This document shows positions 1-63,461 of a DNA stretch of 63,461 nucleotides, piece by piece. Within the stretch, counting starts at the first letter, position 1. Every line of letters begins with the position of its first letter. The notes under the pieces were generated by a model, which saw only the letters and a list, made by a program, of their open reading frames with translations, had not been told where the DNA came from and made no database searches. The stretch is taken from NCBI GenBank assembly GCA_022795855.1, contig JAAWHL010000002.1:1-63461 (forward strand), in the 5' to 3' direction. A program made the position numbers and the translations under genes. The DNA is from Lawsonibacter sp. (GTDB lineage Bacteria > Bacillota > Clostridia > Oscillospirales > Oscillospiraceae).

Positions 1-97
1 GCGGTCGGCAGACCGTTTCACCGCGCCTTGAGGCGCGGCCAATATCACGCCCTTATAGGGCGAGTGCAGGCCACCCGTTTTACGGGTGGTCCTGACT
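1..97. repeat. 97-bp multi-hairpin repeat, left copy
   Basis: These 97 bases are the exact reverse complement of 63364..63460 at the other end of the window. The sequence is a chain of short palindromes: an arm pair around GGCA (2-15), CCGCGCCT/AGGCGCGG (21-38), CGCCC/GGGCG (48-62) and CCACCCGT/ACGGGTGG (71-89). The left copy lies 9 bp beyond the stop codon of the foldase gene at 107; the right copy starts right after the purL stop. The sequence has the same orientation relative to both upstream genes. Subterminal palindromes are typical of IS200/IS605-type element ends, but no transposase is visible here, so that assignment is only a guess. Confidence 0.85.
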
Positions 98-106
98 CCT
101 GTTCGA

Positions 107-1663
107 TCAGCCTACATACCGCAGGCCGGAGGCATTCTCCGCCGCGTATCCGCCGAACACCTCAGTCTGCCACTGGTTCACATCCTGGGTGCGCAGGGCG
201 CTCTCGGCGTTCTGCTTCCACTCCGGGTCGTCCCAGCCCACAAAGTACATGATATGCCAGCCCTTTACGCTGCTGCCGGTGTTCTGGACAATGCCGGTGT
301 CCCCCTCTTTCCGGGAGGAGTCCAGGGCCCAATCTGCGAAGGTGTCCACATAGCCGCTGGAAGCGCCCACATTCAGCAGGCCGCCGTCGGCAGCAGAACC
401 GGTGTCCGCGCTGTTCTCCCGGGCCAGCTGGGCAAAGGCGTCCTCGGTGGCGCCGCCGGCCTTCCACTGCTCCAGCAGTTCCTCGGCCTTGGTCTTGGCC
501 TGGGCGTACTCCTCCTCCGTGGGGGCGCTGCCCGCGCCTACCAGAACGTGGCGGACGTTGGCCGTGGGGGTATTGTCCTGATAGCGGTTCTCAAAGCGGA
601 CCACGCAGTAATTGTAGATGCCGGCGCTGCCGCCGGGGTACTCCACCAAACTGATGTCGCCGCTGCGGCGGGCGGAGCTGTAGGCCCAGTCGCTGTACTC
701 GCTGTTCACCCGGCTGCCCGCCAGCTCCTCGCTGACATAGGCGCCGTACAGGTCGTCCTCGTACTCCTTGCTCAGCTTTTCCGCATCCTCGCCGGCCTTC
801 AGGCGCTCCTCCAGCTCCTCGGCCAGGGCCTTGGCGTCCGCCATCGCCTGCTCCATGGCGGCGGCCTGCTCCTCCTCGGTGCGCTCCACGGCGTTGCCGT
901 CGGCGTCCTTCTCCTCCTCGGGCATGTTGGCCTGGAAGATGAACTGGGACAGCACAAAGGTGTCCACCGCGTCCTTGTTCTCCTGGTAGTAGCTGTCCAG
1001 CTGGGCGTCGTCATAGGTGAAGGAGTCGCTCTTGCTGGTGTTGTAGTCGGAGGCCAGGGCCGCCCGGCTGAGCAGCTCCACATACTTGTCATAGGTCATG
1101 GAGGCGCCGTAGTTGGCCCGCAGATAGGCGGCGCGGCTGGAGTAGTTGTTGGTCACCCACGCGCTCTCCAGAGAGGCCAGGGCGGAGTCCAGGCTGGCCT
1201 GGCCCTCTGCGCTGAGGGTGTAGCCGTTCTTCGCCGCCTCGGCGGCCAGGGCCACGTCCTGGGTCAGGTTGGTCACCGCCTGAGACAGGAAGTAGTCGTG
1301 CCAGGTCTCGCCGTTCAGCTCGCTGTATACCTGGCTCTTGGGGCTTTGGGTGTAGTCGTAGGCGCTCATGCCGTATGCCGCCATAAGCATCTGGTTCTGG
1401 CGGGCGCCGGTGTAGTAGAACTGCACGTCGGCGGGGGTGAACTTCTCCCCGTTGATGGTAACGGCGGTGGAGCGGCTCTGGATAATATTGCTGTTCCAGA
1501 CCAGCAGCACAATCACCGCAAGGGCAATCACTGCTGCGGCAATGGCGTAAAGGGTATTTCTGGCGCGGTCCTTCTGCTCCTGGTCCCGCTGCTGGATCTT
1601 CTTCTCATTGGGCCCCTGAGCCGTCTGCTCCTGACGGGTCCGCTTTTCTCTGGATGCACTCAC
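107..1663 (-). CDS. Membrane-anchored parvulin-type peptidylprolyl isomerase (PrsA/SurA-like foldase)
   Basis: Likely an extracytoplasmic foldase that helps secreted or wall-associated proteins fold. The N-terminus is very basic and Gln-rich (about residues 1-40), followed by one hydrophobic segment (about 42-63) that anchors the rest outside the membrane. A SurA-N-like helical domain follows, with an acidic coiled-coil insertion, then a parvulin domain (NVRHVLV near the start, YFVGWDDPEW near the end). I chose the GTG at 1663 because AGAGGA lies about 12 nt upstream; an in-frame TTG at 1684 has only a weak AGGT and would add seven residues. A good promoter lies upstream at 1721-1749. The 97-bp terminal repeat begins 9 bp after the stop. 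The family is clear, the client proteins are unknown. Confidence 0.85.
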   Translation of the reverse strand: MSASREKRTRQEQTAQGPNEKKIQQRDQEQKDRARNTLYAIAAAVIALAVIVLLVWNSNIIQSRSTAVTINGEKFTPADVQFYYTGARQNQMLMAAYGMSAYDYTQSPKSQVYSELNGETWHDYFLSQAVTNLTQDVALAAEAAKNGYTLSAEGQASLDSALASLESAWVTNNYSSRAAYLRANYGASMTYDKYVELLSRAALASDYNTSKSDSFTYDDAQLDSYYQENKDAVDTFVLSQFIFQANMPEEEKDADGNAVERTEEEQAAAMEQAMADAKALAEELEERLKAGEDAEKLSKEYEDDLYGAYVSEELAGSRVNSEYSDWAYSSARRSGDISLVEYPGGSAGIYNYCVVRFENRYQDNTPTANVRHVLVGAGSAPTEEEYAQAKTKAEELLEQWKAGGATEDAFAQLARENSADTGSAADGGLLNVGASSGYVDTFADWALDSSRKEGDTGIVQNTGSSVKGWHIMYFVGWDDPEWKQNAESALRTQDVNQWQTEVFGGYAAENASGLRYVG

Positions 1664-1720
1664 AGTTTTGTTCCGTCCTCTCAATTCAGGTTACCTGCGG
1701 ATCAAGCCGCGTACCGGCCT

Positions 1721-1749
1721 ATTATACAAGACTTGTCCGCCGGTTTCAA
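1721..1749 (-). promoter_or_regulatory. Sigma-A promoter of the foldase gene
   Basis: On the minus strand: -35 TTGAAA (1749-1744), 17-nt spacer, -10 TATAAT (1726-1721). The start codon at 1663 lies about 50 nt downstream of the expected transcription start. Confidence 0.7.
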
Positions 1750-1838
1750 GAGGCAAAAGGGAGATTCTGGGGGAAAAATCAGCTTTTACACTTTATTCAC
1801 GCTTTTTCCGTCCCGCGCTCCCCTGCCGCGCCGGGATA

Positions 1839-1865
1839 CAAAAGAGCCGCGGCGCAAGCCGCGGC
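1839..1865 (-). terminator. Intrinsic terminator downstream of the DUF1292 gene
   Basis: An 8-bp perfect GC stem (GCCGCGGC, 1846-1853 and 1858-1865) with a GCAA tetraloop is followed on the minus strand by CTCTTTTGT. The U-run is short. It lies about 230 bp past the DUF1292 stop. Confidence 0.5.
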
Positions 1866-2098
1866 CCCAGATCCAGGCTGTTTATAAACCCCGCTCTGGC
1901 CGTGTGGACCCGTTTAAAACCTGCACAAACTGGCAGGTGGGTCGCCTCCACTGCGCTTTACTGCTTCCAACTTCCAGCTGACCTCAAAGGGGGCCGGGAG
2001 GCCTGCAAGCCACGCCGTGAGGGGGCGTCCCGTTTGAAAAATGTGGGTTTAAAAGGGCCCATCACGCACCGAGCAGGAAACCGCCTGAACGCGCTTTT

Positions 2099-2413
2099 TC
2101 AGGATTCCTCCTCGTCCTCGCCGGCGAAGAGGCGCTCCATAAACTGCTGGTAGACCTCCTCGGCCTCCTCGTCGCTGTCCAGGGTGGACAGCAGCTCCTC
2201 GCCGTTTTCCTCTACCGTCTTCATAATAACCAGTCCGTATTCCTCGTCGTCCAGGTCCACGTCCTCCGCCTGCCCGCCGTCCTCGGCCACTGCGGGGAAG
2301 AAGGCCATATAGACCCGACCGTTGTACTCCATCGTGTCCAGGTGCTCCAGCTCAAATTCATTGCCGTCCTCATCGGTGACGGTGATGAAATCAGGTCCGA
2401 ACTCTTCACTCAT
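2099..2413 (-). CDS. DUF1292 family protein (YrzB-like)
   Basis: A 104-residue, strongly acidic cytoplasmic protein. The N-terminal half matches the DUF1292 pattern: FITVTDEDGNEFELEHLDT, then a beta-rich segment YNGRVYMAFFPA, and the C-terminal half is rich in Glu and Asp. Proteins of this family are common in Firmicutes and have no established molecular function. The ATG at 2413 is preceded by CAGGAGGCAGCCCG, a good ribosome binding site; upstream in-frame Met codons lack one. The gene stands alone: its left neighbour is in the same direction but 435 bp away, and its right neighbour, the penicillin-binding protein, is divergent. Confidence 0.8.
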   Translation of the reverse strand: MSEEFGPDFITVTDEDGNEFELEHLDTMEYNGRVYMAFFPAVAEDGGQAEDVDLDDEEYGLVIMKTVEENGEELLSTLDSDEEAEEVYQQFMERLFAGEDEEES

Positions 2414-2569
2414 CGGGCTGCCTCCTGTCCTGCTTCTGGCTCTATTGTAACCCGTAACGCGGAAAAAAGCAAGTACCGGCCATGCCAAATTTTTGATTTT
2501 TCCCGTAAAAATGCAGCCGCGGCCGTCCGCCGTAAGAAAATCTTAACCCGGGCCGGACAAAACCCGGGA

Positions 2570-2597
2570 TGGACAAACGGGAATTATCTGGTATAAT
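2570..2597 (+). promoter_or_regulatory. Probable promoter of the penicillin-binding protein gene
   Basis: TGGACA (2570-2575), 16-nt spacer, TATAAT (2592-2597). The transcript would have a leader of about 100 nt before the GTG at 2704. Confidence 0.55.
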
Positions 2598-2703
2598 AGA
2601 GTTGCGGTTTTCTGTGCCGGGCCCGCCCGGCCGGAGGGCGCCAAGTGCAGAAGAAGCGGCCATGGGGCGGGCTTCCGCGCCCCCCCAATTCGGAGGTAAC
2701 AAC

Positions 2704-5391
2704 GTGTCGGAACAGAGTAATCTTTATAATCAGAACCATGAATATGAGGAGCCCCAGCGCCGTCCCCGCTCCTCCAGCAAGCGGAAGCGGCGCAGGAAGC
2801 ATCCCGTCCTGTCCTTTCTGGGCGGTTTGTTCAAAATACTGGGCACCCTGCTGCTCATCGGCGTGGCGACCGGGGCCATTTTGTGCTGTTTCGGAATGAC
2901 CTATATTCAGACGGTCATCATTCCACAGTCCAAGCTGGATCTGGGCAACATCGACGTCAACGAGGACAGCATCATGTACTACCGGGACAAGGAGACCGGT
3001 CAGTACAAGGAGCTGGTCAAGCTGCTGACCAGCGAAAACACCATCTGGGTGGACTACGACCAGCTGCCCAAAAACCTGATTAACGCCGCCGTAGCCATGG
3101 AGGACAAGCGCTTCTGGACCCACCAGGGGGTGGACTGGAAGCGCACCGCCGCCGCCGTGCTGTACATGTTCACCGGCCGGGACATCCAGGGCGGCTCCAC
3201 CATCACCCAGCAGCTCATCAAAAATATCACCACCTATGACGACGTCACCGTCAAGCGGAAAATCATCGAAATCTTCCGCGCCCTGGAGTTTGACAAAAAT
3301 TACGGCAAGGAGACCACCCTGGAGTGGTACCTCAACTACATCTTCCTGGGCAGCAACTGCCGGGGGGTGGGCGCCGCCTCCTACGAGTACTTCGGCAAGC
3401 CGGTGCAGGAGCTGACCCTGGCCGAGTGCGCCTGCCTGATTTCCATCACCAACAACCCCAGCATCTACGGCCCCTACTCCGACCTGAAGATGAACAAGCA
3501 GCTGTCCACCGGCGAGATTGTCCAGTGGGACGCCCGCCAGTGGAACAAGTGGCGGCAGGAGAACGTACTGTGGCTGATGCTGGAGGAGGGCTATATCACC
3601 CAGCAGGAGTACGACCAGGCCGTGGCCCAGGAGCTGGTCTTCGTCCGGGGCGCGGAGGAGCAGGATACCACCACCATCTACTCCTGGTACGAGGAGCAGG
3701 TGCGCAAGGATGTCATCGCCGACCTGATGGACCAGCTTCAGGTGTCCAAGGAGCGGGCCGAGCAGATGCTGCGCACCGGCGGGCTGCGCATCTACACCTG
3801 TTTGGACCCGGACGTGCAGGCCCAGGTGGAGGCCATTTACAACGACGAGAGCCACCTGGACTACTACTCCACCGACGGCAAGCACATCCAGTCGGCCATC
3901 TCCGTCATTGACAACGCCACCGGCGATCTGGTGGGCATCGCCGGCCGTCTGGGCGAGAAGACGGGCAACATCTGGTTCAATATGGCCAGCGACGCCAAGC
4001 GCCAGCCCGGCTCCTCCATCAAGCCCGTGGCGGTCTACGCCCCCGCCATCGACATGGGCCTGATTTCCCCCATCACCATCCTGGACGACTATCCCCACGA
4101 GCTGATGGGCGGGCGGCCCTGGCCGGTGAACGTGGACCGGCGCTACCGGGGGCTGGTCAGCGTGCGCCAGGCCCTGGCCAACTCCTACAACACCGTCTCC
4201 GTGCGGGTGCTGGCCGACCTGGTCACCCCCGCCAAGGGCTTTGAGTACGCCAAGAACAAATTCCACCTGGATCTGGTGGAGGCCCGCCAGGGGAATGACA
4301 AAATCTTCACCGACATCGCCGTCTCCCCCCTGGCCACCGGCGGCCTGACCGACGGCGTCAGCACCCTGGAAATGGCCGCCGCCTTCTCCGTCTTCCCCAA
4401 CGGCGGCGTCTACCGCACCCCCCGCTCCTACAGCCGGGTCACTCAGCTGGTGGACGGCGTGGAGCAGCCCCTGCTGGAAAACGAGCCGGTCAGCGAGCCG
4501 GCCATCAAGGACACCACCGCCCAGTATATGAACTCCCTGCTGCGCAGCGTGGTCACCTCCGGCGGCGGCACCGCCGCCAACTTCAACAGCGGCATGTCCA
4601 TCGCCGGCAAAACGGGCACCACCGACAGCAAAAACGACCGCTGGTTTGTGGGCTATACCCCCTACTACACCGCCGCCGTCTGGGTGGGCTTTGAGCAGGC
4701 CGAGCGGGTCAACGCCCCCGGCAACCCCGCCCTGAATATGTGGAAGCTGGTGATGACCGGCCTCCACGAGGGTCTGGAGAACCGCCAGTTCAACCAGCCC
4801 TACGGCATGAAGTCGGTCACGGTCTGCGCCGACAGCGGCAAAATCGCCACCGACTTCTGCCGCCTGGACCCCCGGGGCGGCCGCACCATCAGCGACAGCG
4901 TCTTTGCCGAGGACGCCCCCACCGAGGTATGTACCATTCACACCGAGGAGAGCACCGTGACCGTCTGCAAGGACGACCCCATCCTGAATGAGAACGGCGG
5001 GGAAACCGGAATGTACCATCTGGCCGGGGAGTTCTGCCCCGAGGAGAGCCGGATGGAGGTGTGTTATTTGAACTATGACCGGGAGGCGCTGGGCAGCGCC
5101 CGGGCGGGCGATTCCCTCTACCTCTACGCCGAGGCCACCGGTGCCGGCATGTGTACCGTCCACACCGAGGCCCTGCCGGAGGACCCCCTGTTCCCCCCGG
5201 AGTACGACCCCAACGACCCCTTAGGTCCTCCCTATTATCCTCCAATCAATCCCATCGACCCCAATCAGCCCCAGGATCCCGTCATACCTCCCGCCGTTGT
5301 GGACCCCTCCGGCGGCGGCTCTGACGACGACCCCTCCGGAGTGACGGACCCCAATATCAACCCCGCCACCGGGCTGCCCTACGGGCTGTAG
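2704..5391 (+). CDS. Class A penicillin-binding protein (bifunctional transglycosylase/transpeptidase, PBP1A family)
   Basis: Polymerises lipid II into glycan strands and cross-links the peptides outside the membrane. About 895 residues. Order: a basic Lys/Arg-rich cytoplasmic tail (residues 15-32), one signal-anchor helix (about 37-65), a GT51 transglycosylase domain with EDKRFWTHQGVDW, GGSTITQQLIKN and the helix ending YLNYIFLG, then the transpeptidase domain with the serine motif SSIK (near residue 438), SYN (near 498) and KTGT (near 636). The C-terminus is a Pro/Asp/Gly-rich tail of about 70 residues, probably disordered. The GTG at 2704 has GGAGG seven bases upstream; the reading frame stays open 45 codons further but without a matching site. 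A strong terminator follows. Single-gene unit. Confidence 0.93.
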   Translation: MSEQSNLYNQNHEYEEPQRRPRSSSKRKRRRKHPVLSFLGGLFKILGTLLLIGVATGAILCCFGMTYIQTVIIPQSKLDLGNIDVNEDSIMYYRDKETGQYKELVKLLTSENTIWVDYDQLPKNLINAAVAMEDKRFWTHQGVDWKRTAAAVLYMFTGRDIQGGSTITQQLIKNITTYDDVTVKRKIIEIFRALEFDKNYGKETTLEWYLNYIFLGSNCRGVGAASYEYFGKPVQELTLAECACLISITNNPSIYGPYSDLKMNKQLSTGEIVQWDARQWNKWRQENVLWLMLEEGYITQQEYDQAVAQELVFVRGAEEQDTTTIYSWYEEQVRKDVIADLMDQLQVSKERAEQMLRTGGLRIYTCLDPDVQAQVEAIYNDESHLDYYSTDGKHIQSAISVIDNATGDLVGIAGRLGEKTGNIWFNMASDAKRQPGSSIKPVAVYAPAIDMGLISPITILDDYPHELMGGRPWPVNVDRRYRGLVSVRQALANSYNTVSVRVLADLVTPAKGFEYAKNKFHLDLVEARQGNDKIFTDIAVSPLATGGLTDGVSTLEMAAAFSVFPNGGVYRTPRSYSRVTQLVDGVEQPLLENEPVSEPAIKDTTAQYMNSLLRSVVTSGGGTAANFNSGMSIAGKTGTTDSKNDRWFVGYTPYYTAAVWVGFEQAERVNAPGNPALNMWKLVMTGLHEGLENRQFNQPYGMKSVTVCADSGKIATDFCRLDPRGGRTISDSVFAEDAPTEVCTIHTEESTVTVCKDDPILNENGGETGMYHLAGEFCPEESRMEVCYLNYDREALGSARAGDSLYLYAEATGAGMCTVHTEALPEDPLFPPEYDPNDPLGPPYYPPINPIDPNQPQDPVIPPAVVDPSGGGSDDDPSGVTDPNINPATGLPYGL

Positions 5392-5519
5392 CCGCGCCGC
5401 TCCCCCCTCCCCGGCCGAACCCGCCGCGCCGGGATTCGGCCGGGGCCCGTCCGCCTCCGGCGGACCGCCCTGTGCCTGCGGGCGCACACTCCTGCGGAAG
5501 GCTTTTTTGAGACGCCGGC

Positions 5520-5556
5520 GCGGCCCTTGGGACTTTCCCAAGGGCCGCGATTTTTT
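5520..5556 (+). terminator. Intrinsic terminator of the PBP gene
   Basis: A 12-bp stem (GCGGCCCTTGGG at 5520-5531 with CCCAAGGGCCGC at 5537-5548), a 5-nt loop and six T (5551-5556). It lies 128 bp past the stop codon; the DNA between is GC-rich and has no recognisable gene. Confidence 0.85.
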
Positions 5557-5583
5557 AGCGCCTATATTCGCAGCATGGTATCA

Positions 5584-5760
5584 GGGCCTGTTTGAACATT
5601 GTCAATACGCCCAACCGGCGGGTCTTTTGCCGCCATGCTTCCCCGATTTTTCTGGAAAGGCATCCAGGATTCCTGCGAAAAACCGGCCTCGTCCGGCAGC
5701 AAAATCCTCCGCATTTGGTCCTATTTCCATTGTTCAAACAAGGCCTAAACAGGCTCTTAG
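5584..5760. repeat. Interspersed hairpin repeat, copy A (type 1)
   Basis: The element starts GGGCCTGTTTGAACATTG and ends CATTGTTCAAACAAGGCC, so its ends form an imperfect inverted repeat. The core holds GGCGGGTCTTTTGCCGCC, GGATTCCTGCGAAAA and CTCGTCCGGC, all shared with copies B, C, D and E. At its right end a type 2 terminus (CTAAACAGGCTCTTA) follows, and the purF stop codon (5757-5759) lies inside it. Confidence 0.8.
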
Positions 5761-7136
5761 CGTTCCAAGGGGTACTTCTCCGTAAAGCACCCGTCGCAGA
5801 ACCCGCAGCGGGCGTCAGGGGCCAGACTGCGCAGATCCTCCAGCGCCAGAAACCCCAGGCTGTCCGCTCCGGCCATCGCCCGGATTTCCTCCGGGGTGCT
5901 GCGGCAGGCAATCAGGTTTTCCTTGTCCGGAATGTCCGTACCAAAGTAGCAGGGGGCGATAAAGGGCGGCGCCGACACCCGGATGTGGACCTGGACCGCT
6001 CCCGCCTCCCGCAGCAGGCCCACAATCTGGCGGCAGGTGGTCCCCCGGACAATGGAGTCGTCAATCATCACCACCCGCTTGCCCGCCACCTCGCTGCGCA
6101 GGGCGGACAGCTTGATGCGCACCGCCTGTTCCCGGCTCTCCTGGCCGGGGGTGATAAAGGTGCGTCCCACATAGCGGTTTTTTACAAATCCCGCGCCGTA
6201 GGGCGTGCCGCTCTCCCGGGCGTAGCCCATCGCCGCATCCAGGCCGGAATCGGGCACCCCCACCACCAAATCGGCCTGGACCGGATGCCGGCGGGCCAGC
6301 AGACGGCCGGCGTTCACCCGGGCCTGATGGACAGACTGCCCCTCAATCACCGAGTCGGGGCGGGCAAAGTAGATGTACTCAAAGATGCACATATGCCCCC
6401 TGCCTTCTCCGGGACAGTTGTCCCGGATGGAACGCACCCGGCCCTCCTCCACTACCACGATTTCTCCCGGGTCCAGGTCCCGCTCCACCGTGCCGCCCGC
6501 GCTCTCTATGGCGCAGGACTCCGAGGCAAAGAGGATTGCCTCCCCCCTGCGCCCCATGCACAGGGGGCGGAATCCCCAGGGGTCCCGGCAGGCAATCAGC
6601 TTCCGTGGGGACATGACCAGCAGGGAGAAGGCTCCCCGAATCTGCCCCATGGCCCGGCGCACCGCGTCCTCCACGCTGGGGCCGTGAAGACGGGCCTGCG
6701 CAATGGCGTAGGCAATCAGCTCTGAGTCGCTGGTGGTATGGAAAATGGCGCCTTTGTACTCAAACTCCCTGCGCAGCGCGTCAAAGTCCACCAGATTGCC
6801 GTTATGGACCACCGCCAGCGTGCCCTTCACGTACTTGATGGTCAGCGGCTGGGCGTTCTCCCGCTCCCCCGCCCCGGTTGTGGCGTAGCGCACATGCCCC
6901 ACCGCCATGGTGCCGTTCAGCCGGTCCAGAATGTCCCTGCGGAACACCTCGCTGACCAGCCCCGTATCCTTGTACGAGCACTGCTCCCGGTTGTTCACTG
7001 CCGCGATGCCGCAGGCCTCCTGCCCCCGGTGCTGAAGGGCGTACAGGCCGTAATAGGCGGTCTGTGCACAGCCCCCCGCAGGGTCCCAGACGCCAAATAC
7101 CCCGCACGCCTCATGAACTCCCCAAATGTCATCCAT
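5757..7136 (-). CDS. purF: Amidophosphoribosyltransferase
   Basis: First committed step of purine synthesis: PRPP plus glutamine gives phosphoribosylamine. 459 residues, normal for the Bacillus-type enzyme. The product starts MDDIWGVHEACGVFGV; the propeptide before Cys11 is expected to be removed to expose the catalytic cysteine of the N-terminal glutaminase. The PRPP-binding loop is VVMIDDSIVRGTT. Cysteines in CYFGTD, LIACRS and CGFCDGC fit the [4Fe-4S] cluster of the Bacillus-type form. The ATG at 7136 has GGGAGG upstream. A terminator-like hairpin sits in the short leader. The stop codon overlaps a repeat copy. The gene is not next to purL, which is at the far end of the window. Confidence 0.95.
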   Translation of the reverse strand: MDDIWGVHEACGVFGVWDPAGGCAQTAYYGLYALQHRGQEACGIAAVNNREQCSYKDTGLVSEVFRRDILDRLNGTMAVGHVRYATTGAGERENAQPLTIKYVKGTLAVVHNGNLVDFDALRREFEYKGAIFHTTSDSELIAYAIAQARLHGPSVEDAVRRAMGQIRGAFSLLVMSPRKLIACRDPWGFRPLCMGRRGEAILFASESCAIESAGGTVERDLDPGEIVVVEEGRVRSIRDNCPGEGRGHMCIFEYIYFARPDSVIEGQSVHQARVNAGRLLARRHPVQADLVVGVPDSGLDAAMGYARESGTPYGAGFVKNRYVGRTFITPGQESREQAVRIKLSALRSEVAGKRVVMIDDSIVRGTTCRQIVGLLREAGAVQVHIRVSAPPFIAPCYFGTDIPDKENLIACRSTPEEIRAMAGADSLGFLALEDLRSLAPDARCGFCDGCFTEKYPLER

Positions 7137-7164
7137 ATCCGTTCCTCCCTTTCTCTTCATCCGC

Positions 7165-7208
7165 AAAAAAACAGACAGCGGCCCCTGACCAGGCGCCGTT
7201 GTCTGTTT
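7165..7208 (-). promoter_or_regulatory. Terminator-like attenuator hairpin in the purF leader
   Basis: Read on the minus strand, a 14-bp stem (arms 7195-7208 and 7169-7182, AAACAGAC pairing with GTCTGTTT at the base) closes a 12-nt loop and is followed by seven U (7171-7165). The ribosome binding site and ATG of purF begin about 20 nt later, so this intrinsic terminator lies inside the mRNA leader. A -35-like TTGACC is at 7249-7244 with possible -10 elements TATTTT (7228-7223) or TAAAAT (7219-7214) at non-standard spacing. No known purine or PRPP riboswitch was recognised. Confidence 0.6.
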
Positions 7209-7267
7209 CTCTTATTTTACCGAAAATACCCACGGACCTGCAAGGTCAATTTTCCACAGATTCCGTT

Positions 7268-7430
7268 CAGGCCCTGCTTGAAAAATGGAACTATGTCCAA
7301 ATGCGGAGGATTCTGCACCGGACGGGGCCGTTTTTCGCGGGGGCGCCGAATGTCCCCCTCCCAGGGCTCTAAGCGGTGAAGCCGCTGAGCGCCCTGCGGT
7401 ATTTCCAGAAGAATCGGGGAAGTATGGACG
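7268..7430. repeat. Interspersed hairpin repeat, copy B (type 1, reverse orientation, with insertion)
   Basis: Opposite orientation to copy A: CCAAATGCGGAGGATT is shared with it exactly (as reverse complement), as are ACCGGACGGGGCC, TTTTTCGC and TTCCAGAAGAATCGGGGAAG. In the middle a private hairpin (AGGGC 7363-7367 with GCCCT 7391-7395, around AAGCGG/CCGCTG) has been gained. This is the only full copy that lies between two gene starts (purF and the ZIP gene), about 100 bp from each. Confidence 0.7.
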
Positions 7431-7534
7431 CACCCCTTCCCGCCGCCGCGCATAATGTATAACTGGAGCGTTTCCTTGCAGGCTCCTAATACGGCGGCGC
7501 GGGACAGGTTCCGCGCCGGGAAAGGACTCTCGCT

Positions 7535-8329
7535 TTGTTACAGGCATTATTACTCGCCGCCGGAGGCACCGGCTTTACATTTTTCATGACCGCGCTGGGG
7601 GCGGCGGCCGTCTTTTTCCTGGGAAATAAGAACAACCCGGCCGTCCACCGGCTGATGCTGGGGTTTGCCGCCGGCGTGATGATTGCCGCCAGCATGTGGT
7701 CGCTGCTCATCCCCGCCATTGAGCAGGCGCAGGAGATGGGAATCCCCGGCTGGCTGCCGGCGGCGGGCGGCTCGGTCATCGGCATCGTCTTTCTGATTGC
7801 CATGGACGCCCTGCTCCCTCACCTGACCCCCGAGCTTCTGCGGGAGGGAGAAGGCAGTACCTCCCGCCGCCGCACCGCCCTTCTGGCCCTGGCCATCACG
7901 CTGCACAACATCCCGGAGGGCATGGCCGTCGGCATCTCTTTTTCGCTGGCCGCGCAGAATGACGCCTCCGCCCTGCCCGCCGCCATGGCGCTGGCCTTCG
8001 GCATCGGGGTACAGAACTTTCCGGAGGGGGCGGCCATCTCCCTGCCCCTGCACCAGGAGGGAATGAGCCGGGGCCGCGCCTTTCTGGTCGGCGCCCTTTC
8101 CGGCCTGGCCGAGCCGGTCTTTGCTCTGCTTACCGTCCTGGTGGCCGGAACCGTGGAACCGCTGATGCCCTGGCTGCTGTCCTTCGCCGCGGGCGCCATG
8201 CTCTACGTGGTGGTGGAGGAGCTGATCCCGGAGGCCAATCTTCAGCACGACCACCGCACCCGCAGCGGCACGCTGGGCGTCATGGCCGGATTTCTCATCA
8301 TGATGATTCTTGATGTGGCCCTGGGATAG
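7535..8329 (+). CDS. ZIP family divalent metal transporter (ZupT/GufA-like)
   Basis: Imports zinc or related divalent metals across the cytoplasmic membrane. 264 residues with about eight hydrophobic segments, the usual ZIP topology. Helix IV contains HNIPEGMAVG and helix V contains QNFPEGAAIS; these paired N-x-PEG motifs form the metal-binding centre. The His/acid-rich cytoplasmic loop common in eukaryotic ZIPs is absent, as in bacterial members. The start is a TTG at 7535, placed 8 nt after AAAGGA. A bidirectional terminator follows immediately. It is transcribed alone. Which metal is carried cannot be told from the sequence. Confidence 0.9.
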   Translation: MLQALLLAAGGTGFTFFMTALGAAAVFFLGNKNNPAVHRLMLGFAAGVMIAASMWSLLIPAIEQAQEMGIPGWLPAAGGSVIGIVFLIAMDALLPHLTPELLREGEGSTSRRRTALLALAITLHNIPEGMAVGISFSLAAQNDASALPAAMALAFGIGVQNFPEGAAISLPLHQEGMSRGRAFLVGALSGLAEPVFALLTVLVAGTVEPLMPWLLSFAAGAMLYVVVEELIPEANLQHDHRTRSGTLGVMAGFLIMMILDVALG

Positions 8330-8342
8330 CGTTTATCCTGCG

Positions 8343-8376
8343 AAAGCGCCGCGGAGGATACCTTCCGCGGCGCTTT
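8343..8376. terminator. Bidirectional terminator between the ZIP and acetyltransferase genes
   Basis: A 13-bp perfect stem (AAAGCGCCGCGGA, 8343-8355, with 8364-8376) stands between two convergent genes. T-rich sequence follows on the plus strand. Confidence 0.75.
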
Positions 8377-8381
8377 CTCTT

Positions 8382-8960
8382 CTATTCATTGGGCCGGACT
8401 GCCTTACAGGGCGCACCCCGGGCGATGACATTGCCGGGAACCGGCTTTGTGACCACGCTGCCCGCGCCAATCACCGTATTGTCCCCGATGGTCACGCCCG
8501 GCATAATAATGCTCCCGCCGCCAATCCAGACATGGTCCCCGATTATCACCGGCGCGCTCCGGGTCCGGCAGAAGCGCTGGACCCCGCCCTCCGTCTGCCA
8601 CCGCTCCGCCGCCCTGGTGGGGTGAAAGGCGGTATAAATCTGCACATTGGGCGCAATCAGGGCGTAATTGCCGATTACAATTCGATTATCATCCAGAAAG
8701 GTACAGTTCATATTCACCTCGCAGTGGTGGCCAAAAAAGATATTTTTTCCGTAATCCACGTAAAAGGGCGGTGTAATCCAGAGATCCTCGCCTCTTCCCC
8801 CCAGCAGCTCCGCCAAAATGCGGTCTTTTTTCTCCAAATCCTCGGAGTCCGCCCGGTTATAGTCCCGGACCAGATTCTTTGCCCGGTGCCACTGCCGCAG
8901 CAGGGCCTCGTCTCCGCAGTCATAGAGCTCTCCCGCCAGCATTTTTTCCCATTCGGTCAT
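8382..8960 (-). CDS. maa: Maltose/galactoside O-acetyltransferase family protein
   Basis: Left-handed beta-helix acetyltransferase that moves acetyl from acetyl-CoA to a sugar hydroxyl. 192 residues. The N-terminus MTEWEKMLAGELYD is the Mac-type head domain; the rest is hexapeptide repeats (IVIGNYALIAPNVQI, VIIGDHVWIGGGS, TIGDNTVIGAGSVV) ending RGAPCKAVR. The His of TAFHP is the expected catalytic base. The ATG at 8960 has GGAGGAAGAA directly upstream. A second paralogue with the same architecture is at 32044-32613. Its natural substrate is unknown. Confidence 0.88.
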   Translation of the reverse strand: MTEWEKMLAGELYDCGDEALLRQWHRAKNLVRDYNRADSEDLEKKDRILAELLGGRGEDLWITPPFYVDYGKNIFFGHHCEVNMNCTFLDDNRIVIGNYALIAPNVQIYTAFHPTRAAERWQTEGGVQRFCRTRSAPVIIGDHVWIGGGSIIMPGVTIGDNTVIGAGSVVTKPVPGNVIARGAPCKAVRPNE

Positions 8961-9166
8961 TTCTTCCTCCCCCAGCTTTTTATGATAAACGATGCGCCTG
9001 AGAATCAGAAGCTGCATCAATCGCCGAAGCGTCATGGATGGGCGCAAAATCCCCGCCGCACAAGGCGGATTGGGGCTCCCTGGAGGCTTTCCAAAAACCG
9101 GGACGCGGGATACCGGGACAAGGCCGCCCGGGTGCGCCTCTGCGGCCTTGAAGCCGTCCGGAACAT

Positions 9167-9200
9167 CAAAAAGGGCGAAAGCGGAGGCCCGCTTTCGCCC
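9167..9200 (-). terminator. Intrinsic terminator of the 9.2-9.7 kb transcription unit
   Basis: On the minus strand a 10-bp perfect stem (GGGCGAAAGC, 9200-9191, with 9182-9173) and an 8-nt loop are followed by five U (9172-9168). It stands 16 nt after the stop of the small ORF at 9216. Confidence 0.8.
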
Positions 9201-9215
9201 TGACAATCAATTCCC

Positions 9216-9338
9216 TCAGCGGTCGCTGGCGGACTGGACATAGACGGAAGTCTCATCCTCAAAAATGATGTCGTCCAAATCCCGGTCGTCCCGCACGGCA
9301 GTCCAGATACTGGTCTTCTTCTCATAGGGCATTGTCAT
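9216..9338 (-). CDS. Small acidic protein of 40 residues, unknown function
   Basis: The product starts MTMPYEKKTSIWTAV and ends in an acidic stretch with RDDRDLDDIIFEDE. There is no signal peptide, membrane helix or cysteine. AGAAGGTG lies 6 nt before the ATG at 9338. The case for a real gene is context: a consensus promoter upstream (9743-9715) and an intrinsic terminator 16 nt downstream frame this ORF as the last gene of a short transcript. The frame stays open upstream to an ATG at 9488 (90 residues), but that extension overlaps stable hairpins and has no ribosome binding site, so I favour the short form. I do not recognise the family. Confidence 0.5.
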   Translation of the reverse strand: MTMPYEKKTSIWTAVRDDRDLDDIIFEDETSVYVQSASDR

Positions 9339-9708
9339 GTTTCGCACCTTCTTTCTGTTGTCATAATCTGCGGTCTTATCTTCAGCCAAAAGGCTGCAAA
9401 AAGACCATCGCTGCACCTTTGTTCTGCAAACGATGGCGGAGAAAGCTATGTGTTGGGGCACGCGGGCCGCTTGGGTCCTTCCAAGCATTTATACTGGCGC
9501 CTTGCACAAGATAAACTCACACCGTTTGCAGAATTGCTGGTCTCCCTGAAATACAAAACGCCGGCTCGTCATCTTGTGCTCACCTCTCTCTCTAAAAACG
9601 TTTGATCTCAATGGTTCGCAGGCTGGAGCTCCAAAAGCGGACGCGGGAACGGGTACCGCACCCAACCTGTTTCTTCAGTCGAAAGGAATCTAGGTTCTCC
9701 CTGGAGCT
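9339..9708 (-). ncRNA. Long structured 5' leader RNA, unknown class
   Basis: The expected transcript starts near 9708 and runs about 370 nt before the small ORF at 9338. Several pairings can be read: AGCTCCA near the 5' end with TGGAGCT about 70 nt later; a perfect 9-bp helix GCACAAGAT (9579-9571) with ATCTTGTGC (9512-9504); a perfect 11-bp helix TTCTGCAAACG (9533-9523) with CGTTTGCAGAA (9432-9422); and a two-tier hairpin at 9406-9372 (GGTCTT/AAGACC around CAGCC/GGCTG). A segment GGGTGCGGTACC near 9650 vaguely resembles a T-box motif but does not match it. I cannot assign it to a known riboswitch or large ncRNA class. Confidence 0.5.
9489..9572 (-). CDS. Candidate 27-residue leader peptide with three cysteines
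   Basis: This ORF lies inside the structured leader. GAGAGGTG stands 8 nt before the ATG at 9572. The product is basic and Cys-containing (FCKRCEFILCK near the C-terminus). Its stop codon TAA is followed at once by an in-frame ATG. The AU of the start codon and the seven bases before it can pair with 9504-9512 near the end of the same ORF, so folding could hide the start. That is the logic of translation-coupled leader peptides, but expression is unproven. Confidence 0.35.
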   Translation of the reverse strand: MTSRRFVFQGDQQFCKRCEFILCKAPV

Positions 9709-9714
9709 TCTATT

Positions 9715-9743
9715 ATTGTAAACCGTTTCCCCTGAAATGTCAA
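9715..9743 (-). promoter_or_regulatory. Consensus sigma-A promoter of the small transcription unit
   Basis: TTGACA (9743-9738), 17-nt spacer, TACAAT (9720-9715) on the minus strand. This is one of the closest matches to consensus in the window, and it drives a transcript of only about 540 nt. Confidence 0.8.
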
Positions 9744-9837
9744 GGTCCTTTCATCAGAACTTTGCAGGGATTTTTTTGTCACAGCGCCATTTTTGTCAAT
9801 TCCACACAAATACCCGCATTTTTCACCTGTAACGTCA

Positions 9838-9870
9838 GAAAAGGACGGCTGCCCGTTTCCAGGCAGCCGT
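9838..9870 (-). terminator. Terminator of the uvrC-coaD gene string
   Basis: An 8-bp stem (CGGCTGCC, arms 9869-9862 and 9853-9846) is followed by TCCTTTTC on the minus strand. It lies about 60 nt after the stop of the coiled-coil gene at 9927. Confidence 0.65.
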
Positions 9871-9926
9871 AACAGGAAGGCTGTTTTCTCTTTCCGTCTC
9901 CGCCCGCTTTTGTGCGTTTTTCCCGG

Positions 9927-10454
9927 TCAGTCCTCGTCCGCTGCGGCGTCGTAAATCACCCGTCCGCCGCCCTGGGACGACAGGCCGGCATTGGTACTGT
10001 TGGCCGCGGCCCGGAAACGGGCCCGGGACCTCTTAATCTCGTCGTAGGCCTCCGCCACCGCCTCCTCAGTGCGGCGCAGGGCGTCCTCACAGTACTCGTT
10101 GGCCGAGCGCTTCAGCTCCCGGCTGCGCTCCTCCGCCTGGCGCATCAGCTCGGCGGAGCGCTGCTTGGCCTGACTGAGGATGGATTCCGCCGAGAGCTTC
10201 TTCTGGGCCTCTGCCTCCGCCTGCTTGCGAATCAGATCGGCCTCCCGCTTGGCGGAGGCGATGTACTCGCTGCGTGAGGCAAGCAGCTTCTGCGCCTCGG
10301 CCAGCTCTATGGGGAACTGGGCGCGGATATCGTCGATTAAATCCAGCGCGCGGTCCCGCTCCAGCACGCATTTATCGGGGGACAGGGGCATATTTTTGGC
10401 CTCGTCCACCATCTCAAAGAGCATACTCAGCAGCTCTTCCACACCGCTTGCCAT
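9927..10454 (-). CDS. Coiled-coil protein encoded with coaD, unknown function
   Basis: 175 residues, soluble, almost entirely helical. From about residue 50 to 145 it is a charged coiled coil rich in Glu, Arg, Lys and Ala (for example AKREADLIRKQAEAEAQKKL), like the stalk of ATP synthase subunit b or DivIVA-type proteins. The C-terminal 30 residues are Ser/Gly/Asn-rich and likely disordered. Homologous genes of this kind often follow coaD in Clostridia and are annotated only as ATPase-like or hypothetical. Its ATG overlaps the coaD stop by one base (TGATG), so the two are translationally coupled. No catalytic motif is visible. Confidence 0.75.
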   Translation of the reverse strand: MASGVEELLSMLFEMVDEAKNMPLSPDKCVLERDRALDLIDDIRAQFPIELAEAQKLLASRSEYIASAKREADLIRKQAEAEAQKKLSAESILSQAKQRSAELMRQAEERSRELKRSANEYCEDALRRTEEAVAEAYDEIKRSRARFRAAANSTNAGLSSQGGGRVIYDAAADED

Positions 10455-10945
10455 CAGTCAGCCTTCCTTTCCTGCATTTTTTCCATCACGTCGTCCACAA
10501 TCTCCCGGGGAAGGAACTCCCCCAGGTCGGCCCCGTACCGGGCCATCTCCTTGACGATGGTGGAGCTGAGATAGGTATACTTGTCGCTGGACGCCAGAAA
10601 CATGGTCTCCAGATCCGGGTTGAGCTTTCGGTTGATGACCGCCATCTGTACCTCCTGCTCATAGTCGGACACCGCCCGCAGACCCTTGACCACCACTCTG
10701 GCCCCCCGCCGCCGGGCGTAGGCGGCCAGCAGCTCGTCCGAGCGGTCGATTTCCACATTCGGCAGGCTCTGAGTACACCGGCGCAGCAGCTCCACCCGCT
10801 CCTCGGGCCGGAACAGCCCCCGCTTGGCGGAGTTGACCATGACGCAGACCACCAGGCGGTCAAAGCAGACGCTGGCCCGCTTGATGATGTTCAAATGCCC
10901 CAGGGTTACAGGGTCAAAGCTGCCCGGATAGATGGCGGTATTCAC
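10454..10945 (-). CDS. coaD: Phosphopantetheine adenylyltransferase
   Basis: Penultimate step of coenzyme A synthesis: 4'-phosphopantetheine plus ATP gives dephospho-CoA. 163 residues, the usual length. The nucleotidyltransferase signature YPGSFDPVTLGHLNII is at the N-terminus (GHLN holds the HxGH-type site) and the second signature LSSTIVKEMA near residue 130. The ATG at 10945 overlaps the rsmD stop by four bases. The rsmD-coaD pair is a very common bacterial arrangement. Confidence 0.96.
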   Translation of the reverse strand: MNTAIYPGSFDPVTLGHLNIIKRASVCFDRLVVCVMVNSAKRGLFRPEERVELLRRCTQSLPNVEIDRSDELLAAYARRRGARVVVKGLRAVSDYEQEVQMAVINRKLNPDLETMFLASSDKYTYLSSTIVKEMARYGADLGEFLPREIVDDVMEKMQERKAD

Positions 10946-11502
10946 GCTCTCCCCTCCCCCTTCTGTCGGCGGCCCACGGTCAGCTTAATCTGGCCGTACC
11001 GGTACTCCCTCCCCCACTCCAGGGGGGATTCCAGCGGCGGAAGCGCACGGTCCGCCATTGTTTCACAGATTATTATACCATACTCCGACAGAATGTCAAT
11101 CTTCCCCGCCAGGGCCAGCGCCCGGTCCAGCAGATCGGTGCGGTAGGGCGGGTCCAGGAATATCAGGTCAAATGTCTCCCCGCAGGCCTCCAGGAACGCC
11201 AGGGAGTCCCCCTGAATCACCCGCGCCCGGTCCTCCAGGCCGGTGTGCCGCAGATTCTCCCGCACCAGGCCGGCGGCCTCCCGCCGCCGGTCCACAAACG
11301 TGCAGTGCTCCGCGCCCCGGGACAGGGCCTCAATCCCCAGCTGGCCCGTCCCGGCGAACAGGTCCAGCGCCCGGCGGCCCTCAATTTCAAACTGGATGAT
11401 GTTGAACAGGGATTCCTTCACCTTGTCGGTGGTGGGGCGGGTCTCCATCCCGGACAGCTCCTTCAGCCGCCGGCCGCCGGCGCTGCCGGAAATCACACGC
11501 AT
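10942..11502 (-). CDS. rsmD: 16S rRNA (guanine966-N2)-methyltransferase
   Basis: Methylates G966 in the small-subunit rRNA with S-adenosylmethionine. 186 residues. It starts MRVISGSAGGRRLK, the typical RsmD N-terminus; the SAM loop is LDLFAGTGQLGIEALSRGA, and the catalytic motif LIFLDPPY is near residue 125. The ATG at 11502 has GGAGGAGG upstream. It overlaps the preceding acetyltransferase gene by 10 bases and coaD by four, so it is in the middle of a tightly packed operon. Confidence 0.95.
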   Translation of the reverse strand: MRVISGSAGGRRLKELSGMETRPTTDKVKESLFNIIQFEIEGRRALDLFAGTGQLGIEALSRGAEHCTFVDRRREAAGLVRENLRHTGLEDRARVIQGDSLAFLEACGETFDLIFLDPPYRTDLLDRALALAGKIDILSEYGIIICETMADRALPPLESPLEWGREYRYGQIKLTVGRRQKGEGRA

Positions 11503-11927
11503 CCGTCCCGCCTCCTCCACGCCATGCGGTACTCCGTCTCCCCTGTGGACTCCTCCCTCCGCGTCTCCAGGACGGAGAACCCCTCCCGGAGGTAGAAGCG
11601 CACCGCGCCCTCGTTTTTTTGATAGACGTCCAGGGACAGGCGCTCCCGCCCCGCTTTGGCCCGCTCCAGCAGCAGCCGGCCGACGCCCCGGGACCGGGCC
11701 TCCGCCCGGACGAACAGCCCGGCCACATAGTCCCCGGACAGCCCCAGAAACCCCTGGAGGCCGCCCTCCTCCCATACATAGACCTCGGCCTGGGCTATGG
11801 CCTGCCGCACCTGGGGCTCCGCCTCCAGCCAGCAGCTCTGCGGGACAAAGGCGTGGGCCTCCAGGTTGGCGCGGAGCCAGAGGTCCATCACCGCATCCGT
11901 GTCCTGTCGTAAAAAGGGTCTAATCAT
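11493..11927 (-). CDS. GNAT family N-acetyltransferase
   Basis: 144-residue acetyl-CoA-dependent acyltransferase of the GNAT fold. The acetyl-CoA pyrophosphate loop is ARSRGVGRLLLERAKA (motif A, R-x-x-G-x-G), preceded by the strand VAGLFVRAEARS and followed by the typical LDVYQKNEGAVRFYLREGF, where Asn and Tyr usually contact the cofactor. The closest well-known type is the YjaB-like group. The substrate is unknown. It lies 6 nt downstream of the hypothetical gene and overlaps rsmD by 10 nt, so it is cotranscribed with them. Confidence 0.88.
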   Translation of the reverse strand: MIRPFLRQDTDAVMDLWLRANLEAHAFVPQSCWLEAEPQVRQAIAQAEVYVWEEGGLQGFLGLSGDYVAGLFVRAEARSRGVGRLLLERAKAGRERLSLDVYQKNEGAVRFYLREGFSVLETRREESTGETEYRMAWRRRDGCV

Positions 11928-11933
11928 CTTGCT

Positions 11934-12368
11934 TCACTCCCTGAGATAGGCATACCCCTCATGGGTGGTGGTATAAAAGAGCAGCCGCTGCTCCCCGTCC
12001 AAAAAGGCGATGTCGTCATATCCAAACCCGGTATCCGAAACGCCGCAGCAGCCCCAGGAGTCCTGAAAACGGAAGAAAAAAGAGGGGAACTGCTTCAGAT
12101 ACTCAAAAAACGCCCCGGCCGCGGCGTAGACGTACTGCTCTCCGCCCCGGCCGAGGGTCACGGTGCCCGGCCATTCCTGCACCGTATTCCGCTCCAGCCG
12201 GCGCATACAGGACTCCGCCTGCTCCACGACCGGGTCGCCGCTGTCGGGGCCGCTAACCTGTACCAGCATGATATAAGCCGTCTTCTCCTTCAGCTGATTC
12301 AGCAGGTCCAAATACCGGTCATGGTCGGACAGCTCCACGGGGACACAGCGGTTTTCACGGATTTCCAT
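11934..12368 (-). CDS. Hypothetical protein between uvrC and a GNAT gene
   Basis: 144 residues, soluble, no signal peptide or membrane helix. I do not recognise a family. It is rich in aromatic residues (FFEYLKQFPSFFFRFQDSW) with a Cys pair in WGCCGVSD. Its start overlaps the 3' end of uvrC by 14 bases and its stop is 6 nt before the next gene, so it belongs to the operon and is translated with it. The GC-rich, third-position-biased codon use matches its neighbours. Confidence 0.75.
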   Translation of the reverse strand: MEIRENRCVPVELSDHDRYLDLLNQLKEKTAYIMLVQVSGPDSGDPVVEQAESCMRRLERNTVQEWPGTVTLGRGGEQYVYAAAGAFFEYLKQFPSFFFRFQDSWGCCGVSDTGFGYDDIAFLDGEQRLLFYTTTHEGYAYLRE

Positions 12369-14205
12369 GCGGTTCCTCCTTCTCCTGCTCTTCCGGATGG
12401 AAGAATTGATAGACCGATTGGGCCGTGTTTTTGGGCACAGCCTCCTGAAGCTGCGCCAGGGAGGCCTCTTTCACCTGCTTGACGCTTTTGAAATGCTTGA
12501 GCAGCTGCTCCCGGCGCTTTCCTCCCACGCCGGGGATCCGGTCCAGCACCGAGCCCTGGACCCGGCCCTTCCGCTGCTGGCGGTTGAACTCAATGGCGAA
12601 GCGGTGGGTCTCCTCCTGAATCTGCCCCACCAGGGCAAACACCGCCGGCACGGCCTGGATGCCGATTTCCCGCCCGTCGGGGGCCACCAGGGCCCGGGTA
12701 CGGTGGCGGTCGTCCTTCACCATACCGTAGGCGGGGATGGGCAGGCCCATCTGCTCCAGCACCTGGGCGGCCACCCGCACATGCTGCTCGCCGCCGTCAA
12801 TCAGCAGCAGGTCGGGCTTTTCGGAGAACTTCTCGTCCCCCTCCAGATACCGGCGGAAGCGCCGGGTCAGCACCTGCTCCATAGAGGCGTAGTCATTGGG
12901 CCCCGCCAGGTCCTTGATTTTGAACCGGCGGTAGTCCCGCTTCAGCGGCCGGCCGTCCATATAGACCACCATGGAGGCCACCATATCGTCCGCGCCGGTG
13001 TTGGAGATGTCGTAGGACTCCATCCGCCGCGGCGGGCTCTCCAGGCCCAGCATCCTCCCCAGGATCTCCAGCAGCTTGTTCTGCCGCTCCTCCCGGGTGG
13101 TGGCCCGCTCCACCTCCTCCGCCGCGTTGCGGTTGGCCAGGCGGATCAGGTCCATCTTGGCCCCCCGCTGGGGGGTTATCAGCTCCACCCGGGCCCCCAC
13201 CTGCTCGGACAGCAGGCGGGTCAGCGGCACCCGGTCGGGCAGCTCGCAGGGCAGCAGAATCTGGCCGGGCAGGCGGCTGCGCCCGGTGTAAGACTCCCGT
13301 ACCAGGGAGGAGATCACGTCCGCCTCGTCCTCCTCCATGGGGGTCTCCAGCAGGTCAAAGTCCTTGGCGGCCAGCTCGCCGGAGACATAGTGGAGCACCA
13401 CAAAGCAGCTTTTGGCCGTCCCCCGGAAGTAGCCCACCACGTCGGTATCGGCCAGGGAGGCCGCCAGCACCTTCTGCCGGGCCCCCAGCAGCTCAATGGC
13501 CCGCAGGCGGTCCCGCAGCTGGGCGGCCTGCTCAAAGCGCAGCTCCTCCGCCGCCCGCTCCATTTCCGCCTGGAGGCCGCTCTGCACCTCCTTGAACCGC
13601 CCCTCCAGCAGGGAGACGGCCTGGGCGATGGCCTCGCCGTGCTGCTCCTTCAGCTCGTCCCCCCGGCAGTAGCCGTCGCATTTGCCCATATGGAAGTTCA
13701 GGCAGGGGCGCTCCTTCCCGATATCCCGGGGAAACTTCTTCCCGCAGGAGGGCAGGCGCAGCGCGGCCCGCAGGGCGTCGATAATCCCCTGGCTGCTGTG
13801 CCGGCCGGCGTAGGGCCCGAAGTACCGGGCCCCATCCTGGGCCGCCTTGCTGGTCAGGGAGAATTTGGGGTACTCCTCCCTGGACAGGCGGATATAGGGA
13901 TACCCCTTGGAGTCCTTCAGCAGAATGTTGTACCGGGGCTGATGGCGCTTAATCAGCGAGCACTCCAGCACCAGGGCCTCAAACTCGCTGTCGGCGATGA
14001 TGACGTCGAAGTGGTCAATCTGGGACACCATGGCCCGGGTCTTCTCCGTGTGGCCGGCGGAGTCCTGAAAATACTGGCTGACCCGGTTCTTCAGGGCCTT
14101 GGCCTTGCCCACGTAGATGACCTCGCTCTGCCGGTCCTGCATGATATACACGCCGGGCCGCAGGGGCAGGCTGCGGGCCTTCTCCTTCAGCTCGTCAAAG
14201 GTCAT
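12355..14205 (-). CDS. uvrC: Excinuclease ABC subunit C
   Basis: Dual-incision nuclease of nucleotide excision repair. 616 residues. The N-terminal GIY-YIG domain begins LPLRPGVYIMQDRQSEVIYVG (the two Tyr of GVY...IYVG lie near residues 19 and 30), with the conserved FEALVLE helix. A UVR domain with FEQAAQLRDRLRAIE is near residue 210. The C-terminal RNase H-like half contains MESYDISN and LLIDGGEQHVRVA with its catalytic Asp residues, then a helix-hairpin-helix (VLDRIPGVGGKRREQLLKHF). The ATG at 14205 follows GGGGGAG. Downstream genes overlap it. Confidence 0.96.
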   Translation of the reverse strand: MTFDELKEKARSLPLRPGVYIMQDRQSEVIYVGKAKALKNRVSQYFQDSAGHTEKTRAMVSQIDHFDVIIADSEFEALVLECSLIKRHQPRYNILLKDSKGYPYIRLSREEYPKFSLTSKAAQDGARYFGPYAGRHSSQGIIDALRAALRLPSCGKKFPRDIGKERPCLNFHMGKCDGYCRGDELKEQHGEAIAQAVSLLEGRFKEVQSGLQAEMERAAEELRFEQAAQLRDRLRAIELLGARQKVLAASLADTDVVGYFRGTAKSCFVVLHYVSGELAAKDFDLLETPMEEDEADVISSLVRESYTGRSRLPGQILLPCELPDRVPLTRLLSEQVGARVELITPQRGAKMDLIRLANRNAAEEVERATTREERQNKLLEILGRMLGLESPPRRMESYDISNTGADDMVASMVVYMDGRPLKRDYRRFKIKDLAGPNDYASMEQVLTRRFRRYLEGDEKFSEKPDLLLIDGGEQHVRVAAQVLEQMGLPIPAYGMVKDDRHRTRALVAPDGREIGIQAVPAVFALVGQIQEETHRFAIEFNRQQRKGRVQGSVLDRIPGVGGKRREQLLKHFKSVKQVKEASLAQLQEAVPKNTAQSVYQFFHPEEQEKEEPHGNP

Positions 14206-14228
14206 AGACGCTCCCCCTTCCGCGCATA

Positions 14229-14259
14229 CCAAAAAAGGCGCCGCTGTGCGGCGCCTTTT
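14229..14259 (-). terminator. Terminator between ptsH and uvrC
   Basis: Minus strand AAAAGGCGCCGC, a short loop, then GCGGCGCCTTTTTT. It ends ptsH transcription about 25 nt past its stop. uvrC starts just downstream, so some read-through may feed it. Confidence 0.75.
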
Positions 14260-14284
14260 GGATCCGGTTACAGTAGAAACAGGC

Positions 14285-14548
14285 TTACTCGGAGAAATCA
14301 GAAGAAATCATCTTGTACAACGCCTCGACGGCTTCCTTCTCGTCAGGGCCGTCAGCGCTCAGCTGGATCGGGGTGCCCTTAACGATACCCAGGGACAGAA
14401 CACCCAGCAGGCTTTTCGCGTTCACCTTGCGGTCCTCTTTTTCCACCCAGATCGCGCTTTTGAACTCGTTGGCCTTCTGGATAAAAAAAGTGGCGGGTCT
14501 GGCGTGAAGTCCAACCTGGTTGTTCACAACTGCTTCCTGACTATACAT
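14285..14548 (-). CDS. ptsH: Phosphocarrier protein HPr
   Basis: Small phosphate carrier of the sugar phosphotransferase system; in Firmicutes also the sensor of carbon catabolite control. 87 residues, normal length. His15 (in GLHARPAT) takes phosphate from enzyme I and Ser46 (in KSLLGVLSLG) is the HPr kinase site; both are in their standard positions. No ptsI or hprK is adjacent. It has its own promoter and terminator, so it is a single-gene unit. It could also be a Crh-like paralogue, but His15 is present, which argues for HPr. Confidence 0.95.
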   Translation of the reverse strand: MYSQEAVVNNQVGLHARPATFFIQKANEFKSAIWVEKEDRKVNAKSLLGVLSLGIVKGTPIQLSADGPDEKEAVEALYKMISSDFSE

Positions 14549-14586
14549 AAATTGTACCTCCGCGCTCGTCTTAGATGTGTAGGGTT

Positions 14587-14616
14587 AGCATACCAAATTT
14601 ATACCGCTCTCGTCAA
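14587..14616 (-). promoter_or_regulatory. Promoter of ptsH
   Basis: TTGACG (14616-14611), 18-nt spacer, TATGCT (14592-14587) on the minus strand; the start codon is about 30 nt past the expected transcript start. The rest of the 231-bp gap before mutS2 (14549-14779) is AT-rich and otherwise featureless. Confidence 0.65.
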
Positions 14617-14779
14617 TGGCAAATTTAACAAATATTCCTTGCTCTTTTTTGAAATAATTACGGGAGCAAACAGAATTTTCCAGGGATTTGGAACTTTCCG
14701 CCGTTGATTTCCGATGTTTCTTCCGGAATTCCGGCGTTTTTTGCCGGACAATCATTTTTTTACGGTTTTCCGCCGCCCG

Positions 14780-17146
14780 CTATTTCAGCTCCACAACGGT
14801 CACGCCGTCCTCCCCTTCCCCGTAGCGGCCGGGGCGGAAGGATTTCACATAGCGGCTGCGTTTCAGGTGCTCCCGCACCGCCCTGCGCACCGCGCCGGTG
14901 CCCTTGCCGTGGACCACCGTCACCGTCTCCAGCTTTCCCATCATCGCGGTGTCCAGGAAGCGGTCCAGGGCGGCCACGGCCTCGTCGCTCATCATCCCCC
15001 GCAGATCCACCTGGCTGGGGACGGCGGCGGTGCGCAGGGTGCGCTCCGCCTGACGCATGACCCGCCGGGTCTCCCGCTGGGCGGAGGTCTCCCCCTCCAC
15101 CACCCGGACCTCGCTCTGTTTGGCGGTAATCTTCAAAATGCCCGCCTGGAGCTGGAGGGTGCCGTCCTTGTTCACCGACAGCACCGAGGCCCGGGTGCCC
15201 ATCTTCACCAGCTCCACCGTGTCGCCCGCCTCCGCGTCCCGGACGGCCGGCGGCAGCTCCTGCGTCTCTCCGCCGCCCACGCCCCGCTCCGCCTCGTTGA
15301 GCAGGCGCCGGGCTGCGGCGCGGCGGTCGTTGACCTGCTGCCAGTCCAGCTTGTCCTGCTGCCGCCGCAGCTCCTTCATCTCCGCCATGGCCAGGTCGCT
15401 GGCGTCCCGGGCCTGCTGAATGATGGCCCGGGCCTCCGCCTGGGCCTTCTCCACCGCCTTGGCACGCTCCTCCTCCAGCTTCTTCCGGTACTCCCGGGCC
15501 CTGTCCGCCGACTGCTCCATCTCCAGCTTCAGCCGCCGGGCCGCGTCCCGCTCCCGCTCCATCTCCTGGCGCTGCTGGTCCAGGCGGGTGAGCACATCCT
15601 CAAAGCGCACATTCTCCGCGTCCAGCCGCCGGGCCGCCCGGTCGATGATGTCCTCCGGCAGGCCCAGCCGGCGGGAGATGGCAAAGGCGTTGGACTTTCC
15701 CGGGATGCCCAGCACCAGACGGTAGGTCGGGGCCAGGGTGTCCACATTGAACTCGCAGCTGGCGTTCTCCACCCCGTCGGTGGTCATGGCGTATACCTTC
15801 AGCTCGGCGTAATGGGTGGTGGCGGCCACCAGGGCCCCCGCCTGACGGGCCGCGTCGATAATGGCCGCAGCCAGGGCCGCGCCCTCCACCGGGTCGGTGC
15901 CCGCCCCCAGCTCGTCCATCAGAATCAGGGTTTTGCCGTCCGCCTGGGCCAGAATTCCCACAATGTTGGTCATGTGGGAGGAGAAGGTAGACAGGGACTG
16001 GGCGATGGACTGCTCGTCCCCGATGTCGGCCAGCACCCGGTCAAAGACCCGCACCGTGCTGTCTGCCCCGGCGGGGATGTGCAGGCCGCACTGGGCCATC
16101 AGGGTAATCAGACCCAGGGTTTTCAGGGTCACCGTCTTGCCGCCGGTGTTGGGCCCGGTGATGACCAGGGTGTCAAAGCGCTCCCCCAGGCTCAGGTCGT
16201 TGGCCACCGCCGTCTTGGCAGGCAGCAGGGGGTGCCGCGCCCGGCGCAGGCACACATGCTTCTCCGACAGCCTGGGTTGAGCGCCCCCCATCTGGAGGGA
16301 CAGCTTTCCCCGGGCAAAGATGGCGTCCAGCATGACCAGCAGGGTGTAGTCCTCCAGGATGTCCTCCCTGTGGGCGGCGCACTCCGCCGACAGCTCGGCC
16401 AGAATACGCTCAATCTCCTTTTTCTCCCGGGCCAGCAGCTCCCGCAGCTCGTTGTTGGCCTTCACCACCCCCATGGGCTCGATGAAGAAGGTGGATCCCG
16501 AGGAGGACACGTCGTGGACCAGCCCGGGAATGGCGTTCTTATGCTCCGACTTCACAGGGACCACATAGCGGTCGGAGCGGATGGTGATGATGGATTCCTG
16601 GAGATATTTGGACTGGTTGGAGGAAATCAGCCTCTGTAAAATATCCCGCACCTTGGACTCGGTGGCCCGGATGTGCCGGCGGATGGCCGCCAGCTCGGAG
16701 CTGGCCGAGTCGGCCAGCTCATCCTCCCCCACAATGGAACCGGTGATGCGCTCCTCCAGGAAGCGGTTAGGGGTCAGGGAGTGGAACAGATGGGAGATGA
16801 CGCTTTTCTCCCCGGCGTCTCCGTACTCCCGGGCGGTGCGGGCCGAGCGCAGCACCGCCGCGATTTCCAGCAGCTCCCGGGTGTTCAGGCTGCCCCCCAT
16901 CTCCGCCCGCTGCAGGCTGGCCCCCACCGGCTTGACTCCGGAAAAGCCTGGACTGCCCCGCAGGGTCAGCATCTCCGCTGCGGCGGAGGTCTCCTCCTGG
17001 GCGCGGCGCACATCGTCCGGGTCGGTCATGGGGCGCAGCGCCGCACAGCGCTCCCGCCCCTCCTGGGTCACGGCGCAGGCGGCGAGCAGCTCCAGCACCC
17101 GGGGCAGCTCCAGGGTCACAATGGATTTTTCAAACAATTCGCTCAC
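14780..17146 (-). CDS. mutS2: Endonuclease MutS2
   Basis: MutS-family ATPase with a C-terminal Smr nuclease. In Bacillus it is reported to split collided ribosomes, and in other bacteria to act in anti-recombination. 788 residues, the standard length. It starts at the GTG at 17146 with GGAGG 6 nt upstream; the frame is open further but the family begins here (ELFEKSIVTLEL). The Walker A loop ITGPNTGGKTVTLKT is near residue 330, Walker B LILMDELGAGTDP near 405, a long coiled coil covers about 510-625, and the Smr domain (VDLRGMMSDEA, VTVVHGKGTGAVR) covers about 710-788. Transcribed from the 17.3 kb region. Confidence 0.95.
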   Translation of the reverse strand: MSELFEKSIVTLELPRVLELLAACAVTQEGRERCAALRPMTDPDDVRRAQEETSAAAEMLTLRGSPGFSGVKPVGASLQRAEMGGSLNTRELLEIAAVLRSARTAREYGDAGEKSVISHLFHSLTPNRFLEERITGSIVGEDELADSASSELAAIRRHIRATESKVRDILQRLISSNQSKYLQESIITIRSDRYVVPVKSEHKNAIPGLVHDVSSSGSTFFIEPMGVVKANNELRELLAREKKEIERILAELSAECAAHREDILEDYTLLVMLDAIFARGKLSLQMGGAQPRLSEKHVCLRRARHPLLPAKTAVANDLSLGERFDTLVITGPNTGGKTVTLKTLGLITLMAQCGLHIPAGADSTVRVFDRVLADIGDEQSIAQSLSTFSSHMTNIVGILAQADGKTLILMDELGAGTDPVEGAALAAAIIDAARQAGALVAATTHYAELKVYAMTTDGVENASCEFNVDTLAPTYRLVLGIPGKSNAFAISRRLGLPEDIIDRAARRLDAENVRFEDVLTRLDQQRQEMERERDAARRLKLEMEQSADRAREYRKKLEEERAKAVEKAQAEARAIIQQARDASDLAMAEMKELRRQQDKLDWQQVNDRRAAARRLLNEAERGVGGGETQELPPAVRDAEAGDTVELVKMGTRASVLSVNKDGTLQLQAGILKITAKQSEVRVVEGETSAQRETRRVMRQAERTLRTAAVPSQVDLRGMMSDEAVAALDRFLDTAMMGKLETVTVVHGKGTGAVRRAVREHLKRSRYVKSFRPGRYGEGEDGVTVVELK

Positions 17147-17512
17147 GGGAAACCTCCAAACATACAGACCGCGGCCCTTCCGCGCGTCGTTTTTCTGATA
17201 CAGCGGCATGGGAAGGGATGATACTGCTGACGGGGAAGGGCCTTGTCCATCCCCCAGACACACCAGCGGTCATAACAGGGCTTTTTCCAGGATTTGAAGC
17301 GCCTTGTCCCTCCTCATCCCAACCTCTCCTTCGCCCTTTCATTTTACCACAGCCGCCGCTTTTTTTCCACTGTTCCGCAATAAAATTGATTTCCGTGAAA
17401 AACCGCCAAAGGGCCTTGCAATTCCCCGTCAGGTCGGATACAATAAAAGGACGGGCGGGACCGGCTCCGCCGTCCCGCCGCAGCCTTCAAGAACCATACG
17501 AGGTGACAGACT
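17147..17512. other. Divergent gap between mutS2 and the COG0523 GTPase, with a 15-codon ORF
   Basis: The gap holds the plus-strand promoter at 17416-17444. On the minus strand, 124 nt before mutS2, a tiny ORF at 17317-17270 (ATG, 15 codons, TGA) has a good GGAGAGG ribosome binding site; its product MRRDKALQILEKALL is amphipathic. The possible mutS2 promoter is weak (TAAAAT near 17346). The remainder shows nothing recognisable. Confidence 0.4.
17416..17444 (+). promoter_or_regulatory. Promoter of the COG0523 GTPase gene
   Basis: TTGCAA (17416-17421), 17-nt spacer, TACAAT (17439-17444). A Zur-type operator palindrome was looked for and not seen. Confidence 0.7.
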
Positions 17513-18457
17513 ATGAGCGACTCCCGCATTCCCCTCTACCTGATTACCGGGTTTCTGGACAGCGGCAAGACCACCCTGCTGACCGACACGCTGAACATGG
17601 ACTATTTCAACGACGGCCAGCGCACCGTGCTCCTGATGTGCGAGGAGGGGGAGGCGGAATACGACCCGCAGTTCCTCTCCCAGCGCAACTGCCGCATGGT
17701 CCCGGTGGAGCAGGAGCAGCTGAACACCGCCTTCCTTCAGGAGGTGGACCGCCGCTATCAGCCCGAGCGGGTTCTGCTGGAGTACAACGGCATGTGGCCC
17801 ATCGACATCCTGCGGCGGCTGAAGCTGCCTAAAAACTGGGGGCTGTACCAGGCCATCGACGTGGTGGACGGCTCCACCTTTGAGATGTACCGCGCCAATA
17901 TGCAGTCCATGATTATCGACATGGTCACCGAGGCGGACATGGTGCTGTTCAACCGCTGCTCCGGCGACATGCCTCTGTCCGGCTGGAAGCGCTCCATCCG
18001 GGCGGTCAACCGCATGTGCGAAATCGTCTTTGAGGACAGCAGGGGCGAGCAGCTGGAGGTGGAGGATATCCTCCCCTACTCCCTGGAGGACCGCCGGATT
18101 ACCCTGGAGGACGGGGATTACGGCATCTGGTATCTGGACATCCAGGACCATCCGGACCGCTATGTGGACAAGACCATCACCTTCAAGGCCCAGGCGATGA
18201 CCGGGGCGCGCCTGCCCAGGGGCTCCTTTGTCCCCGGCCGCAACGCCATGACCTGCTGTGCCGACGATATCCGCTTTTTCGGCTTCCTGTGCAAGTACGA
18301 CAAGGCCCGCTCGCTGAAAAAAGGCGAGTGGATTACCCTGACCGCCGTCATCAAATGGGAGAGCTCCCCCGTCTACGAGGAGGAGGGGGTCGTCCTCTAC
18401 GCCCAGAGCGTGGAAAAGGCCGAGCGGCCCGACGACCCGCTGGTCTACTTCCGCTGA
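17513..18457 (+). CDS. COG0523 (CobW-like) GTPase fused to a DUF1980/YcgQ-like domain
   Basis: 314 residues. The N-terminal 180 residues are a G3E GTPase: Walker A GFLDSGKTT (residues 13-21) and the switch motif LLEYNGMW near 90. The usual metal-binding CxCC motif of COG0523 metallochaperones is absent, and the NKxD guanine motif reads NRCSGD. Instead of a CobW C-terminal domain, residues 205-314 look like the OB-like C-terminus of DUF1980/TIGR03943 proteins (YcgQ): GRNAMTCCADDIRFFGFLC, then KKGEWITLTAV. In Firmicutes, genes for YcgQ/YcgR and a COG0523 GTPase are often neighbours, so the fusion suggests one metal-handling system. The metal is unknown. No permease gene is next to it. Confidence 0.8.
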   Translation: MSDSRIPLYLITGFLDSGKTTLLTDTLNMDYFNDGQRTVLLMCEEGEAEYDPQFLSQRNCRMVPVEQEQLNTAFLQEVDRRYQPERVLLEYNGMWPIDILRRLKLPKNWGLYQAIDVVDGSTFEMYRANMQSMIIDMVTEADMVLFNRCSGDMPLSGWKRSIRAVNRMCEIVFEDSRGEQLEVEDILPYSLEDRRITLEDGDYGIWYLDIQDHPDRYVDKTITFKAQAMTGARLPRGSFVPGRNAMTCCADDIRFFGFLCKYDKARSLKKGEWITLTAVIKWESSPVYEEEGVVLYAQSVEKAERPDDPLVYFR

Positions 18458-18882
18458 ATTTCTCCGTTACCGGCCAAAACGCGCTGCGGGCCTTTCCCGC
18501 AGCGCGTCTGCTTTTTTCTCCGGTCCAGCAGCCGGTCCGCCAGGAGCACCAGCGCCCCGCCCGCCTGATAGGCCAGCAGGTCCAGAAGATCAAATACCGC
18601 CCCCGGCTTCCACAGGGGGGCGGCGCACTCCCACACCAGCCCGCAGACCAGCAGGAACCCGGCCGCCACCATCCGGGAGCGCACCCGGCCCAGCCGCCCC
18701 CACCCCAGCAGCAGGTTCAGCCAGCACAGAATGGCAGCCCCCGCCAGGATATCGTTGGCCCAGCACCGCAGGAAGAGCCCCGGCCAGCCGGGGACCGTCC
18801 GGCTGAGCCAAAAGCGGTTCAGCAGATAGAACGCTCCGGCGGCAGCGGGCACGCCGGCGTCCAGCGCAGGGCGGCCCCTCAC
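18445..18882 (-). CDS. Hypothetical integral membrane protein
   Basis: 145 residues with about four hydrophobic segments and a basic C-terminus (DRLLDRRKKQTRC). Family not recognised. Its GTG start at 18882 overlaps the stop of the upstream regulator gene by four bases, so the pair is cotranslated. Its 3' end overlaps the 3' end of the convergent GTPase gene by 13 bp, and the inverted terminator at 18479 lies inside its coding sequence. A role together with the regulator is likely but unknown. Confidence 0.65.
   Translation of the reverse strand: MRGRPALDAGVPAAAGAFYLLNRFWLSRTVPGWPGLFLRCWANDILAGAAILCWLNLLLGWGRLGRVRSRMVAAGFLLVCGLVWECAAPLWKPGAVFDLLDLLAYQAGGALVLLADRLLDRRKKQTRCGKGPQRVLAGNGEIQRK
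18479..18517 (+). terminator. Terminator of the COG0523 GTPase gene
   Basis: A 12-bp perfect stem ACGCGCTGCGGG (18479-18490) with 18496-18507, a five-nt loop, then CTGCTTTTTT. It lies within the 3' coding end of the convergent membrane-protein gene. Confidence 0.8.
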
Positions 18883-19580
18883 AGGAAGCTGAGCAGCAGG
18901 ACGGCGGCCACAACGGCCAGCATCACCGCCGCCACCACCATGCCGAAGGACAGCGGCTCCCTTACCCTGCGGAAGCTCTCGCTGTCCAGCGGCCTGAGCC
19001 GGGCCAGCTGTATGGGGTCCTCCCCCTCCCGGCTGTGGTACACCCCGAACTGTTCGGAATAGTTCACCCGCTCCAGCGCCTGGGTCACCTGGCTCCGGTT
19101 CAGCTCCTTTCCCACAATAAAAGGGGCCTGCTTTGCCGCCTCCTCCGCCTGGAACACGCTCATTTTGTATTTCATGGGGGGCTCCCAGGTCAGAAAATCC
19201 AGGCTGGACAGGTCCTGGAGGTCCTGCCCCGCCAGATAGTGGTCCCCCTGCCGCATCAGCAGGGTGTAGCGCTCCTCCTCCGCGCCCTGCAGGCTCCGCC
19301 CGCAGTTGGGACAGAACTTGTCCAGCCCCGTCACCACCGACTTACAGCCGGGACATTCCAGGGGCGCCCGCTCCCGGGCCTGCTCTTCCCCCAGCAGCAG
19401 CCAGTCGGAGGACACCCCGAACAGCCGGCACATCTCCGCCACATAGGCCACGTCCGGGTTGCTCTGACCCGCCTCCCACTTGCTCACCGCCTGGCGGGAG
19501 ACCCCCAGCGCCTCCCCCAGCTGCTCCTGGGTCAGCCCCGCCTGCTTTCGGGCCAGAGCGATGCGTTCACTCAGTTCCAT
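18879..19580 (-). CDS. XRE-family HTH regulator with zinc ribbon and C-terminal membrane anchor
   Basis: 233 residues. An N-terminal HTH (ARKQAGLTQEQLGEALGVSRQAVSKWE) is followed by a CPGC...CPNC zinc ribbon (about residues 75-95), a soluble middle domain, and a single hydrophobic helix at the very C-terminus (about 213-232). This layout suggests a regulator tethered to the membrane that may sense an envelope signal. GAAAGGAGCGGATCTGG lies before the ATG at 19580. It is followed with a four-base overlap by a small membrane protein, which may be its partner. Ligand and targets are unknown. Confidence 0.85.
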   Translation of the reverse strand: MELSERIALARKQAGLTQEQLGEALGVSRQAVSKWEAGQSNPDVAYVAEMCRLFGVSSDWLLLGEEQARERAPLECPGCKSVVTGLDKFCPNCGRSLQGAEEERYTLLMRQGDHYLAGQDLQDLSSLDFLTWEPPMKYKMSVFQAEEAAKQAPFIVGKELNRSQVTQALERVNYSEQFGVYHSREGEDPIQLARLRPLDSESFRRVREPLSFGMVVAAVMLAVVAAVLLLSFL

Positions 19581-19684
19581 CCAGATCCGCTCCTTTCCTC
19601 ACCATTGTAGCAAAACAGCGGAATTCCGGCAAGCAAAATGAGCTGGAAGTTTGTCAACCCCAGGTTGCGCCGCAGAAAAAGGGC

Positions 19685-19852
19685 TTAGAGCCTGTTTAAT
19701 CTCTCGAAGTATGCCCGAGTCAGGGGATTGTTCCGCCGGACAAGGCAGCTTTTCGCAGGAATCCCCGGGGGGATTCCTGCGAAAATTTCACGCAGAATGG
19801 CGGGAAAGGGCGCGCCGGCCGGTGGGATGAGAGAGGTTAAGCGGGCTCTTAG
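19685..19852. repeat. Interspersed hairpin repeat, copy D (type 2, reference copy)
   Basis: The most symmetric copy. Ends: TTAGAGCCTGTTTAATCTCTC at the left and, as reverse complement, TAAGAGCCCGCTTAACCTCTC at the right. In the centre TTTTCGCAGGAATCC (19750-) pairs perfectly with GGATTCCTGCGAAAA (-19785). CCGCCGGACAAGGC and GCGCGCCGGCCGG flank the stem. Copy E at 45219 matches it over nearly its full length. It lies 22 bp past the stop of the small HTH gene at 19875. Confidence 0.85.
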
Positions 19853-19874
19853 CTTCCGCCTGTTTTCCTGATTT

Positions 19875-20075
19875 TCAGGGAAACAGGAAGACCTCCTCAA
19901 TAGGCGCGTCCACCGCCCGGGAGATATCCACCGCCAGCTTCAGGGAGGGGTTGTACTGGGCCTTCTCCAGGCGCATGATGGTCTCCCGCCGCACCCCCAC
20001 CAGCTGGGCCAGCTGCTCCTGGGTCAGGTTTCTCTTCTGGCGGTAGAATTTCAGCCTGCACTCAAAATCCGGCAT
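19875..20075 (-). CDS. Small XRE-family HTH regulator
   Basis: 66 residues, just one HTH domain: LKFYRQKRNLTQEQLAQLVGVRRETIMRLE, then the helices KLAVDISRAVDAPIEEVF. Such stand-alone regulators are usually repressors of the operon they sit in. The ATG at 20075 follows GAGGAG by five bases; a GTG at 20081 is in frame but would sit on the ribosome binding site. The start is 2 nt past the stop of the upstream membrane protein, so both come from the 20818-20790 promoter. The probable operators are the two 15-bp inverted copies around that promoter. Confidence 0.88.
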   Translation of the reverse strand: MPDFECRLKFYRQKRNLTQEQLAQLVGVRRETIMRLEKAQYNPSLKLAVDISRAVDAPIEEVFLFP

Positions 20076-20077
20076 AG

Positions 20078-20746
20078 TCACTCCTCTTCCCCGTCGTCCG
20101 TTTTATCGTCATGGTCATAGCGGTAGAGCAGGTAGCTGCCCAAAAACAGGTACAGGGCGATACACAGGGAGATGATAATCGTCTCCGCAATCAGGGTGTA
20201 CTCCAGGCTGCCCATCAGCCGTCCCGACCCCACCAGGAGCAGGGAGAGGAAAATCAGGGACAGGGACAGCCGGGAGGCTTCCAGCTGGGCCCGGGCGGTA
20301 TTCTCCAGGTAGCGCTCGTCCATAAAGGTGCCGGACACCTTTCCGTCGTAGTAAAATCCAAAAAAGCCAAAGAAGACGAAAAAGAGAAAGGGGGTCACGG
20401 TTCCGTCCAGCCGGTAGGTCCAAAAGCCCAGAAAGCCCAGGAAACCGGCAAAGCCCAGCAGGCCCAGCCTGGGGTCCACCTTCCGGGTGACCTTCGTTTC
20501 CACCTCCCGGCGCTTGCTCTTCCCTGCCGCCTGCCACACCAGGAAGACAAGGTAGAAGACGTATGCGGTCAGCAGGAGAACCGCGCCCATCATCGGCAGG
20601 TCCTGCACCCGAAAGACATAGGTGGAGAAATCGGTGGGGACCACCAGCCGGGATTCGTTAAAGGTGACGGAGTACCAGACGGCGGCCAGGTTCAGCACCA
20701 GGCAGAGCACCCCCAGGGCAATGACGCGGATTTTTTTCTTGTTCAT
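20078..20746 (-). CDS. DUF3796-like integral membrane protein
   Basis: 222 residues with about six hydrophobic segments; the middle one is unusually Phe/Gly-rich (LGLLGFAGFLGFLGFWTY and FFVFFGFFGFYYDG). The C-terminus is short and acidic. The DUF3796 pairing with a following small HTH regulator is common in Firmicutes; molecular function is unknown. GGAGGAG precedes the ATG at 20746. It is the first gene of a two-gene operon with its own consensus promoter. Confidence 0.75.
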   Translation of the reverse strand: MNKKKIRVIALGVLCLVLNLAAVWYSVTFNESRLVVPTDFSTYVFRVQDLPMMGAVLLLTAYVFYLVFLVWQAAGKSKRREVETKVTRKVDPRLGLLGFAGFLGFLGFWTYRLDGTVTPFLFFVFFGFFGFYYDGKVSGTFMDERYLENTARAQLEASRLSLSLIFLSLLLVGSGRLMGSLEYTLIAETIIISLCIALYLFLGSYLLYRYDHDDKTDDGEEE

Positions 20747-20758
20747 GACAGCTCCTCC

Positions 20759-20773
20759 AAATGTGATTTATTT
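20759..20773 (-). promoter_or_regulatory. Operator copy 1 (15 bp)
   Basis: AAATGTGATTTATTT on the plus strand, an exact inverted copy of 20831-20845. It lies in the mRNA leader just downstream of the promoter of the DUF3796-HTH operon. It is probably bound by the operon's own HTH regulator (inference). Confidence 0.6.
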
Positions 20774-20789
20774 GCCTCTTGATGGGATA

Positions 20790-20818
20790 AATATATCACT
20801 TTCATTCGGTGCTGTCAA
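20790..20818 (-). promoter_or_regulatory. Consensus sigma-A promoter of the DUF3796-HTH operon
   Basis: TTGACA (20818-20813), 17-nt spacer, TATATT (20795-20790) on the minus strand, framed by the two 15-bp operator copies. Confidence 0.85.
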
Positions 20819-20830
20819 TAGGAAAGCTAC

Positions 20831-20845
20831 AAATAAATCACATTT
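20831..20845 (-). promoter_or_regulatory. Operator copy 2 (15 bp)
   Basis: AAATAAATCACATTT on the plus strand, the perfect inverted partner of 20759-20773, 12 bp upstream of the -35 element. The last codons of the LysR gene, whose stop is at 20838, lie inside it. Confidence 0.6.
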
Positions 20846-21797
20846 TCTCTGACGGACCTCCACCGCCCTCCCCGGCGGGCACATCCAGGGCGCGGTACAC
20901 CGCTCGGGTCAGGTCGATAAAGGCCCGGGCCGCCGGAGGCAGGAAGCCGTTTTTCTTATACACCGCCGCCAGGGGACAGGTCAGCGGCGGCGTCCCGATG
21001 GAGAAGAAGGCCAGCTGTTCCCGGTGTCCCGCCTGCCGCAGCCCCGTCTCGGGCAGGAAGGCAAAGCCCACCCCCTCGGCGGCCAGATTGACGGCGGTGG
21101 TGTTGTTGGTGGTCACCAGGGTGCGGCATGGCTTGAGGCCGCAGGCGTCAAAGGTGTTCTGCAGCACCTGCTCCATCCGCCAGCCGGAGGGCAGCAGAAT
21201 CAGCGTCTCCTGCTCCAGCAGGCGCAGGTCAAAGGGGGGCAGGACCTCCCCTTCCCCCAGCCGGTCCCGCACCAGAGGGTGGTCCCGGCGGCCGGCCAGA
21301 AGCACCCGCTCCTGCAAGATCAGCTCATAGGTCAGGGCCTGGGTGTCGCCGGGGATGTGCATGATGCAGAAGTCGGTCCCCTCCTCCGCCATCAGCTCCT
21401 CCAGCCTGGGGGCCGGCATCTCATGGAGCTCCACCTGGACCTCCGGATACTGCCTGGTGAAGGCAGGCAGCACATCCGGGAGCAGCACGCTCCCCCGCCA
21501 GGTGGCCACCCCCACCCGCACCGTCTGCCGCCGGTCCGCCTGGAGCTGCCGCAGGTCGCTGTCCAGCTGCCGGTCCAGCCAGCGCTGGCGCTCCAGATAG
21601 GCGTGGAACACCTCCCCCGCCGCCGTCAGCTTCAGCGGCGTCCTGCTCCGGTCCAGCAGCGTGGCCCCGAGGTCCCCCTCCAGCTTGGCCAGATACTGGC
21701 TCAGATAGGGCTGGGAGAGGTACAGCTTTTCCGCCGCCCGGGAGATGTTGCGCTCCTTTACTATGGTCAGGAAATACTCCGGATTTTTCACAAACAT
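20838..21797 (-). CDS. LysR family transcriptional regulator
   Basis: 319 residues. The N-terminal winged HTH reads FLTIVKERNISRAAEKLYLSQPYLSQYL, the standard LysR pattern, followed by a linker helix and the two-lobed periplasmic-binding-like effector domain from about residue 90. The ATG at 21797 follows GGAGCGCCGGCC. Upstream an AT-rich 12-bp hairpin lies in the leader. LysR proteins usually control an adjacent or divergent gene; here the neighbours on both sides point the same way, so the target is unclear. The gltA/nfnB-type gene upstream ends at a terminator, so LysR has its own transcript. Confidence 0.9.
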   Translation of the reverse strand: MFVKNPEYFLTIVKERNISRAAEKLYLSQPYLSQYLAKLEGDLGATLLDRSRTPLKLTAAGEVFHAYLERQRWLDRQLDSDLRQLQADRRQTVRVGVATWRGSVLLPDVLPAFTRQYPEVQVELHEMPAPRLEELMAEEGTDFCIMHIPGDTQALTYELILQERVLLAGRRDHPLVRDRLGEGEVLPPFDLRLLEQETLILLPSGWRMEQVLQNTFDACGLKPCRTLVTTNNTTAVNLAAEGVGFAFLPETGLRQAGHREQLAFFSIGTPPLTCPLAAVYKKNGFLPPAARAFIDLTRAVYRALDVPAGEGGGGPSEKM

Positions 21798-21834
21798 GGC
21801 CGGCGCTCCTTTTTCGCCTCGGGTATTGTTGTTC

Positions 21835-21862
21835 ATTCTCTTTCTTTGAAAAGAAAGAGAAT
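21835..21862 (-). other. AT-rich hairpin upstream of the LysR gene
   Basis: ATTCTCTTTCTT (21835-21846) pairs perfectly with AAGAAAGAGAAT (21851-21862) across a four-base loop. It is about 40 bp before the LysR start. No T-run follows, so it is more likely a leader structure or DNA operator than a terminator. Confidence 0.5.
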
Positions 21863-21938
21863 CAGAAAGAAACTTTCGGCGCAAAACTTTGTTTTGCTCA
21901 GTGTGTCAAAAAAGCCCGTTGACCTTCTTCACAGTTTG

Positions 21939-21971
21939 AAAAACCGCGTCTTGTGGTGGGCAAGGCGCGGT
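21939..21971 (-). terminator. Terminator after the NfnB/GltA-type gene
   Basis: Minus strand ACCGCGCCTTG pairs with CAAGACGCGGT (one mismatch) and is followed by TTTTC, beginning about 10 nt after the stop at 21981. Confidence 0.65.
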
Positions 21972-21980
21972 CTTTCCGGA

Positions 21981-23363
21981 TTATTTATTTTTCATATACT
22001 CGTCCATGGCGGCGGCGGCGTGCTTGCCCGCCCCCATGGCCAGAATCACCGTAGCCGCGCCGGTGGCCGCGTCTCCGCCGGCAAAAATGCCGGGCGCCGA
22101 GGTGCGGCCCTGCTCGTCCGCGGCCACGCAGCCCTTTCGGGTGCGCTCCAGGCCGGGGGTGCCGGAGCAGCTCATGGGGTTGGGCGAGGTGCCGATGGCC
22201 ATAATCACCGCGTCCGCGGCCATTTTATACTCGCTGCCGGGGATGGGCTCGGGGCGGCGGCGGCCGGAGGCGTCCGGCTCTCCCAGCGCCATTTTGACGC
22301 AGGTGACGGAGGCCACCCGCCCCTGCTCGTCCCCCTCGATTGAGACGGGGGCGGTGAGGAAATCAAAGACAATCCCCTCCTCCTTGGCGTGGTGAATCTC
22401 CTCCAGGCGGGCGGGCAGCTCCGCCTCGCCCCGGCGGTAGACAATATGCACCTCCGCGCCCATGCGCTTTGCGCACCGGGCGGCGTCCATGGCCACGTTG
22501 CCGCCCCCCACCACCGCCACGCTCCTGCTGTGCAGGATGGGGGTGCTGCTCTCGGGCTGATAGGCCTTCATCAGGTTGATGCGGGTCAGGTATTCGTTGG
22601 CGGAATAGACTCCAATCAGGGATTCCCCGGGAATCTTCATAAACTGGGGAAGGCCGGCGCCCGAGCCGATGAACACAGCCTCGTAGCCCATCTCAAACAG
22701 CTCCGGGATGGTCAGCACCTTGCCGATGACCATATCCAGCCGGATGTCCACCCCCAGCTTTTCCAGGTTGGCCACCTCCCGCCGGACAATCTCCTTGGGC
22801 AGGCGGAACTCCGGGATGCCGTAGCTGAGCACCCCGCCGGGCAGGTGGAAGGCCTCAAACACGGTGACGGCATAGCCCTTCCGGGCCAGCTCGCCGGCGC
22901 AGGTCAGCCCCGCAGGGCCGGACCCAATCACCGCCGCCTTATGGCCGTTTTTCGGCTGGGCGGCCAGGTTGGATATGCCGTTTTCTGCGGCCCAGTCGGC
23001 CACAAAGCGCTCCACCCGGCCGATGCCTACGCTGTCCCCCTGACGGCATCGGACGCACTTTCCCTCGCACTGGGTCTCCTGGGGGCAGACCCGGCCGGAG
23101 ATGGCGGGCAGGGCGTTGGCGTTGGATAGAATCTCATAGGCCGCGGCCATGTCCCCCTGGGCCACCCGGGACAGGAACTCCGGGATGGGGATGCCCACGG
23201 GACAGCCGGAGACGCAGGCGGGATTTTTGCACTGCAAACACCGCTTCGCCTCGTTCCGGGCCTCCTCCAGGGTGTAGCCCAGAGCCACCTCCCGGAAATT
23301 ACAGCTGCGCACCTCCGGGGCCTGCTCGGCCATGGGGGTTTTATTGGTCTGCATATTAGCCAT
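21981..23363 (-). CDS. NADPH-dependent glutamate synthase small-chain homologue (GltA/NfnB type)
   Basis: 460-residue flavoprotein. N-terminal cysteine clusters (CLQCKNPACVSGCPVGIPIP and CEGKCVRC) hold two [4Fe-4S] centres, followed by an FAD fold (VIGSGPAGLTCAGELARKGY near residue 130) and an NADPH fold (VAVVGGGNVAMDAARCAKR near 285). The adjacent overlapping gene encodes a DHODH-electron-transfer-like FAD/NAD subunit. That pairing is the NfnAB layout (NADH-dependent ferredoxin:NADP oxidoreductase, electron bifurcating), so I read this as NfnB rather than a true glutamate synthase; no large glutamate synthase gene is here. GGAGGAGG precedes the ATG at 23363. Confidence 0.88.
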   Translation of the reverse strand: MANMQTNKTPMAEQAPEVRSCNFREVALGYTLEEARNEAKRCLQCKNPACVSGCPVGIPIPEFLSRVAQGDMAAAYEILSNANALPAISGRVCPQETQCEGKCVRCRQGDSVGIGRVERFVADWAAENGISNLAAQPKNGHKAAVIGSGPAGLTCAGELARKGYAVTVFEAFHLPGGVLSYGIPEFRLPKEIVRREVANLEKLGVDIRLDMVIGKVLTIPELFEMGYEAVFIGSGAGLPQFMKIPGESLIGVYSANEYLTRINLMKAYQPESSTPILHSRSVAVVGGGNVAMDAARCAKRMGAEVHIVYRRGEAELPARLEEIHHAKEEGIVFDFLTAPVSIEGDEQGRVASVTCVKMALGEPDASGRRRPEPIPGSEYKMAADAVIMAIGTSPNPMSCSGTPGLERTRKGCVAADEQGRTSAPGIFAGGDAATGAATVILAMGAGKHAAAAMDEYMKNK

Positions 23364-24207
23364 TCAGGGCGCCTCCTCCCAGCCGGCAGGCGTGCTTTTC
23401 CCTCTGCCCGGCCTCAAATTCCCGATACGCCCCGTTGCGGGCGATCACCTCGTCAAAATCCACCTTGTGGCCGTCAAAGTCGGGCCCGTCCACACAGGCG
23501 AATTTCACCTGCCCGTCCACCGTCACCCGGCAGCAGCCGCACATGCCCGTACCGTCAATCATGATGGGGTTCATGCTGACGGTGGTGGGGATGCCGTACT
23601 GCCCGGTCAGCTTGCAGGCGAATTTCATCATCAGCAGAGGGCCGATGGCGAACACATGGTCAAACTTCACGCCGCTTTGTATCAGCTCCTCCAGCTTGCC
23701 GGTGACAAAGCCGTGATAGCCATAGCTGCCGTCGTCGGTGCAGATGTGGAGGGCGGCGCAGGCCTGCTTCATCTCCTCCTCCAGAATGACGATGTCCCTG
23801 GTCTTGAACCCGCCAATCAGGTCCACCTGATTGCCCGCCTGATGGAGCGCGCGGGCCACGGGCAGCGCGATGGCGCAGCCCAGGCCGCCGCCCAGCACGG
23901 CCACCCGGCCGTATCCCTCCACAGGGGTGGGCTCCCCCAGCGGGCCCGCAAAGTCCTTCAGACAGTCGCCCTGCTTCCGCTCATCCAGGGCCAGGGTGGT
24001 CCCTCCCACCTTCTGGTAGATGACGGTGACCAGGCCGTTCTCCCCCTTGGAGATGGTCAGCGGGATGCGCTCCCCCTCCTCGTCCACCCGCAGGATGATG
24101 AACTGTCCCGCCTTGGCTTTGGCCGCAATCAGCGGCGCATATACGGAGATTTGCCCAATCTCCGGCGTCAGGCTCTTCTTCTCCACAATCTCGTTTTTCT
24201 GATACAA
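23356..24207 (-). CDS. Sulfide/dihydroorotate dehydrogenase-like FAD/NAD-binding subunit (NfnA type)
   Basis: 283 residues. A ferredoxin-reductase-like fold: FAD-binding barrel (GQFIILRVDEEGERIPLTIS), NAD-binding domain (VAVLGGGLGCAIALPVARAL) and a C-terminal [2Fe-2S] cysteine cluster (GTGMCGCCRVTVDGQVKFAC), as in PyrK-like proteins and NfnA. In the complex it takes electrons from NADH and passes them to the NfnB subunit. The TTG at 24207 is the best start: AAGGAGGAG lies 6 nt upstream; an in-frame TTG at 24225 lies before that site. It overlaps the next gene by 8 nt and follows the nucleotidase stop by 39 nt. Confidence 0.88.
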   Translation of the reverse strand: MYQKNEIVEKKSLTPEIGQISVYAPLIAAKAKAGQFIILRVDEEGERIPLTISKGENGLVTVIYQKVGGTTLALDERKQGDCLKDFAGPLGEPTPVEGYGRVAVLGGGLGCAIALPVARALHQAGNQVDLIGGFKTRDIVILEEEMKQACAALHICTDDGSYGYHGFVTGKLEELIQSGVKFDHVFAIGPLLMMKFACKLTGQYGIPTTVSMNPIMIDGTGMCGCCRVTVDGQVKFACVDGPDFDGHKVDFDEVIARNGAYREFEAGQREKHACRLGGGALNG

Positions 24208-24246
24208 TGTCTGCTCCTCCTTCAAAATCCGCCGGGGAAATGATGC

Positions 24247-26187
24247 TTACCTGCCATAGCGTCTGGCCTTTCCCGTCCCGTAGCGCCGCCGGCGCCGGCG
24301 CAGCACCGCCCAGCGGAAAATCAGCGCCGCCGCCAGCGCCGCCGCGGCCAGCACCCCCAGCACCGTCAGGGTCAGCCAGTTGGGGTTCTTCAGCAGCTCG
24401 ATAGGATTCAGGCTGCTGCTGACGTCCTTCCGCCCGTCCGGGGCGGCATAGCTGCGGGGCACCCCCGACTCCCCAAAGTAGGCCAGATAGGCGGCCAGGG
24501 CGTACCACTCCTTAATCTCGCTGCCGTTCTCGTCCCGCAGGATACAGTCCTCAAAGTCGGTGACGGGACTTCCGTCGGCCATTTTGGGCTCCAGGGACAG
24601 CAGGCCCATGGATTTGGACTTGACCGTGCCCAGCATCTGGGCGGAGTACATGCCGGTAACCACCCGGTAGAGCCGATTGTCGTCAATCCGGGACAGCTCC
24701 CGCCTGTTGAAATCCAGGAAGGCGGCCTCCTCCAGGAACATATGGGTCACGCGGTTAAAAAACATCCGGTGGGTATTGAAGGAGTAGCTGGCGCCGGACA
24801 TGTACAGCTGGGCGGCCGGCATGATGGGGGTGACCGAGGCGTCCACCTCGGCGGCGGCCTTCAGCTCCTTCCCCGTCAGGTAGACCCCCACCAGGGGAAA
24901 GCCGGAGGTTCCGTCGCTGCCCACCCCCATGGACAGCACGTCAAAGGCCATGGAGGTGGTAATCTCCCCCTTGGGCAGGCTGGCCCGCAGCACCCCATCG
25001 GCGGTGACGGTCACCGTCTCGACCTCCGGGGCGTCCGCCTCCAGGTTCATGGCGGCCCACAGGAAGGCGTCGGCTACCAGCTCGCCCAGGGAATTGCCCG
25101 TCTGCACACCGGAAACGGGGGTGCGCAGGTCAAAGTCCGTATGGGTCAGCACCTGGTCATAGCTCAGTCCGTAGCGCCCCAGGTAATCTCCCCCCACCTG
25201 CTGTTTCCAATCCTCAATCAGCAGGGTGATGTCCGGGTCGCTCTCCATGGACTTGTCGATGGGGGTCAGGTGGTAGTCCGTCAGCTGCTTTTTCCCGTCC
25301 TTCCCCCAGCTCAGGGTGATGGACCCCAGGTTCCGGCAGTAGGGCCCGGCGGAGACAATATAGGTATCCCCTACTACGATAGGGGCCTCCAGGGTGGTGT
25401 GGGTGTGGCCGGAGATAATCAGGTCGATGCCCTCCACCTTCTGGGCAAGCTGCTCGTCCTCGGAATTCTTCGTCTTCTCGCTGGTCCCGCTGTGGGACAG
25501 GCAGATGATAAACTGGGCCCCCTGCTCCTTCAGGGACTGGACGCACCGCCCGGCCGCCTGGACCGGGTCCTCCAGGACAAAGCCGGAGGAGGGGGCGCAG
25601 TCGTGGGAGTCCAGGCCCATCAGCCCGAAAATGCCGTAAGTGACGCCGCCCCGCTCCAGCAGCATGGACTCCTTCACCCCGTAGGCCGCCATGGCCCGCT
25701 GGATATCCAGCTGGTCGGGATTCTCGGCGGAGGGCTTGTAGTTGGCCATGACCAGGGCGGGCAGCTTTCCGCCGCTGCCATAGGCCGCCTGAAGCATTTT
25801 GGCAAAGCCCGTGCCGGTATGGTCAAACTCGTGGTTGCCTGCCGTGACCGCGTCGTAGCCCATGGCCCCCATGGTGCGCAGCTCGGCGGCCCGGGTGGTG
25901 TACAGGGTCTGAATCAGCGAGCCGATGGAAAAATCTCCCCCGTCCACCGTCAGCGCGTCCGGATTATTTCTGCGCTCCCGGGCCAGGGCGGAGGCCAGGC
26001 GGGCGTAGCCCCCCGACTCGTTCCCGTCCTTTGTGGGCTGAGGCAGAAAATGGGAGTGCAGGTCGTGGGTAAACAGCACGGTGGCTGTGCCGCCCGGTTC
26101 AGGCGGGGACGCCAGGGCCGGCAGGGCCAGGACCAGCGCCAGAAGGACGGCCAGCGCCGCCCCGAACAGCCGTGAAAAACGCTTCAC
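24247..26187 (-). CDS. Cell-surface bifunctional metallophosphatase/5'-nucleotidase
   Basis: Hydrolyses nucleotides or phosphoesters outside the cell. 646 residues. A signal peptide (residues 1-27, ending ALPALAS) precedes a calcineurin-like phosphatase domain with the metal ligands in FTHDLHSH, VDGGDFSIGS, TAGNHEFDHTG and SGHTH. The 5'-nucleotidase C-terminal domain (about 345-560) binds the substrate. A C-terminal helix (about 608-630) followed by a long Arg-rich tail anchors it in the membrane. A promoter fits at 26249-26221. It is upstream of the Nfn genes with only 39 nt between; a link between the functions is not evident. Confidence 0.9.
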   Translation of the reverse strand: MKRFSRLFGAALAVLLALVLALPALASPPEPGGTATVLFTHDLHSHFLPQPTKDGNESGGYARLASALARERRNNPDALTVDGGDFSIGSLIQTLYTTRAAELRTMGAMGYDAVTAGNHEFDHTGTGFAKMLQAAYGSGGKLPALVMANYKPSAENPDQLDIQRAMAAYGVKESMLLERGGVTYGIFGLMGLDSHDCAPSSGFVLEDPVQAAGRCVQSLKEQGAQFIICLSHSGTSEKTKNSEDEQLAQKVEGIDLIISGHTHTTLEAPIVVGDTYIVSAGPYCRNLGSITLSWGKDGKKQLTDYHLTPIDKSMESDPDITLLIEDWKQQVGGDYLGRYGLSYDQVLTHTDFDLRTPVSGVQTGNSLGELVADAFLWAAMNLEADAPEVETVTVTADGVLRASLPKGEITTSMAFDVLSMGVGSDGTSGFPLVGVYLTGKELKAAAEVDASVTPIMPAAQLYMSGASYSFNTHRMFFNRVTHMFLEEAAFLDFNRRELSRIDDNRLYRVVTGMYSAQMLGTVKSKSMGLLSLEPKMADGSPVTDFEDCILRDENGSEIKEWYALAAYLAYFGESGVPRSYAAPDGRKDVSSSLNPIELLKNPNWLTLTVLGVLAAAALAAALIFRWAVLRRRRRRYGTGKARRYGR

Positions 26188-26220
26188 AGTAAATCGCTCC
26201 TTCCTCTGCTCTTCCTACAC

Positions 26221-26249
26221 ATTCTGCCACAAATCCGCGCCGTTGGCAA
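26221..26249 (-). promoter_or_regulatory. Promoter of the 5'-nucleotidase gene
   Basis: TTGCCA (26249-26244), 17-nt spacer, CAGAAT (26226-26221) on the minus strand. Confidence 0.5.
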
Positions 26250-26310
26250 TAAAAACTTCTCAGAAACCCAGGCCCGTCCCTCAAGTGTCCGAACCGCCAC
26301 TATAATGGAC

Positions 26311-26349
26311 TTGCTCTTTTCGACAAAATGTACTATTCTTAAAGAGTAG
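26311..26349 (+). promoter_or_regulatory. Promoter of the XRE gene with overlapping operator palindrome
   Basis: TTGCTC (26311-26316), 17-nt spacer, TATTCT (26334-26339). An inverted repeat CTATTCTT (26333-26340) and AAGAGTAG (26342-26349), with one mismatch, covers the -10 and the expected start site, as expected for autorepression by the HTH protein encoded next. Confidence 0.6.
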
Positions 26350-26391
26350 AAGTATCCCACATTCATTCCCGCACAGGAGGAGAGACGCGCT

Positions 26392-26802
26392 GTGGCAAAG
26401 ACTTTAGCTCATGCTTTTTCTGATTGTATCCGACGCTTCCGGGCACAAAGGCGCCTGTCCGCCGAGGAATTTGCCAAGGAACTGGGCATTGGCCGCACCT
26501 CTCTGCTGAAAATCGAGCGGGACGAGGCCAATCCCACCCTGGACACTGTGGAAATGGTGGCCGGAAACCTGGGCATTCCGCCGCTGAATCTTCTTGGCGG
26601 CACAGACCCCGCCCAGGCCGTCTCTGCCCAGCTTCTGATGTACTGCCTGAAAAACGGCGTCCGCTTCTCCTCCCTCTCCATCCGGGAGATTGGCACTCTG
26701 CTGCTTCAGATTGCCGATATCGCAGCGGGCGAGGAGGCGCGCATTGAGGCAGAGGCCGATCAGGTGCCCGCTTCCGCTCCGCCGCCGCCCACCTGCCTGT
26801 AG
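26392..26802 (+). CDS. XRE-family HTH transcriptional regulator
   Basis: 136 residues. The HTH covers about residues 10-65 (FRAQRRLSAEEFAKELGIGRTSLLKIER), followed by a helical region and a Pro-rich C-terminal tail (ASAPPPPTC). GTG start at 26392 with AGGAGAG seven bases upstream. It stands alone between a promoter with a palindrome and a terminator. The C-terminal half lacks a recognisable ligand domain. Target genes are unknown; autoregulation is likely from the palindrome. Confidence 0.85.
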   Translation: MAKTLAHAFSDCIRRFRAQRRLSAEEFAKELGIGRTSLLKIERDEANPTLDTVEMVAGNLGIPPLNLLGGTDPAQAVSAQLLMYCLKNGVRFSSLSIREIGTLLLQIADIAAGEEARIEAEADQVPASAPPPPTCL

Positions 26803-26809
26803 GCGCTGA

Positions 26810-26848
26810 AAACGCTGGGAACCGCCTTGGCGGCTCCCAGCGTTTCCC
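26810..26848. terminator. Bidirectional terminator between the XRE gene and rfbA
   Basis: AAACGCTGGGA (26810-26820) with TCCCAGCGTTT (26835-26845), enclosing ACCGCC/GGCGG. It separates two convergent genes. Confidence 0.75.
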
Positions 26849-26891
26849 TTCCAGGCGGGATCAAGGGGGCCAAACGATGCAGGACCGGCCC

Positions 26892-27749
26892 TTACAGACA
26901 TTGCAGATATTTTCCGTACAGCGTCATTCCCAGCTGCTCACCGGTTTGGTGGACATGGCCGACCTCCAGCCAGCCCTCGTAGAGCCCCAGCTCCTCCAGG
27001 CAGCCCACATACCGGCCCGTCTCGTCCTGAATCTTCTTGATGGTCTGCCCCGCGGCCAGCAGGCTGTCCGCCGTGCCCGCGTCCAGCCAGACGAAATTGC
27101 GCTCCAGGGGCATCACCCGCAGCTGCTCCCGGTGCAGATACTCCAGATTCACATCCGTAATCTCCAGCTCGCCCCGGGCGGAGGGCTTCAGCCCCCGGGC
27201 AATCTCCATCACCTGCCGGTCGTAGAAATAGAGGCCGGGCACAATGTAGTTGCTCTTGGGGTAACGGGGCTTCTCCTCGATGGAGATGGCCTTTCCGCTC
27301 TCGTCAAACTCCACCACGCCGAAGGGCCTGGGGTCCTCCACCCAGTAGCCGAACACCGTGGCGCCGCTGGTCTGGGCGGCCGCCTTTTTCAGCGTGGCCC
27401 CCAGGGTGGGCGCATAGAAGATGTTGTCCCCCAGCACCAGGCACACCTGGTCGTCCCCCACAAACTCCTCGCCAATCAGCAGCGCGTCGGCAATACCCCG
27501 GGCCACCGTCTGCTCGGCATAGGACACGCGAAGGCCGAACTGGCCCCCGTCCCCCAGCAGGGCGGCGAAGGTCTCCGTCTCCCCCGGGGGCACGATCACC
27601 AGGATGTCGGAAATCCCCGCCTGCATCAGGATGGCGATGGGATAGTAAATCAGCGGCTTGTCGTACACCGGCAGCAGCGGCTTGCACACCGGCTTGGTCA
27701 TCGGATACAGGCGGGTCCCTTTGCCCGCCGCCAAGACAATTCCTTTCAT
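26892..27749 (-). CDS. rfbA: Glucose-1-phosphate thymidylyltransferase
   Basis: Makes dTDP-glucose from dTTP and glucose-1-phosphate, first step to dTDP-L-rhamnose and other surface sugars. 285 residues, standard for RmlA. The nucleotide loop is GIVLAAGKGTRLYPMT; the sugar-binding segments LGDNIFY, EEKPRYPKSNYIVPGLYFYD and WLDAGTADSL match the family. AGGAGG precedes the ATG at 27749. The other rhamnose genes (rfbB, C, D) are not in this window, so the end product cannot be named. Single-gene unit downstream of the decarboxylase. Confidence 0.94.
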   Translation of the reverse strand: MKGIVLAAGKGTRLYPMTKPVCKPLLPVYDKPLIYYPIAILMQAGISDILVIVPPGETETFAALLGDGGQFGLRVSYAEQTVARGIADALLIGEEFVGDDQVCLVLGDNIFYAPTLGATLKKAAAQTSGATVFGYWVEDPRPFGVVEFDESGKAISIEEKPRYPKSNYIVPGLYFYDRQVMEIARGLKPSARGELEITDVNLEYLHREQLRVMPLERNFVWLDAGTADSLLAAGQTIKKIQDETGRYVGCLEELGLYEGWLEVGHVHQTGEQLGMTLYGKYLQCL

Positions 27750-27779
27750 CAGGGTTCCTCCTGCGTATCTCTCTTTTGC

Positions 27780-27844
27780 GGCCGCCCGCTCCGGAGAACG
27801 GGCGGCCGGTTTTGAAATGGAGGCCGAGCAATCGGCCTCCATTT
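27780..27844 (-). terminator. Pair of hairpins after the biotin-carrier decarboxylase gene
   Basis: Two adjacent stems: AAATGGAGGCCGA with its complement (27815-27827 and 27832-27844), and GGCCGCCCG with CGGGCGGCC (27780-27788 and 27799-27807), starting 13 nt past the stop at 27857. U-runs are short (TTTCAAAACC), so termination is probable but not certain. Confidence 0.55.
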
Positions 27845-27856
27845 GCGTTATTCTTC

Positions 27857-29821
27857 TCAGCCCAGAACCACCAGCAGGTCGTCGGTGTTCACGGCGGTGC
27901 CCACAGCGGCGGCCACGGACTTGACGGTGCCGGACACGGGGGCAGAGACCTCAATCTCCATCTTCATGGCCTCCAGCACCACCAGCACGTCGCCGGCCTG
28001 GACCGGCTGGCCGGGCTTGCACTCCACCTTGAACACATTGCCGGGCATGGGGCTGTTCACGGCAGTCTCACCGGCAGCGGGGGCCGCGGCAGGGGCGGCG
28101 GGGGCCGCTGCGGGGGCGGGGGCCGGAGCGGCGGCGGGCGCGGCGGGGGCCGGAGCGGGCGCGGGCGCGGGGGCCGCAGGAACCGGAGCGGCGGCCGCAG
28201 GCGCGGCAGGGCCGCCCGCCTTCTCCACGGTCACCTGGAAGGCCTTCCCGTCGATGGTGACGGTGAAGTTCCCGGTACAGTCATTTCCGCCCATCACCAG
28301 ATGGGGGGGCTGATAGGAGGCGGCAAAGGGCTGGATGGGCCGCACGGAGTACCCGGCGCTGGCGGGGGCGGGCACGTTGGCGTAGTATACGTGGCCCTGC
28401 CATGCGGGGATGGGGGCGGTCTCCACCTTCCTGGGGGCCTCTGCCTTGGCGGCGGGGGCCTCCTCCTTCTTGGGGAATCCGGCCTCCCGGTCCTTGAAGA
28501 AGGCCATGGCCACCTGGGGGAAGGCGATGTAGCTCAGCACGTCCTCATCGCTCTTGGCGGTGGCGCCCAGTTCCTTCTTGGTCTTCTCAAACTCGGGCTC
28601 CAGCGTGTCGGCAAAGCGGCCCTCCACCACGGGGGTGTTCCCCAGAATCTTCTTCTGGATGGCCGGGTCGATGGGGGCGGGGGTGCGGCCGTACTCGCCG
28701 CGGCAGTAGGCCTTAATCTCCTTGCCCACCACCTTGTACCGCTCGCCGGCCAGCACGTTCTGCACCGCCTGAGAGCCCACCATCTGGCTGGTGGGGGTCA
28801 CCAGGGGAGGATAACCCAGGTCGGCGCGGACCTTGGGGGTCTCGGCCAGGGCCTGGTCCAGCTTATCCAGGGCGTTCATCATCTTCAGCTGGGAAATCAG
28901 GTTGGACAGCATTCCGCCGGGAATCTGATAGTTCAGGCACTGGGTGTCGGTGGCCATAGAGATGGGGTTCAGGGTGCCGTCCTTGATGAACCCGGCCCGG
29001 ACGGTCTTGAAGAAGTCGGCAATCTCAATCAGGGCCTTGTCGTCCAGGTCCACCTGATAGCCCAGAGAGCGCAGGGCGTAGGCCAGGGTCTCGGTGGCGG
29101 GCTGGGCGGTGCCGCCGGAGAAGGAGGAGATGGCGGTGTCGATTACGTCGGCGCCCGCCTCCACGCCCTTCAGGCAGGTCATGAAGGCCAGGCCGGTGGT
29201 GCAGTGGGTGTGAATGACCACGGGCAGCTCGGGCACCGCGTCCTTGATGGCGGACACCAGGTCGTAGGACTCCTTGGGGCCCATGATGCCGGCCATGTCC
29301 TTGATGCAGATGGACTTCACGCCCATCTCCTTCAGCTCCTTCACCATCTGGACGTTCTTCTCCAGGGTGTGGACGGGGCTGGTGGTGAAGCAGATGGTGC
29401 CGGAGGCGTGGCCGCCGCGCTTCACCGTCTCCTCCACGGCCACCTGCAGGTTGCGCACATCGTTCAGCGCGTCGAAGATGCGGATGATGTCAATGCCGTT
29501 TTTGATGGAGTGCTCCACAAACTTGCGCACCACGTCGTCGGGATAGTGCTTATAGCCCAGGATGTTCTGGCCCCGCAGCAGCATCTGCAGCTTGGTGTTG
29601 GGCATCTTGGCGCGAATCTTGCGCAGCCGGTCCCAGGGGTCCTCCTGGAGGTAGCGCAGGCACACGTCGAAGGTGGCGCCGCCCCAGACCTCGGCGGAGT
29701 AATAGCCCGCCCTGTCAATGGTCTCCAGGATGGGCTCGAACTTGCTGTAGGGCAGGCGGGTGGCGATGAGGGACTGGTTGGCGTCACGCAGCACGGTTTC
29801 GGTAAAGTTTACTTTTCTCAT
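27857..29821 (-). CDS. Oxaloacetate decarboxylase alpha subunit / pyruvate carboxylase subunit B with biotin domain
   Basis: 654 residues. The HMGL-like carboxyltransferase barrel (about 1-300) starts FTETVLRDANQSLIATRL and has metal and substrate motifs GYYSAEVWGGATFD, IHTHCTTG and IKDMAG. The PYC_OADA-type domain continues to about 460. A Pro/Ala-only linker of roughly 45 residues leads to the biotinyl domain, where Lys in EAMKME (near residue 618) carries biotin. This arrangement fits OadA of the sodium-pumping decarboxylase or the B subunit of a two-part pyruvate carboxylase. No beta/gamma pump subunit or biotin carboxylase is nearby, so I cannot choose. Promoter at 29967-29939. Confidence 0.9.
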   Translation of the reverse strand: MRKVNFTETVLRDANQSLIATRLPYSKFEPILETIDRAGYYSAEVWGGATFDVCLRYLQEDPWDRLRKIRAKMPNTKLQMLLRGQNILGYKHYPDDVVRKFVEHSIKNGIDIIRIFDALNDVRNLQVAVEETVKRGGHASGTICFTTSPVHTLEKNVQMVKELKEMGVKSICIKDMAGIMGPKESYDLVSAIKDAVPELPVVIHTHCTTGLAFMTCLKGVEAGADVIDTAISSFSGGTAQPATETLAYALRSLGYQVDLDDKALIEIADFFKTVRAGFIKDGTLNPISMATDTQCLNYQIPGGMLSNLISQLKMMNALDKLDQALAETPKVRADLGYPPLVTPTSQMVGSQAVQNVLAGERYKVVGKEIKAYCRGEYGRTPAPIDPAIQKKILGNTPVVEGRFADTLEPEFEKTKKELGATAKSDEDVLSYIAFPQVAMAFFKDREAGFPKKEEAPAAKAEAPRKVETAPIPAWQGHVYYANVPAPASAGYSVRPIQPFAASYQPPHLVMGGNDCTGNFTVTIDGKAFQVTVEKAGGPAAPAAAAPVPAAPAPAPAPAPAAPAAAPAPAPAAAPAAPAAAPAAGETAVNSPMPGNVFKVECKPGQPVQAGDVLVVLEAMKMEIEVSAPVSGTVKSVAAAVGTAVNTDDLLVVLG

Positions 29822-29938
29822 GTTGAACGACCTCCGGTTGCTCCTTGAGCTGTTTTGTAGGGTAGTCCGCCGCCCGCTTTCCGCAGCCCCGGGCAGGACG
29901 GACGGGCCGGCTCGGGGCCGGCCTTGCAGCTTACAGAC

Positions 29939-29967
29939 ATTTTAGTATATTTTCTCTCGGGGCGCAA
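29939..29967 (-). promoter_or_regulatory. Promoter of the carboxyltransferase gene
   Basis: TTGCGC (29967-29962), 17-nt spacer, TAAAAT (29944-29939) on the minus strand. It leaves a leader of about 110 nt. Confidence 0.6.
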
Positions 29968-30038
29968 GTCTAAATCTGTAAATTGGACCACTTATTTCAT
30001 CTCGGGGTCAAGATAACGCAACTCGCGCTGCGGCGCCA

Positions 30039-30202
30039 GGGCCTGTTTGAAAATGGCCAATCCGCCCAGCCGGCGGGCCCTTTGCCGCCGCGCTTCGCCA
30101 ATTCTTCTGGAAACACACCCAGTATTCCGGCGAAAAACCGGCCGCGCCTGACCGCAAGCCCCTCCGCGCCTGGCCGCAGTTCCATTTCCCGGACCAGGCC
30201 TA
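30039..30202. repeat. Interspersed hairpin repeat, copy C (type 1)
   Basis: Same orientation as copy A: it opens GGGCCTGTTTGAAAATGG, carries GGCGGGCCCTTTGCCGCC and GCGAAAAACCGGCC, and closes CAGTTCCATTTCC...GGCC. Its last bases form the glmS stop codon (TAG at 30202-30200), so the coding sequence ends inside the repeat. The remaining sequence of this 378-bp gap holds the promoter above. Confidence 0.8.
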
Positions 30203-32032
30203 TTCCACCGTGACCGATTTTGCCAGATTCCGGGGCTTGTCAATGTCGCAGCCCCGCATCAGGGCCACGTAATAGGCAAACAGCTGCACGGGCACCACCT
30301 CCACCGACGGCAGGTACAGGGGGAACACATCGGGGACGGAAATGGTGCTGTCCACCCCCTGGGCCATAGCGGAGGCGCGGGCCCGGGTAGTCACCCCCAG
30401 CACGTCGGCTCCCCGGGCCTTCACCTCCCGGACATTGCTCATCAGCTTGTCAAACAGGGGGTCCCACCCTGCCAGGGCCACTACCAGGGTTCCGTCCTCA
30501 ATCAGGGAGATGGTGCCGTGCTTCAGCTCCCCGGCGGCGTAGGCCTCCGAGTGGATGTAGGAGATTTCCTTCAGCTTCAGGGACGCCTCCAGCCCCACGG
30601 CGTAGTCGATGTTCCGCCCGATGAAGAACATGGAATCGTGGTTGAAATAGATGGAGGCGTAGTACTGAATTTTTTCGGTATCCTTCAAAATCTCCTCCAC
30701 CTGGCCCGGCAGGGCCTCCAGCCCGGCCACCATGGCGCGGTACTCCTCCTGATCCACCCGGCCCAGCAGCTCGGCGCACCGGATGGCCAGCAGATAGACC
30801 GCCGCCAGCTGGGTGGAATAGGCCTTGGTGGTGGCCACGGCAATCTCCGGTCCGGCCCAGGTATACAGTACACCGTCTGACTCCCGGGCAATGGAGGAGC
30901 CCACCACGTTGACGATGGAGAAAATCCGCGCCCCCAGCCGCCGGGCCTCCCGCATGGCGGCCAGGGTGTCGATGGTCTCCCCCGACTGGCTGACCACCAG
31001 GGCCAGGGTGCGCTGCGTCACGATGGGCGTACAGTAGCGGAACTCCGAGGCCAGCGTCACCTCCACGGGAATGCGCAGCAGCTTTTCCAGAATGTACTTG
31101 GCGGCCATCCCCACATGATAGGAGGAGCCGCAGGCGATGATGTACAGCCGGTCCAGGTTCTCCAGGTCCTCCCGGGTCAGCTCCAGCTCGTCCAGCACCA
31201 CCCGTCCCTCCCGGATACGGGGGGAGACGGTGTCCCGAATGGCCTTGGGCTGCTCCATAATCTCCTTGAACATGAAGTGTTCATAGCCGCCCTTCTCCGC
31301 CGCGGAGATTTCCCAATCCACATGGACGGTCTCCTTCTCCACCGGCCGGCCGAAGGCGTTGTAAATCTGCACTCCCTCCGGGGTCAGCACCGCCGTCTCC
31401 CCGTCGTCCAGGTAGCACACGTCCCGGGTGTACCGAATCATGGCCGTCACGTCGGAGGCCAGCATCTGGAAGCCCGCCCCCCGGCCCAGAATCAGCGGCG
31501 AGTCCTTCCGCACCGCCACCAGCTTATCCGGCTCGTCGGCGCAGACAATGCCCAGGGCGTAGGCCCCCTCAATCCGGTTCAGCGCCTGGCCCACCGCCTG
31601 GAGCAAATCGCCCCGGTAGTAGTAGCCAATCAGCTGGGCGGCCACCTCGGTGTCCGTCTCGGAGGCAAAGGACACCCCCTCCTCCTCCAGGAAGGCCTTC
31701 AGCCGGGCGTAGTTCTCAATAATTCCGTTGTGGACCACCGCAATCCGCCCCGACTGGCTGACCTGGGGGTGGGAGTTGACGTCGTTGGGGGCCCCGTGGG
31801 TGGCCCAGCGGGTGTGGCCCACCCCCACGGCGCCGGGCACCAGCGCCCCGCCCTCCGTCCGGCCGGCCAGCTCCCGCAGCCGCCCCTTGGCCTTCACCAC
31901 CTGAAGCCCCTTCTCCCCGTCAAGGACGGCCAGCCCCGCCGAGTCGTACCCCCGGTACTCCAGCCGGGCCAGGCCCTCCAGCAGGATGGGCGCGGCCTGT
32001 TCTCTTCCGATATATCCTACAATTCCGCACAT
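30200..32032 (-). CDS. glmS: Glutamine-fructose-6-phosphate aminotransferase (isomerising)
   Basis: Makes glucosamine-6-phosphate for peptidoglycan. 610 residues. Starts MCGIVGYIG with the Cys2 nucleophile of the N-terminal glutaminase; YRGYDSAGLAV and GHTRWATHG follow. Two SIS domains start near residues 290 and 460, with ACGSSYHVG and SQSGETIDT in the first. It ends PRNLAKSVTVE, the invariant C-terminal tail of the family. The stop falls in repeat copy C. Only 11 nt separate its start from the acetyltransferase stop upstream, so the two are cotranscribed. A glmS ribozyme signature was not found, and there is no room for one. Confidence 0.97.
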   Translation of the reverse strand: MCGIVGYIGREQAAPILLEGLARLEYRGYDSAGLAVLDGEKGLQVVKAKGRLRELAGRTEGGALVPGAVGVGHTRWATHGAPNDVNSHPQVSQSGRIAVVHNGIIENYARLKAFLEEEGVSFASETDTEVAAQLIGYYYRGDLLQAVGQALNRIEGAYALGIVCADEPDKLVAVRKDSPLILGRGAGFQMLASDVTAMIRYTRDVCYLDDGETAVLTPEGVQIYNAFGRPVEKETVHVDWEISAAEKGGYEHFMFKEIMEQPKAIRDTVSPRIREGRVVLDELELTREDLENLDRLYIIACGSSYHVGMAAKYILEKLLRIPVEVTLASEFRYCTPIVTQRTLALVVSQSGETIDTLAAMREARRLGARIFSIVNVVGSSIARESDGVLYTWAGPEIAVATTKAYSTQLAAVYLLAIRCAELLGRVDQEEYRAMVAGLEALPGQVEEILKDTEKIQYYASIYFNHDSMFFIGRNIDYAVGLEASLKLKEISYIHSEAYAAGELKHGTISLIEDGTLVVALAGWDPLFDKLMSNVREVKARGADVLGVTTRARASAMAQGVDSTISVPDVFPLYLPSVEVVPVQLFAYYVALMRGCDIDKPRNLAKSVTVE

Positions 32033-32043
32033 ATTAAACTCCT

Positions 32044-32613
32044 TTACGGTTCCTGCCGAATGGTCCGGATGGGCCGGCAGGGGTTGCCCACCGCCAGGGT
32101 GTTGGGCGGGATATCCCGGTTGACCACGCTGCCCGCCCCGATGACGCTCCCCCGGCCGATGGTCACCCCGGGCAGAACCGTCACGTTCCCGCCAATCCAC
32201 ACGTCGTCCTCCACGGTGATGGGATAGGCGTACTCCAGCAGGGCGTTCCGGGTGGCCGCGTCCAGCGGATGCCCGGCCGTATAAAAGCCGCAGTTGGGGG
32301 CAATCATCACATTTTCCCCAATCCGCACCGGGGCGCAGTCCAGGATCACACAGTTATAGTTCAGATAAGCGTTCCGGCCCAGGGTGATGTGATAGCCGTA
32401 GTCGCACTGAAACCCCGTATTGATACAGCAGTTCTCCCCCGCCGCGCCCAGCAGCTCCTCCATCACCGCCCGGTGCTCCTCCAGGTCCGCCTCCTCCACG
32501 GAGGTGCGGTTCAGCCTGCCGCACAACACCCTGGCCCGGCGGCGCTGGGCGGTCAGCTCCGGCGTCTCGGGGAGATAGAGCTCCCCGGCTGTCATCTTTT
32601 CCTGTTCTGTCAT
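32044..32613 (-). CDS. maa: Maltose/galactoside O-acetyltransferase family protein, second paralogue
   Basis: 189 residues, same build as the gene at 8382: head MTEQEKMTAGELYLPETPEL, then hexapeptide repeats (VRIGENVMIAPNCGFYTAGHP, VEDDVWIGGNVTVLPGVTIG, RGSVIGAGSVV) and the tail AVGNPCRPIR. Transfers acetyl from acetyl-CoA to sugars; the His of TAGHP is the likely base. GGGAGG precedes the ATG at 32613. It is the first gene of a pair with glmS, which hints at amino-sugar or cell-envelope chemistry, but the substrate is unproven. Confidence 0.88.
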   Translation of the reverse strand: MTEQEKMTAGELYLPETPELTAQRRRARVLCGRLNRTSVEEADLEEHRAVMEELLGAAGENCCINTGFQCDYGYHITLGRNAYLNYNCVILDCAPVRIGENVMIAPNCGFYTAGHPLDAATRNALLEYAYPITVEDDVWIGGNVTVLPGVTIGRGSVIGAGSVVNRDIPPNTLAVGNPCRPIRTIRQEP

Positions 32614-32703
32614 GTGCTTCCTCCCTATCTCGGACGCACAAAGCGTCCGGAGCTGTTCCGGCGCCGGGAGCGCCCAGAGGCGGCCCCGGTCCGGCCACGC
32701 TCT

Positions 32704-32732
32704 ATTATAGGTTCGGCAGGTTTTCCCGTAAA
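32704..32732 (-). promoter_or_regulatory. Promoter of the maa-glmS pair
   Basis: TTTACG (32732-32727), 17-nt spacer, TATAAT (32709-32704) on the minus strand, directly before the acetyltransferase gene. Confidence 0.65.
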
Positions 32733-32791
32733 GCCTGTTTTTGCGGAAAAAATTTTTATTTTTTCGGGAAATGGAGCAAAATTTCATTTCC

Positions 32792-33334
32792 TTACTCCAG
32801 CTCACGCCACCGTATCTCTCCGTCCCACTCCCCCGTCCCGCACAGGGACAGGGCCCAGCCCGGCCCGGTACGCATATAAAAATACAGGCCGTCCAGCTCC
32901 AGCCGCCTTCCCCCCCCCTCAGGCAGCGGAACCCGCAGGCCGGATACCGGCAGGCGCAGGCCCTCCCCGCTCTGCTTGCAGCGGCTCTCCTTCAGGGACC
33001 AGAGCAGCGCAAATGCCTGGGGACTGTCCCCCCGCCGGCGCAGCCATTCCCGCTCCCCCCCGCCGCACACCCGGACAGCCAGGCTGTCCCGGACAGCGCG
33101 CTCCTGCTGAATATCCACCCCCACCGGAGCGCCGTCCAGGGCGCAGACCAGCAGCTCCCCGCTGTGGCTGAGATTGAACTGCCGCTCCGGATTTTCCGGA
33201 AAAAAAGGCTTGCCCCGCTCCCCCGTCTCCAGCTCCGGCAGGGCCTCCAGCCCCCACGTCTCCCTCGCCGCCAGGGCCAGCAGCGCCCGGGAGACGCTCC
33301 GGGCCCGGGGATGCCTCGCCCCATAGACCACCAA
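32792..33334 (-). CDS. 4'-phosphopantetheinyl transferase (Sfp type)
   Basis: Loads the phosphopantetheine arm of CoA onto carrier proteins. 180 residues, somewhat shorter than Sfp. The Mg2+/CoA motifs are VGVDIQ (near residue 72) and WSLKES (near 112), and the N-terminal segment FNLSHSGELL is typical. No polyketide or non-ribosomal peptide genes are in the window, so fatty acid acyl carrier protein is a possible client. The start is TTG at 33334 with GGAGG eight bases upstream. Downstream, the promoter of the maa-glmS pair begins 60 bp after its stop. Confidence 0.88.
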   Translation of the reverse strand: MVVYGARHPRARSVSRALLALAARETWGLEALPELETGERGKPFFPENPERQFNLSHSGELLVCALDGAPVGVDIQQERAVRDSLAVRVCGGGEREWLRRRGDSPQAFALLWSLKESRCKQSGEGLRLPVSGLRVPLPEGGGRRLELDGLYFYMRTGPGWALSLCGTGEWDGEIRWRELE

Positions 33335-33396
33335 ATGCGCCGCCTCCTTTCTTAAATGCTATTATAACAAAAAAAGAGCCGGCCGCCAGCCCCTCC

Positions 33397-33425
33397 TCAT
33401 ATTTTTCATCCTCCCGGACATAATA
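33397..33425 (+). promoter_or_regulatory. Candidate forespore (sigma-G/sigma-F) promoter of spoVAC
   Basis: TCATA (33397-33401), 17-nt spacer, CATAATA (33419-33425). The -10 fits the sigma-G type CATnnTA; the -35 is one base off GYATA. No sigma-A -35 fits as well. Confidence 0.5.
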
Positions 33426-33456
33426 CGAAAAAGTTTTGAAATTGAGGTGTACCACA

Positions 33457-33900
33457 ATGGACATGACCAATCAGGACTACGGCAAGCTGGTCAATCAGCG
33501 CTCCAAGCCCTCCCCCATGGGCAAAAATATGCTGTGCGCCTTTCTGGTGGGCGGCGCCATCTGCGCCGCCGGCCAGGGACTGCTCACCCTGTACAAAAAC
33601 TGGGGCCTGGACCAGGACGGGGCGGCGACCGCAGTGTCCGTCACGCTGATTCTGGCCGCCGCCCTGCTCACCGGCCTGGGATGGTTTGACAAGCTGGCAA
33701 AATTCGCCGGGGCGGGCACCCTGGTGCCCATCACCGGTTTTGCCAACGCCATGGTCTCCCCCGCCCTGGAATTCAAAAGCGAGGGGCTGATTACCGGCAC
33801 GGCGGTGAAGCTGTTTACCGTAGCGGGGCCCGTGCTGGTGTTCGGCATCAGCGCCAGCGTCGTCTACGGGATGATTCTGTGCCTCTTCCGCCTGGCATAA
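33457..33900 (+). CDS. spoVAC: Stage V sporulation protein AC
   Basis: Membrane channel protein needed to move dipicolinic acid in sporulation and germination; SpoVAC is reported as mechanosensitive. 147 residues. The N-terminal YGKLVNQRSKPSP extension distinguishes it from the otherwise similar SpoVAE. About four membrane segments follow (AFLVGGAICAAGQGLLTLY is the first), with GAGTLVPITGFANAM in the middle as in the family. ATG at 33457 with GAGGTG upstream. In Bacillus it is part of a longer spoVA operon; here it stands alone between a candidate forespore promoter and a terminator. Confidence 0.9.
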   Translation: MDMTNQDYGKLVNQRSKPSPMGKNMLCAFLVGGAICAAGQGLLTLYKNWGLDQDGAATAVSVTLILAAALLTGLGWFDKLAKFAGAGTLVPITGFANAMVSPALEFKSEGLITGTAVKLFTVAGPVLVFGISASVVYGMILCLFRLA

Positions 33901-33934
33901 AAATACCCGCGCCCTTGCAGGCGCGGGTATTTTT
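33899..33934. terminator. Terminator between spoVAC and the aldolase gene
   Basis: A perfect 15-bp stem AAAAATACCCGCGCC (33899-33913) with 33920-33934, six-base loop. The symmetric A and T runs make it work in both directions. Confidence 0.85.
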
Positions 33935-33956
33935 ACCGTTTCGGGAGCCTCTGCGC

Positions 33957-34883
33957 TCAGATCAGGCCGAGCTGCCTGCGCACGTAGTTCTCCAGGTGAA
34001 TCAGGCTTTCCACCTCGCCCTTGGCGTTTTTGTCCAGCTTGGCACAGTCGTTGCTGCGGGCAAAGACGCTCATGGGCACACCGGCCAGCTGGTGATGATA
34101 CTTGCCGTTGCAGGGCCAGACGCGCATCTCAATCATGGCGGCGGCGGTGAGGAAGTCGGCCACCAGACGGGCCTTCTCGGGGTCGGAGTCCTTGTGGTCG
34201 AAGCACCACTTGTACAAATCAGGGTGGAGGTTGGCCATCACGCCGTTGTAGCCGGCGGAGCCGTGGCAGTAGCTGTCGAACCAGGACTGGGCGTTGGCGT
34301 TGAAAATCTTCAGCGGAGTGCCCTCCACAGCCTTCAGCCGCTCCCGAATCAGCTCGTAGTCGCAGCAGGTGTCCTTCAGGAAGACCATGCGGCCCTTGGG
34401 GGCCACCGCCTTCAGGAAGTCCAGGGAGACCAGGCGCTTCCAGGGCATGGGGCACTCATAGATGCCGAAGTCAATCTCCGGGAACCGGTCAAAAATCTCC
34501 TGGGCGTTCTTCAGGAAGACCTCCTCGCCCTCGTGCTTCTGGTCCAGGCGGTTGGAGACCAGCACGTAAGCACCGATGCCGGGAATCTTCATCATGTTCT
34601 CGATTTCCCGGAACTGGGTGGGCTTGTCGTCGGCGGTGTGTCCGGAGGCCACTACCTGGATGCGGCCGCCCACCGCCTCGGTCACGGCCTTGGCGATGTC
34701 CAGCTTCTCCTGCTCGCTGAGGAAGGCCATTTCGCTGGACTGGCACACGGCGAAAATACCGGTGCAGCCCTTCTCGATGTACCAGTTGCACAGGCCCTCA
34801 ATGGCCTTGTAATCGGGTTTGTTGTCATCCGTCCAGGGGGTAATCATAACGGGCCAAACGCCGGGCGCAATGGAAAAAGCCAT
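33957..34883 (-). CDS. Dihydrodipicolinate synthase/N-acetylneuraminate lyase family aldolase
   Basis: 308-residue class I aldolase barrel. The Schiff-base Lys is in MVFLKDTC (near residue 170) and the helper Tyr in DFGIYECP (near 140); the pyruvate-binding GHTADD replaces the usual G-TGS-T region, so it is a divergent member. Such enzymes cleave or make 2-keto-3-deoxy acids, including sialic acids. It is the last gene of a TRAP transporter string (dctP, dctQ, dctM) under an IclR regulator, so it probably splits the acid that the transporter imports into pyruvate and an aldehyde. A plain biosynthetic DapA is unlikely in this context. Confidence 0.85.
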   Translation of the reverse strand: MAFSIAPGVWPVMITPWTDDNKPDYKAIEGLCNWYIEKGCTGIFAVCQSSEMAFLSEQEKLDIAKAVTEAVGGRIQVVASGHTADDKPTQFREIENMMKIPGIGAYVLVSNRLDQKHEGEEVFLKNAQEIFDRFPEIDFGIYECPMPWKRLVSLDFLKAVAPKGRMVFLKDTCCDYELIRERLKAVEGTPLKIFNANAQSWFDSYCHGSAGYNGVMANLHPDLYKWCFDHKDSDPEKARLVADFLTAAAMIEMRVWPCNGKYHHQLAGVPMSVFARSNDCAKLDKNAKGEVESLIHLENYVRRQLGLI

Positions 34884-34920
34884 ACTATTCTCTCCTTCAA
34901 AGTTTTTTGGGGGAACCCAA

Positions 34921-36258
34921 TTACATCATACCGAACATCTGGGGCAGGAACAGCACCGACTGGGGGATAAAGGTGATAATCAGCAGCACCAGAAGCATGA
35001 CCACAATCGGCGCCCAGATTTCCCTGATAACGTCCTTCAGCGGGGTGCCGGAGATGCCGGAGGTGATGAACAGGCACATGCCGAAGGGCGGGGTGGACAG
35101 GCCCAGCATCATATTGAAGACGATAATCAGGCCGAAGTGAATGATGTTCACCCCGAAGGACTGGGCCACGGGCCACAGGATGGGAATCATAACCAGCTGG
35201 ATGACAGAGGTATCCACGAACATGCCCAGCACCAGGATGATTACGTTGACCATCAGCAGGAACACAACCTTGCTGTCGGTGAAGCCCCGGATCCAGTCGC
35301 CCAGGCGCACGCCAATCTGCTCCTTGGCGAAGATGAAGGAGATGGCGGAGGCCGCGCCAATCATGATGGACACGTTGCCGGTGCCCTTCACGGTGTCCAT
35401 CAGCACCTGCTTCAGGCCCTTCCAGTCCAGGATGCGGTAGACCAGGATGGCTACAATCAGGGAGTAGAATCCGGCAATGGCGCCCGCCTCGGTGGGGGTC
35501 ATGACGCCGGTATAGATGCCCACCAGCAGGATGACGGGGGTGAGCAGGGCCCAGATGGCCTTGAACACATAGCGCAGATAGGCGCCCAGCGCGGGAGGCA
35601 TGGACTTGGGGTAGTGGCGCCTGCTGGAGATGATGGCGATGTAAATGCACAGGCCGACGGCCAGAATCACGCCGGGCATCATGCCTGCCATAAACAGGGC
35701 GCCCACGGACGCGCCGGTGAGCATGGAGTAAATGACGGCGGGGATGGAGGGCGGGAAGATGGGGCCGATGGTGGCGGAGGCGGCGGTAATGGCGCAGGAA
35801 AAGCCGTCGTCATAGCCCTCGGCCCGCATGGCGTCAATCTCCATCTTGCCCAGGCCGGAGGCGTCGGCCACGGCGGACCCGGTCATGCCGGAGAAGACCA
35901 GGGAGGCCAGCACGTTCACGTGGGCCAGGCCGCCGGGGAAGCGGCCCACCAGGCCCTTGCACACGCCGAATACGTACTCGGTGATTTTGCCGGCGTTCAT
36001 CACATTGGCGGCAAATATGAACAGGGGGACGGCGATGATGGTCTGGTTGGTAAAGATGGCCTCAATGCTCTTCTGGGCCACCAGATGGAGCTGGCCCTCC
36101 GAGCCGGTGACCATGCCGAAAAAGCTGTTGCCCTTCACCAGCCCGTCCATCAGGAAGTACATGGTGCAGGCGGCAATCATGCCGGTGGGGATGGGCATCC
36201 GCAGCACAAACATCAAAATGAAGCAGATCAGGAACACAATCAGAGGCAGGTTGCTCAT
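34921..36258 (-). CDS. TRAP transporter large permease subunit (DctM)
   Basis: 445 residues, about 12 membrane helices; forms the sodium-coupled translocation unit with DctQ. Family motifs include VNVLASLVFSGMTGSAVADA and IGPIFPPSIPAVIYS. Its ATG shares the sequence TAAATGAG with the DctQ stop, so the two are coupled. It belongs to the first TRAP locus (34-38 kb), and the aldolase gene follows 37 nt after it. Confidence 0.93.
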   Translation of the reverse strand: MSNLPLIVFLICFILMFVLRMPIPTGMIAACTMYFLMDGLVKGNSFFGMVTGSEGQLHLVAQKSIEAIFTNQTIIAVPLFIFAANVMNAGKITEYVFGVCKGLVGRFPGGLAHVNVLASLVFSGMTGSAVADASGLGKMEIDAMRAEGYDDGFSCAITAASATIGPIFPPSIPAVIYSMLTGASVGALFMAGMMPGVILAVGLCIYIAIISSRRHYPKSMPPALGAYLRYVFKAIWALLTPVILLVGIYTGVMTPTEAGAIAGFYSLIVAILVYRILDWKGLKQVLMDTVKGTGNVSIMIGAASAISFIFAKEQIGVRLGDWIRGFTDSKVVFLLMVNVIILVLGMFVDTSVIQLVMIPILWPVAQSFGVNIIHFGLIIVFNMMLGLSTPPFGMCLFITSGISGTPLKDVIREIWAPIVVMLLVLLIITFIPQSVLFLPQMFGMM

Positions 36259-36864
36259 TTATTTGTCCCCCTTTCCGCCGTAGTCAATATGATTCAAATC
36301 CAGCTGCTCCTGGGCCAGAGACTCCTCAATGGCAATCTCGGCCTCGGACTTGGACTCGGCCAGCATTTTGTCAATATATTTCTGGTCGCCCTTCAGCACC
36401 ATAATCTCCTCGTAGATATCCATAATGGCATACACGGCGATAATGGCCAGGAAGAGGACATAGGGGGCAAACACATAGGCCTTCTGCCACTTGAGCACGC
36501 TGGTCAGCTGGGCGCGCTCCAGCTGGCCGATGATGTACTTGGCGGAGGGCATCAGGGTAATCAGGCAGGCGAAGGTAATCAGAATATTGCCCAGCATGGC
36601 GGTAATGGCCTTGCCCTTCACCTTCAGGCTGTCATACACCAGAGTGAAGGTGACGTGGCCCTTGACCCGCTGAGCATAGCAGGCGCCCAGCAGCACCAGC
36701 CACAGGAAGCAGGACTGCTCCACCTCGGCAGTCCAGGCCTGGGGATTTTTCATGACATAGCGCATAAATACCTGGAAAACGAAAATAACAAACAGCACGA
36801 CAAAGGCTATCATCGGAATATACATTTCCACGCATTCGCGGATGAATGCACCGACTTTCTTCAT
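36259..36864 (-). CDS. TRAP transporter small permease subunit (DctQ) with long cytoplasmic tail
   Basis: 201 residues. Four membrane helices cover about residues 10-155, with the signature AWTAEVEQSCFLWLVLLGA. The remaining 45 residues are hydrophilic and acidic (SKSEAEIAIEESLAQEQLDL), a longer tail than the usual 160-170-residue DctQ. ATG at 36864 follows AAGGAGCGGAAAGC. An in-frame ATG at 36882 is possible but has no clear site. A hairpin and a repeat copy lie between it and the upstream dctP. Confidence 0.9.
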   Translation of the reverse strand: MKKVGAFIRECVEMYIPMIAFVVLFVIFVFQVFMRYVMKNPQAWTAEVEQSCFLWLVLLGACYAQRVKGHVTFTLVYDSLKVKGKAITAMLGNILITFACLITLMPSAKYIIGQLERAQLTSVLKWQKAYVFAPYVLFLAIIAVYAIMDIYEEIMVLKGDQKYIDKMLAESKSEAEIAIEESLAQEQLDLNHIDYGGKGDK

Positions 36865-36908
36865 GCTTTCCGCTCCTTTCACACAAGCTGTCCCCCCCCC
36901 TTCTCTGC

Positions 36909-36951
36909 AAAAAAGGGGATGAAACAGGGGGCCGGGACCTTCCCGGCCCCC
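36909..36951 (-). terminator. Partial terminator between dctP and dctQ of TRAP locus 1
   Basis: GGGGGCCGGGA (36927-36937) with TCCCGGCCCCC (36941-36951); on the minus strand six U follow after about 12 nt. Such a site would let more dctP than permease mRNA be made, as is usual for binding-protein genes. Confidence 0.55.
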
Positions 36952-36989
36952 CGCAGGGTTCCTCGTTTCTCTGAAAAAGCGCCGAATTT

Positions 36990-37180
36990 AAGATCCTGTA
37001 TTCACAACCTCAAACGCACGCCTGGGCGGGCCTTTTCCCGCCGTACTGTGTTCCATTTTCTTGGAATATCCCATGGTCCTTAGCGGTTCCACCGCTTAGA
37101 CCCATGGCCCCCCCCTTGCGGGGACACGCGGAAAAATTCCTCACCCAGGCGTCATTTTCGGTTATGAATACAGGTTCTAA
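36990..37180. repeat. Interspersed hairpin repeat, copy H (type 2, with insertion)
   Basis: Begins AGATCCTGTATTCACAACC and ends GGTTATGAATACAGGTTCT, an inverted terminal pair. GGGCGGGCCTTTTCCCGCC and CATTTTCTTGG are shared with copy G. In the centre an extra hairpin (CCATGG at 37071 and 37102, around TTAGCGG/CCGCTTAG) resembles the insertion in copy B. It ends 7 bp past the dctP stop and fills most of the 323-bp dctP-dctQ gap. Confidence 0.75.
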
Positions 37181-37187
37181 GTAAAAA

Positions 37188-38282
37188 TCAGGCCATATCC
37201 TGAATCTGCTTCAGCAGGTCCTTGTCCCAGCTGTCGGAGATGGGGTCGCTCAGATAGGTGTTCAGAACATGGTCGGCGAAGGCGGCCACGTCGGCCTCGT
37301 AAATCTTCAGGCCCTGCTCCTTCAGGAAGTCCTGAACCTCGGACTCGGTCTTCAGGTTCTGCTCGTCACAGGCCTTGCGTCCGGCCTCAACAGCCTCCAG
37401 GACCCAGTTCTTCTGGGTGTCGGTCAGCTTGTTCCAGGTATTCACGTTGATGGTGGGCCACACGGAGTCAACCAGGTGGTTGGTCAGGGAGATGGACTTC
37501 TGAACCTCGTAGAACTTGGCGGACTGCACGGTGGGCAGGGGGTTGTCCTGGCCGTCCACAGCGCCGGTCTGGAGAGACAGGTACAGGTCGTTGAAGGCGA
37601 TGGCGGTGGGGTTGGCGCCCATGGCCTTGCCCAGGAACACCCAGGCGTCGGAGTTGGGCATACGCAGGTTGACGCCGTTCAGGTCAGCGGGGACCTTAAT
37701 CTCCTTGTCGGCGGACAGGGAGACCTGACGGGTGCCCAGGTAGTAGCAGCCCAGAGGCAGGATGCCCTGCTCCTCGGCCACGCGCTGGAAGACCTGCTTG
37801 CCGATGTCGCCGTTCATGACCGTGGTCATGTGGTCATAGCTCTGGAAGACATAGCCGGCGGTGAACATGGAAATCCAGGGGGAGCCGTCGGTCAGCCAGG
37901 AGGCGGAGGAGTAAATCATGTCCACGTCGCCGTTCTTGATGGCGTCGGTCTCGGTGTCCTGGCCGTACAGGGTGCCGGAGTCATAGCACTCCACGGTCAT
38001 GTTGCCCCCGGAGATGGACTCCAGGGTCTCCTTGAAGACCTTCTGGGCCGCGCCGTGGGCGTCGGTGGGGACGGCGGCGATGGAGAACACCAGGTTGACG
38101 GGGTCGCCCACGTCGCTGCCGTTGGCAGGGGCGGAGGCGGCGGGGGCGGTGCTGGGGGTGGAGGCGGCAGGGGTGGAGCCGGCGGGGGTGCTGGAGCTGG
38201 GCTTGCTGCCGCAGCCGGCCAGCAGACCCGCCAGCATGGCGCCGCCCAGGGTCAGGGTGAGTGCACGTTTCCAATTGTTCAT
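37188..38282 (-). CDS. TRAP transporter solute-binding lipoprotein (DctP)
   Basis: 364 residues. A signal peptide with lipobox LLAGCGS makes it a membrane-anchored lipoprotein, followed by a low-complexity Ser/Thr/Ala/Pro linker (about residues 25-55). The DctP fold has NLRMPNSDAW with the substrate-clamping Arg and LQTGAVDGQDNPL, both typical for carboxylate-binding members. It is the first transporter gene after iclR. GGAGG precedes the ATG at 38282. The substrate is presumably a sugar acid given the aldolase and YhcH neighbours (inference). Confidence 0.92.
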   Translation of the reverse strand: MNNWKRALTLTLGGAMLAGLLAGCGSKPSSSTPAGSTPAASTPSTAPAASAPANGSDVGDPVNLVFSIAAVPTDAHGAAQKVFKETLESISGGNMTVECYDSGTLYGQDTETDAIKNGDVDMIYSSASWLTDGSPWISMFTAGYVFQSYDHMTTVMNGDIGKQVFQRVAEEQGILPLGCYYLGTRQVSLSADKEIKVPADLNGVNLRMPNSDAWVFLGKAMGANPTAIAFNDLYLSLQTGAVDGQDNPLPTVQSAKFYEVQKSISLTNHLVDSVWPTINVNTWNKLTDTQKNWVLEAVEAGRKACDEQNLKTESEVQDFLKEQGLKIYEADVAAFADHVLNTYLSDPISDSWDKDLLKQIQDMA

Positions 38283-38351
38283 TTCTGTGATCCTCCTATC
38301 AAAATTGGTTGCTGATTATTTCCACGGCCCGGGGGCCGTCAGAAATCCTTA

Positions 38352-39119
38352 TTACCGGTAAATCCGGTCCCGCATCTTCATGGCGGCGCTTTGCAGAATG
38401 CCGGCGCACTCCAGCAGCTTCCCGTCGGTCATGGTCATGGAGGGGCCGGCGGTGCTCAGCCCCGCCACCAGCTGCCGGTTGGCGCTGTACACCGGAACGC
38501 CCACGCAGCGCACGTCCGGATCCCGCTCTACATTGTCGATGGCGTAGCCCCGGCGGCGGGTGCGGCGCAGCTCCTCCAGGATGGCGTCCAGGTCCGTGAT
38601 GGTGTTGGGCTGGTAGCTCTTCCGCTGCTCGGGAATGTGCTTCAGCCACTCCTCCTCCGGCATGTAGGCCAGTATGGCCTTGCCGATTCCGGTACAGTAG
38701 AAGGGGGCCGTCTCCCCCAGGATGTCCCGGTAGGGCAGCACCCCGAACCGGTTGACCGGATGGGCTACATAGAGATACAGCACGCTGGTGCCGTAGGGCA
38801 CCCCGAAATAGACAATCTCGCCGGTTTTGCCCGCCGTATCCACCATGATGTCATAGATTGCGTTGGGATAGCCCAGGTGCTGGTTGATGATAAAGGCGTA
38901 CTCCAGCATTTTCAGCCCCAGCGTGTACCGTCCGTCGGGCAGGCGCTCTAAGTACCCCATGCTCTGAAAGGTGGAGAGAATATTGTGGATGTTGGACTTG
39001 GTGACCCCCATCCGCTCCGCCAGCTCGGTGACGCCCAGCTCCGGCTCCTGCACGGTGAAGCAGGAGAGCACCCTCAGCGCCTTGGCCAGGGATTTTACCT
39101 TCGGCGTCTGCTCCTCCAT
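38352..39119 (-). CDS. IclR family transcriptional regulator
   Basis: 255 residues. An N-terminal winged HTH (LGVTELAERMGVTKSNIHNIL) and a C-terminal effector domain (from about 80) with GKAILAYMPE and GYAIDNVERDPDVRCVGVPV, standard for IclR proteins, which usually bind a small acid. It lies 69 nt upstream of dctP in the same direction and is divergent from the YhcH gene. GGGAGG precedes the ATG at 39119. Two similar 17-bp palindromes in the divergent gap are the likely operators, one in its own leader. Confidence 0.9.
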   Translation of the reverse strand: MEEQTPKVKSLAKALRVLSCFTVQEPELGVTELAERMGVTKSNIHNILSTFQSMGYLERLPDGRYTLGLKMLEYAFIINQHLGYPNAIYDIMVDTAGKTGEIVYFGVPYGTSVLYLYVAHPVNRFGVLPYRDILGETAPFYCTGIGKAILAYMPEEEWLKHIPEQRKSYQPNTITDLDAILEELRRTRRRGYAIDNVERDPDVRCVGVPVYSANRQLVAGLSTAGPSMTMTDGKLLECAGILQSAAMKMRDRIYR

Positions 39120-39133
39120 GGCGGCCTCCCTTC

Positions 39134-39150
39134 GTTCTCTATAAAAGAAC
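39134..39150. promoter_or_regulatory. Candidate IclR operator 1
   Basis: GTTCTCTATAAAAGAAC, a palindrome (GTTCT/AGAAC) in the leader between the iclR promoter and start codon. Nearly the same sequence recurs at 39266. Confidence 0.55.
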
Positions 39151-39170
39151 AGCTTTCTCCTTTTGAGTTT

Positions 39171-39199
39171 ATTATATAAAACGCTCGGAAAAGATGCAA
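39171..39199 (-). promoter_or_regulatory. Promoter of iclR and the TRAP locus
   Basis: TTGCAT (39199-39194), 17-nt spacer, TATAAT (39176-39171) on the minus strand. Confidence 0.75.
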
Positions 39200-39265
39200 G
39201 ACCCCAAAAATTTTTCGGCGTTATTCCAAAAGGCGCCCTGGAAACACCCGGGTTTCCAGCACGAC

Positions 39266-39282
39266 GTTCTCTATTAAGAAAC
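39266..39282. promoter_or_regulatory. Candidate IclR operator 2
   Basis: GTTCTCTATTAAGAAAC, matching operator 1 at 14 of 17 positions. It is about 40 bp upstream of the YhcH promoter. Confidence 0.5.
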
Positions 39283-39323
39283 ATCGCCCCCTAAATTTTG
39301 GAGCGCGCAAGGGATTGCGCCTC

Positions 39324-39375
39324 TTGCGGCCGCCCGGCGTTCACGGTATAATGAAACTGCTCCGCCGGGCGGCCG
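39324..39375 (+). promoter_or_regulatory. Promoter of the YhcH gene inside a 13-bp inverted repeat
   Basis: TTGCGG (39324-39329), 17-nt spacer, TATAAT (39347-39352). CGGCCGCCCGGCG (39327-39339) and its exact complement (39363-39375) bracket the -10. Confidence 0.65.
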
Positions 39376-39433
39376 TCCGGCGGGAAAAACAAGAAAACGC
39401 GGCCTGTCCGGGACCGCGGGAGGAGACTGCGCT

Positions 39434-39880
39434 ATGATTTTTGACAGCTTGAAAAACATGGACAACTACAAGGGAATCCCCCGGATTTACCGGGCGCTGG
39501 AAATCATCCGGGACACCGATTTCTCCCGGCTGGAGGACGGCACCTACGAGGTGGACGGGTTCGGCTTCCGGTACATGCTCCAGTCCTACACCGCCGAGAA
39601 GGACAACGACCGCCCCGAGGCCCACCGGGAGTTTATCGACGTGCAGTATCTGATTTCCGGCAGGGAGCGCATGGGCGTCGGCCTGGTCTCCGACATGACC
39701 GAGGAGGTGGAGGCCCGCCCCGAGGGGGATATCTGGTTCTACCGCGGCCCGCTGGACTCCATCACCCTTCAGGATGACCGCTTTGCCGTCCTCTTCCCCA
39801 ACGACGCCCACGCGCCCGGCATCGTCCCCCCGGAGGGCCCTGCGGCCGTGCGCAAGTGCGTCTTCAAAATTCATGTATGA
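39434..39880 (+). CDS. YhcH/YjgK/YiaL family protein (DUF386)
   Basis: 148 residues, single cupin-like domain. Recognised from MIFDSLKNMDNYKG, HREFIDVQYLISGRE and LFPNDAHAPG, with the conserved metal-binding His and Glu residues. Family members sit in sialic-acid (nan) and other sugar-acid operons and are thought to act on sugar anomers. It is divergent from iclR and the TRAP-aldolase genes, which supports a sialic-acid-like or other ulosonic-acid pathway. Nothing else in the window tells which one: no nanE, nanK or sialidase gene is seen. Confidence 0.9.
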   Translation: MIFDSLKNMDNYKGIPRIYRALEIIRDTDFSRLEDGTYEVDGFGFRYMLQSYTAEKDNDRPEAHREFIDVQYLISGRERMGVGLVSDMTEEVEARPEGDIWFYRGPLDSITLQDDRFAVLFPNDAHAPGIVPPEGPAAVRKCVFKIHV

Positions 39881-40077
39881 CTGCTGAAAAATTGTAAAAA
39901 CGCGGAAAATCTCCGTTTCCATTTTCTGTCCCCTTGCCGGGCGGGCTTTTTCACTTTTTCCATGGAAAAGGTGGAAGGTCCGCCCACGTTTTTTCCCGCC
40001 CGGACTGGCTATAATGAATTTGCGGGGAGCCGCAGGGCTTTTCGCGGGAAAAAATGGAAAACTCAGGGGGTGGAATT

Positions 40078-41208
40078 ATGGAACAAGACACAAAACACAG
40101 GCCTTGGGCGCTGCTGCCGGCGGGGGCGGCGCTGCTGCTGGGGCTGGCGCTGACCCTCCTGCTGGCACGGGACGGCGTTCAGGCCGCCTCCGGCGCGGTG
40201 GTGCTGCAGCTGCCCAGGACGCCCGCCGCCGCCGCGCCCGCCGCGCTGGAGACCGGCAGGAAGGTAGTGCCTCTGGGCCGGGCCGTGGGCATCAAGCTGT
40301 TCTCCAACGGCGTTCTGGTGGTGGGCCTCTCCGATCTGGAAACCTCTGCCAGCACGGTCAGCCCCGGCCGGAGCTGCGGGCTGAAAACCGGCGACATCAT
40401 CACCCACATCAACGCCCAGGAGGTGGACACCATTGAGCAGGTGCAGGCCATCGTCACCCAGGACGGCGGCCAGCCGCTGATTCTCCAGGTGGACCGGGGA
40501 GGCCGGTCGCTTCAGCTGTCCGCCCAGGCGGTGCAGAACAATCAGGGCGTCTACCAGCTGGGCGTATGGCTGCGGGACTCCATGGCCGGCATCGGCACCA
40601 TGACCTATTATGACCCGGACAGCCGCACCTTCGCCGCTCTGGGCCACGGCGTCAACGATGTGGACACCTCTCTGCTGATGCCGCTGGAGACGGGCAGCAT
40701 CATGTATGCCTCCGTCTCCGACGTGAAGCGGGGAACCGCCGGCGAGCCCGGGGAGCTCCACGGGAATTTTGACGTATACCGGGACCTGGGCATTCTGTAC
40801 GCCAACACCCAGACGGGCATCTACGGCGTGCTCAGCGGCAGCGACTTTGACACCGGCTCCCCGGCGGTGGAGATTGCCTCCCGGGATCAGGTAAAGGTGG
40901 GGCCCGCCTCCATTCTGTCCAACATCGACGGGGAGGCCGTGGAGGAGTACGCCGTGGAAATCACCCACGTCTACCCCGCCGCCGCCGGGGAGACCCGCAA
41001 CCTGATGGTCCAGGTCACAGACCCGGAGCTTTTGGAAAAAACTGGAGGAATTGTCCAGGGCATGAGCGGCTCGCCCATCCTTCAGGACGGACGCCTGGTG
41101 GGGGCGGTGACCCACGTGCTCATCAACGATCCGACCCGCGGATACGGGATTTTAGCGGAAAATATGGCCGCCCAGACCGGACGGGAGGAGCAGGCCGCCG
41201 TGTCGTAA
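40078..41208 (+). CDS. spoIVB: SpoIVB peptidase
   Basis: Serine protease (family S55) secreted by the forespore that triggers sigma-K activation in the mother cell. 376 residues. One N-terminal membrane helix (about 10-30) is followed by a PDZ domain (about 80-155, CGLKTGDIITHINAQEV) and the protease domain with GHGVND (His) and GMSGSPI (catalytic Ser near residue 330). The ATG at 40078 has GGGGGTG upstream; an ATG 24 bases earlier lacks a site. A TATAAT near 40011 may be its -10. It precedes spo0A, as in nearly all endospore formers. Confidence 0.95.
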   Translation: MEQDTKHRPWALLPAGAALLLGLALTLLLARDGVQAASGAVVLQLPRTPAAAAPAALETGRKVVPLGRAVGIKLFSNGVLVVGLSDLETSASTVSPGRSCGLKTGDIITHINAQEVDTIEQVQAIVTQDGGQPLILQVDRGGRSLQLSAQAVQNNQGVYQLGVWLRDSMAGIGTMTYYDPDSRTFAALGHGVNDVDTSLLMPLETGSIMYASVSDVKRGTAGEPGELHGNFDVYRDLGILYANTQTGIYGVLSGSDFDTGSPAVEIASRDQVKVGPASILSNIDGEAVEEYAVEITHVYPAAAGETRNLMVQVTDPELLEKTGGIVQGMSGSPILQDGRLVGAVTHVLINDPTRGYGILAENMAAQTGREEQAAVS

Positions 41209-41287
41209 CGTAGAAGAAACGGGTCGGAATGTTGAAATTCGTCGGCAATTGTTGGAAAATAAAATACCATTTTTTGGCAAAAACATC

Positions 41288-41333
41288 TTGCGTATGCTGT
41301 CTGATTATGATAAATTATAGACGACCGGTCGAA
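41288..41333 (+). promoter_or_regulatory. spo0A promoter with possible 0A box
   Basis: TTGCGT (41288-41293), 17-nt spacer, TAAATT (41311-41316). GGTCGAA (41327-41333), one base off the 0A box TGTCGAA, lies just past the expected start site. Autoregulation is possible. Confidence 0.5.
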
Positions 41334-41380
41334 CTCCAAATCAGAATTGCGGCGAAACTCGCCAGAAAGGGAGAACAGAA

Positions 41381-42142
41381 ATGGAATTGACAAAACGTAT
41401 CCTCATCGCAGACACTGGGGAGGAATTTCGCCGGGGCTTTATCGAAAATCTGGACAGCGAACCCGATATCCAGGTGGTCGGCGAGACCGGCGACGGAGAA
41501 GAGCTGCTGCGCATGGTGCGGGAAAAGCAGCCCGACCTTGTGGTCATGGAGATTGTACTGGCAAAAATCGACGGCATCGAGGTGCTGGAACAGCTGTCCT
41601 CCATGGAGCTGGAGCGCCGGCCAAAGGTCATTATCCTGTCCGGCTTTGCCAAGGGCAGCATGGCCCAGCTGGCCGCCGACAAGGGCGCGGACCACTATAT
41701 GACCAAGCCCTGCCGGGTGAGCACCGTATGCGAGCGAATCCGCCAGCTGACCGGAAGCAGCCATCTGGAGGACGACCGGGACCGCTCCCGCACCCTGGAA
41801 AGCATGGTGACCGCCATCATTCACGACGTGGGCGTCCCGGCCCACATCAAGGGCTATCAATACCTGCGCGAGGCGATCCTGATCGCGGTGGCTGACATGG
41901 ACGTCATCAACGCCGTGACCAAGGTCCTCTACCCCGAGGTGGCCAAGCGGTTCAATACCACCGCCAGCCGGGTGGAACGGGCCATCCGCCACGCCATCGA
42001 GGTGGCCTGGGACCGGGGCGACCTGGAGACCCTTCAGAAATATTTCGGCTACACCGTCTCCAACGTGAAGGGCAAGCCAACCAACAGCGAGTTTATTGCC
42101 ATGATTGCCGACCGGCTTCAGCTCCAGCAGAAAGAGCTGTGA
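41381..42142 (+). CDS. spo0A: Sporulation master regulator Spo0A with altered phosphorylation site
   Basis: 253 residues. The C-terminal DNA-binding domain (from about 145) is highly conserved: [18 protein letters not shown] is the recognition region and [17 protein letters not shown] follows. The receiver domain is unusual. The acidic pocket reads IADTGEE where Bacillus has two adjacent Asp, and the phospho-acceptor Asp is replaced by Glu57 in [14 protein letters not shown] (codon GAG at 41549-41551). Ser87 (for Thr) and Lys109 (MTKP) remain. The normal phosphorelay could not phosphorylate this site; Glu may mimic phosphate. Downstream a terminator ends the unit. Start ATG follows AGAAAGGGAG. 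Confidence 0.94.
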
Positions 42143-42152
42143 GCAGGCGAAA

Positions 42153-42195
42153 ACAAGCGGAGGACCAATTCCGGGACCTCCGCTTGTTATTTTTC
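42153..42195 (+). terminator. Terminator of spo0A
   Basis: ACAAGCGGAGG (42153-42163) with CCTCCGCTTGT (42177-42187), followed by TATTTTTC. It starts 10 nt past the stop codon. Confidence 0.8.
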
Positions 42196-42245
42196 CCGGG
42201 TTGTGCTATGATTATCTCACATTTGAAAACAGAGGTGTGCTTGAT

Positions 42246-42488
42246 ATGACAATCCGATATGTACCCCGCGGGGTTTGTTCCAAAGAATTCCTGATTGATG
42301 TGGAGGACGGTGTTATCCGTTCCGCCCAGATTGCCGGCGGCTGCCACGGCAATCTCCAGGGTATCTGCCGGCTGATTGAGGGCATGAAGGTGGAGGACGC
42401 CATTCAGCGCATGGAGGGCATCCGCTGCGGCATGAAACCCACCTCCTGCCCCGACCAGATTGCCCAGGCCCTGAAAACCGCCCTCTGA
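42246..42488 (+). CDS. TSCPD domain protein (TIGR03905 type)
   Basis: 80 residues. A stand-alone TSCPD domain named for its C-terminal motif, here PTSCPDQIAQAL, with further conserved Cys in GVCSK, GGCHGN and RCGMK. The domain also ends some class II ribonucleotide reductases, where it may bind metal or nucleotide; the small stand-alone form has no proven role. AGAGGTG precedes the ATG at 42246. Not in an operon with spo0A because a terminator lies between. Confidence 0.88.
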   Translation: MTIRYVPRGVCSKEFLIDVEDGVIRSAQIAGGCHGNLQGICRLIEGMKVEDAIQRMEGIRCGMKPTSCPDQIAQALKTAL

Positions 42489-42556
42489 GGGCGCGGCTCC
42501 CCGCCTTAAAAAACGCCGCCCGGGCGGGCCCTTTCCGGCTATGGATACAGGCTGTG
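42489..42556. repeat. Fragment of the interspersed repeat, copy J
   Basis: Only the end is left: GCCCGGGCGGGCCCTTTCCGGC joined to CTATGGATACAGGCTGTG, matching the CGGTTATGAATACAGG terminus of copies G and H. It begins directly after the TSCPD stop codon. Confidence 0.5.
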
Positions 42557-42599
42557 AACCCCGCCCCGTGCGGCGGCACCCAAACTTTTTGACAAATAT

Positions 42600-42639
42600 A
42601 CCCCCTGATGCAGAACCTTTGTGTTCCGCATCAGGGGGT
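42600..42639. terminator. Strong hairpin between the TSCPD and lipoprotein genes
   Basis: ACCCCCTGATGC (42600-42611) pairs perfectly with GCATCAGGGGGT (42628-42639), with inner GAAC/GTTC. No long T-run, so it may terminate both convergent genes or simply stabilise mRNA ends. The rest of the 343-bp gap up to 42831 has no recognisable gene. Confidence 0.6.
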
Positions 42640-42831
42640 TCCTGTCTTCCGCCCGTCCTTCACGGCCGGCGCAGACGGGTTCTCCGCCCCCTCAGGCCGG
42701 GGCCCGCCGGGGGCTGCCGGGTGCGGGGCGTTTCCGCTCCGCCGTCCGTCTCGGTGCCGCTCATCCCTGCGGGCTTACAGCTCCCTCAGGATGGCGGCCC
42801 CGCATTCCAACGGCTGCTTCTCGAAGCCGGA

Positions 42832-43197
42832 TTATTCGGCGCCGGTGATCTCCCGGGCCGCATTGCCTACGGCGCGGCCGGCGTCGGAGACCGCGTTCTC
42901 CACGCCGCGGGTCAGGTCCCGGGCGCCCCGGGCCATGTCGCCGGCGGGGGTGCCGTCCTGGGCCAGCGCGCCTCCGTCCTCCACATAGCCGTTGGAGTAG
43001 GCCGTGTAGCGTCCGTCCGTCAGGCCGGTCCGGCGGGTGCCCGTGTAGCTGCGCACCTGCCCGGGGGCGGTATAGGCCGTGCCGGACGGGCTGCCGGATT
43101 TGGTCCCGGCGTCAGGGGTCTGAGTGTCGCTGCTGCACGCGGTCAGGGAGGCGGCAAGCAGCGTGGCCGCGCAGGCGGCTGCAAGGAATCGTTTCAT
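42832..43197 (-). CDS. Small lipoprotein, unknown function
   Basis: 121 residues. Signal peptide with lipobox SLTACSSD, then a Thr/Gly/Ser-rich stretch and a central segment TGLTDGRYTAYSNGYVEDGG. The C-terminal 35 residues form a likely amphipathic helix with repeated ARGARDL, VENAVSDAGRAVGNAARE units. Family not recognised; such proteins are sometimes found in spore coats or membranes of Clostridia, but nothing here shows it. Start ATG at 43197 has GAGGATGAGACAG upstream, a fair site. It is convergent with TSCPD and divergent from the spoIIA operon. Confidence 0.7.
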   Translation of the reverse strand: MKRFLAAACAATLLAASLTACSSDTQTPDAGTKSGSPSGTAYTAPGQVRSYTGTRRTGLTDGRYTAYSNGYVEDGGALAQDGTPAGDMARGARDLTRGVENAVSDAGRAVGNAAREITGAE

Positions 43198-43426
43198 ATC
43201 TGTCTCATCCTCCGCATTTTCGATACGTCCGCGCCGGGCCGTGCTTTGAAAAAGTACTGTCCGGCGCGAAAGAATTTCTGGAGGTTCCATCCGCACAGTA
43301 GTATGTGAGGCCCGAACCGGATTATAACCGGAAAAAAGGAGCAGAACCGCCGGTTTTTTACAAAATGCGCACAGGGCCTGTCCTATAATAAAAATACAAA
43401 AAATGGAAAATCAAGGAGGAGAGTCC

Positions 43427-43732
43427 ATGGCCATCACATGCAGCGAATCCGAGCGCTGTCTGAAAGCCGCCATCAGCGGAGAGCTGGACCACCACCACGC
43501 CCGGCAGGTAATGGAGGAGCTGGACCGGCAGATTGACGCCGCCCTGCCCCGCCGGCTGATCCTGGACCTGGAGGGGCTGGCCTTTACCGACAGCTCGGGC
43601 ATCGCCGTGCTGATCCGCGCATTCCGCCGGATGGGACAGCTGGGCGGCGAGGTGTCGGTGTGCAACGTCCCGGAGCAGGCCCGCAAGGTCTTCTGCGCGG
43701 CAGGCGTGCAAAAGCTGATACGCTTTGAATAG
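43427..43732 (+). CDS. spoIIAA: Anti-sigma F factor antagonist SpoIIAA
   Basis: Releases sigma F in the forespore when dephosphorylated. 101 residues, STAS fold. The phosphorylated Ser is in FTDSSGIAVL (Ser57 aligned to Bacillus Ser58). AAGGAGGAG lies five bases before the ATG at 43427. A TATAAT at 43384-43389 may be the -10, but no clear -35 or sigma-H element was recognised. It starts the three-gene sigF operon; 12 nt to spoIIAB. Confidence 0.95.
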   Translation: MAITCSESERCLKAAISGELDHHHARQVMEELDRQIDAALPRRLILDLEGLAFTDSSGIAVLIRAFRRMGQLGGEVSVCNVPEQARKVFCAAGVQKLIRFE

Positions 43733-43744
43733 GAGGAGATACAT

Positions 43745-44188
43745 ATGAAAAAAGCGGAAAACTATACTACGCTGACCTTTCCCAGCCGCTCGTCCAACGA
43801 GGGCTTTGCCCGGGCGGCCGCGGCCTGCTTCGCCGCCCAGCTGGACCCCACCCTGGATGAGCTGAACGATGTGAAGACGGCGGTGAGCGAGGCGGTGACC
43901 AACGCCATTGTCCACGCCTACCCCGACTGTCTGGGGAAAATTTCCATGCGGCTGTCCCTGGGGGAGGACCACAGCCTGGAGATTGTAGTGCGGGACTGGG
44001 GCGTGGGCATCCCCGACGTGGCGCAGGCCCGCCAGCCCCTGTACACCACAGGGAGCGAGGAGCGCTCCGGCATGGGATTCACCATTATGGAGAGCTTTAT
44101 GGACCTGCTTCGGGTGCGCTCCCAGCCGGGGAAGGGGACCACCGTCACCATGCGCAAGCGTATCTCCCGCCGGGCAGGCGTCCAATGA
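43745..44188 (+). CDS. spoIIAB: Anti-sigma F factor SpoIIAB
   Basis: Binds and inhibits sigma F, and phosphorylates SpoIIAA. 147 residues with the GHKL ATPase motifs: N box VKTAVSEAVTNAIVHAY, G1 VRDWGVGIPD and G2 ERSGMGFTIME. AGGAGGAG precedes the ATG at 43745. Its stop overlaps the sigF start by four bases (ATGA), which couples their translation and balances inhibitor and sigma factor. Confidence 0.96.
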   Translation: MKKAENYTTLTFPSRSSNEGFARAAAACFAAQLDPTLDELNDVKTAVSEAVTNAIVHAYPDCLGKISMRLSLGEDHSLEIVVRDWGVGIPDVAQARQPLYTTGSEERSGMGFTIMESFMDLLRVRSQPGKGTTVTMRKRISRRAGVQ

Positions 44189-44901
44189 GCGGGGGCGTCT
44201 CGGCGCCGGAGGTACTCCAGGCCGCACGGGAGGGGGACAACCGGGCCTGCGAGCAGGTGCTGGAGGAAAACAACGGCCTGATTTGGAGCGTGGTCCGCCG
44301 CTACTACGGGCGGGGCGTGGAGCCGGAGGACCTGTACCAGCTGGGCTGCCTGGGATTCCTGAAAGCGGTGCGGGGCTATGATCCCGCCTTCGGCACCCAG
44401 TTTTCCACCTACGCCGTCCCCAAAATCGCCGGAGAAATCCGGCGCTTTCTGCGGGACGACGGGGCGGTGAAGGTAAGCCGGGCGCTGAAGGAGCGGGGGG
44501 TGTCCGTGCGGGCCACCCGAAGCCGCCTGGCCGCCCGCCTGGGCCGGGACCCTACCCTGTCCGAGCTGGCGGAGGAGACCGGGCTGGATCCGGAGGAAAT
44601 CGCCGCCGCAGAGACGGCCACCGACGCGGTGGCCTCCCTCCAGGCGGAGGCGGGGGAGAGCGGCCTGACCCTGGAGGGCCTGCTGGGCAGCGGGGGCATG
44701 GAGGAGGCGGTGGTGGAGCGCCTGACCCTCCACGCCGCCATGGATAGCCTTCCCGAGCGGGAGCGGCAGGTGCTGCTGCTGCGCTACTACAAAAATCTGA
44801 CGCAGACCCAGTCGGCCAAGGTCATGGGCGTGTCCCAGGTCCAAATCTCCCGGCTGGAGCGCCGGGCCGTGGACCGCCTGCGGGAGCTTTTGAAGGAATA
44901 A
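44185..44901 (+). CDS. sigF: RNA polymerase sigma-F factor (forespore)
   Basis: First forespore-specific sigma factor. 238 residues, sigma-70 class 3. Region 2 has DLYQLGCLGFLKAVRGYDP and FSTYAVPKIAGEIRRFLRDDG; region 3 RDPTLSELAEETGLDPEEI; region 4 HTH ERERQVLLLRYYKNLTQTQ and GVSQVQISRLERRA. Promoter recognition therefore should match GYATA-type sites such as the one before spoVAC. Last gene of the operon; no intrinsic terminator was seen in the 55 nt that follow. Confidence 0.95.
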   Translation: MSGGVSAPEVLQAAREGDNRACEQVLEENNGLIWSVVRRYYGRGVEPEDLYQLGCLGFLKAVRGYDPAFGTQFSTYAVPKIAGEIRRFLRDDGAVKVSRALKERGVSVRATRSRLAARLGRDPTLSELAEETGLDPEEIAAAETATDAVASLQAEAGESGLTLEGLLGSGGMEEAVVERLTLHAAMDSLPERERQVLLLRYYKNLTQTQSAKVMGVSQVQISRLERRAVDRLRELLKE

Positions 44902-44957
44902 GCGTCTTCATTTTTGAGATTGCGGCAATTTTTTAGAAAAAACTTGAATGATTTTGA

Positions 44958-44986
44958 TTGACAACCGCGTCATCTTGTCATATTAT
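44958..44986 (+). promoter_or_regulatory. Consensus sigma-A promoter of the small coiled-coil gene
   Basis: TTGACA (44958-44963), 17-nt spacer, TATTAT (44981-44986). Confidence 0.8.
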
Positions 44987-45020
44987 AAGAGTATCTTTTT
45001 ACAGCTGGAGGTATTCCGTA

Positions 45021-45218
45021 ATGGCAGCAAAAACTATTGAAGAGCGCATCGTTCTCATCGAAACAAAAATTGCCAAGAAGAAGGAAGAAATCGCGGAGCT
45101 GGAGGCCAAACGGGACAGGCTCCTCCACCCCGTAACGATGAAGGCGGTGCTCTCCAAAGCGAAGGAAGCCGGCCTCTCTCCCGAGGAGGTTGCCGAGAAG
45201 CTGGGAATCAGGGTTTAA
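45021..45218 (+). CDS. Small coiled-coil protein, unknown function
   Basis: 65 residues. Residues 5-38 form a charged coiled coil (ERIVLIETKIAKKKEEIAEL), followed by a short helical motif AKEAGLSPEEVAEKLGIRV that resembles an HTH-like tail as in small nucleoid or H-NS-like proteins. Start ATG at 45021 with GGAGG nine bases upstream; strong promoter just before it. It is probably made in growing cells since the promoter is sigma-A type, in contrast with the sporulation operon before it. Its stop codon is followed immediately by repeat copy E. I cannot name a family. Confidence 0.7.
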   Translation: MAAKTIEERIVLIETKIAKKKEEIAELEAKRDRLLHPVTMKAVLSKAKEAGLSPEEVAEKLGIRV

Positions 45219-45380
45219 GCGCCCGCTTAATATCTCAAAGTATGCCGAACGGCAGGGGATTTTCCCGCCGGACCAGGCAGGTTTCCGCAGGAATCCTCGG
45301 TGGATTCCTGCGAAAATTTAACGCAGAACGGCGGCAAAAGGCCCGCCGGCCGGTGTGATGAGAGATGTGGAACAGGCGCT
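45219..45380. repeat. Interspersed hairpin repeat, copy E (type 2)
   Basis: Starts GCGCCCGCTTAATATCTCAAAGTATGCC at the base after the stop codon. It matches copy D through CCGCCGGACCAGGC, CCGCAGGAATCC, GGATTCCTGCGAAAATTT and GGCCCGCCGGCCGGTG, and ends GATGAGAGATGTGGAACAGGC. The 842-bp gap 45219-46060 is almost wholly made of repeat material. Confidence 0.8.
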
Positions 45381-45540
45381 GGTACTCTGCCAAATTAGGA
45401 ATTGCAAATTGAATTTTGAGCAGGATTTTTGCAGAACAAGGAAGCGGACGCCGGTAGGCTGACGCCCATCAAGGACGGCAGCAAAGTTGTGCGAAAATCC
45501 AGCCAAAAGGCAAATGCAGTTTTCTGGCTTGGCGGAGTAC

Positions 45541-45641
45541 CAGGCCTTGTCTGGAAAACGTCAGCAAAACACCTGATGTTTGGGCGTATGGGCCATGTTC
45601 CAAACAGGCCCTTGGCCCGGTTATGAATACAGGTTCTTAAT
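45541..45641. repeat. Nested repeat termini
   Basis: CAGGCCTTGTCTGG..., then a type 1 end GGCCATGTTCCAAACAGGCCC, directly followed by a type 2 end CCCGGTTATGAATACAGGTTCTTA. Ends of both types lie side by side, which suggests one element inserted into another and later decayed. Confidence 0.6.
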
Positions 45642-45671
45642 CCAAGCTCCGGATTGCTGAATGAAGCGGCC

Positions 45672-45724
45672 GGCCCTGCGTTTGCCCTTATCCGGCAAAC
45701 ATGCAGGGCCGCCTTTCTCTTTTG
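45672..45724 (+). terminator. Terminator-like hairpin in the repeat-rich gap
   Basis: GGCCCTGC-GTTTGCC (45672-45686) pairs with GGCAAAC-GCAGGGCC (45694-45710, two-base bulge), followed by GCCTTTCTCTTTT. No gene ends nearby on this strand apart from the coiled-coil gene 450 bp upstream, so it is probably part of decayed mobile sequence. DNA from 45725 to 46040 shows no recognisable gene. Confidence 0.5.
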
Positions 45725-46041
45725 CGGAGATAACCCGCCGGCGGTCCGGATAGCCGGAACGGACATAAGAATGGGGGTTGGGGGCAGATGCGCCATACCC
45801 GGGCCGGCAAGCGGAAATTTGAATGGGATGCGGAAAAAGGCCGTTTGAGGAAGGTCCCCTGAACTGCCGCCCGCAATGTACAAAGCGTTCAGATATTCTG
45901 CCGCACAGCAGGAAAAAGAAGAAGGCACAGAAATTAAAACAGGGCGGCGCGGAACCTCCGGATGCGCTTCCGGAAAACGGCGGCGCGCAGCCAAAAAGGG
46001 CCCGCAAAACCGCTCCTTGGAACGGTACGAAACACCTCCTC

Positions 46042-46064
46042 AGAGCCTATTTAACATCTCTCAG
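46042..46064. repeat. Repeat terminus fragment F, abutting the mgtC stop
   Basis: AGAGCCTATTTAACATCTCTC is the type 2 end seen in copies D and G. The MgtC-family stop codon (46063-46061) lies at its inner edge. Only one end is recognisable. Confidence 0.55.
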
Positions 46065-46765
46065 ACCGAGAACGCGCTGATATCCTGATGCCGCTCCATG
46101 AGCTCCTGCATCTCCTGCACCGCGATGGGCTCTTTGATGCGGATGACCATGTGATAGGTGATATCATCCCCTCCGTTTTTTTCCGCCCTGCATGAAAAAA
46201 TGATTCCGCCGCGGGCGCTCAGCATACCGAATATGCAATCCTGCAGGCCGGAGGAGTAGTGAAAGGTAATGGACAGCTCCTGGCTGATATAGGCCTCGTT
46301 TCCGATATGGAACCAGTGCATGAAATACTGCTCCAGCACAATCAGGACCGTGGTCAGCGCTCCGATGCCGTACATGCCCGCGCCCAGGGCCAGGCCTACG
46401 GCGGAGGTCGCCCAGAGCCCTGCGGCCGTGGTCAGTCCCTTGATGGACATCCCCGTGCGGAAGATGACGCCCGCGCCCAAAAAACCCACTCCGCTGACCA
46501 CCTGGGCCGCGATCCGGGAGGAATCCGCCCCCTTGGTGCCGTACAGGAACTCCCCCGCCTCGTTCAGCGTGTCGGCGAAGCCATACTTGGACATAATCAT
46601 GAACAGAGCCGCTCCGCAGGCCACCAGGCAGTGGGTGCGGATTCCGGCCTCCTTAAAGCGCTTGGCCCGTTCAAAGCCAATCATGACGCCGCACAGGCTG
46701 GACAGGATAATCCGCAGAAAAAACTCCAGCTGAAGGTTCCAGCTCAAACAATCGGTTCCCATCAT
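46061..46765 (-). CDS. MgtC/SapB family membrane protein
   Basis: 234 residues. The N-terminal MgtC domain has about five membrane helices and the family signatures GFERAKRFKEAGIRTHCLVACGA and VVSGVGFLGAGVIFR. The C-terminal soluble domain (about 155-234) is ACT-like. MgtC proteins help bacteria live at low magnesium and modulate ATP synthase or ion balance; those in non-pathogens are often unassigned. Start ATG at 46765 (a second ATG follows directly) with AAGGGGG upstream. A stable hairpin lies in its leader. The 3' end runs into a repeat fragment. Confidence 0.88.
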   Translation of the reverse strand: MMGTDCLSWNLQLEFFLRIILSSLCGVMIGFERAKRFKEAGIRTHCLVACGAALFMIMSKYGFADTLNEAGEFLYGTKGADSSRIAAQVVSGVGFLGAGVIFRTGMSIKGLTTAAGLWATSAVGLALGAGMYGIGALTTVLIVLEQYFMHWFHIGNEAYISQELSITFHYSSGLQDCIFGMLSARGGIIFSCRAEKNGGDDITYHMVIRIKEPIAVQEMQELMERHQDISAFSV

Positions 46766-46803
46766 CCCACCCCCTTCCCAAAATCGGAATGATGATTTGA
46801 AAT

Positions 46804-46829
46804 GACACGGACGGATGGTTTCCGTCCGT
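46804..46829 (-). other. Stable hairpin upstream of mgtC
   Basis: ACACGGACGGA and TCCGTCCGTGT form an 11-bp perfect stem about 40 bp before the mgtC start. It lacks a T-run and is too small for a known Mg2+ riboswitch (ykoK/M-box). Confidence 0.45.
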
Positions 46830-46839
46830 GTCTGTCTTA

Positions 46840-46996
46840 ACGCCTGCTTAACATCTCTCAGCGCACCGGCCGGCGGGCCGTTCCCCGCCATTCTGCGTCC
46901 CATTTTCTTGGGGTCCTCCTAGGATTCCAAGAAAATACGCCTTGTCCGGCGGAAAAGCCCCTCGTCCGGGCGTCATTTTCGGTTATGAATACAGGT
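46840..46996. repeat. Interspersed hairpin repeat, copy G (type 2)
   Basis: Opens CGCCTGCTTAACATCTCTCAG, then CACCGGCCGGCGGGCC and CCCGCCATTCTGCG as in copy D. The central stem is TTTTCTTGG...CCAAGAAAA, where copy D has TTTTCGCAGG...CCTGCGAAAA: both arms changed together. Ends CGGTTATGAATACAGG, like copy H. It lies 9 bp past the stop of the isomerase gene at 47006. Confidence 0.82.
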
Positions 46997-47005
46997 GTAT
47001 TTGGT

Positions 47006-47908
47006 TTACTTGGGCCGGGAATCGTTGATTTTTTTCATCAGATGCCGTCCGACCTCCGCCTGGAATTGAAGGGCCCTGTCCGCCATCTCATCGTCAAAGG
47101 GGGTGAGATAGCTGGTTACCTCAAACGTAAAATCCCCCTGATAGTCAATCTGCCCCAGCGCCCGGGTAATCGACTCCCAATCCAATTTCCCCAGATAGGG
47201 CAGGGTGTGGTCGTCACTCTTATAGCGGTTGTCGTGGATGTGCAGAGCCTTCACCCGGCTGCCCAGGGTGCAGAGCAAGTCCGCGGGGTCCTCGCCGGCC
47301 AGGCCCGCATGGCCCACGTCCACGCAGGCCACGGCCCACGGGTCGTTCAGCGCGTCCAGAAAATCCCGGAACTCCCCGGGACGGGAGAAAACGTCCGAAT
47401 CGCCGCACTCCCGCCTGGGGTCGGTCTGCCACATGTTTTCCAGCGCGATTTTGACGCCGCACTGCTTGGCAATGGGCAGGAGGGTGTGATAGTAATCCAT
47501 GTTCCAGTTCCACAGCATCTCTTCGTTTCCGTGATAGCGGATGTGGTGAATCGGATGCACCACGATATGGGGCGCGCCCAGCAGGGCGGCGCACCGGAAG
47601 GAACGCTCCATGGCCGGCAGAATCACCGACTCAAATTCCGGCGTGTGCCACATGCGGTCCCAGTCAAACAGAAACGGAGCGTGGGCCTGATTGAAGAATA
47701 CGCCGTTTTCCTCCGCCGTCCGGCGCAGGCGCGCGGCATACTCCCTGTATCCGTCCGAATTCCAGATACAGCCGGGGCGGACCATCTCGTTGAAGGTGTA
47801 ATCCACCGCGTCAAATCCGGCCCGGGCCATGCGCCGGATTCCCTCCTCGTCCCCAAAGCGGGCGCGCACAGCGAGCATGGGGCCGGACAGCGCCATTCTC
47901 TCACCCAT
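47006..47908 (-). CDS. Sugar phosphate isomerase/epimerase (AP endonuclease 2-like TIM barrel)
   Basis: 300 residues. TIM-barrel motifs with likely metal ligands: HIVVHPIHH, IALENMW, VDVGHAGLAG, and HIHDNRY near residue 225. Enzymes of this fold isomerise or epimerise sugars and polyols or dehydrate keto-sugars. It overlaps the dehydrogenase gene by 8 bases and ends the second TRAP operon, so it should act on the product of that dehydrogenase. The ATG at 47908 lies in that overlap; an internal ATG at 47896 is also possible. The exact substrate is unknown. Confidence 0.85.
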   Translation of the reverse strand: MGERMALSGPMLAVRARFGDEEGIRRMARAGFDAVDYTFNEMVRPGCIWNSDGYREYAARLRRTAEENGVFFNQAHAPFLFDWDRMWHTPEFESVILPAMERSFRCAALLGAPHIVVHPIHHIRYHGNEEMLWNWNMDYYHTLLPIAKQCGVKIALENMWQTDPRRECGDSDVFSRPGEFRDFLDALNDPWAVACVDVGHAGLAGEDPADLLCTLGSRVKALHIHDNRYKSDDHTLPYLGKLDWESITRALGQIDYQGDFTFEVTSYLTPFDDEMADRALQFQAEVGRHLMKKINDSRPK

Positions 47909-48932
47909 GTGCCGGCACCACCAGTACTTTAATGGACTCGCTACTGATTTGGGTGAGAATCGCCTGCTCCAGCTGTTCGATGGGGAATCTGTGGGTAATC
48001 AGCGGCTGGACCTGAATACGCCCGCTGTTGATGAGCGACACCGCCCGGCTGTGGGTATCGGGATTGATGAAGGAACCGGTAACGGTCAGCTCCTTGCTGT
48101 AAATCTCAAAGGGGCTGATTTCATCCAGTTCATCCACCGGGTGAACTGCAAAGAGCACTACCGTGGCCCCCCGGGCGCAGACCTGAAGCGCCTGCCGCGC
48201 CGCGCTGTTGTTGCCCACGCACTCGATGACCGCGTCCGCGCCGTCCTGCCCCAGAAGCTCCCGCACCCGGGCGGGCAGGTCCTCATGGAGCGGGTCGATG
48301 GCCGCGTCCGCCCCCACCTGAAGCCCGATTTCCCGGCGGGCGGCCACCGGCTCGCTGAGCAGGACGGCGGAGGCGCCGGCCATTTTTGCCAGCTGAACCA
48401 TCAGCAGGCCTACTGCCCCGCCGCCCAGGACGCACACAGTGTCCCCGTGGCGGATATTGCTGCGGTCAATGCCGTGGAGCGCGCAGGCCAGGGGCTCGGC
48501 CATGGTTCCGTACTCCAGGGGCACCCGGGGGTCCAGCAGGAAGCACTGCTCCTGCCGGACCACGCAGGCCTCGGCAAAGCCGCCGTTGAGGTTGACGCCG
48601 TAGGCCTGAAGACGGGTGCACAGCTGTTTCTTTCCGGTGCGGCAGAAGCGGCATCTGCCGCAGTACATATTGGGGTCCACCGTCACACGGCTGCCCAGGG
48701 GCACGGCCTCCGCACCGGGCCCTGCGGCCTCCACTACGCCGGAAAACTCATGCCCCAGCACCACAGGAGGGGTGACCTCGGCAGAGCCCTTGCTGCCGTG
48801 GTAAATATGGACGTCGGTGCCGCATACGCCGCAGGCGGCTACCCGCACCAGGACCTCTCCCGGGCCGGGGGCCAGTCCGGACAGCTCCCGGGTCTCGAAC
48901 CGGCCCGCGCCTAAGAAAAATGTTCCTCTCAT
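47901..48932 (-). CDS. Zinc-dependent medium-chain dehydrogenase (sorbitol/threonine dehydrogenase type)
   Basis: 343 residues. Catalytic zinc motif GVCGTDVHIYHG (Cys near residue 34) and GHEFSGVV (His-Glu near 58), structural zinc cysteines CGRCRFCRTGKKQLC, NAD-binding loop VCVLGGGAVGLLMVQLAK near 165. Oxidises a secondary alcohol, probably of a sugar, sugar acid or polyol, with NAD. It is encoded between the TRAP transporter and the isomerase, so it likely takes the imported compound first. AAGGAG precedes the ATG at 48932; there are 25 nt from the dctM stop. Confidence 0.92.
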   Translation of the reverse strand: MRGTFFLGAGRFETRELSGLAPGPGEVLVRVAACGVCGTDVHIYHGSKGSAEVTPPVVLGHEFSGVVEAAGPGAEAVPLGSRVTVDPNMYCGRCRFCRTGKKQLCTRLQAYGVNLNGGFAEACVVRQEQCFLLDPRVPLEYGTMAEPLACALHGIDRSNIRHGDTVCVLGGGAVGLLMVQLAKMAGASAVLLSEPVAARREIGLQVGADAAIDPLHEDLPARVRELLGQDGADAVIECVGNNSAARQALQVCARGATVVLFAVHPVDELDEISPFEIYSKELTVTGSFINPDTHSRAVSLINSGRIQVQPLITHRFPIEQLEQAILTQISSESIKVLVVPAHG

Positions 48933-48957
48933 GGGAAAAAACTCCTTCCGAGCCGCC

Positions 48958-50247
48958 TCAGCCGCCATAGGTCAGGTTGGGCAGCAGTGTAGAAATTCCG
49001 GGGATCAGCGCAATCAGAATCATGACAATCAGCAGCGCGCAGATAAAGGGGCGGACCTCCTTGAAGAATTCCGGGATAGTCACCTTGGTCAGGTTGCACA
49101 CCGTGTACATGACGCCGCCCACCGGGGGAGTCAGGGAGCCCACATAGCCGTTGACCAGCATCAGAATCCCGAACTGGAGCACGTCGATATGGTAGCTGAC
49201 CGCCACGGGAAACAGGATGGGGGTCACAATCATCAGCATGGCGGTGCCGTCCATGAACATCCCCATCACCAGCATCAGGAGCATGGCCAGCAGCATGAAA
49301 ACATACTTGTTGGAGGTGACCGAGAGCATCGCCGTAGCGATTCCCTGGGGAATCCTGGCCCAGGTCAGGTAGTAGCCGAAGAGCAGGGAGCCCATCAGCA
49401 TAATCATGATATTGCTGGTGAGATGGAAGGTTTCCACAAACATGCGGGGAATTTCCCGGGGGCTGATGGTTTTGTAAATAAAGACGCCGATTATCAGGCA
49501 CATGGCGATAATGACCACCGCACCCTCGGTCACGGTGAAAAAGCCCATGCGCAGCCCCGCGATGAGCACCACCATCACAATGATGGACCACAAAGCGTCG
49601 ATGGTGGTGGTCAGAATCTCCCGGCCGCCGGCCCGCTGGGAGCGGGACTGCCAGTGATGCCTGGTGCAGATGATTTTTACCACAATCAGCTCGGCGGCGC
49701 ACATCAGAATCCCGGGGAGATAGCCCGCCATGAACATGCGCACCACAGAGGTATCCGTCATGGTGGCGTAGAGGATCAGCGCGTTCCCCGGCGGAATCAT
49801 GGGGGCAATCAGGCCGGAGGCGGCGGTGACCGCCGCGGCAAAGGCAATCGGGTAGCCCATTTTGGTCATTTCGGGCACCAGAATCTTGCACTGCATGGCG
49901 GCGTCGGCTCCGCTGGAGCCGCAGATGCCGCCGTTGACGGTGCTCAGCAGCACGTTCACCTGGGCCAGCCCGCCCTCCTTGTGGCCCACCAGGGTGTTGC
50001 ACCACCGCATCAGCCGGTCGGTGATGCCGCAGTGGTTCATCACGGTCCCCACCATCAGAAACATGGGAATGGTCAGCAGCGAGGTGGACATGGTGCTGTT
50101 CACCATCCTCTGCACCACGCCGGTCATGGGCAGGGTGTCGGTGAGAAACGCGAAATACATCATGGCGGAGCTGAGCAGCGCCAGCCCGACGGGAACGCCG
50201 GTGAAAAGCAGTACAAACGCAATGATGCAGGGGAGGTAGGTCAGCAC
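48958..50247 (-). CDS. TRAP transporter large permease subunit (DctM), second locus
   Basis: 429 residues, about 12 membrane helices; VNVLLSTVNGGICGSSGADA and IAPMIPPGNALILYA are the family motifs. GTG start at 50247, overlapping the dctQ end by seven bases (AAGGTGAT upstream). Pairs with the DctQ and DctP that precede it. It is only distantly similar to the DctM at 34921, so the two transporters carry different substrates (inference). Confidence 0.93.
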   Translation of the reverse strand: MLTYLPCIIAFVLLFTGVPVGLALLSSAMMYFAFLTDTLPMTGVVQRMVNSTMSTSLLTIPMFLMVGTVMNHCGITDRLMRWCNTLVGHKEGGLAQVNVLLSTVNGGICGSSGADAAMQCKILVPEMTKMGYPIAFAAAVTAASGLIAPMIPPGNALILYATMTDTSVVRMFMAGYLPGILMCAAELIVVKIICTRHHWQSRSQRAGGREILTTTIDALWSIIVMVVLIAGLRMGFFTVTEGAVVIIAMCLIIGVFIYKTISPREIPRMFVETFHLTSNIMIMLMGSLLFGYYLTWARIPQGIATAMLSVTSNKYVFMLLAMLLMLVMGMFMDGTAMLMIVTPILFPVAVSYHIDVLQFGILMLVNGYVGSLTPPVGGVMYTVCNLTKVTIPEFFKEVRPFICALLIVMILIALIPGISTLLPNLTYGG

Positions 50248-50741
50248 GCCGGATCACCTTCCTTTTCCTGTGCCTTTTTGTGGGGAACATACTTCCAGAT
50301 GATGTTGAACACCAGGGAGGCAAAGCCCAGCACCAGCCCCAGGTCAATCCAAAAGTAGCAGATTTTCAGCACGCCGGTGTGCTTATCGGTGGAACGCAGC
50401 ATCAGCAGCAGCCCAAAATACAAAATCACGCCGCCGATGACCAGCGCGGCCAGGTCGGTCAGCACCTCCACCGCCTTCTGTCCCTTGGGGGGCAGAGCGG
50501 TCAGAAGAAAATCCGCCCGGATGCACTCCTTGTCCCGGTAGTGCTGTCCCAGGCTGAGATAGGTGACCCAGACCAGACAGCTGACCACCAGCTCCTCCAG
50601 CTGGCCGTAGCGGCGGCCGGTAACCCAGAAGGTCACCACGTTGAACCCGGTGAGCATCACCATAACAAAAAACAGGGAGCCGCCGACGATATCCACCGCC
50701 TTGTCCATCCAGCTGACGAAATTCCAGCTTTTTTGCTTCAC
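50241..50741 (-). CDS. TRAP transporter small permease subunit (DctQ), second locus
   Basis: 166 residues with four membrane helices, the usual size, unlike the longer DctQ of the first locus. Signature GRRYGQLEELVVSCLVWVTYLSLG. GTG start at 50741 with AAGGAG nine bases upstream. A hairpin lies between dctP and this gene. Confidence 0.9.
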   Translation of the reverse strand: MKQKSWNFVSWMDKAVDIVGGSLFFVMVMLTGFNVVTFWVTGRRYGQLEELVVSCLVWVTYLSLGQHYRDKECIRADFLLTALPPKGQKAVEVLTDLAALVIGGVILYFGLLLMLRSTDKHTGVLKICYFWIDLGLVLGFASLVFNIIWKYVPHKKAQEKEGDPAC

Positions 50742-50773
50742 ATCTTCTCGCTCCTTTCGCGCCTTTTCGGCAG

Positions 50774-50814
50774 ACGGCCGGCATACCCGGACGTTTCCGT
50801 GATATGCCGGCCGT
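50774..50814 (-). terminator. Hairpin between dctP and dctQ of TRAP locus 2
   Basis: ACGGCCGGCATA (50774-50785) with TATGCCGGCCGT (50803-50814), 12 bp perfect, 17-nt loop, no U-run. It probably protects the dctP mRNA 3' end or dampens read-through. Confidence 0.55.
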
Positions 50815-50831
50815 GATGGGAGAATCCGGAA

Positions 50832-51896
50832 TCAGCCTGCGGCCATAATCTCGCTGACGGCGGCAGACACCTCGGAAAACATGGGCATGGCCTCGTTCAG
50901 GGGGCGCACGGCCTCCTTGAACGTATCGATGTCAATGTCCTCATAGGGAATGACCTTGACGCCCGCGTCCTTCAGCTGCTGGACATAGCCGTCCTCCGCC
51001 GCAGCCAGCAGGTCGTTGTTCTCCACGGCGCATTTGGAGAACTCCTCCGTGATGATATCCCGGTATTCCTGGGGCAGGCTGGTCCAGTAGCCGTTTCCGA
51101 TTTCCAGGCCTACGGGGGCATTGCGCCACTGAATCATGGAGTAGACGGGGTTGTCCAGAATCTCGTACAGGCCGGAGGTCAGGGCGCGCTGGGAGACGCA
51201 CTCCGCGCCGTTGAGCATTCCGGTCTCGCAGGCGGTGACGCCGTCGCCCCAGCCGATGGCGGAGTAGTTGGCGTGGAAGGCGTCAAAGGCGGCGACGTAG
51301 GAGGCCACGTTGGGAATGCGGATGTTCAGCTTGGGCGCGTCGGCCACGGAGTAAATCTCCACGCCGCCGGCCAGAATGTTGCGGGCGCCCATGACGAAAT
51401 CGCCGGTGATGACGTGTACGTTGGCCGCGTCGGCCTTCTCCATAATCTGCCGGTAGATGTCGGTCTGGGTCAGCTTTTCGATGGTCTCATGGCCGTCCAC
51501 CAGGAAGCTGGCGCACAGGGAGTTGAACTCAGGCACGTAGTCGGCCAGCACATCCAGGTCGTTGAAGGTAATCACGGCCGCGTTGCTCATAATGGCCTCA
51601 ATGCCTTCGTCGCCCATCAGAATCTCGCCGCCGGGATAGACCTGAATCTCCACACCGCCGTTGGTGCGGTTTTTGATCTCCTCGGCGTACTTGTAGAACA
51701 GCTCCACGGTGGGGTCGGTGCTGGGGTTGCTGGTCACCAGCTTAATCTCATATACCTTGCCGGGCGCGGCGGGGGTTCCGGAGGAGGGGGCGCCGGAAGC
51801 GGCGGGGGCGGCAGGGGGCGTGCTGCTGGGGCTGCAGCCGGCCAGCAGGCTCAGTGCGAGGCTCACGGCCAGCGCGATGCAAGAGAATTTTTTCAT
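50832..51896 (-). CDS. TRAP transporter solute-binding lipoprotein (DctP), second locus
   Basis: 354 residues. Signal peptide and lipobox SLLAGCSP, then an Ala/Pro/Ser linker to about residue 46. The DctP fold shows VYEIKLVTSNPSTDP at its start and LNIRIPNVASYV with the substrate Arg. The usual LQTGAVDG helix is replaced by CETGMLNGAECVSQ, so it is a divergent member. First gene of the operon dctP-dctQ-dctM-dehydrogenase-isomerase, divergent from the ROK regulator. Confidence 0.9.
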   Translation of the reverse strand: MKKFSCIALAVSLALSLLAGCSPSSTPPAAPAASGAPSSGTPAAPGKVYEIKLVTSNPSTDPTVELFYKYAEEIKNRTNGGVEIQVYPGGEILMGDEGIEAIMSNAAVITFNDLDVLADYVPEFNSLCASFLVDGHETIEKLTQTDIYRQIMEKADAANVHVITGDFVMGARNILAGGVEIYSVADAPKLNIRIPNVASYVAAFDAFHANYSAIGWGDGVTACETGMLNGAECVSQRALTSGLYEILDNPVYSMIQWRNAPVGLEIGNGYWTSLPQEYRDIITEEFSKCAVENNDLLAAAEDGYVQQLKDAGVKVIPYEDIDIDTFKEAVRPLNEAMPMFSEVSAAVSEIMAAG

Positions 51897-51953
51897 GTCT
51901 TTCCTTCCTTTCTAGATACCACTTATACCAAAGTTCTTTCCTTAACTGTCCAT

Positions 51954-51982
51954 AGAATATCACATTTCTAATCTGTTGGCAA
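51954..51982 (-). promoter_or_regulatory. Promoter of TRAP locus 2
   Basis: TTGCCA (51982-51977), 17-nt spacer, TATTCT (51959-51954) on the minus strand, about 60 bp before dctP. It shares the 316-bp divergent gap with the ROK promoter; no obvious shared operator was found. Confidence 0.6.
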
Positions 51983-52146
51983 TATGGCAAACATCATAAG
52001 ATTTTCTGCGTTTTCTTGTCGGAAATGTCAAACCAAGTGGGGAGCCCCCCGGCTCGATTCTGTCATTTTCGTGTATTTTCCGCCGGCGCACGGAAAAACG
52101 CCTGCGCTCTCCCCCTCTGAATTTTCCGGATTCCGGCAATTCATGT

Positions 52147-52175
52147 TTGCAATCCATACCGGGCTATGCTATACT
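52147..52175 (+). promoter_or_regulatory. Promoter of the ROK regulator gene
   Basis: TTGCAA (52147-52152), 17-nt spacer, TATACT (52170-52175). The A/T-rich palindrome-like CTATATTAAAATAG that follows may be an operator. Confidence 0.7.
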
Positions 52176-52212
52176 ATATTAAAATAGATTTGCGAAAGCT
52201 GGAGGGAGTTTT

Positions 52213-53361
52213 ATGGGAAACTCCGAGGTGCTGACCACCGCCGAAATCAGAAAACTGAACTGCGAAAAGATATTCGCCTATATCTATCAGAGCAGGCGCA
52301 CATCCAAACAGACCATCGCCCAGGTGATGGGGCTTAGTATGCCCACGGTGACGCAGAATCTGAAGGTGCTGGAGCATCTGGGTCTGATTGAGCGCAACGG
52401 CTTTTATGAGTCCACCGGGGGGCGCAAGGCCCAGATGATTCACTGCATCCAGGACGCCCGGATTGCCATCGGCGCAGCGGTGCTCCAGGAGGGCCTCAGC
52501 CTGTGCGCCGTCGGCCTGTGCGCCCAGATCATCAAGGAGGAACAGCATCCCCTGCCCTTCCAGAACACGGACCGGTACTATCGGGAGGTGGGGCGGCTGG
52601 TCACCGCCTTTGCCGGCGGGCTGCCCTACCCCTCCGACCGCATCCTGGGCATCGGAATCGCCATTCAGGGCCTGGTTTCTCCCGACGGGGAGCAGGTCAT
52701 CTACGGCAGCATTCTGCAAAACACCGGAACCACCCGGCAGAGCTTTCAGGCCCACCTCCCCTTCCCCTGCCGCCTGCTCCACGACACCGACGCGGCCGCC
52801 GCTGCGGAGTTCTGGCACAACGAGGAGCTGCGGGACGCGGTGTATCTGGTGCTCAACCGCAACCTGGGCGGCGCGCTTGTCATCGGAGGAGAAATCCGCT
52901 GCGGCTGGGGCATCATCGAGCATATGACCCTGGTGCCCGGCGGAAAGCCCTGCTACTGCGGGCGGCTGGGCTGCGCCGAGGCGTACTGCTCCGCCAACAG
53001 CCTGCGGCAGGCCTCCGGGCTGCCCTTTGAGCTGTTCTTCCAGCAGCTGAGAGCCGGAAACGCCAAATGCGCCGCCCTTTGGGAGGACTACCTGCGGTCC
53101 CTGGCCCAGGCCGTGGACAATATCCGGATGCTGGTCAACTGCCCGTTTATGATTGGCGGGTTCCTGCAGCAGTTTATGACCGAGGAGGACTTCCGGCTGC
53201 TGACCCGCTTTGTGGAGGAGCTGACCTCCTTTCCGGAATTTCCCGTCTCCTTTGTCCAGGGCCGGCACGGCTGCCGGGCCTCCATGCTGGGCGCGGCCAT
53301 CTGTTATGTAGACGCATTTCTGAAAAACATTGACCCCGTACAGGAACCGGAAAGGCTGTGA
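52213..53361 (+). CDS. ROK family transcriptional regulator
   Basis: 382 residues. N-terminal winged HTH (SRRTSKQTIAQVMGLSMPTVTQNL), then a sugar-kinase-like domain with the glycine-rich ILGIGIAIQGLVSPDG and the zinc motif CYCGRLGCAEAYCS near residue 252. ROK repressors sense sugars or their phosphates and usually control the adjacent transport operon. Here the gene is divergent from TRAP locus 2, making it the likely regulator. GGAGGGAG precedes the ATG at 52213. The PHP gene starts within a few bases of its stop. Confidence 0.9.
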   Translation: MGNSEVLTTAEIRKLNCEKIFAYIYQSRRTSKQTIAQVMGLSMPTVTQNLKVLEHLGLIERNGFYESTGGRKAQMIHCIQDARIAIGAAVLQEGLSLCAVGLCAQIIKEEQHPLPFQNTDRYYREVGRLVTAFAGGLPYPSDRILGIGIAIQGLVSPDGEQVIYGSILQNTGTTRQSFQAHLPFPCRLLHDTDAAAAAEFWHNEELRDAVYLVLNRNLGGALVIGGEIRCGWGIIEHMTLVPGGKPCYCGRLGCAEAYCSANSLRQASGLPFELFFQQLRAGNAKCAALWEDYLRSLAQAVDNIRMLVNCPFMIGGFLQQFMTEEDFRLLTRFVEELTSFPEFPVSFVQGRHGCRASMLGAAICYVDAFLKNIDPVQEPERL

Positions 53362-53366
53362 ATCCA

Positions 53367-54152
53367 ATGATTTTGACCAACTACCACACCCACACCGCCC
53401 GCTGCAAGCACGCGGGCGGGACCGATCGGGAGTACCTGGACCGCGCCGTCCGCAGCGGCTATCAGGTCCTGGGCTTTACCGACCACACGGCCTGGCCCTT
53501 TCCCGGCGGCTTCTCCAGCCCTGTGCGCATGGAGGCGTGCCAGATGGAGGAGTACGCCTCCGCCATCCTGCGCCTGAAGGAGGAGTATGCCCCCCGGATT
53601 CGGGTCCGCCTGGGGGCCGAGTGCGAGTATTTTCCGGACTACCTGCCCTGGCTCCGGGAGCAGAAGGAGCGCCTTGGAATGGAATACCTGATCCTGGGCG
53701 TCCACTACCCGCCCAACGAGGAGGGCTTTGAACCGTTCGCCGCCGCCGTGACCCCGGATATGATTCTGGAATACACGGAATTGGCTGTTTCGGGAATGGA
53801 AACCGGGATGTTCGCCTGCCTCTGCCACCCGGACCTCCCCCTGAAATCCTATCCGGAATTTGACCGCTTCGCCCGGCGCATGAGCGAGGAGCTCTGCTCC
53901 GCCGCCAGCCGGCTGGACCTGCCTCTGGAGTACAATCTGGCGGGGCTCCGCCTGCGGGACGCCTCCCCCGGCTTCGGGTATACCTCGGATGAATTCTGGC
54001 AGATTGCGGCGGATTACCGCTGCAAGGCCATCATTGCCGCAGACGCCCACCAGCCCCAGGCGCTGGAGGATACCGCGGCATTCCGGAGCGGCCGTGAAAA
54101 ACTGGAGGGGCTGGGAATCCGGGTGCTGGATTTCCTGCCCGGCCTGGAATAG
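53367..54152 (+). CDS. PHP domain phosphoesterase (histidinol-phosphatase family)
   Basis: 262 residues. PHP metal-binding motifs in order: NYHTHTARCKHAGG, GFTDHTAW, ECEYF, HYPPNEE, CHPD and ADAHQP. Members dephosphorylate histidinol-phosphate or other small phosphate esters. The neighbours (ROK, TRAP locus) suggest a sugar-phosphate substrate rather than histidine synthesis; no other his genes are present. I chose ATG 53367, where the family begins; a GTG at 53358 overlaps the ROK stop codon and would add three residues. Cotranscribed with ROK. Confidence 0.85.
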   Translation: MILTNYHTHTARCKHAGGTDREYLDRAVRSGYQVLGFTDHTAWPFPGGFSSPVRMEACQMEEYASAILRLKEEYAPRIRVRLGAECEYFPDYLPWLREQKERLGMEYLILGVHYPPNEEGFEPFAAAVTPDMILEYTELAVSGMETGMFACLCHPDLPLKSYPEFDRFARRMSEELCSAASRLDLPLEYNLAGLRLRDASPGFGYTSDEFWQIAADYRCKAIIAADAHQPQALEDTAAFRSGREKLEGLGIRVLDFLPGLE

Positions 54153-54262
54153 CAGCCGCTGGCTTTCCCGTTTCTCTTCCGGCGCACAGGCGGCAAGCTG
54201 TCGGCGCAGCGGTTCCCCCACAGCACCCTTGACGGGCCTTTCTTGATTCACAAGGATTGCGC

Positions 54263-54297
54263 ATCCGCAGGAACACACAGCTTCCTGCGGATTTTTC
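54263..54297 (+). terminator. Terminator after the ROK-PHP pair
   Basis: ATCCGCAGGAA (54263-54273) with TTCCTGCGGAT (54282-54292), then TTTTT. About 110 bp past the PHP stop. Confidence 0.8.
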
Positions 54298-54370
54298 CGT
54301 TCCTGCCGCGGGGCCGAATATCCCCCTGCGGCCCTTCCGATAAAAGGCGGCCGGCGCGCGGGAGCGAAGA

Positions 54371-54399
54371 TTGACGAATCCGGTCAAATATGGTACATT
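54371..54399 (+). promoter_or_regulatory. Promoter of comF
   Basis: TTGACG (54371-54376), 17-nt spacer, TACATT (54394-54399). The transcript leader of about 165 nt contains a partial repeat. Confidence 0.65.
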
Positions 54400-54412
54400 G
54401 GAGCTGTAAAAT

Positions 54413-54500
54413 CAGAACCTGCATTCATCACGGAGCATGACGCCCGGCTGAGGGGTTTTTCCGCCGGACAAGGCGCATCGGACGCCTTGCGTCCCCGCAG
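54413..54500. repeat. Partial interspersed repeat, copy I, in the comF leader
   Basis: AGAACCTGCATTCATCACGGAGCATGACGCCCG, GAGGGG and TTCCGCCGGACAAGGCG match the end of copy G (reverse complement). The inner part diverges into a different short hairpin (AAGGCGCATCGGACGCCTT). Confidence 0.65.
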
Positions 54501-54573
54501 GGGGCGCCGTGATCCTATAGCGTTTGGCCTCCCCCTGTTCGGGGGAGAATATGAGAGACGGGGAGGGGCCGGG

Positions 54574-55227
54574 ATGCGGCGCAGTCTGCTGCTGGATCTG
54601 CTCTATCCGCCCAAGTGCGTCTTCTGCGGCGCTCTGCTGGAGGACGTCCGGGCGCTGATGTGCCCCCAGTGCCGGCAGGAACTGCCCTGGCTCCGGGGCG
54701 CGGAGGCGGAGCAGGAGAAGGAGTTCATCTCCCTGTGCGTCTCGCCCCTGCGGTATCAGGGCAAGGTCCGGGACAGCATCCGCCGGTACAAGTTCTCCGG
54801 AATGTTCAGCTTCTGCCAGGTCTACGGGGAGCTGACCGCCCGCTGTGTCCGGGAGCGCCTGACGGGGCGGTACGACCTCATCTCCTGGGTCCCCGTCAGC
54901 CGGAAGCGCCGGCGGGAGCGGGGCTATGACCAGGCCTTTCTCCTGGCCCGGGAGACCGCCCGGGCGCTGGAGGCCGGAGCTCCGGTATCCCTGCTGGAGA
55001 AGATCCGGAACAATCCGCCCCAGTCCGGCCTGGAGGAGCAGGCCGCCCGCCGGGCCAACGTCATGGGGGCGTACCGGGTGCCCGCTCCCCAGGCGGCATC
55101 GGGAAAGCGGATCCTGCTCATTGACGACGTGGTCACCACCGGGGAGACCCTGTCCGAATGCGCCCGGATGCTGCGCCTGTCCGGGGCCCGGGACGTGGTG
55201 TGCGCCTCCCTGGCCCGGGCCAGATAG
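54574..55227 (+). CDS. comF: ComF family phosphoribosyltransferase-like protein
   Basis: 217 residues. An N-terminal zinc ribbon (CVFCGALL and CPQC) is joined to a type I PRTase fold whose PRPP loop is ILLIDDVVTTGETL near residue 190. In competent bacteria ComFC helps take up transforming DNA; in non-competent species the role is unclear. PVSRKRRRERGYDQAFLLAR is the family's central signature. ATG at 54574 has GGGGAGGGG upstream. No other com genes are next to it. Its own promoter, single gene, mreB follows after 206 bp. Confidence 0.9.
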   Translation: MRRSLLLDLLYPPKCVFCGALLEDVRALMCPQCRQELPWLRGAEAEQEKEFISLCVSPLRYQGKVRDSIRRYKFSGMFSFCQVYGELTARCVRERLTGRYDLISWVPVSRKRRRERGYDQAFLLARETARALEAGAPVSLLEKIRNNPPQSGLEEQAARRANVMGAYRVPAPQAASGKRILLIDDVVTTGETLSECARMLRLSGARDVVCASLARAR

Positions 55228-55301
55228 GGCGGCGGGGCCGCTTTTGTCTGATTTGTGTTGGAGAAACAGCGGGAATTTAGAAATTCTTCATGAAATAACA
55301 G

Positions 55302-55330
55302 TTGAAAACAGGAAAATATCGGGATATAAT
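55302..55330 (+). promoter_or_regulatory. Promoter of mreB
   Basis: TTGAAA (55302-55307), 17-nt spacer, TATAAT (55325-55330). The leader is about 95 nt. Confidence 0.75.
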
Positions 55331-55433
55331 ACCTTATGCTAAAATGAGCGCGGCATTACCCGCAGGCAGGCGGACGGCAGAGATCATACCCGGCGGCGAT
55401 CCGGGAATAAAATAGATAAGGTGAGACGGAATT

Positions 55434-56468
55434 ATGTTCAACTTGTTCGGCAAGGATATCGGTATCGACCTGGGTACCGCTTCTGTTTTGGTATTTATCA
55501 AGGGGAAGGGCGTGGTCCTGCGCGAGCCGTCGGTGGTGGCCATGGACAAGAACTCCGGCAAGCTGCTGAAGGTGGGCCAGGAGGCCCAGGCTATGCTGGG
55601 CCGCACCCCGGGCAATATTGTGGCCATGCGCCCCCTGCGGGAGGGCGTTATCTCCGACTACGACATGACCGAGCGGATGCTGAAGGAGTTTATCAAGAAG
55701 GTGACCTCCTTCCGCCTGTTCAAGCCCCGCCTGATTATCTGCGTCCCCTCCGGCATCACCGAGGTGGAGGAGCGCGCCGTCATCGACGCCGGCATCCAGG
55801 CCGGCGCCCGCCGGGTGTACCTGATTGAGGAACCGGTGGCCGCCGCCATCGGCGCGGGCATCGACATCACCAAGCCCGACGGCCACATGGTGGTGGACAT
55901 CGGCGGCGGCACCGCCGACATCGCCGTCATCTCCCTGGGCGGCGTGGTGGAGTCCGCCTCCATCAAAATCGCCGGCGACAAGTTTGACGAGGCGGTCATC
56001 AAATATATCCGCCGCAAGCACAACGTCCTCATCGGCGACCGCACCGCCGAGGAGCTGAAAATGACCATCGGCTGCGTCTTTCCCCGGCCTGAGGAGGTCA
56101 CCATGGACATCAAGGGCCGCTGCCTGATGACCGGCCTGCCCCGGGTGTTCACCGTCTCCTCCAGCGAGATGATTGAGGCCTTCGAGGAGGTGTCCAGCCG
56201 CATCCTGGAGGCTGTCCACGGCGTGCTGGAGCGCACCCCTCCCGAGCTGGTGGCCGATATCTCCACCAACGGCATTATCATGACCGGCGGCGGCAGTCTG
56301 GTCTGGGGCTTTGACAAGCTGCTGGAGTCCCACACCGGCATCGAAACCCACGTGGCCGACGACGCCATCTCCTGCGTGGCCTACGGCACCGGCAAGAGCC
56401 TGGACAGCCTGGACACCCTCCAGGACGGCACCCTGAACCTGTCCCGGCGGAAGCAGATGAACTATTAA
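55434..56468 (+). CDS. mreB: Rod shape-determining protein MreB/Mbl
   Basis: Bacterial actin that guides the cell-wall elongation machine. 344 residues. Actin-fold phosphate loops GIDLGTASVLVF and VVDIGGGTADIAVIS, the connect motif EEPVAAAIGAG, and the adenosine motif MTGGGSLVWGFDKLL. It starts MFNLFGKDIGIDLG with the amphipathic N-terminus seen in MreB. It could equally be the paralogue Mbl; no mreC or mreD follows here, which favours a stand-alone paralogue. GGTGAGACGG precedes the ATG at 55434. Confidence 0.93.
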   Translation: MFNLFGKDIGIDLGTASVLVFIKGKGVVLREPSVVAMDKNSGKLLKVGQEAQAMLGRTPGNIVAMRPLREGVISDYDMTERMLKEFIKKVTSFRLFKPRLIICVPSGITEVEERAVIDAGIQAGARRVYLIEEPVAAAIGAGIDITKPDGHMVVDIGGGTADIAVISLGGVVESASIKIAGDKFDEAVIKYIRRKHNVLIGDRTAEELKMTIGCVFPRPEEVTMDIKGRCLMTGLPRVFTVSSSEMIEAFEEVSSRILEAVHGVLERTPPELVADISTNGIIMTGGGSLVWGFDKLLESHTGIETHVADDAISCVAYGTGKSLDSLDTLQDGTLNLSRRKQMNY

Positions 56469-56558
56469 CCGGGGCATCCCCCCTTCCGCCCTCAGGGGAA
56501 AGGGCATCAGAACAAAACTTTTCGCGCGCAGCTGCGCGTTGCTCTGGGAGGATTCATC

Positions 56559-56918
56559 ATGCTGAGCTTTGTCGCCTATCCCAAGTGCACCACCTGTCAG
56601 AAGGCACAAAAGTGGCTGGAAAGCCGGGGGGCGGATTTTGCCCTGCGGTACATCAAGGAGGACAACCCCACTGCGGAGGAGCTGCGGCTCTGGCGGGAGA
56701 AAAGCGGGCTGCCCCTGAAGCGGTTCTTCAACACCTCCGGACTCCAGTATAAGGCTCTGGGCCTGAAGGACCGCCTGCCCGGCATGAGCGAGGAGGAGCA
56801 GCTGAACCTGCTGGCCTCCGACGGAATGCTGGTCAAGCGGCCCATCCTGGTGGGGGAGGACTTTGTGCTGGTGGGCTTCAAGGAACCGGACTGGCTGGAA
56901 CATCTGGAGCGGATGTGA
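56559..56918 (+). CDS. ArsC/Spx family thioredoxin-fold protein (YffB/arsenate reductase-like)
   Basis: 119 residues. Thioredoxin-like fold with a CTTC redox pair in PKCTTCQKAQKWLES (Cys10, Cys13), the family's RYIKEDNPTAEEL segment, and the conserved KRPILVGEDFVLVGF near the C-terminus. It is annotated as arsenate reductase-like in many genomes; the fold also includes the regulator Spx. An RNA polymerase-binding role is unlikely without Spx's Gly52 context, but I cannot rule it out. GGGAGG precedes the ATG at 56559. A terminator follows about 85 nt after its stop. Confidence 0.85.
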   Translation: MLSFVAYPKCTTCQKAQKWLESRGADFALRYIKEDNPTAEELRLWREKSGLPLKRFFNTSGLQYKALGLKDRLPGMSEEEQLNLLASDGMLVKRPILVGEDFVLVGFKEPDWLEHLERM

Positions 56919-57001
56919 CAGAACCGGGACGGTCCGGCAGGGCGGAGCCAAGGCAGCTGCCCCCTGCGGCGGGGGCTGTCAACCGCAAATTCTCTGATTT
57001 G

Positions 57002-57032
57002 GACGGCGCGGCCACGGCTGCGCCGTCTTTTT
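57002..57032 (+). terminator. Terminator of the mreB-arsC region
   Basis: GACGGCGCGGC (57002-57012) with GGCTGCGCCGTC (57016-57027), short loop, then TTTTTC. The 310-bp gap otherwise holds the pgeF promoter and nothing else I can recognise. Confidence 0.75.
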
Positions 57033-57153
57033 CCCGCGCTTTTGGCATGGAGCTGCGGCCTGCCGGGATGCCTGGAAAACGGGGACGGCCCGCCGGGGCC
57101 GCCCCTCCCCGCCCGCTGCAAAATCGATTTCCGTGTTTTCTTTCCTCCATGGG

Positions 57154-57182
57154 TTGCAAGCGCGGAATTTTTAGGATAAAAT
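57154..57182 (+). promoter_or_regulatory. Promoter of pgeF
   Basis: TTGCAA (57154-57159), 17-nt spacer, TAAAAT (57177-57182), about 45 bp before the start codon. Confidence 0.7.
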
Positions 57183-57228
57183 AAGCTGTTCAAACAACAT
57201 GGCCTTACGGCACGGAGGTGCGGCAGAT

Positions 57229-58050
57229 ATGAAAGTGACGCGCAGGGAGCGCGGCGGCGTTCCCTTTTACGCCTGCGACGGCTTCGCGGGAGCTGTCCAC
57301 GGCTTTTCCACCCGGCTGGGAGGGGTCTCCCCCGCCCCCTGGGACAGTCTGAACCTGGGGGCGGCCCGGGGGGACGAGGCGGAGCGGGTGGCGGAAAATT
57401 TCCGCCGCTTCTGCGCCGCGGCGGGCTGCGATTCCGCCGCCCTGGTGAAAAACCGGCAGGTCCACGGGGACCGGGTCCGGGCGGTCACCCGGGCGGACAT
57501 CATGGCCTCTCCCGACGCCCCCGGCGTCTTTGAGGCGGACGCCCTGGTCACCGACGTGCCCGGGGTGTGCCTGACGGTCTTTTCCGCCGACTGCATTCCG
57601 GTTCTGCTCTTCGACCCCGTCCGGCGGGCCGCGGGGGCGGCCCACGCCGGCTGGCGGGGCTCCGCTCTGGGCGTGGCCGCCCGGACGGCGGAGGAGCTGT
57701 GTACCCGCTGGGGCTGCGCACCGGAGGACATCCTGGCCGCCGTGGGCCCGGGCATCTCCGCCTGCTGCTTCGAGACCCGCGCCGATGTGCCCCAGGCCCT
57801 GCGCCGGGGGCTGGGCGCGGAGGCGGAGGACTGCATCCGCCCGCTTCCCGGGGGGGACAAGTTTTCCGTAGACCTGAAGCGGGCCAACGTCCGCTGGCTC
57901 CTCCGGGCGGGCCTGCGGCCGGAGCACATTGCCGTCTGCTCCGCCTGCACCGCCTGCAGCGGGGAGGAGTTCTGGTCCCACCGCCGTCTGGGGGAGCGGC
58001 GGGGCAGCATGGCCGCCGTCATCCAGCTGACAGGCCCCGCAGCGAATTGA
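57229..58050 (+). CDS. pgeF: Peptidoglycan editing factor PgeF (YfiH/polyphenol oxidase family)
   Basis: 273 residues. In E. coli the homologue removes misincorporated L-Ser from peptidoglycan precursors; older annotations call the family laccase/polyphenol oxidase. Motifs: KNRQVHGDRV, TVFSADCIPVLLFD, AAHAGWRG and AVGPGISACCFE, with the metal-binding His/Cys set of the family. The ATG at 57229 follows GGAGGTG by eight bases. The solute-binding lipoprotein gene begins 7 nt after its stop, so they form one operon. The end CTACSGEEFWSHRR is typical. Confidence 0.92.
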   Translation: MKVTRRERGGVPFYACDGFAGAVHGFSTRLGGVSPAPWDSLNLGAARGDEAERVAENFRRFCAAAGCDSAALVKNRQVHGDRVRAVTRADIMASPDAPGVFEADALVTDVPGVCLTVFSADCIPVLLFDPVRRAAGAAHAGWRGSALGVAARTAEELCTRWGCAPEDILAAVGPGISACCFETRADVPQALRRGLGAEAEDCIRPLPGGDKFSVDLKRANVRWLLRAGLRPEHIAVCSACTACSGEEFWSHRRLGERRGSMAAVIQLTGPAAN

Positions 58051-58057
58051 GGACGCC

Positions 58058-59596
58058 ATGAGATTACGCCGTATATTCCCCCTCCTCCTGGCACTGGCCC
58101 TTCTGTCCGCCCCGGCCGGGTGCGGCAGCCTGCCCGCCCCCGCTCACCCCGCGCAGAGCGAAAGCGAGCCGGACGTCTCCGCCCCGGCCCCCGGGCCCGG
58201 GCAGGAGGCCCCCGCCCTGCCCCCCTTCACCCTGGCCTTCTATCCCGATTACTCCATCCACCCCGCCCTGGCCGCCAACCGGGCCAATCTGGCCCTGTCT
58301 CCCCTGCTGTACGAGGGGCTCTTCACGGTGGACGGCGCTTTTCAGCCCGTCCCCGTCCTGTGCCGGAGCTGGTCGGTCAGCGAGGACGGGCTGGTGTGGA
58401 CCTTCCTTCTGCGGCAGGGGGTGACCTTCTCCGACGGCACCCCCCTGACCGGGACGCTGGCCGCCCGGGCCCTAAACACCGCCCTGGGCAGGGGCTCCCG
58501 CTATGAGGGGCGGATCTCCTACCTGCGCTCCGTCACCGGGACGGAGGAGGCCGTCACCGTCACCCTCTACCAGCCAAACGGAGCGCTGCCCGCCCTGCTG
58601 GACATCCCCCTGGCCCTGGACGACAGCGGACGGCCCCTGGGCACCGGCCAGTACGTGCTGGATGAGCCCGCCGAGGGCACGCCCGCCCTGCACGCCCGCT
58701 CCGACTGGTGGGCCGGACAGCCGGCCCCCGTCCATACCATCCGGCTGTTCTCCATCCAGCAGGCGGGCGACCTGATTGCCGCCTTTGACTCCGGGGATGT
58801 GACCCTGCTGGACGTGGATTTGACAGGTACCAACTCTCTGGGCTACTCGGGCAGCTACGAGGTGTGGGACTACAGCACCTCGGATCTGATTTACCTGGGT
58901 TTCAACACCAAAAAGGGCTGGTGCCGGGACGTCAATGTCCGCCGGGCCGTCAGCCGCGGAATAGACCGGCAGTCCATCGCCCAGATTCCCTACGCCAGCC
59001 ACGCGGCGGCCTCCTCTCTGCCCGTACACCCCAGCAGCCCCCTGTCTGACTCGGAGCTCCAGGCCGCGGCCGCCTATGACCCCGATTTTCTGGCCCGGTT
59101 TCTCCAGTCGGCCTCCCTGCCCGCCAAGCCCCTGGTCCTGCTGGTCAACACCGAGAACCGCGCCAAGGTTTCCACGGCGGAGTACGTGGCCTACCAGCTC
59201 CAGGCCGTGGGGCTGGAGGCCGAGGTGAAAAAGCTCCCTTGGGACGACTTTACCGCCGCCCTGGAGAAGGGTGAGTTCGACCTGTATGTGGGCGAGGTGC
59301 TGCTCCCCGCCGACTTTGACCCGTCCGCCCTGCTCTCCTCCTCCGGCGCGCTGAATTACGGCCGCTGGGAGGACAGCCGGGCCGACCAGCTGCTCTACGC
59401 CCTGCGCTGCGCCCGGGAGGAGGACCGCGCCCCCGCCGCCCGGGAGCTGTGGAACCGCCTGGAGGAGACCGCCCCCATCGCCCCCATCTGCTTCAAAAAC
59501 GGCTCTGTGCTGACCCAGTGGGGCCGGCTGTCCGGCCTGCGCCCGGTCCAGAACAACGCGTTTTTCGGGCTGGAGGGCTGGGTGCTGGATCCGTAA
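58058..59596 (+). CDS. ABC transporter solute-binding lipoprotein (family 5, oligopeptide type)
   Basis: 512 residues. Signal peptide with lipobox APAGCGS, a Pro/Ala/Ser-rich linker to about residue 50, then the SBP_bac_5 fold: NLALSPLLYEGLFTVDG, VWTFLLRQGVTFSDGTPLT, and TKKGWCRDVNVRRAVSRGIDR. These proteins deliver peptides or nickel to an ABC importer, but no permease or ATPase gene follows, so it is an orphan receptor, or it uses a transporter encoded elsewhere. Start ATG at 58058, 7 nt after pgeF. A hairpin separates it from purL. Confidence 0.9.
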   Translation: MRLRRIFPLLLALALLSAPAGCGSLPAPAHPAQSESEPDVSAPAPGPGQEAPALPPFTLAFYPDYSIHPALAANRANLALSPLLYEGLFTVDGAFQPVPVLCRSWSVSEDGLVWTFLLRQGVTFSDGTPLTGTLAARALNTALGRGSRYEGRISYLRSVTGTEEAVTVTLYQPNGALPALLDIPLALDDSGRPLGTGQYVLDEPAEGTPALHARSDWWAGQPAPVHTIRLFSIQQAGDLIAAFDSGDVTLLDVDLTGTNSLGYSGSYEVWDYSTSDLIYLGFNTKKGWCRDVNVRRAVSRGIDRQSIAQIPYASHAAASSLPVHPSSPLSDSELQAAAAYDPDFLARFLQSASLPAKPLVLLVNTENRAKVSTAEYVAYQLQAVGLEAEVKKLPWDDFTAALEKGEFDLYVGEVLLPADFDPSALLSSSGALNYGRWEDSRADQLLYALRCAREEDRAPAARELWNRLEETAPIAPICFKNGSVLTQWGRLSGLRPVQNNAFFGLEGWVLDP

Positions 59597-59598
59597 AA

Positions 59599-59630
59599 GA
59601 CAGGAATCCGGCCGCCCCGGGCGGCCTGTC
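59599..59630 (+). terminator. Hairpin between the lipoprotein gene and purL
   Basis: GGCCGCC (59610-59616) with GGCGGCC (59620-59626), outer GACA/TGTC. No T-run follows, so only partial termination is expected; purL starts 38 nt later and may be read through. Confidence 0.5.
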
Positions 59631-59667
59631 CATAGGAACCATGAATTAAAACGTGGAGGAATCAAAC

Positions 59668-62600
59668 ATGAGTGTTTTCCGCTGTTTTTCCGAAAAGAAA
59701 CCCGGCTTTGACGTAGAGGCCCAGAGCCTGTGCCGCGCCCTGCGGGAGCAGCTGGGCATCCAGGGCCTGAGCTCGGTGCGCATCCTGAACCGGTACGACG
59801 CCGACCGCATCGACCCCGACGTGTACCGGCAGGCCAGGACCATCGTCTTCTCCGAGCCCCAGGCGGACCAGGTGTACGACGAGGAGTTCCCCCTCCCCGC
59901 CGCCCCCCACGCCCTGCTGGCGGTGGAGGCCCTGCCGGGGCAGTTCGACCAGCGGGCCGACTCGGCCGCCCAGTGCATCCAGCTGATGGCCGGAGTGGAC
60001 CGCCCCCTGATTGCCTGCGCCAAGGTGTACCTGCTGGAGGGGGCCCTGTCGGCAGAGGATCTGGACAAAATCCGGGGCTACCTCATCAACCCGGTGGAGA
60101 GCCGCCAGGCCTCCCTGGACAAGCCGGACACCCTGGCCCGCACCCACCCCGTCCCCGACCGCGTACCCGTCATCAGCGGCTTCACCGCCCTGGACGGGGC
60201 CGGCCTGTCCGCCCTGCTGGAGGAGATGGGTCTGGCCATGGACCTGGACGACCTGAAATTCCTGCAAACCTACTTCCGGGACGAGGAGAAGCGGGACCCC
60301 ACCGTCACCGAGGTGCGTGTGGTGGACACCTACTGGTCCGACCACTGCCGCCACACCACCTTCTCCACCCACATCGACTCGGTGGAGATTCTGGACGAGG
60401 CCGTGGCCGCCGCCTACCGCCGGTATCTGGAGGCCCGGACGGAGGTGTACGGCCCGGAGAAGGCCGCCGTCCGCCCCCAGACCCTGATGGACCTGGCCAC
60501 CATCGGGGCCAAGGTGCTGAAAAAGCGGGGCCTGCTGGCCAATCTGGACCAGAGCGAGGAAATTAACGCCTGCTCCATCCATGTCATCGCCAATGTGGAC
60601 GGCGAGGACCAGGACTGGCTTTTGATGTTCAAGAACGAGACCCACAACCACCCCACGGAGATTGAGCCCTTCGGCGGCGCGGCCACCTGCATCGGCGGCT
60701 GCATCCGGGATCCCCTGTCCGGCCGTGCCTACGTGTACCAGGCCCTGCGCCTGACCGGCTGCGGCGACCCCCGCACCCCCTTTGACCAGACCCTGGAGGG
60801 CAAGCTGCCCCAGCGCAAGCTGGCCGTCACTGCGGCGGCGGGCTACTCCTCCTACGGCAATCAGATTGGTCTGGCCACCGGCCATGTGGCCGAGGTCTAC
60901 CACCCCGGCTACGTGGCCAAGCATCTGGAGGTGGGGGCCGTGGTGGGGGCCGCTCCGGCGGAAAACGTGGTGCGGGAGCGCCCCGCCCCCGGGGACGTGG
61001 TCATCCTGCTGGGGGGCCGCACCGGCCGGGACGGCATCGGCGGGGCGACCGGCTCCTCCAAGAGCCACAACAAAAAGTCGCTGGCCACCATGGCCAGCGA
61101 GGTGCAGAAGGGCAACGCCCCCGAGGAGCGGAAGATTCAGCGTCTGTTCCGGGACGGCCAGGTCACCCGCCTGATTAAGCGGTGCAACGACTTCGGCGCG
61201 GGCGGCGTGTCGGTGGCCATCGGCGAGCTGGCCGACGGCCTGGAAATCAATCTGGACGCGGTGCGCAAGAAGTACGACGGCCTGGACGGCACGGAGCTGG
61301 CCATCTCCGAGAGCCAGGAGCGCATGGCCGTGGTGACCGCCCCGGAAAACGCGGAGGCCTTTATCGCCGCCGCCCAGCGGGAGAACCTGGAGGCCTACCC
61401 CGTGGCGGTGGTGACGGAGAGCCCCCGGATGGTCATGAACTGGAAGGGGAAGAAGATTGCCGACCTCAGCCGGGCCTTCCTGGACACCAACGGCGCGGAC
61501 AAGCACACCTCCGTCCGTGTGGGCCCCCTGCCCCCCGCCCGGAGCGTCCGGGCAGAGAGCCTGCGCGCCATCGCCTCCGACCTGAAATTTGCCTCCCGCC
61601 GGGGGCTTACCGAGCGGTTTGACGGCTCCATCGGCGCGTCCAGCGTGCTGATGCCCTTCGGCGGGAAGACCCAGCGCACCCCCGCCCAGGTGATGGCCTC
61701 CCTGCTCCCCGTCCTGCCGGGGCAGAAAACCGACCTGTGCTCGGTCATGGCCTGGGGCTTTGACCCGGAGGCCATGGAGCGCGACCCCTACCGGGGGGCC
61801 GCCGCCTCGGTGACCGACTCCCTGGCCAAGCTGGCGGCCGCCGGCTGCGACTGCCGCCAGGCCTATCTCACCTTCCAGGAGTTTTTCGAGAAGCTGCGGG
61901 ACGAGCCCGCCCGCTGGGGCAAGCCTTTCGCCGCCCTGCTGGGGGCCCTGGACGCCCAGCTGGGGCTGGAGGCGGCCGCCATCGGCGGCAAGGACTCCAT
62001 GTCCGGCTCCTTCCTGGACCTGGACGTGCCCCCCACCCTCATCTCCTTCGCCGTCGCCCCCGCCAAGGCCGGGGACGTGCTCTCCCCCGAGTTCAAGGGG
62101 GCGGGGCACCCGGTCTACCTCCTGCCCGGCTTCCCCACCTACGGGGAGCTGAAGCGGGCCTGGGAGCGCTTTTACGATCTGTGCCAGGCCGGCAAGGTCA
62201 AGGCCGCCTGGGCCGTGGAGGGAGGCGGCGCAGCCGAGGCGGTGATGAAGATGTCCTTTGGCAGCTCCATCGGCTTCACCGCCGACCCCAACGCCGGCGC
62301 CCCCTGGTACAGCCCCTGCTCCGGCGCCATCGTCTTTGAGACCGAGGAGGACCTGTTCCTGCCCGGGGTGGCCTGGCGCATCGGCATCACCACGGAAGAG
62401 CCCGTCATCACCATCGGCCCCGACTCCGCCCCCATCGACGAGCTGCTCCGGCTCAACGAGGCGGTTCTGGAGCAGGTCTACCCCACCCGGGCCGGCGTGG
62501 CTCAGCCCGTAGAGGCCGTCTCCTGGGACAAGCGCGCGCCCATCACGGCCAAGAGCCGCATTGCCCGGCCCCGGGCGGTCATCCCCGTCTTCCCCGGCAA

Positions 62601-63363
62601 TAACTGCGAGTACGACACCGCCAACGCCTGCCTCCGTGCAGGCATCCAGCCGGAGATTCTGGTGGTGCGCAACCTGACCACCGCCCAGCTGGCCCAGTCC
62701 GCCCAGGAGCTGGAGCGGGCCATCCGGAACAGCCAGATGGTCATTCTCCCCGGCGGCTTCTCCGGCGGCGACGAGCCGGACGGCTCGGGAAAGTTCATCG
62801 CCTCCTTCCTCCGCTCCCCCGCCCTGCGGGACGCCATACACGACCTGCTCCAAAACCGGGACGGCCTGATGCTGGGCATCTGCAACGGCTTCCAGGCCCT
62901 TGTCAAGCTGGGGCTGGTGCCCTTCGGGGAGATTCGCCCCATGGACGAAAACTGCCCCACCCTGACCTATAACCTGATCGGCCGCCACCAGTCCAGCTAC
63001 GTCACCACCCGGGTGGCCAGCGTCCAGTCCCCCTGGATGCTGAAATCCCAGGTGGGCGACCTGCACACCATCCCCATCTCCCACGGCGAGGGCCGCTTTG
63101 TGGCCCCCGGAGAGGTGATTGCCCGGCTGATTGCCGGCGGCCAGATTGCCACCCAGTATGTGGACCCCCAGGGCCGGCCCACCCTGGACATCGCCTTCAA
63201 CCCCAACGGCTCCATGGAGGCCATTGAGGGCATCTTCTCCCCCGACGGCCGGGTTTTCGGCAAAATGGGCCACACCGAGCGCTCCGGCCCCTTCGTCGGG
63301 AAAAACATCCCCGGCGACAAGGCCCAGCCTTTGTTTGAATCGGGCGCGGAATATTACCGCTGA
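59668..63363 (+). CDS. purL: Phosphoribosylformylglycinamidine synthase (single-chain)
   Basis: Fourth step of purine synthesis: FGAR, glutamine and ATP give FGAM. 1231 residues in one chain, the large form that holds synthetase and glutaminase together, instead of the PurS-PurL-PurQ set of Bacillus. The N-terminal PurS-like domain covers about 1-130. The synthetase has VDTYWSDHCRHTTFSTHI, NETHNHPTEIEPFGGAATC and GGRTGRDGIGGATGSS. The C-terminal glutaminase starts VIPVFPGNNCEYDTANA, with the Cys nucleophile in LGICNGFQAL (near residue 1072) and ISHGEGRF. ATG at 59668 has GTGGAGG. The 97-bp inverted repeat begins at the base after its stop. Confidence 0.97.
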   Translation: MSVFRCFSEKKPGFDVEAQSLCRALREQLGIQGLSSVRILNRYDADRIDPDVYRQARTIVFSEPQADQVYDEEFPLPAAPHALLAVEALPGQFDQRADSAAQCIQLMAGVDRPLIACAKVYLLEGALSAEDLDKIRGYLINPVESRQASLDKPDTLARTHPVPDRVPVISGFTALDGAGLSALLEEMGLAMDLDDLKFLQTYFRDEEKRDPTVTEVRVVDTYWSDHCRHTTFSTHIDSVEILDEAVAAAYRRYLEARTEVYGPEKAAVRPQTLMDLATIGAKVLKKRGLLANLDQSEEINACSIHVIANVDGEDQDWLLMFKNETHNHPTEIEPFGGAATCIGGCIRDPLSGRAYVYQALRLTGCGDPRTPFDQTLEGKLPQRKLAVTAAAGYSSYGNQIGLATGHVAEVYHPGYVAKHLEVGAVVGAAPAENVVRERPAPGDVVILLGGRTGRDGIGGATGSSKSHNKKSLATMASEVQKGNAPEERKIQRLFRDGQVTRLIKRCNDFGAGGVSVAIGELADGLEINLDAVRKKYDGLDGTELAISESQERMAVVTAPENAEAFIAAAQRENLEAYPVAVVTESPRMVMNWKGKKIADLSRAFLDTNGADKHTSVRVGPLPPARSVRAESLRAIASDLKFASRRGLTERFDGSIGASSVLMPFGGKTQRTPAQVMASLLPVLPGQKTDLCSVMAWGFDPEAMERDPYRGAAASVTDSLAKLAAAGCDCRQAYLTFQEFFEKLRDEPARWGKPFAALLGALDAQLGLEAAAIGGKDSMSGSFLDLDVPPTLISFAVAPAKAGDVLSPEFKGAGHPVYLLPGFPTYGELKRAWERFYDLCQAGKVKAAWAVEGGGAAEAVMKMSFGSSIGFTADPNAGAPWYSPCSGAIVFETEEDLFLPGVAWRIGITTEEPVITIGPDSAPIDELLRLNEAVLEQVYPTRAGVAQPVEAVSWDKRAPITAKSRIARPRAVIPVFPGNNCEYDTANACLRAGIQPEILVVRNLTTAQLAQSAQELERAIRNSQMVILPGGFSGGDEPDGSGKFIASFLRSPALRDAIHDLLQNRDGLMLGICNGFQALVKLGLVPFGEIRPMDENCPTLTYNLIGRHQSSYVTTRVASVQSPWMLKSQVGDLHTIPISHGEGRFVAPGEVIARLIAGGQIATQYVDPQGRPTLDIAFNPNGSMEAIEGIFSPDGRVFGKMGHTERSGPFVGKNIPGDKAQPLFESGAEYYR

Positions 63364-63460
63364 AGTCAGGACCACCCGTAAAACGGGTGGCCTGCACTCG
63401 CCCTATAAGGGCGTGATATTGGCCGCGCCTCAAGGCGCGGTGAAACGGTCTGCCGACCGC
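63364..63460. repeat. 97-bp multi-hairpin repeat, right copy
   Basis: Exact reverse complement of 1-97 with the same four palindromes. It follows directly on the purL stop codon. Since both contig ends run into it, this sequence probably occurs several times in the genome. Confidence 0.85.
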
Positions 63461-63461
63461 A

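Follow-up and report, generated by a model that had tools for sequence, protein, structure and literature searches.

According to PMC11210211 and PMC3533761, sporulation of endospore formers begins when Spo0A is activated through phosphorylation of a conserved Asp. The window, which is the whole 63,461-nucleotide stretch of Lawsonibacter DNA analysed here, encodes a Spo0A with Glu at that position, and the question is how such a protein could be controlled. The original prediction offered two answers: a Spo0A locked in an active-like state by a phospho-mimic Glu, or one that is regulated by how much of it there is or by some other signal, with no classical phosphorelay. Genus, family, order and class refer below to Lawsonibacter, Oscillospiraceae, Oscillospirales and Clostridia. 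The gene, its domains and its active-site residues are as follows:

41381..42142, + strand: spo0A, 253 aa; TIGR02875 equivalog match of 299.7 bits (cut-off 200)
41399..41743, + strand: receiver domain; PF00072 Response_reg match of 71.7 bits, over cut-off
41411..41416, + strand: Asp11-Thr12, codons GAC ACT; DD1 kept, DD2 (direct metal ligand) lost
41549..41551, + strand: Glu57 at the phospho-acceptor position, codon GAG
41558..41563, + strand: Leu60-Ala61, replacing Met-Pro (D+3, D+4) in the alignment
41639..41641, + strand: Ser87, the conserved switch Ser/Thr, from the translation and the family rows
41705..41713, + strand: Lys109-Pro110-Cys111; Lys kept, Cys at K+2 where Phe is usual
41807..42118, + strand: Spo0A_C DNA-binding domain; PF08769 match of 154.8-156.7 bits, over cut-off

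The window Spo0A matches the TIGR02875 profile over its full length and over the curated cut-off, and its nearest relative is 86% identical. The DNA-binding domain is intact, which bears out the original prediction: Spo0A_C scored over its cut-off, and a fold search returned the 1lq1 and 1fc3 chains with 58-65% identity to it. The receiver fold is predicted to be intact as well. Alignment with the receivers of B. subtilis and other Spo0A proteins placed Asp10/Asp11 of B. subtilis at Asp11/Thr12 and Asp56 at Glu57, and it confirmed every residue that had been predicted (Glu57 encoded by GAG, Thr12, Leu-Ala for Met-Pro, and the retained Ser87 and Lys109). By translation, alignment and codon, the phosphorylatable Asp is absent from the receiver, with Glu57 in its place, and the acidic Mg2+ pair DD1-DD2 is incomplete, reading Asp11-Thr12. 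DD2 is the residue that binds the metal directly (PMC12632262). Like bacterial pseudo-receivers and aspartate-less receivers, the protein lacks two of five active-site residues (D and DD2, with DD1, T/S and K present), and both D-to-E and DD2 loss are common changes described for that group. It is a pseudo-receiver twice over by the definition in PMC12632262, by which its Asp57 relatives are pseudo-receivers too, and it has the make-up given for aspartate-less receivers in PMC4395418, namely a receiver fold with the acceptor Asp replaced. To judge from its sequence, the window protein is Spo0A by descent and domains and would fail the phosphorylation features that define how Spo0A works.

The original prediction had named an Asp codon at position 57, or a second spo0A with an intact Asp in the same genome, as grounds for giving it up. 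The codon at 41549-41551 reads GAG and neither GAC nor GAT, and sequencing error is a very unlikely source of Glu57 because 44 of the 65 rows from the genus, the window included, carry it. The window's own assembly, with 2.50 Mb in 127 contigs and a completeness of 93.08%, contains no second full-length Spo0A; a hidden intact copy within it was rejected, the sole other Spo0A_C match there being a 129-aa protein without a receiver. That protein is encoded on contig C31 (L002:1435-1824, - strand). Small receiver-less Spo0A_C proteins are common across the genus and might be competitors for 0A boxes. In one genome (G001) there are 12 Spo0A_C matches, and five of these are equal-scoring 119-aa frames that may belong to a repeated element. 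Two genomes (G170 and G065; loci L206 and L388) combine a Glu57/Pro12 Spo0A with a second full-length Spo0A elsewhere, which has an intact site and is 34-36% identical to the window protein.

Active sites in the family and beyond

Spo0A matches were found in 61 of the 64 genomes searched from the genus (over cut-off), 171 of 200 from the family (at E 1e-40), 131 of 147 from the order and 88 of 118 from the class, and active-site typing covered part of these matches only. The family is represented by 174 rows, made up of 154 (65 from the genus, window included) and 20 low-scoring ones among the matches listed. The named GTDB loci were the best 80 of at least 587 relatives and include MAGs and isolates labelled Oscillospiraceae, Flavonifractor, Pseudoflavonifractor, Lawsonibacter and Oscillibacter.

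Position 12 (DD2) was acidic in none of the 174 family rows, and position 57 held Asp in 117, Glu in 57 and no other residue, the loss of DD2 being equally complete in Asp57 and Glu57 rows. Glu57 is the majority residue in the genus and occurs outside it in 11 of 89 family rows from 8 genera, and in 2 of the 20 low scorers. On these counts the family-wide change is the loss of DD2 rather than Asp-to-Glu. The original prediction, which had asked whether D-to-E is conserved in the clade, took D-to-E as its title; Asp and Glu are mixed in the family, and the change that does run through it had been recorded there as Thr12.

Other parts of the site differ in how well they are kept. Asp11 and Ser/Thr87 each occur in 153 of the 154 family rows and Lys109 in 152, whereas Pro at D+4 occurs in 41 (100% of canonical class rows) and Ala at T+1 in 34 (90% of canonical class rows). 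Across 212 family and named rows, Leu60 reaches 98%, Cys111 90% and Arg17 81%, against Met (96%), Phe (76%) and Cys (58%) at these positions in the 50 canonical class rows. The kept residues bear on the idea that phosphorylation is altered, with DD2-less Asp57 members still phosphorylated, or the protein modified elsewhere, and the Glu forms being local losses. The conservation of Lys109, Ser/Thr87, Asp11 and the K-3 aromatic resembles that of working receivers, which counts against a pseudo-receiver, and because of these residues weak phosphorylation of the Asp57 members would be compatible with the rows. Against this idea stand the absence of DD2 from all family rows and the scarcity of Pro at D+4 and Ala at T+1, and we consider it quite improbable.

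Among 72 distinct sequences from other families of the order, position 57 held Asp in 50, Glu in 11, Asn in 7, Ser in 3 and Gly in one, and position 12 held Asp in 22 and Glu in 14. The 60 class sequences from outside the order, which include one paralogue, had Asp (56), Glu (2), Asn (1) or Ser (1) at position 57 and Asp at position 12 in 52; the first 30 of these loci were top scores, which favours canonical receivers, and the other 30 were picked from lower scores. On this sampling the canonical site is therefore the background, and the order has many separate departures from it.

Recurrence and selection at position 57

A tree was built from 216 distinct rows, taken from the family and the named loci (some of the latter possibly from neighbouring families), and 7 outgroup rows, with columns 12 and 57 left out. 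Parsimony placed 18 changes at position 57 on this tree, every one between Asp and Glu, with Asp at the root (17 changes once four outlying rows were removed, and 55 on average with shuffled labels). At equal costs these were 14 gains of Glu, one of them in a sequence outside the family (L157), and 4 reversals; under other costs the extremes were 7 gains with 13 reversals and 22 gains, and because this split shifts with the costs, the direction of single changes is uncertain. Independent Asp/Glu pairs numbered 10 on well supported branches and 18 on all branches, and the 382 tests for residues that co-change with Glu57 on such pairs are used here for the pair counts only. The codons at position 57 were GAT (80), GAC (73), GAG (48) and GAA (15). 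An Asp codon has eight non-synonymous single-base changes, two of which give Glu; because it is only these two, free drift is an unlikely source of so many changes with none to another residue. That Asp and Glu replace each other in a single context argues for selection that keeps a carboxylate here, and neither a phosphate nor specifically a phospho-mimic.

The same tree bears on the active-like lock, according to which Glu57 is a true phospho-mimic, the Asp57 relatives are still phosphorylated and the Glu lineages are controlled by amount only. Glu is the commonest substitute in aspartate-less receivers (26%; PMC4395418) and can partly activate many response regulators (PMC4395418, PMC12632262), the would-be binders of the mimic, Ser/Thr87 and Lys109, are kept in 62 Glu rows, and Asp-to-Glu arose 14 times at equal costs when no other residue arose. 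However, DD2 is lost as completely where Asp57 remains, Asp-to-Glu alone is reported as insufficient in CheY, PhoB and Spo0A (PMC4395418, citing Green 1991), and every reversal to Asp (4 at equal costs, 2 to 13 or none otherwise) would switch regulation wholesale. Glu as the sole on-state lock is hard to square with a position at which Asp and Glu interchanged about 18 times, and this half of the original prediction is thereby weakened to the point where we regard it as unlikely.

Median omega over 46 pairs of family and named rows was 0.128 in the receiver and 0.0165 in the DNA-binding domain, compared with 0.054 and 0.019 over canonical pairs (only 7 pairs) and 0.07 and 0.016 over 5 non-canonical pairs of other families. 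The family receiver is under purifying selection and is constrained less than the canonical one, with omega about twice as high. Such a twofold rise would be expected if the clade were losing sporulation and Spo0A were decaying or serving another role, but the DNA-binding domain is as constrained as in canonical pairs and receiver omega is far below 1; simple decay of Spo0A was not favoured, given these values.

Partners, 0A boxes and sporulation genes

Spo0E was counted as PF09388 (Spo0E-like, Spo0A~P phosphatase family) over cut-off. It was found in none of the 64 genus genomes (five weaker matches lie within frames of 662-722 aa), in none of the 147 order genomes (two weaker matches) and in 37 of the 118 class genomes. 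In the 59 class genomes with typed receivers, Spo0E accompanied 32 of 49 canonical and 0 of 10 non-canonical receivers (Fisher 1.3e-4, kinship ignored), or 18 of 29 and 0 of 7 when counted per family (p 0.008, kinship ignored); the other 5 class genomes with Spo0E fall outside this comparison. The absence is not specific, because Spo0E is also missing where receivers are canonical, both in 17 of the 49 class genomes and throughout the order sample, canonical-site members included. As it is absent across that whole sample, Spo0E may have been lost first.

In the window's own genome, 21 matches to HisKA were found, 20 of them over cut-off, along with 37 receiver matches, of which 36 were over cut-off. 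A kinase was taken as an orphan if no receiver lay closer than about 2.7 kb on its contig. On this basis there are one non-hybrid orphan kinase of 515 aa (C57) and four hybrid kinases (C5, C12, C46 and C100), and C43 carries a kinase fragment that lies at its stretch's end and, by eye, resembles KdpD. The suggestion that orphan sporulation kinases might be missing is therefore not supported. The orphan and hybrid kinases speak for altered phosphorylation, and the lack of Spo0E over cut-off in the genus and order samples speaks against it.

The window contains the following further features related to sporulation:

33436..33900, + strand: spoVAC, a late sporulation gene; TIGR02838 match of 166.1 bits (cut-off 164)
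40054..41208, + strand: spoIVB, upstream neighbour of spo0A; TIGR02860 match of 361 bits, over cut-off
41230..41256, + strand: three imperfect 0A boxes in 10-bp phase (TGTTGAA, CGTCGGC, TGTTGGA)
41288..41316, + strand: promoter-like TTGCGT-17-TAAATT upstream of spo0A, found by eye and similar in relatives
43403..44901, + strand: spoIIAA-spoIIAB-sigF, early forespore control, by profile matches

In 44 of 64 genus loci, the roughly 240 bp upstream of spo0A contain an exact 0A box (mean 2.2 and largest 7 in shuffles), and the other 20 have none there; some loci have tandem boxes 10 bp apart. The boxes of the window have 6 mismatches in 21 positions, which 20 of 2000 shuffles equalled with a pattern chosen after the relatives had been seen. 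Exact TGTCGAA has two matches in the window, both away from spo0A, against 3.85 expected, and a looser pattern has 43 against 18.2 expected, a number reached by no shuffle; this excess may reflect A/T-rich stretches. The DNA-binding side and an amount-based feedback route look intact, and feedback through the 0A boxes would be positive. Exact boxes were present at 32 of 43 loci with Glu57 and 10 of 19 with Asp57, which does not clearly separate the two groups and is a further point against the phospho-mimic.

Among the genes at 43403-44901, spoIIAB exceeded the cut-off of TIGR01925, and spoIIAA and sigF had TIGR02886 and TIGR02885 as best matches, under their cut-offs. SpoIIE of the own genome matched profile positions 2-763 of 764, under cut-off, and 54 of 64 genus genomes had SpoIIE matches at E 1e-20, all under cut-off. 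That SpoIIAA, SigF (43403-44901) and SpoIIE (contig C82) all fall under strict cut-offs points to early sporulation proteins that are divergent in the clade. The same three results would fit a clade that is losing sporulation, as would the 3 of 64 genus genomes without a full-length Spo0A match over cut-off. Reports on relatives lean the same way: O. valericigenes was spore-free in tests despite having Spo0A and the full set of sporulation sigma factors (PMC3558957), Oscillibacter has been termed asporogenous (PMC3533761) and Intestinimonas massiliensis non-spore-forming (PMC6341035), and 15 apparent non-spore-formers with Spo0A have been counted (PMC6136694). On the other side, the spo0A reading frame is intact, spoIVB, spoIIAB and spoVAC score over their cut-offs, SpoIIE is matched over nearly its whole profile and most loci have kept their 0A boxes, and we hold a clade that is losing sporulation, with its Spo0A decaying or in another role, to be improbable. 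Between spoVAC and spoIVB, at 33957-39880, TRAP transporter genes lie together with those for an IclR-type regulator, a dapA-like aldolase and a YhcH-like protein, perhaps as a sialic acid or sugar acid locus.

The explanation that we favour, with modest confidence, is a family-wide pseudo-receiver Spo0A that would work without the usual phosphorylation, keep a carboxylate pocket for its fold or dimer and act mainly by amount. An ancestor would have lost DD2, the Asp directly holding the Mg2+ needed for phosphotransfer, and the acceptor position would afterwards only have had to remain a carboxylate, drifting between Asp and Glu. The window Spo0A would then not be switched by Asp phosphorylation. 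Asp11, Glu/Asp57, Ser87 and Lys109 would make up a fixed pocket by which the receiver stays folded or able to dimerise, by analogy with GlnR and RamR, in which the D residue serves dimer formation and not phosphorylation (PMC12632262). A fixed carboxylate at D, as in these actinomycete proteins, would explain the Asp/Glu exchange seen here. Their output domains differ from that of Spo0A, and their regulons do as well. Phe at K+2 biases CheY toward the inactive state (PMC12632262), and its replacement by Cys may ease the active conformation; a redox switch at Cys111, present in 143 of 154 family rows, was also considered, and the published role of K+2 gives a simpler conformational reading. Spo0A activity would follow the level of the protein, which feedback via the 0A boxes of its gene would raise, and the signal would enter at transcription, stability or a partner protein. 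The second half of the original prediction, control by amount or another signal, gains support from the loss of DD2 in all family rows, Asp57 rows included, from the absence of Spo0E over cut-off in genus and order and from the 0A boxes of most genus loci. Besides the conserved residues already named, the remaining orphan and hybrid kinases, the imperfect boxes of the window, the 20 genus loci that lack an exact one, the unspecific absence of Spo0E, the raised receiver omega and the relatives reported as not spore-forming count against a pseudo-receiver acting by amount.

Comparison with known receivers

With canonical Spo0A of B. subtilis and clostridia, the window protein shares domain order, equivalog score, a predicted receiver fold, a DNA-binding domain with about 60% identity to those of solved structure and, at most genus loci, 0A boxes at its own gene. 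It differs in that the acceptor Asp, DD2 and Met-Pro are gone, K+2 is Cys instead of Phe, and its own genome has no Spo0E over cut-off. ChxR of Chlamydia likewise has Glu at the acceptor position (PMC4395418) and is active without phosphorylation (PMC3960148), but it belongs to the OmpR/PhoB subfamily and not to sporulation. Compared with the pseudo-receivers and aspartate-less receivers described, what is affected here is the master regulator of sporulation, and in every family row read. Among the papers listed by title and abstract in searches of the open-licence literature, none describes a pseudo-receiver Spo0A; Spo0A is absent from the available text of PMC12632262 and appears in that of PMC4395418 only as D-to-E mutants. 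Pseudo-receivers are known, and a pseudo-receiver Spo0A that runs across a family is apparently new to this literature.

More tentatively, and at a little under an even chance, we propose that in the whole family and much of the order sporulation starts with a Spo0A that never undergoes phosphorylation on Asp, a pseudo-receiver controlled by concentration or partners having replaced the switch after Spo0E was lost, with the acceptor since drifting repeatedly (Asp, Glu, Asn, Ser, Gly). If this is true, these gut Firmicutes have replaced the Spo0A~P switch that is regarded as universal among endospore formers, and neither searches for kinases nor predictions of sporulation that rest on the Spo0A~P model hold for the family. 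It would also offer a tractable natural series for how pseudo-receivers turn on and off, with one orthologous regulator in Asp and Glu forms, about 18 exchanges, the 0A box as operator and spores as output.

Further degenerate receivers than that of the window occur in order families f3, f4, f9, f14, f16 and f18, in which the acceptor is Asn, Ser or Gly, or Lys109 or the acidic pair is replaced (loci L252, L269, L302, L270, L272, L394 and L303). The Spo0A of L157, a Bacillota MAG, has its Asp pair intact and Glu at the acceptor, the reverse order of loss.
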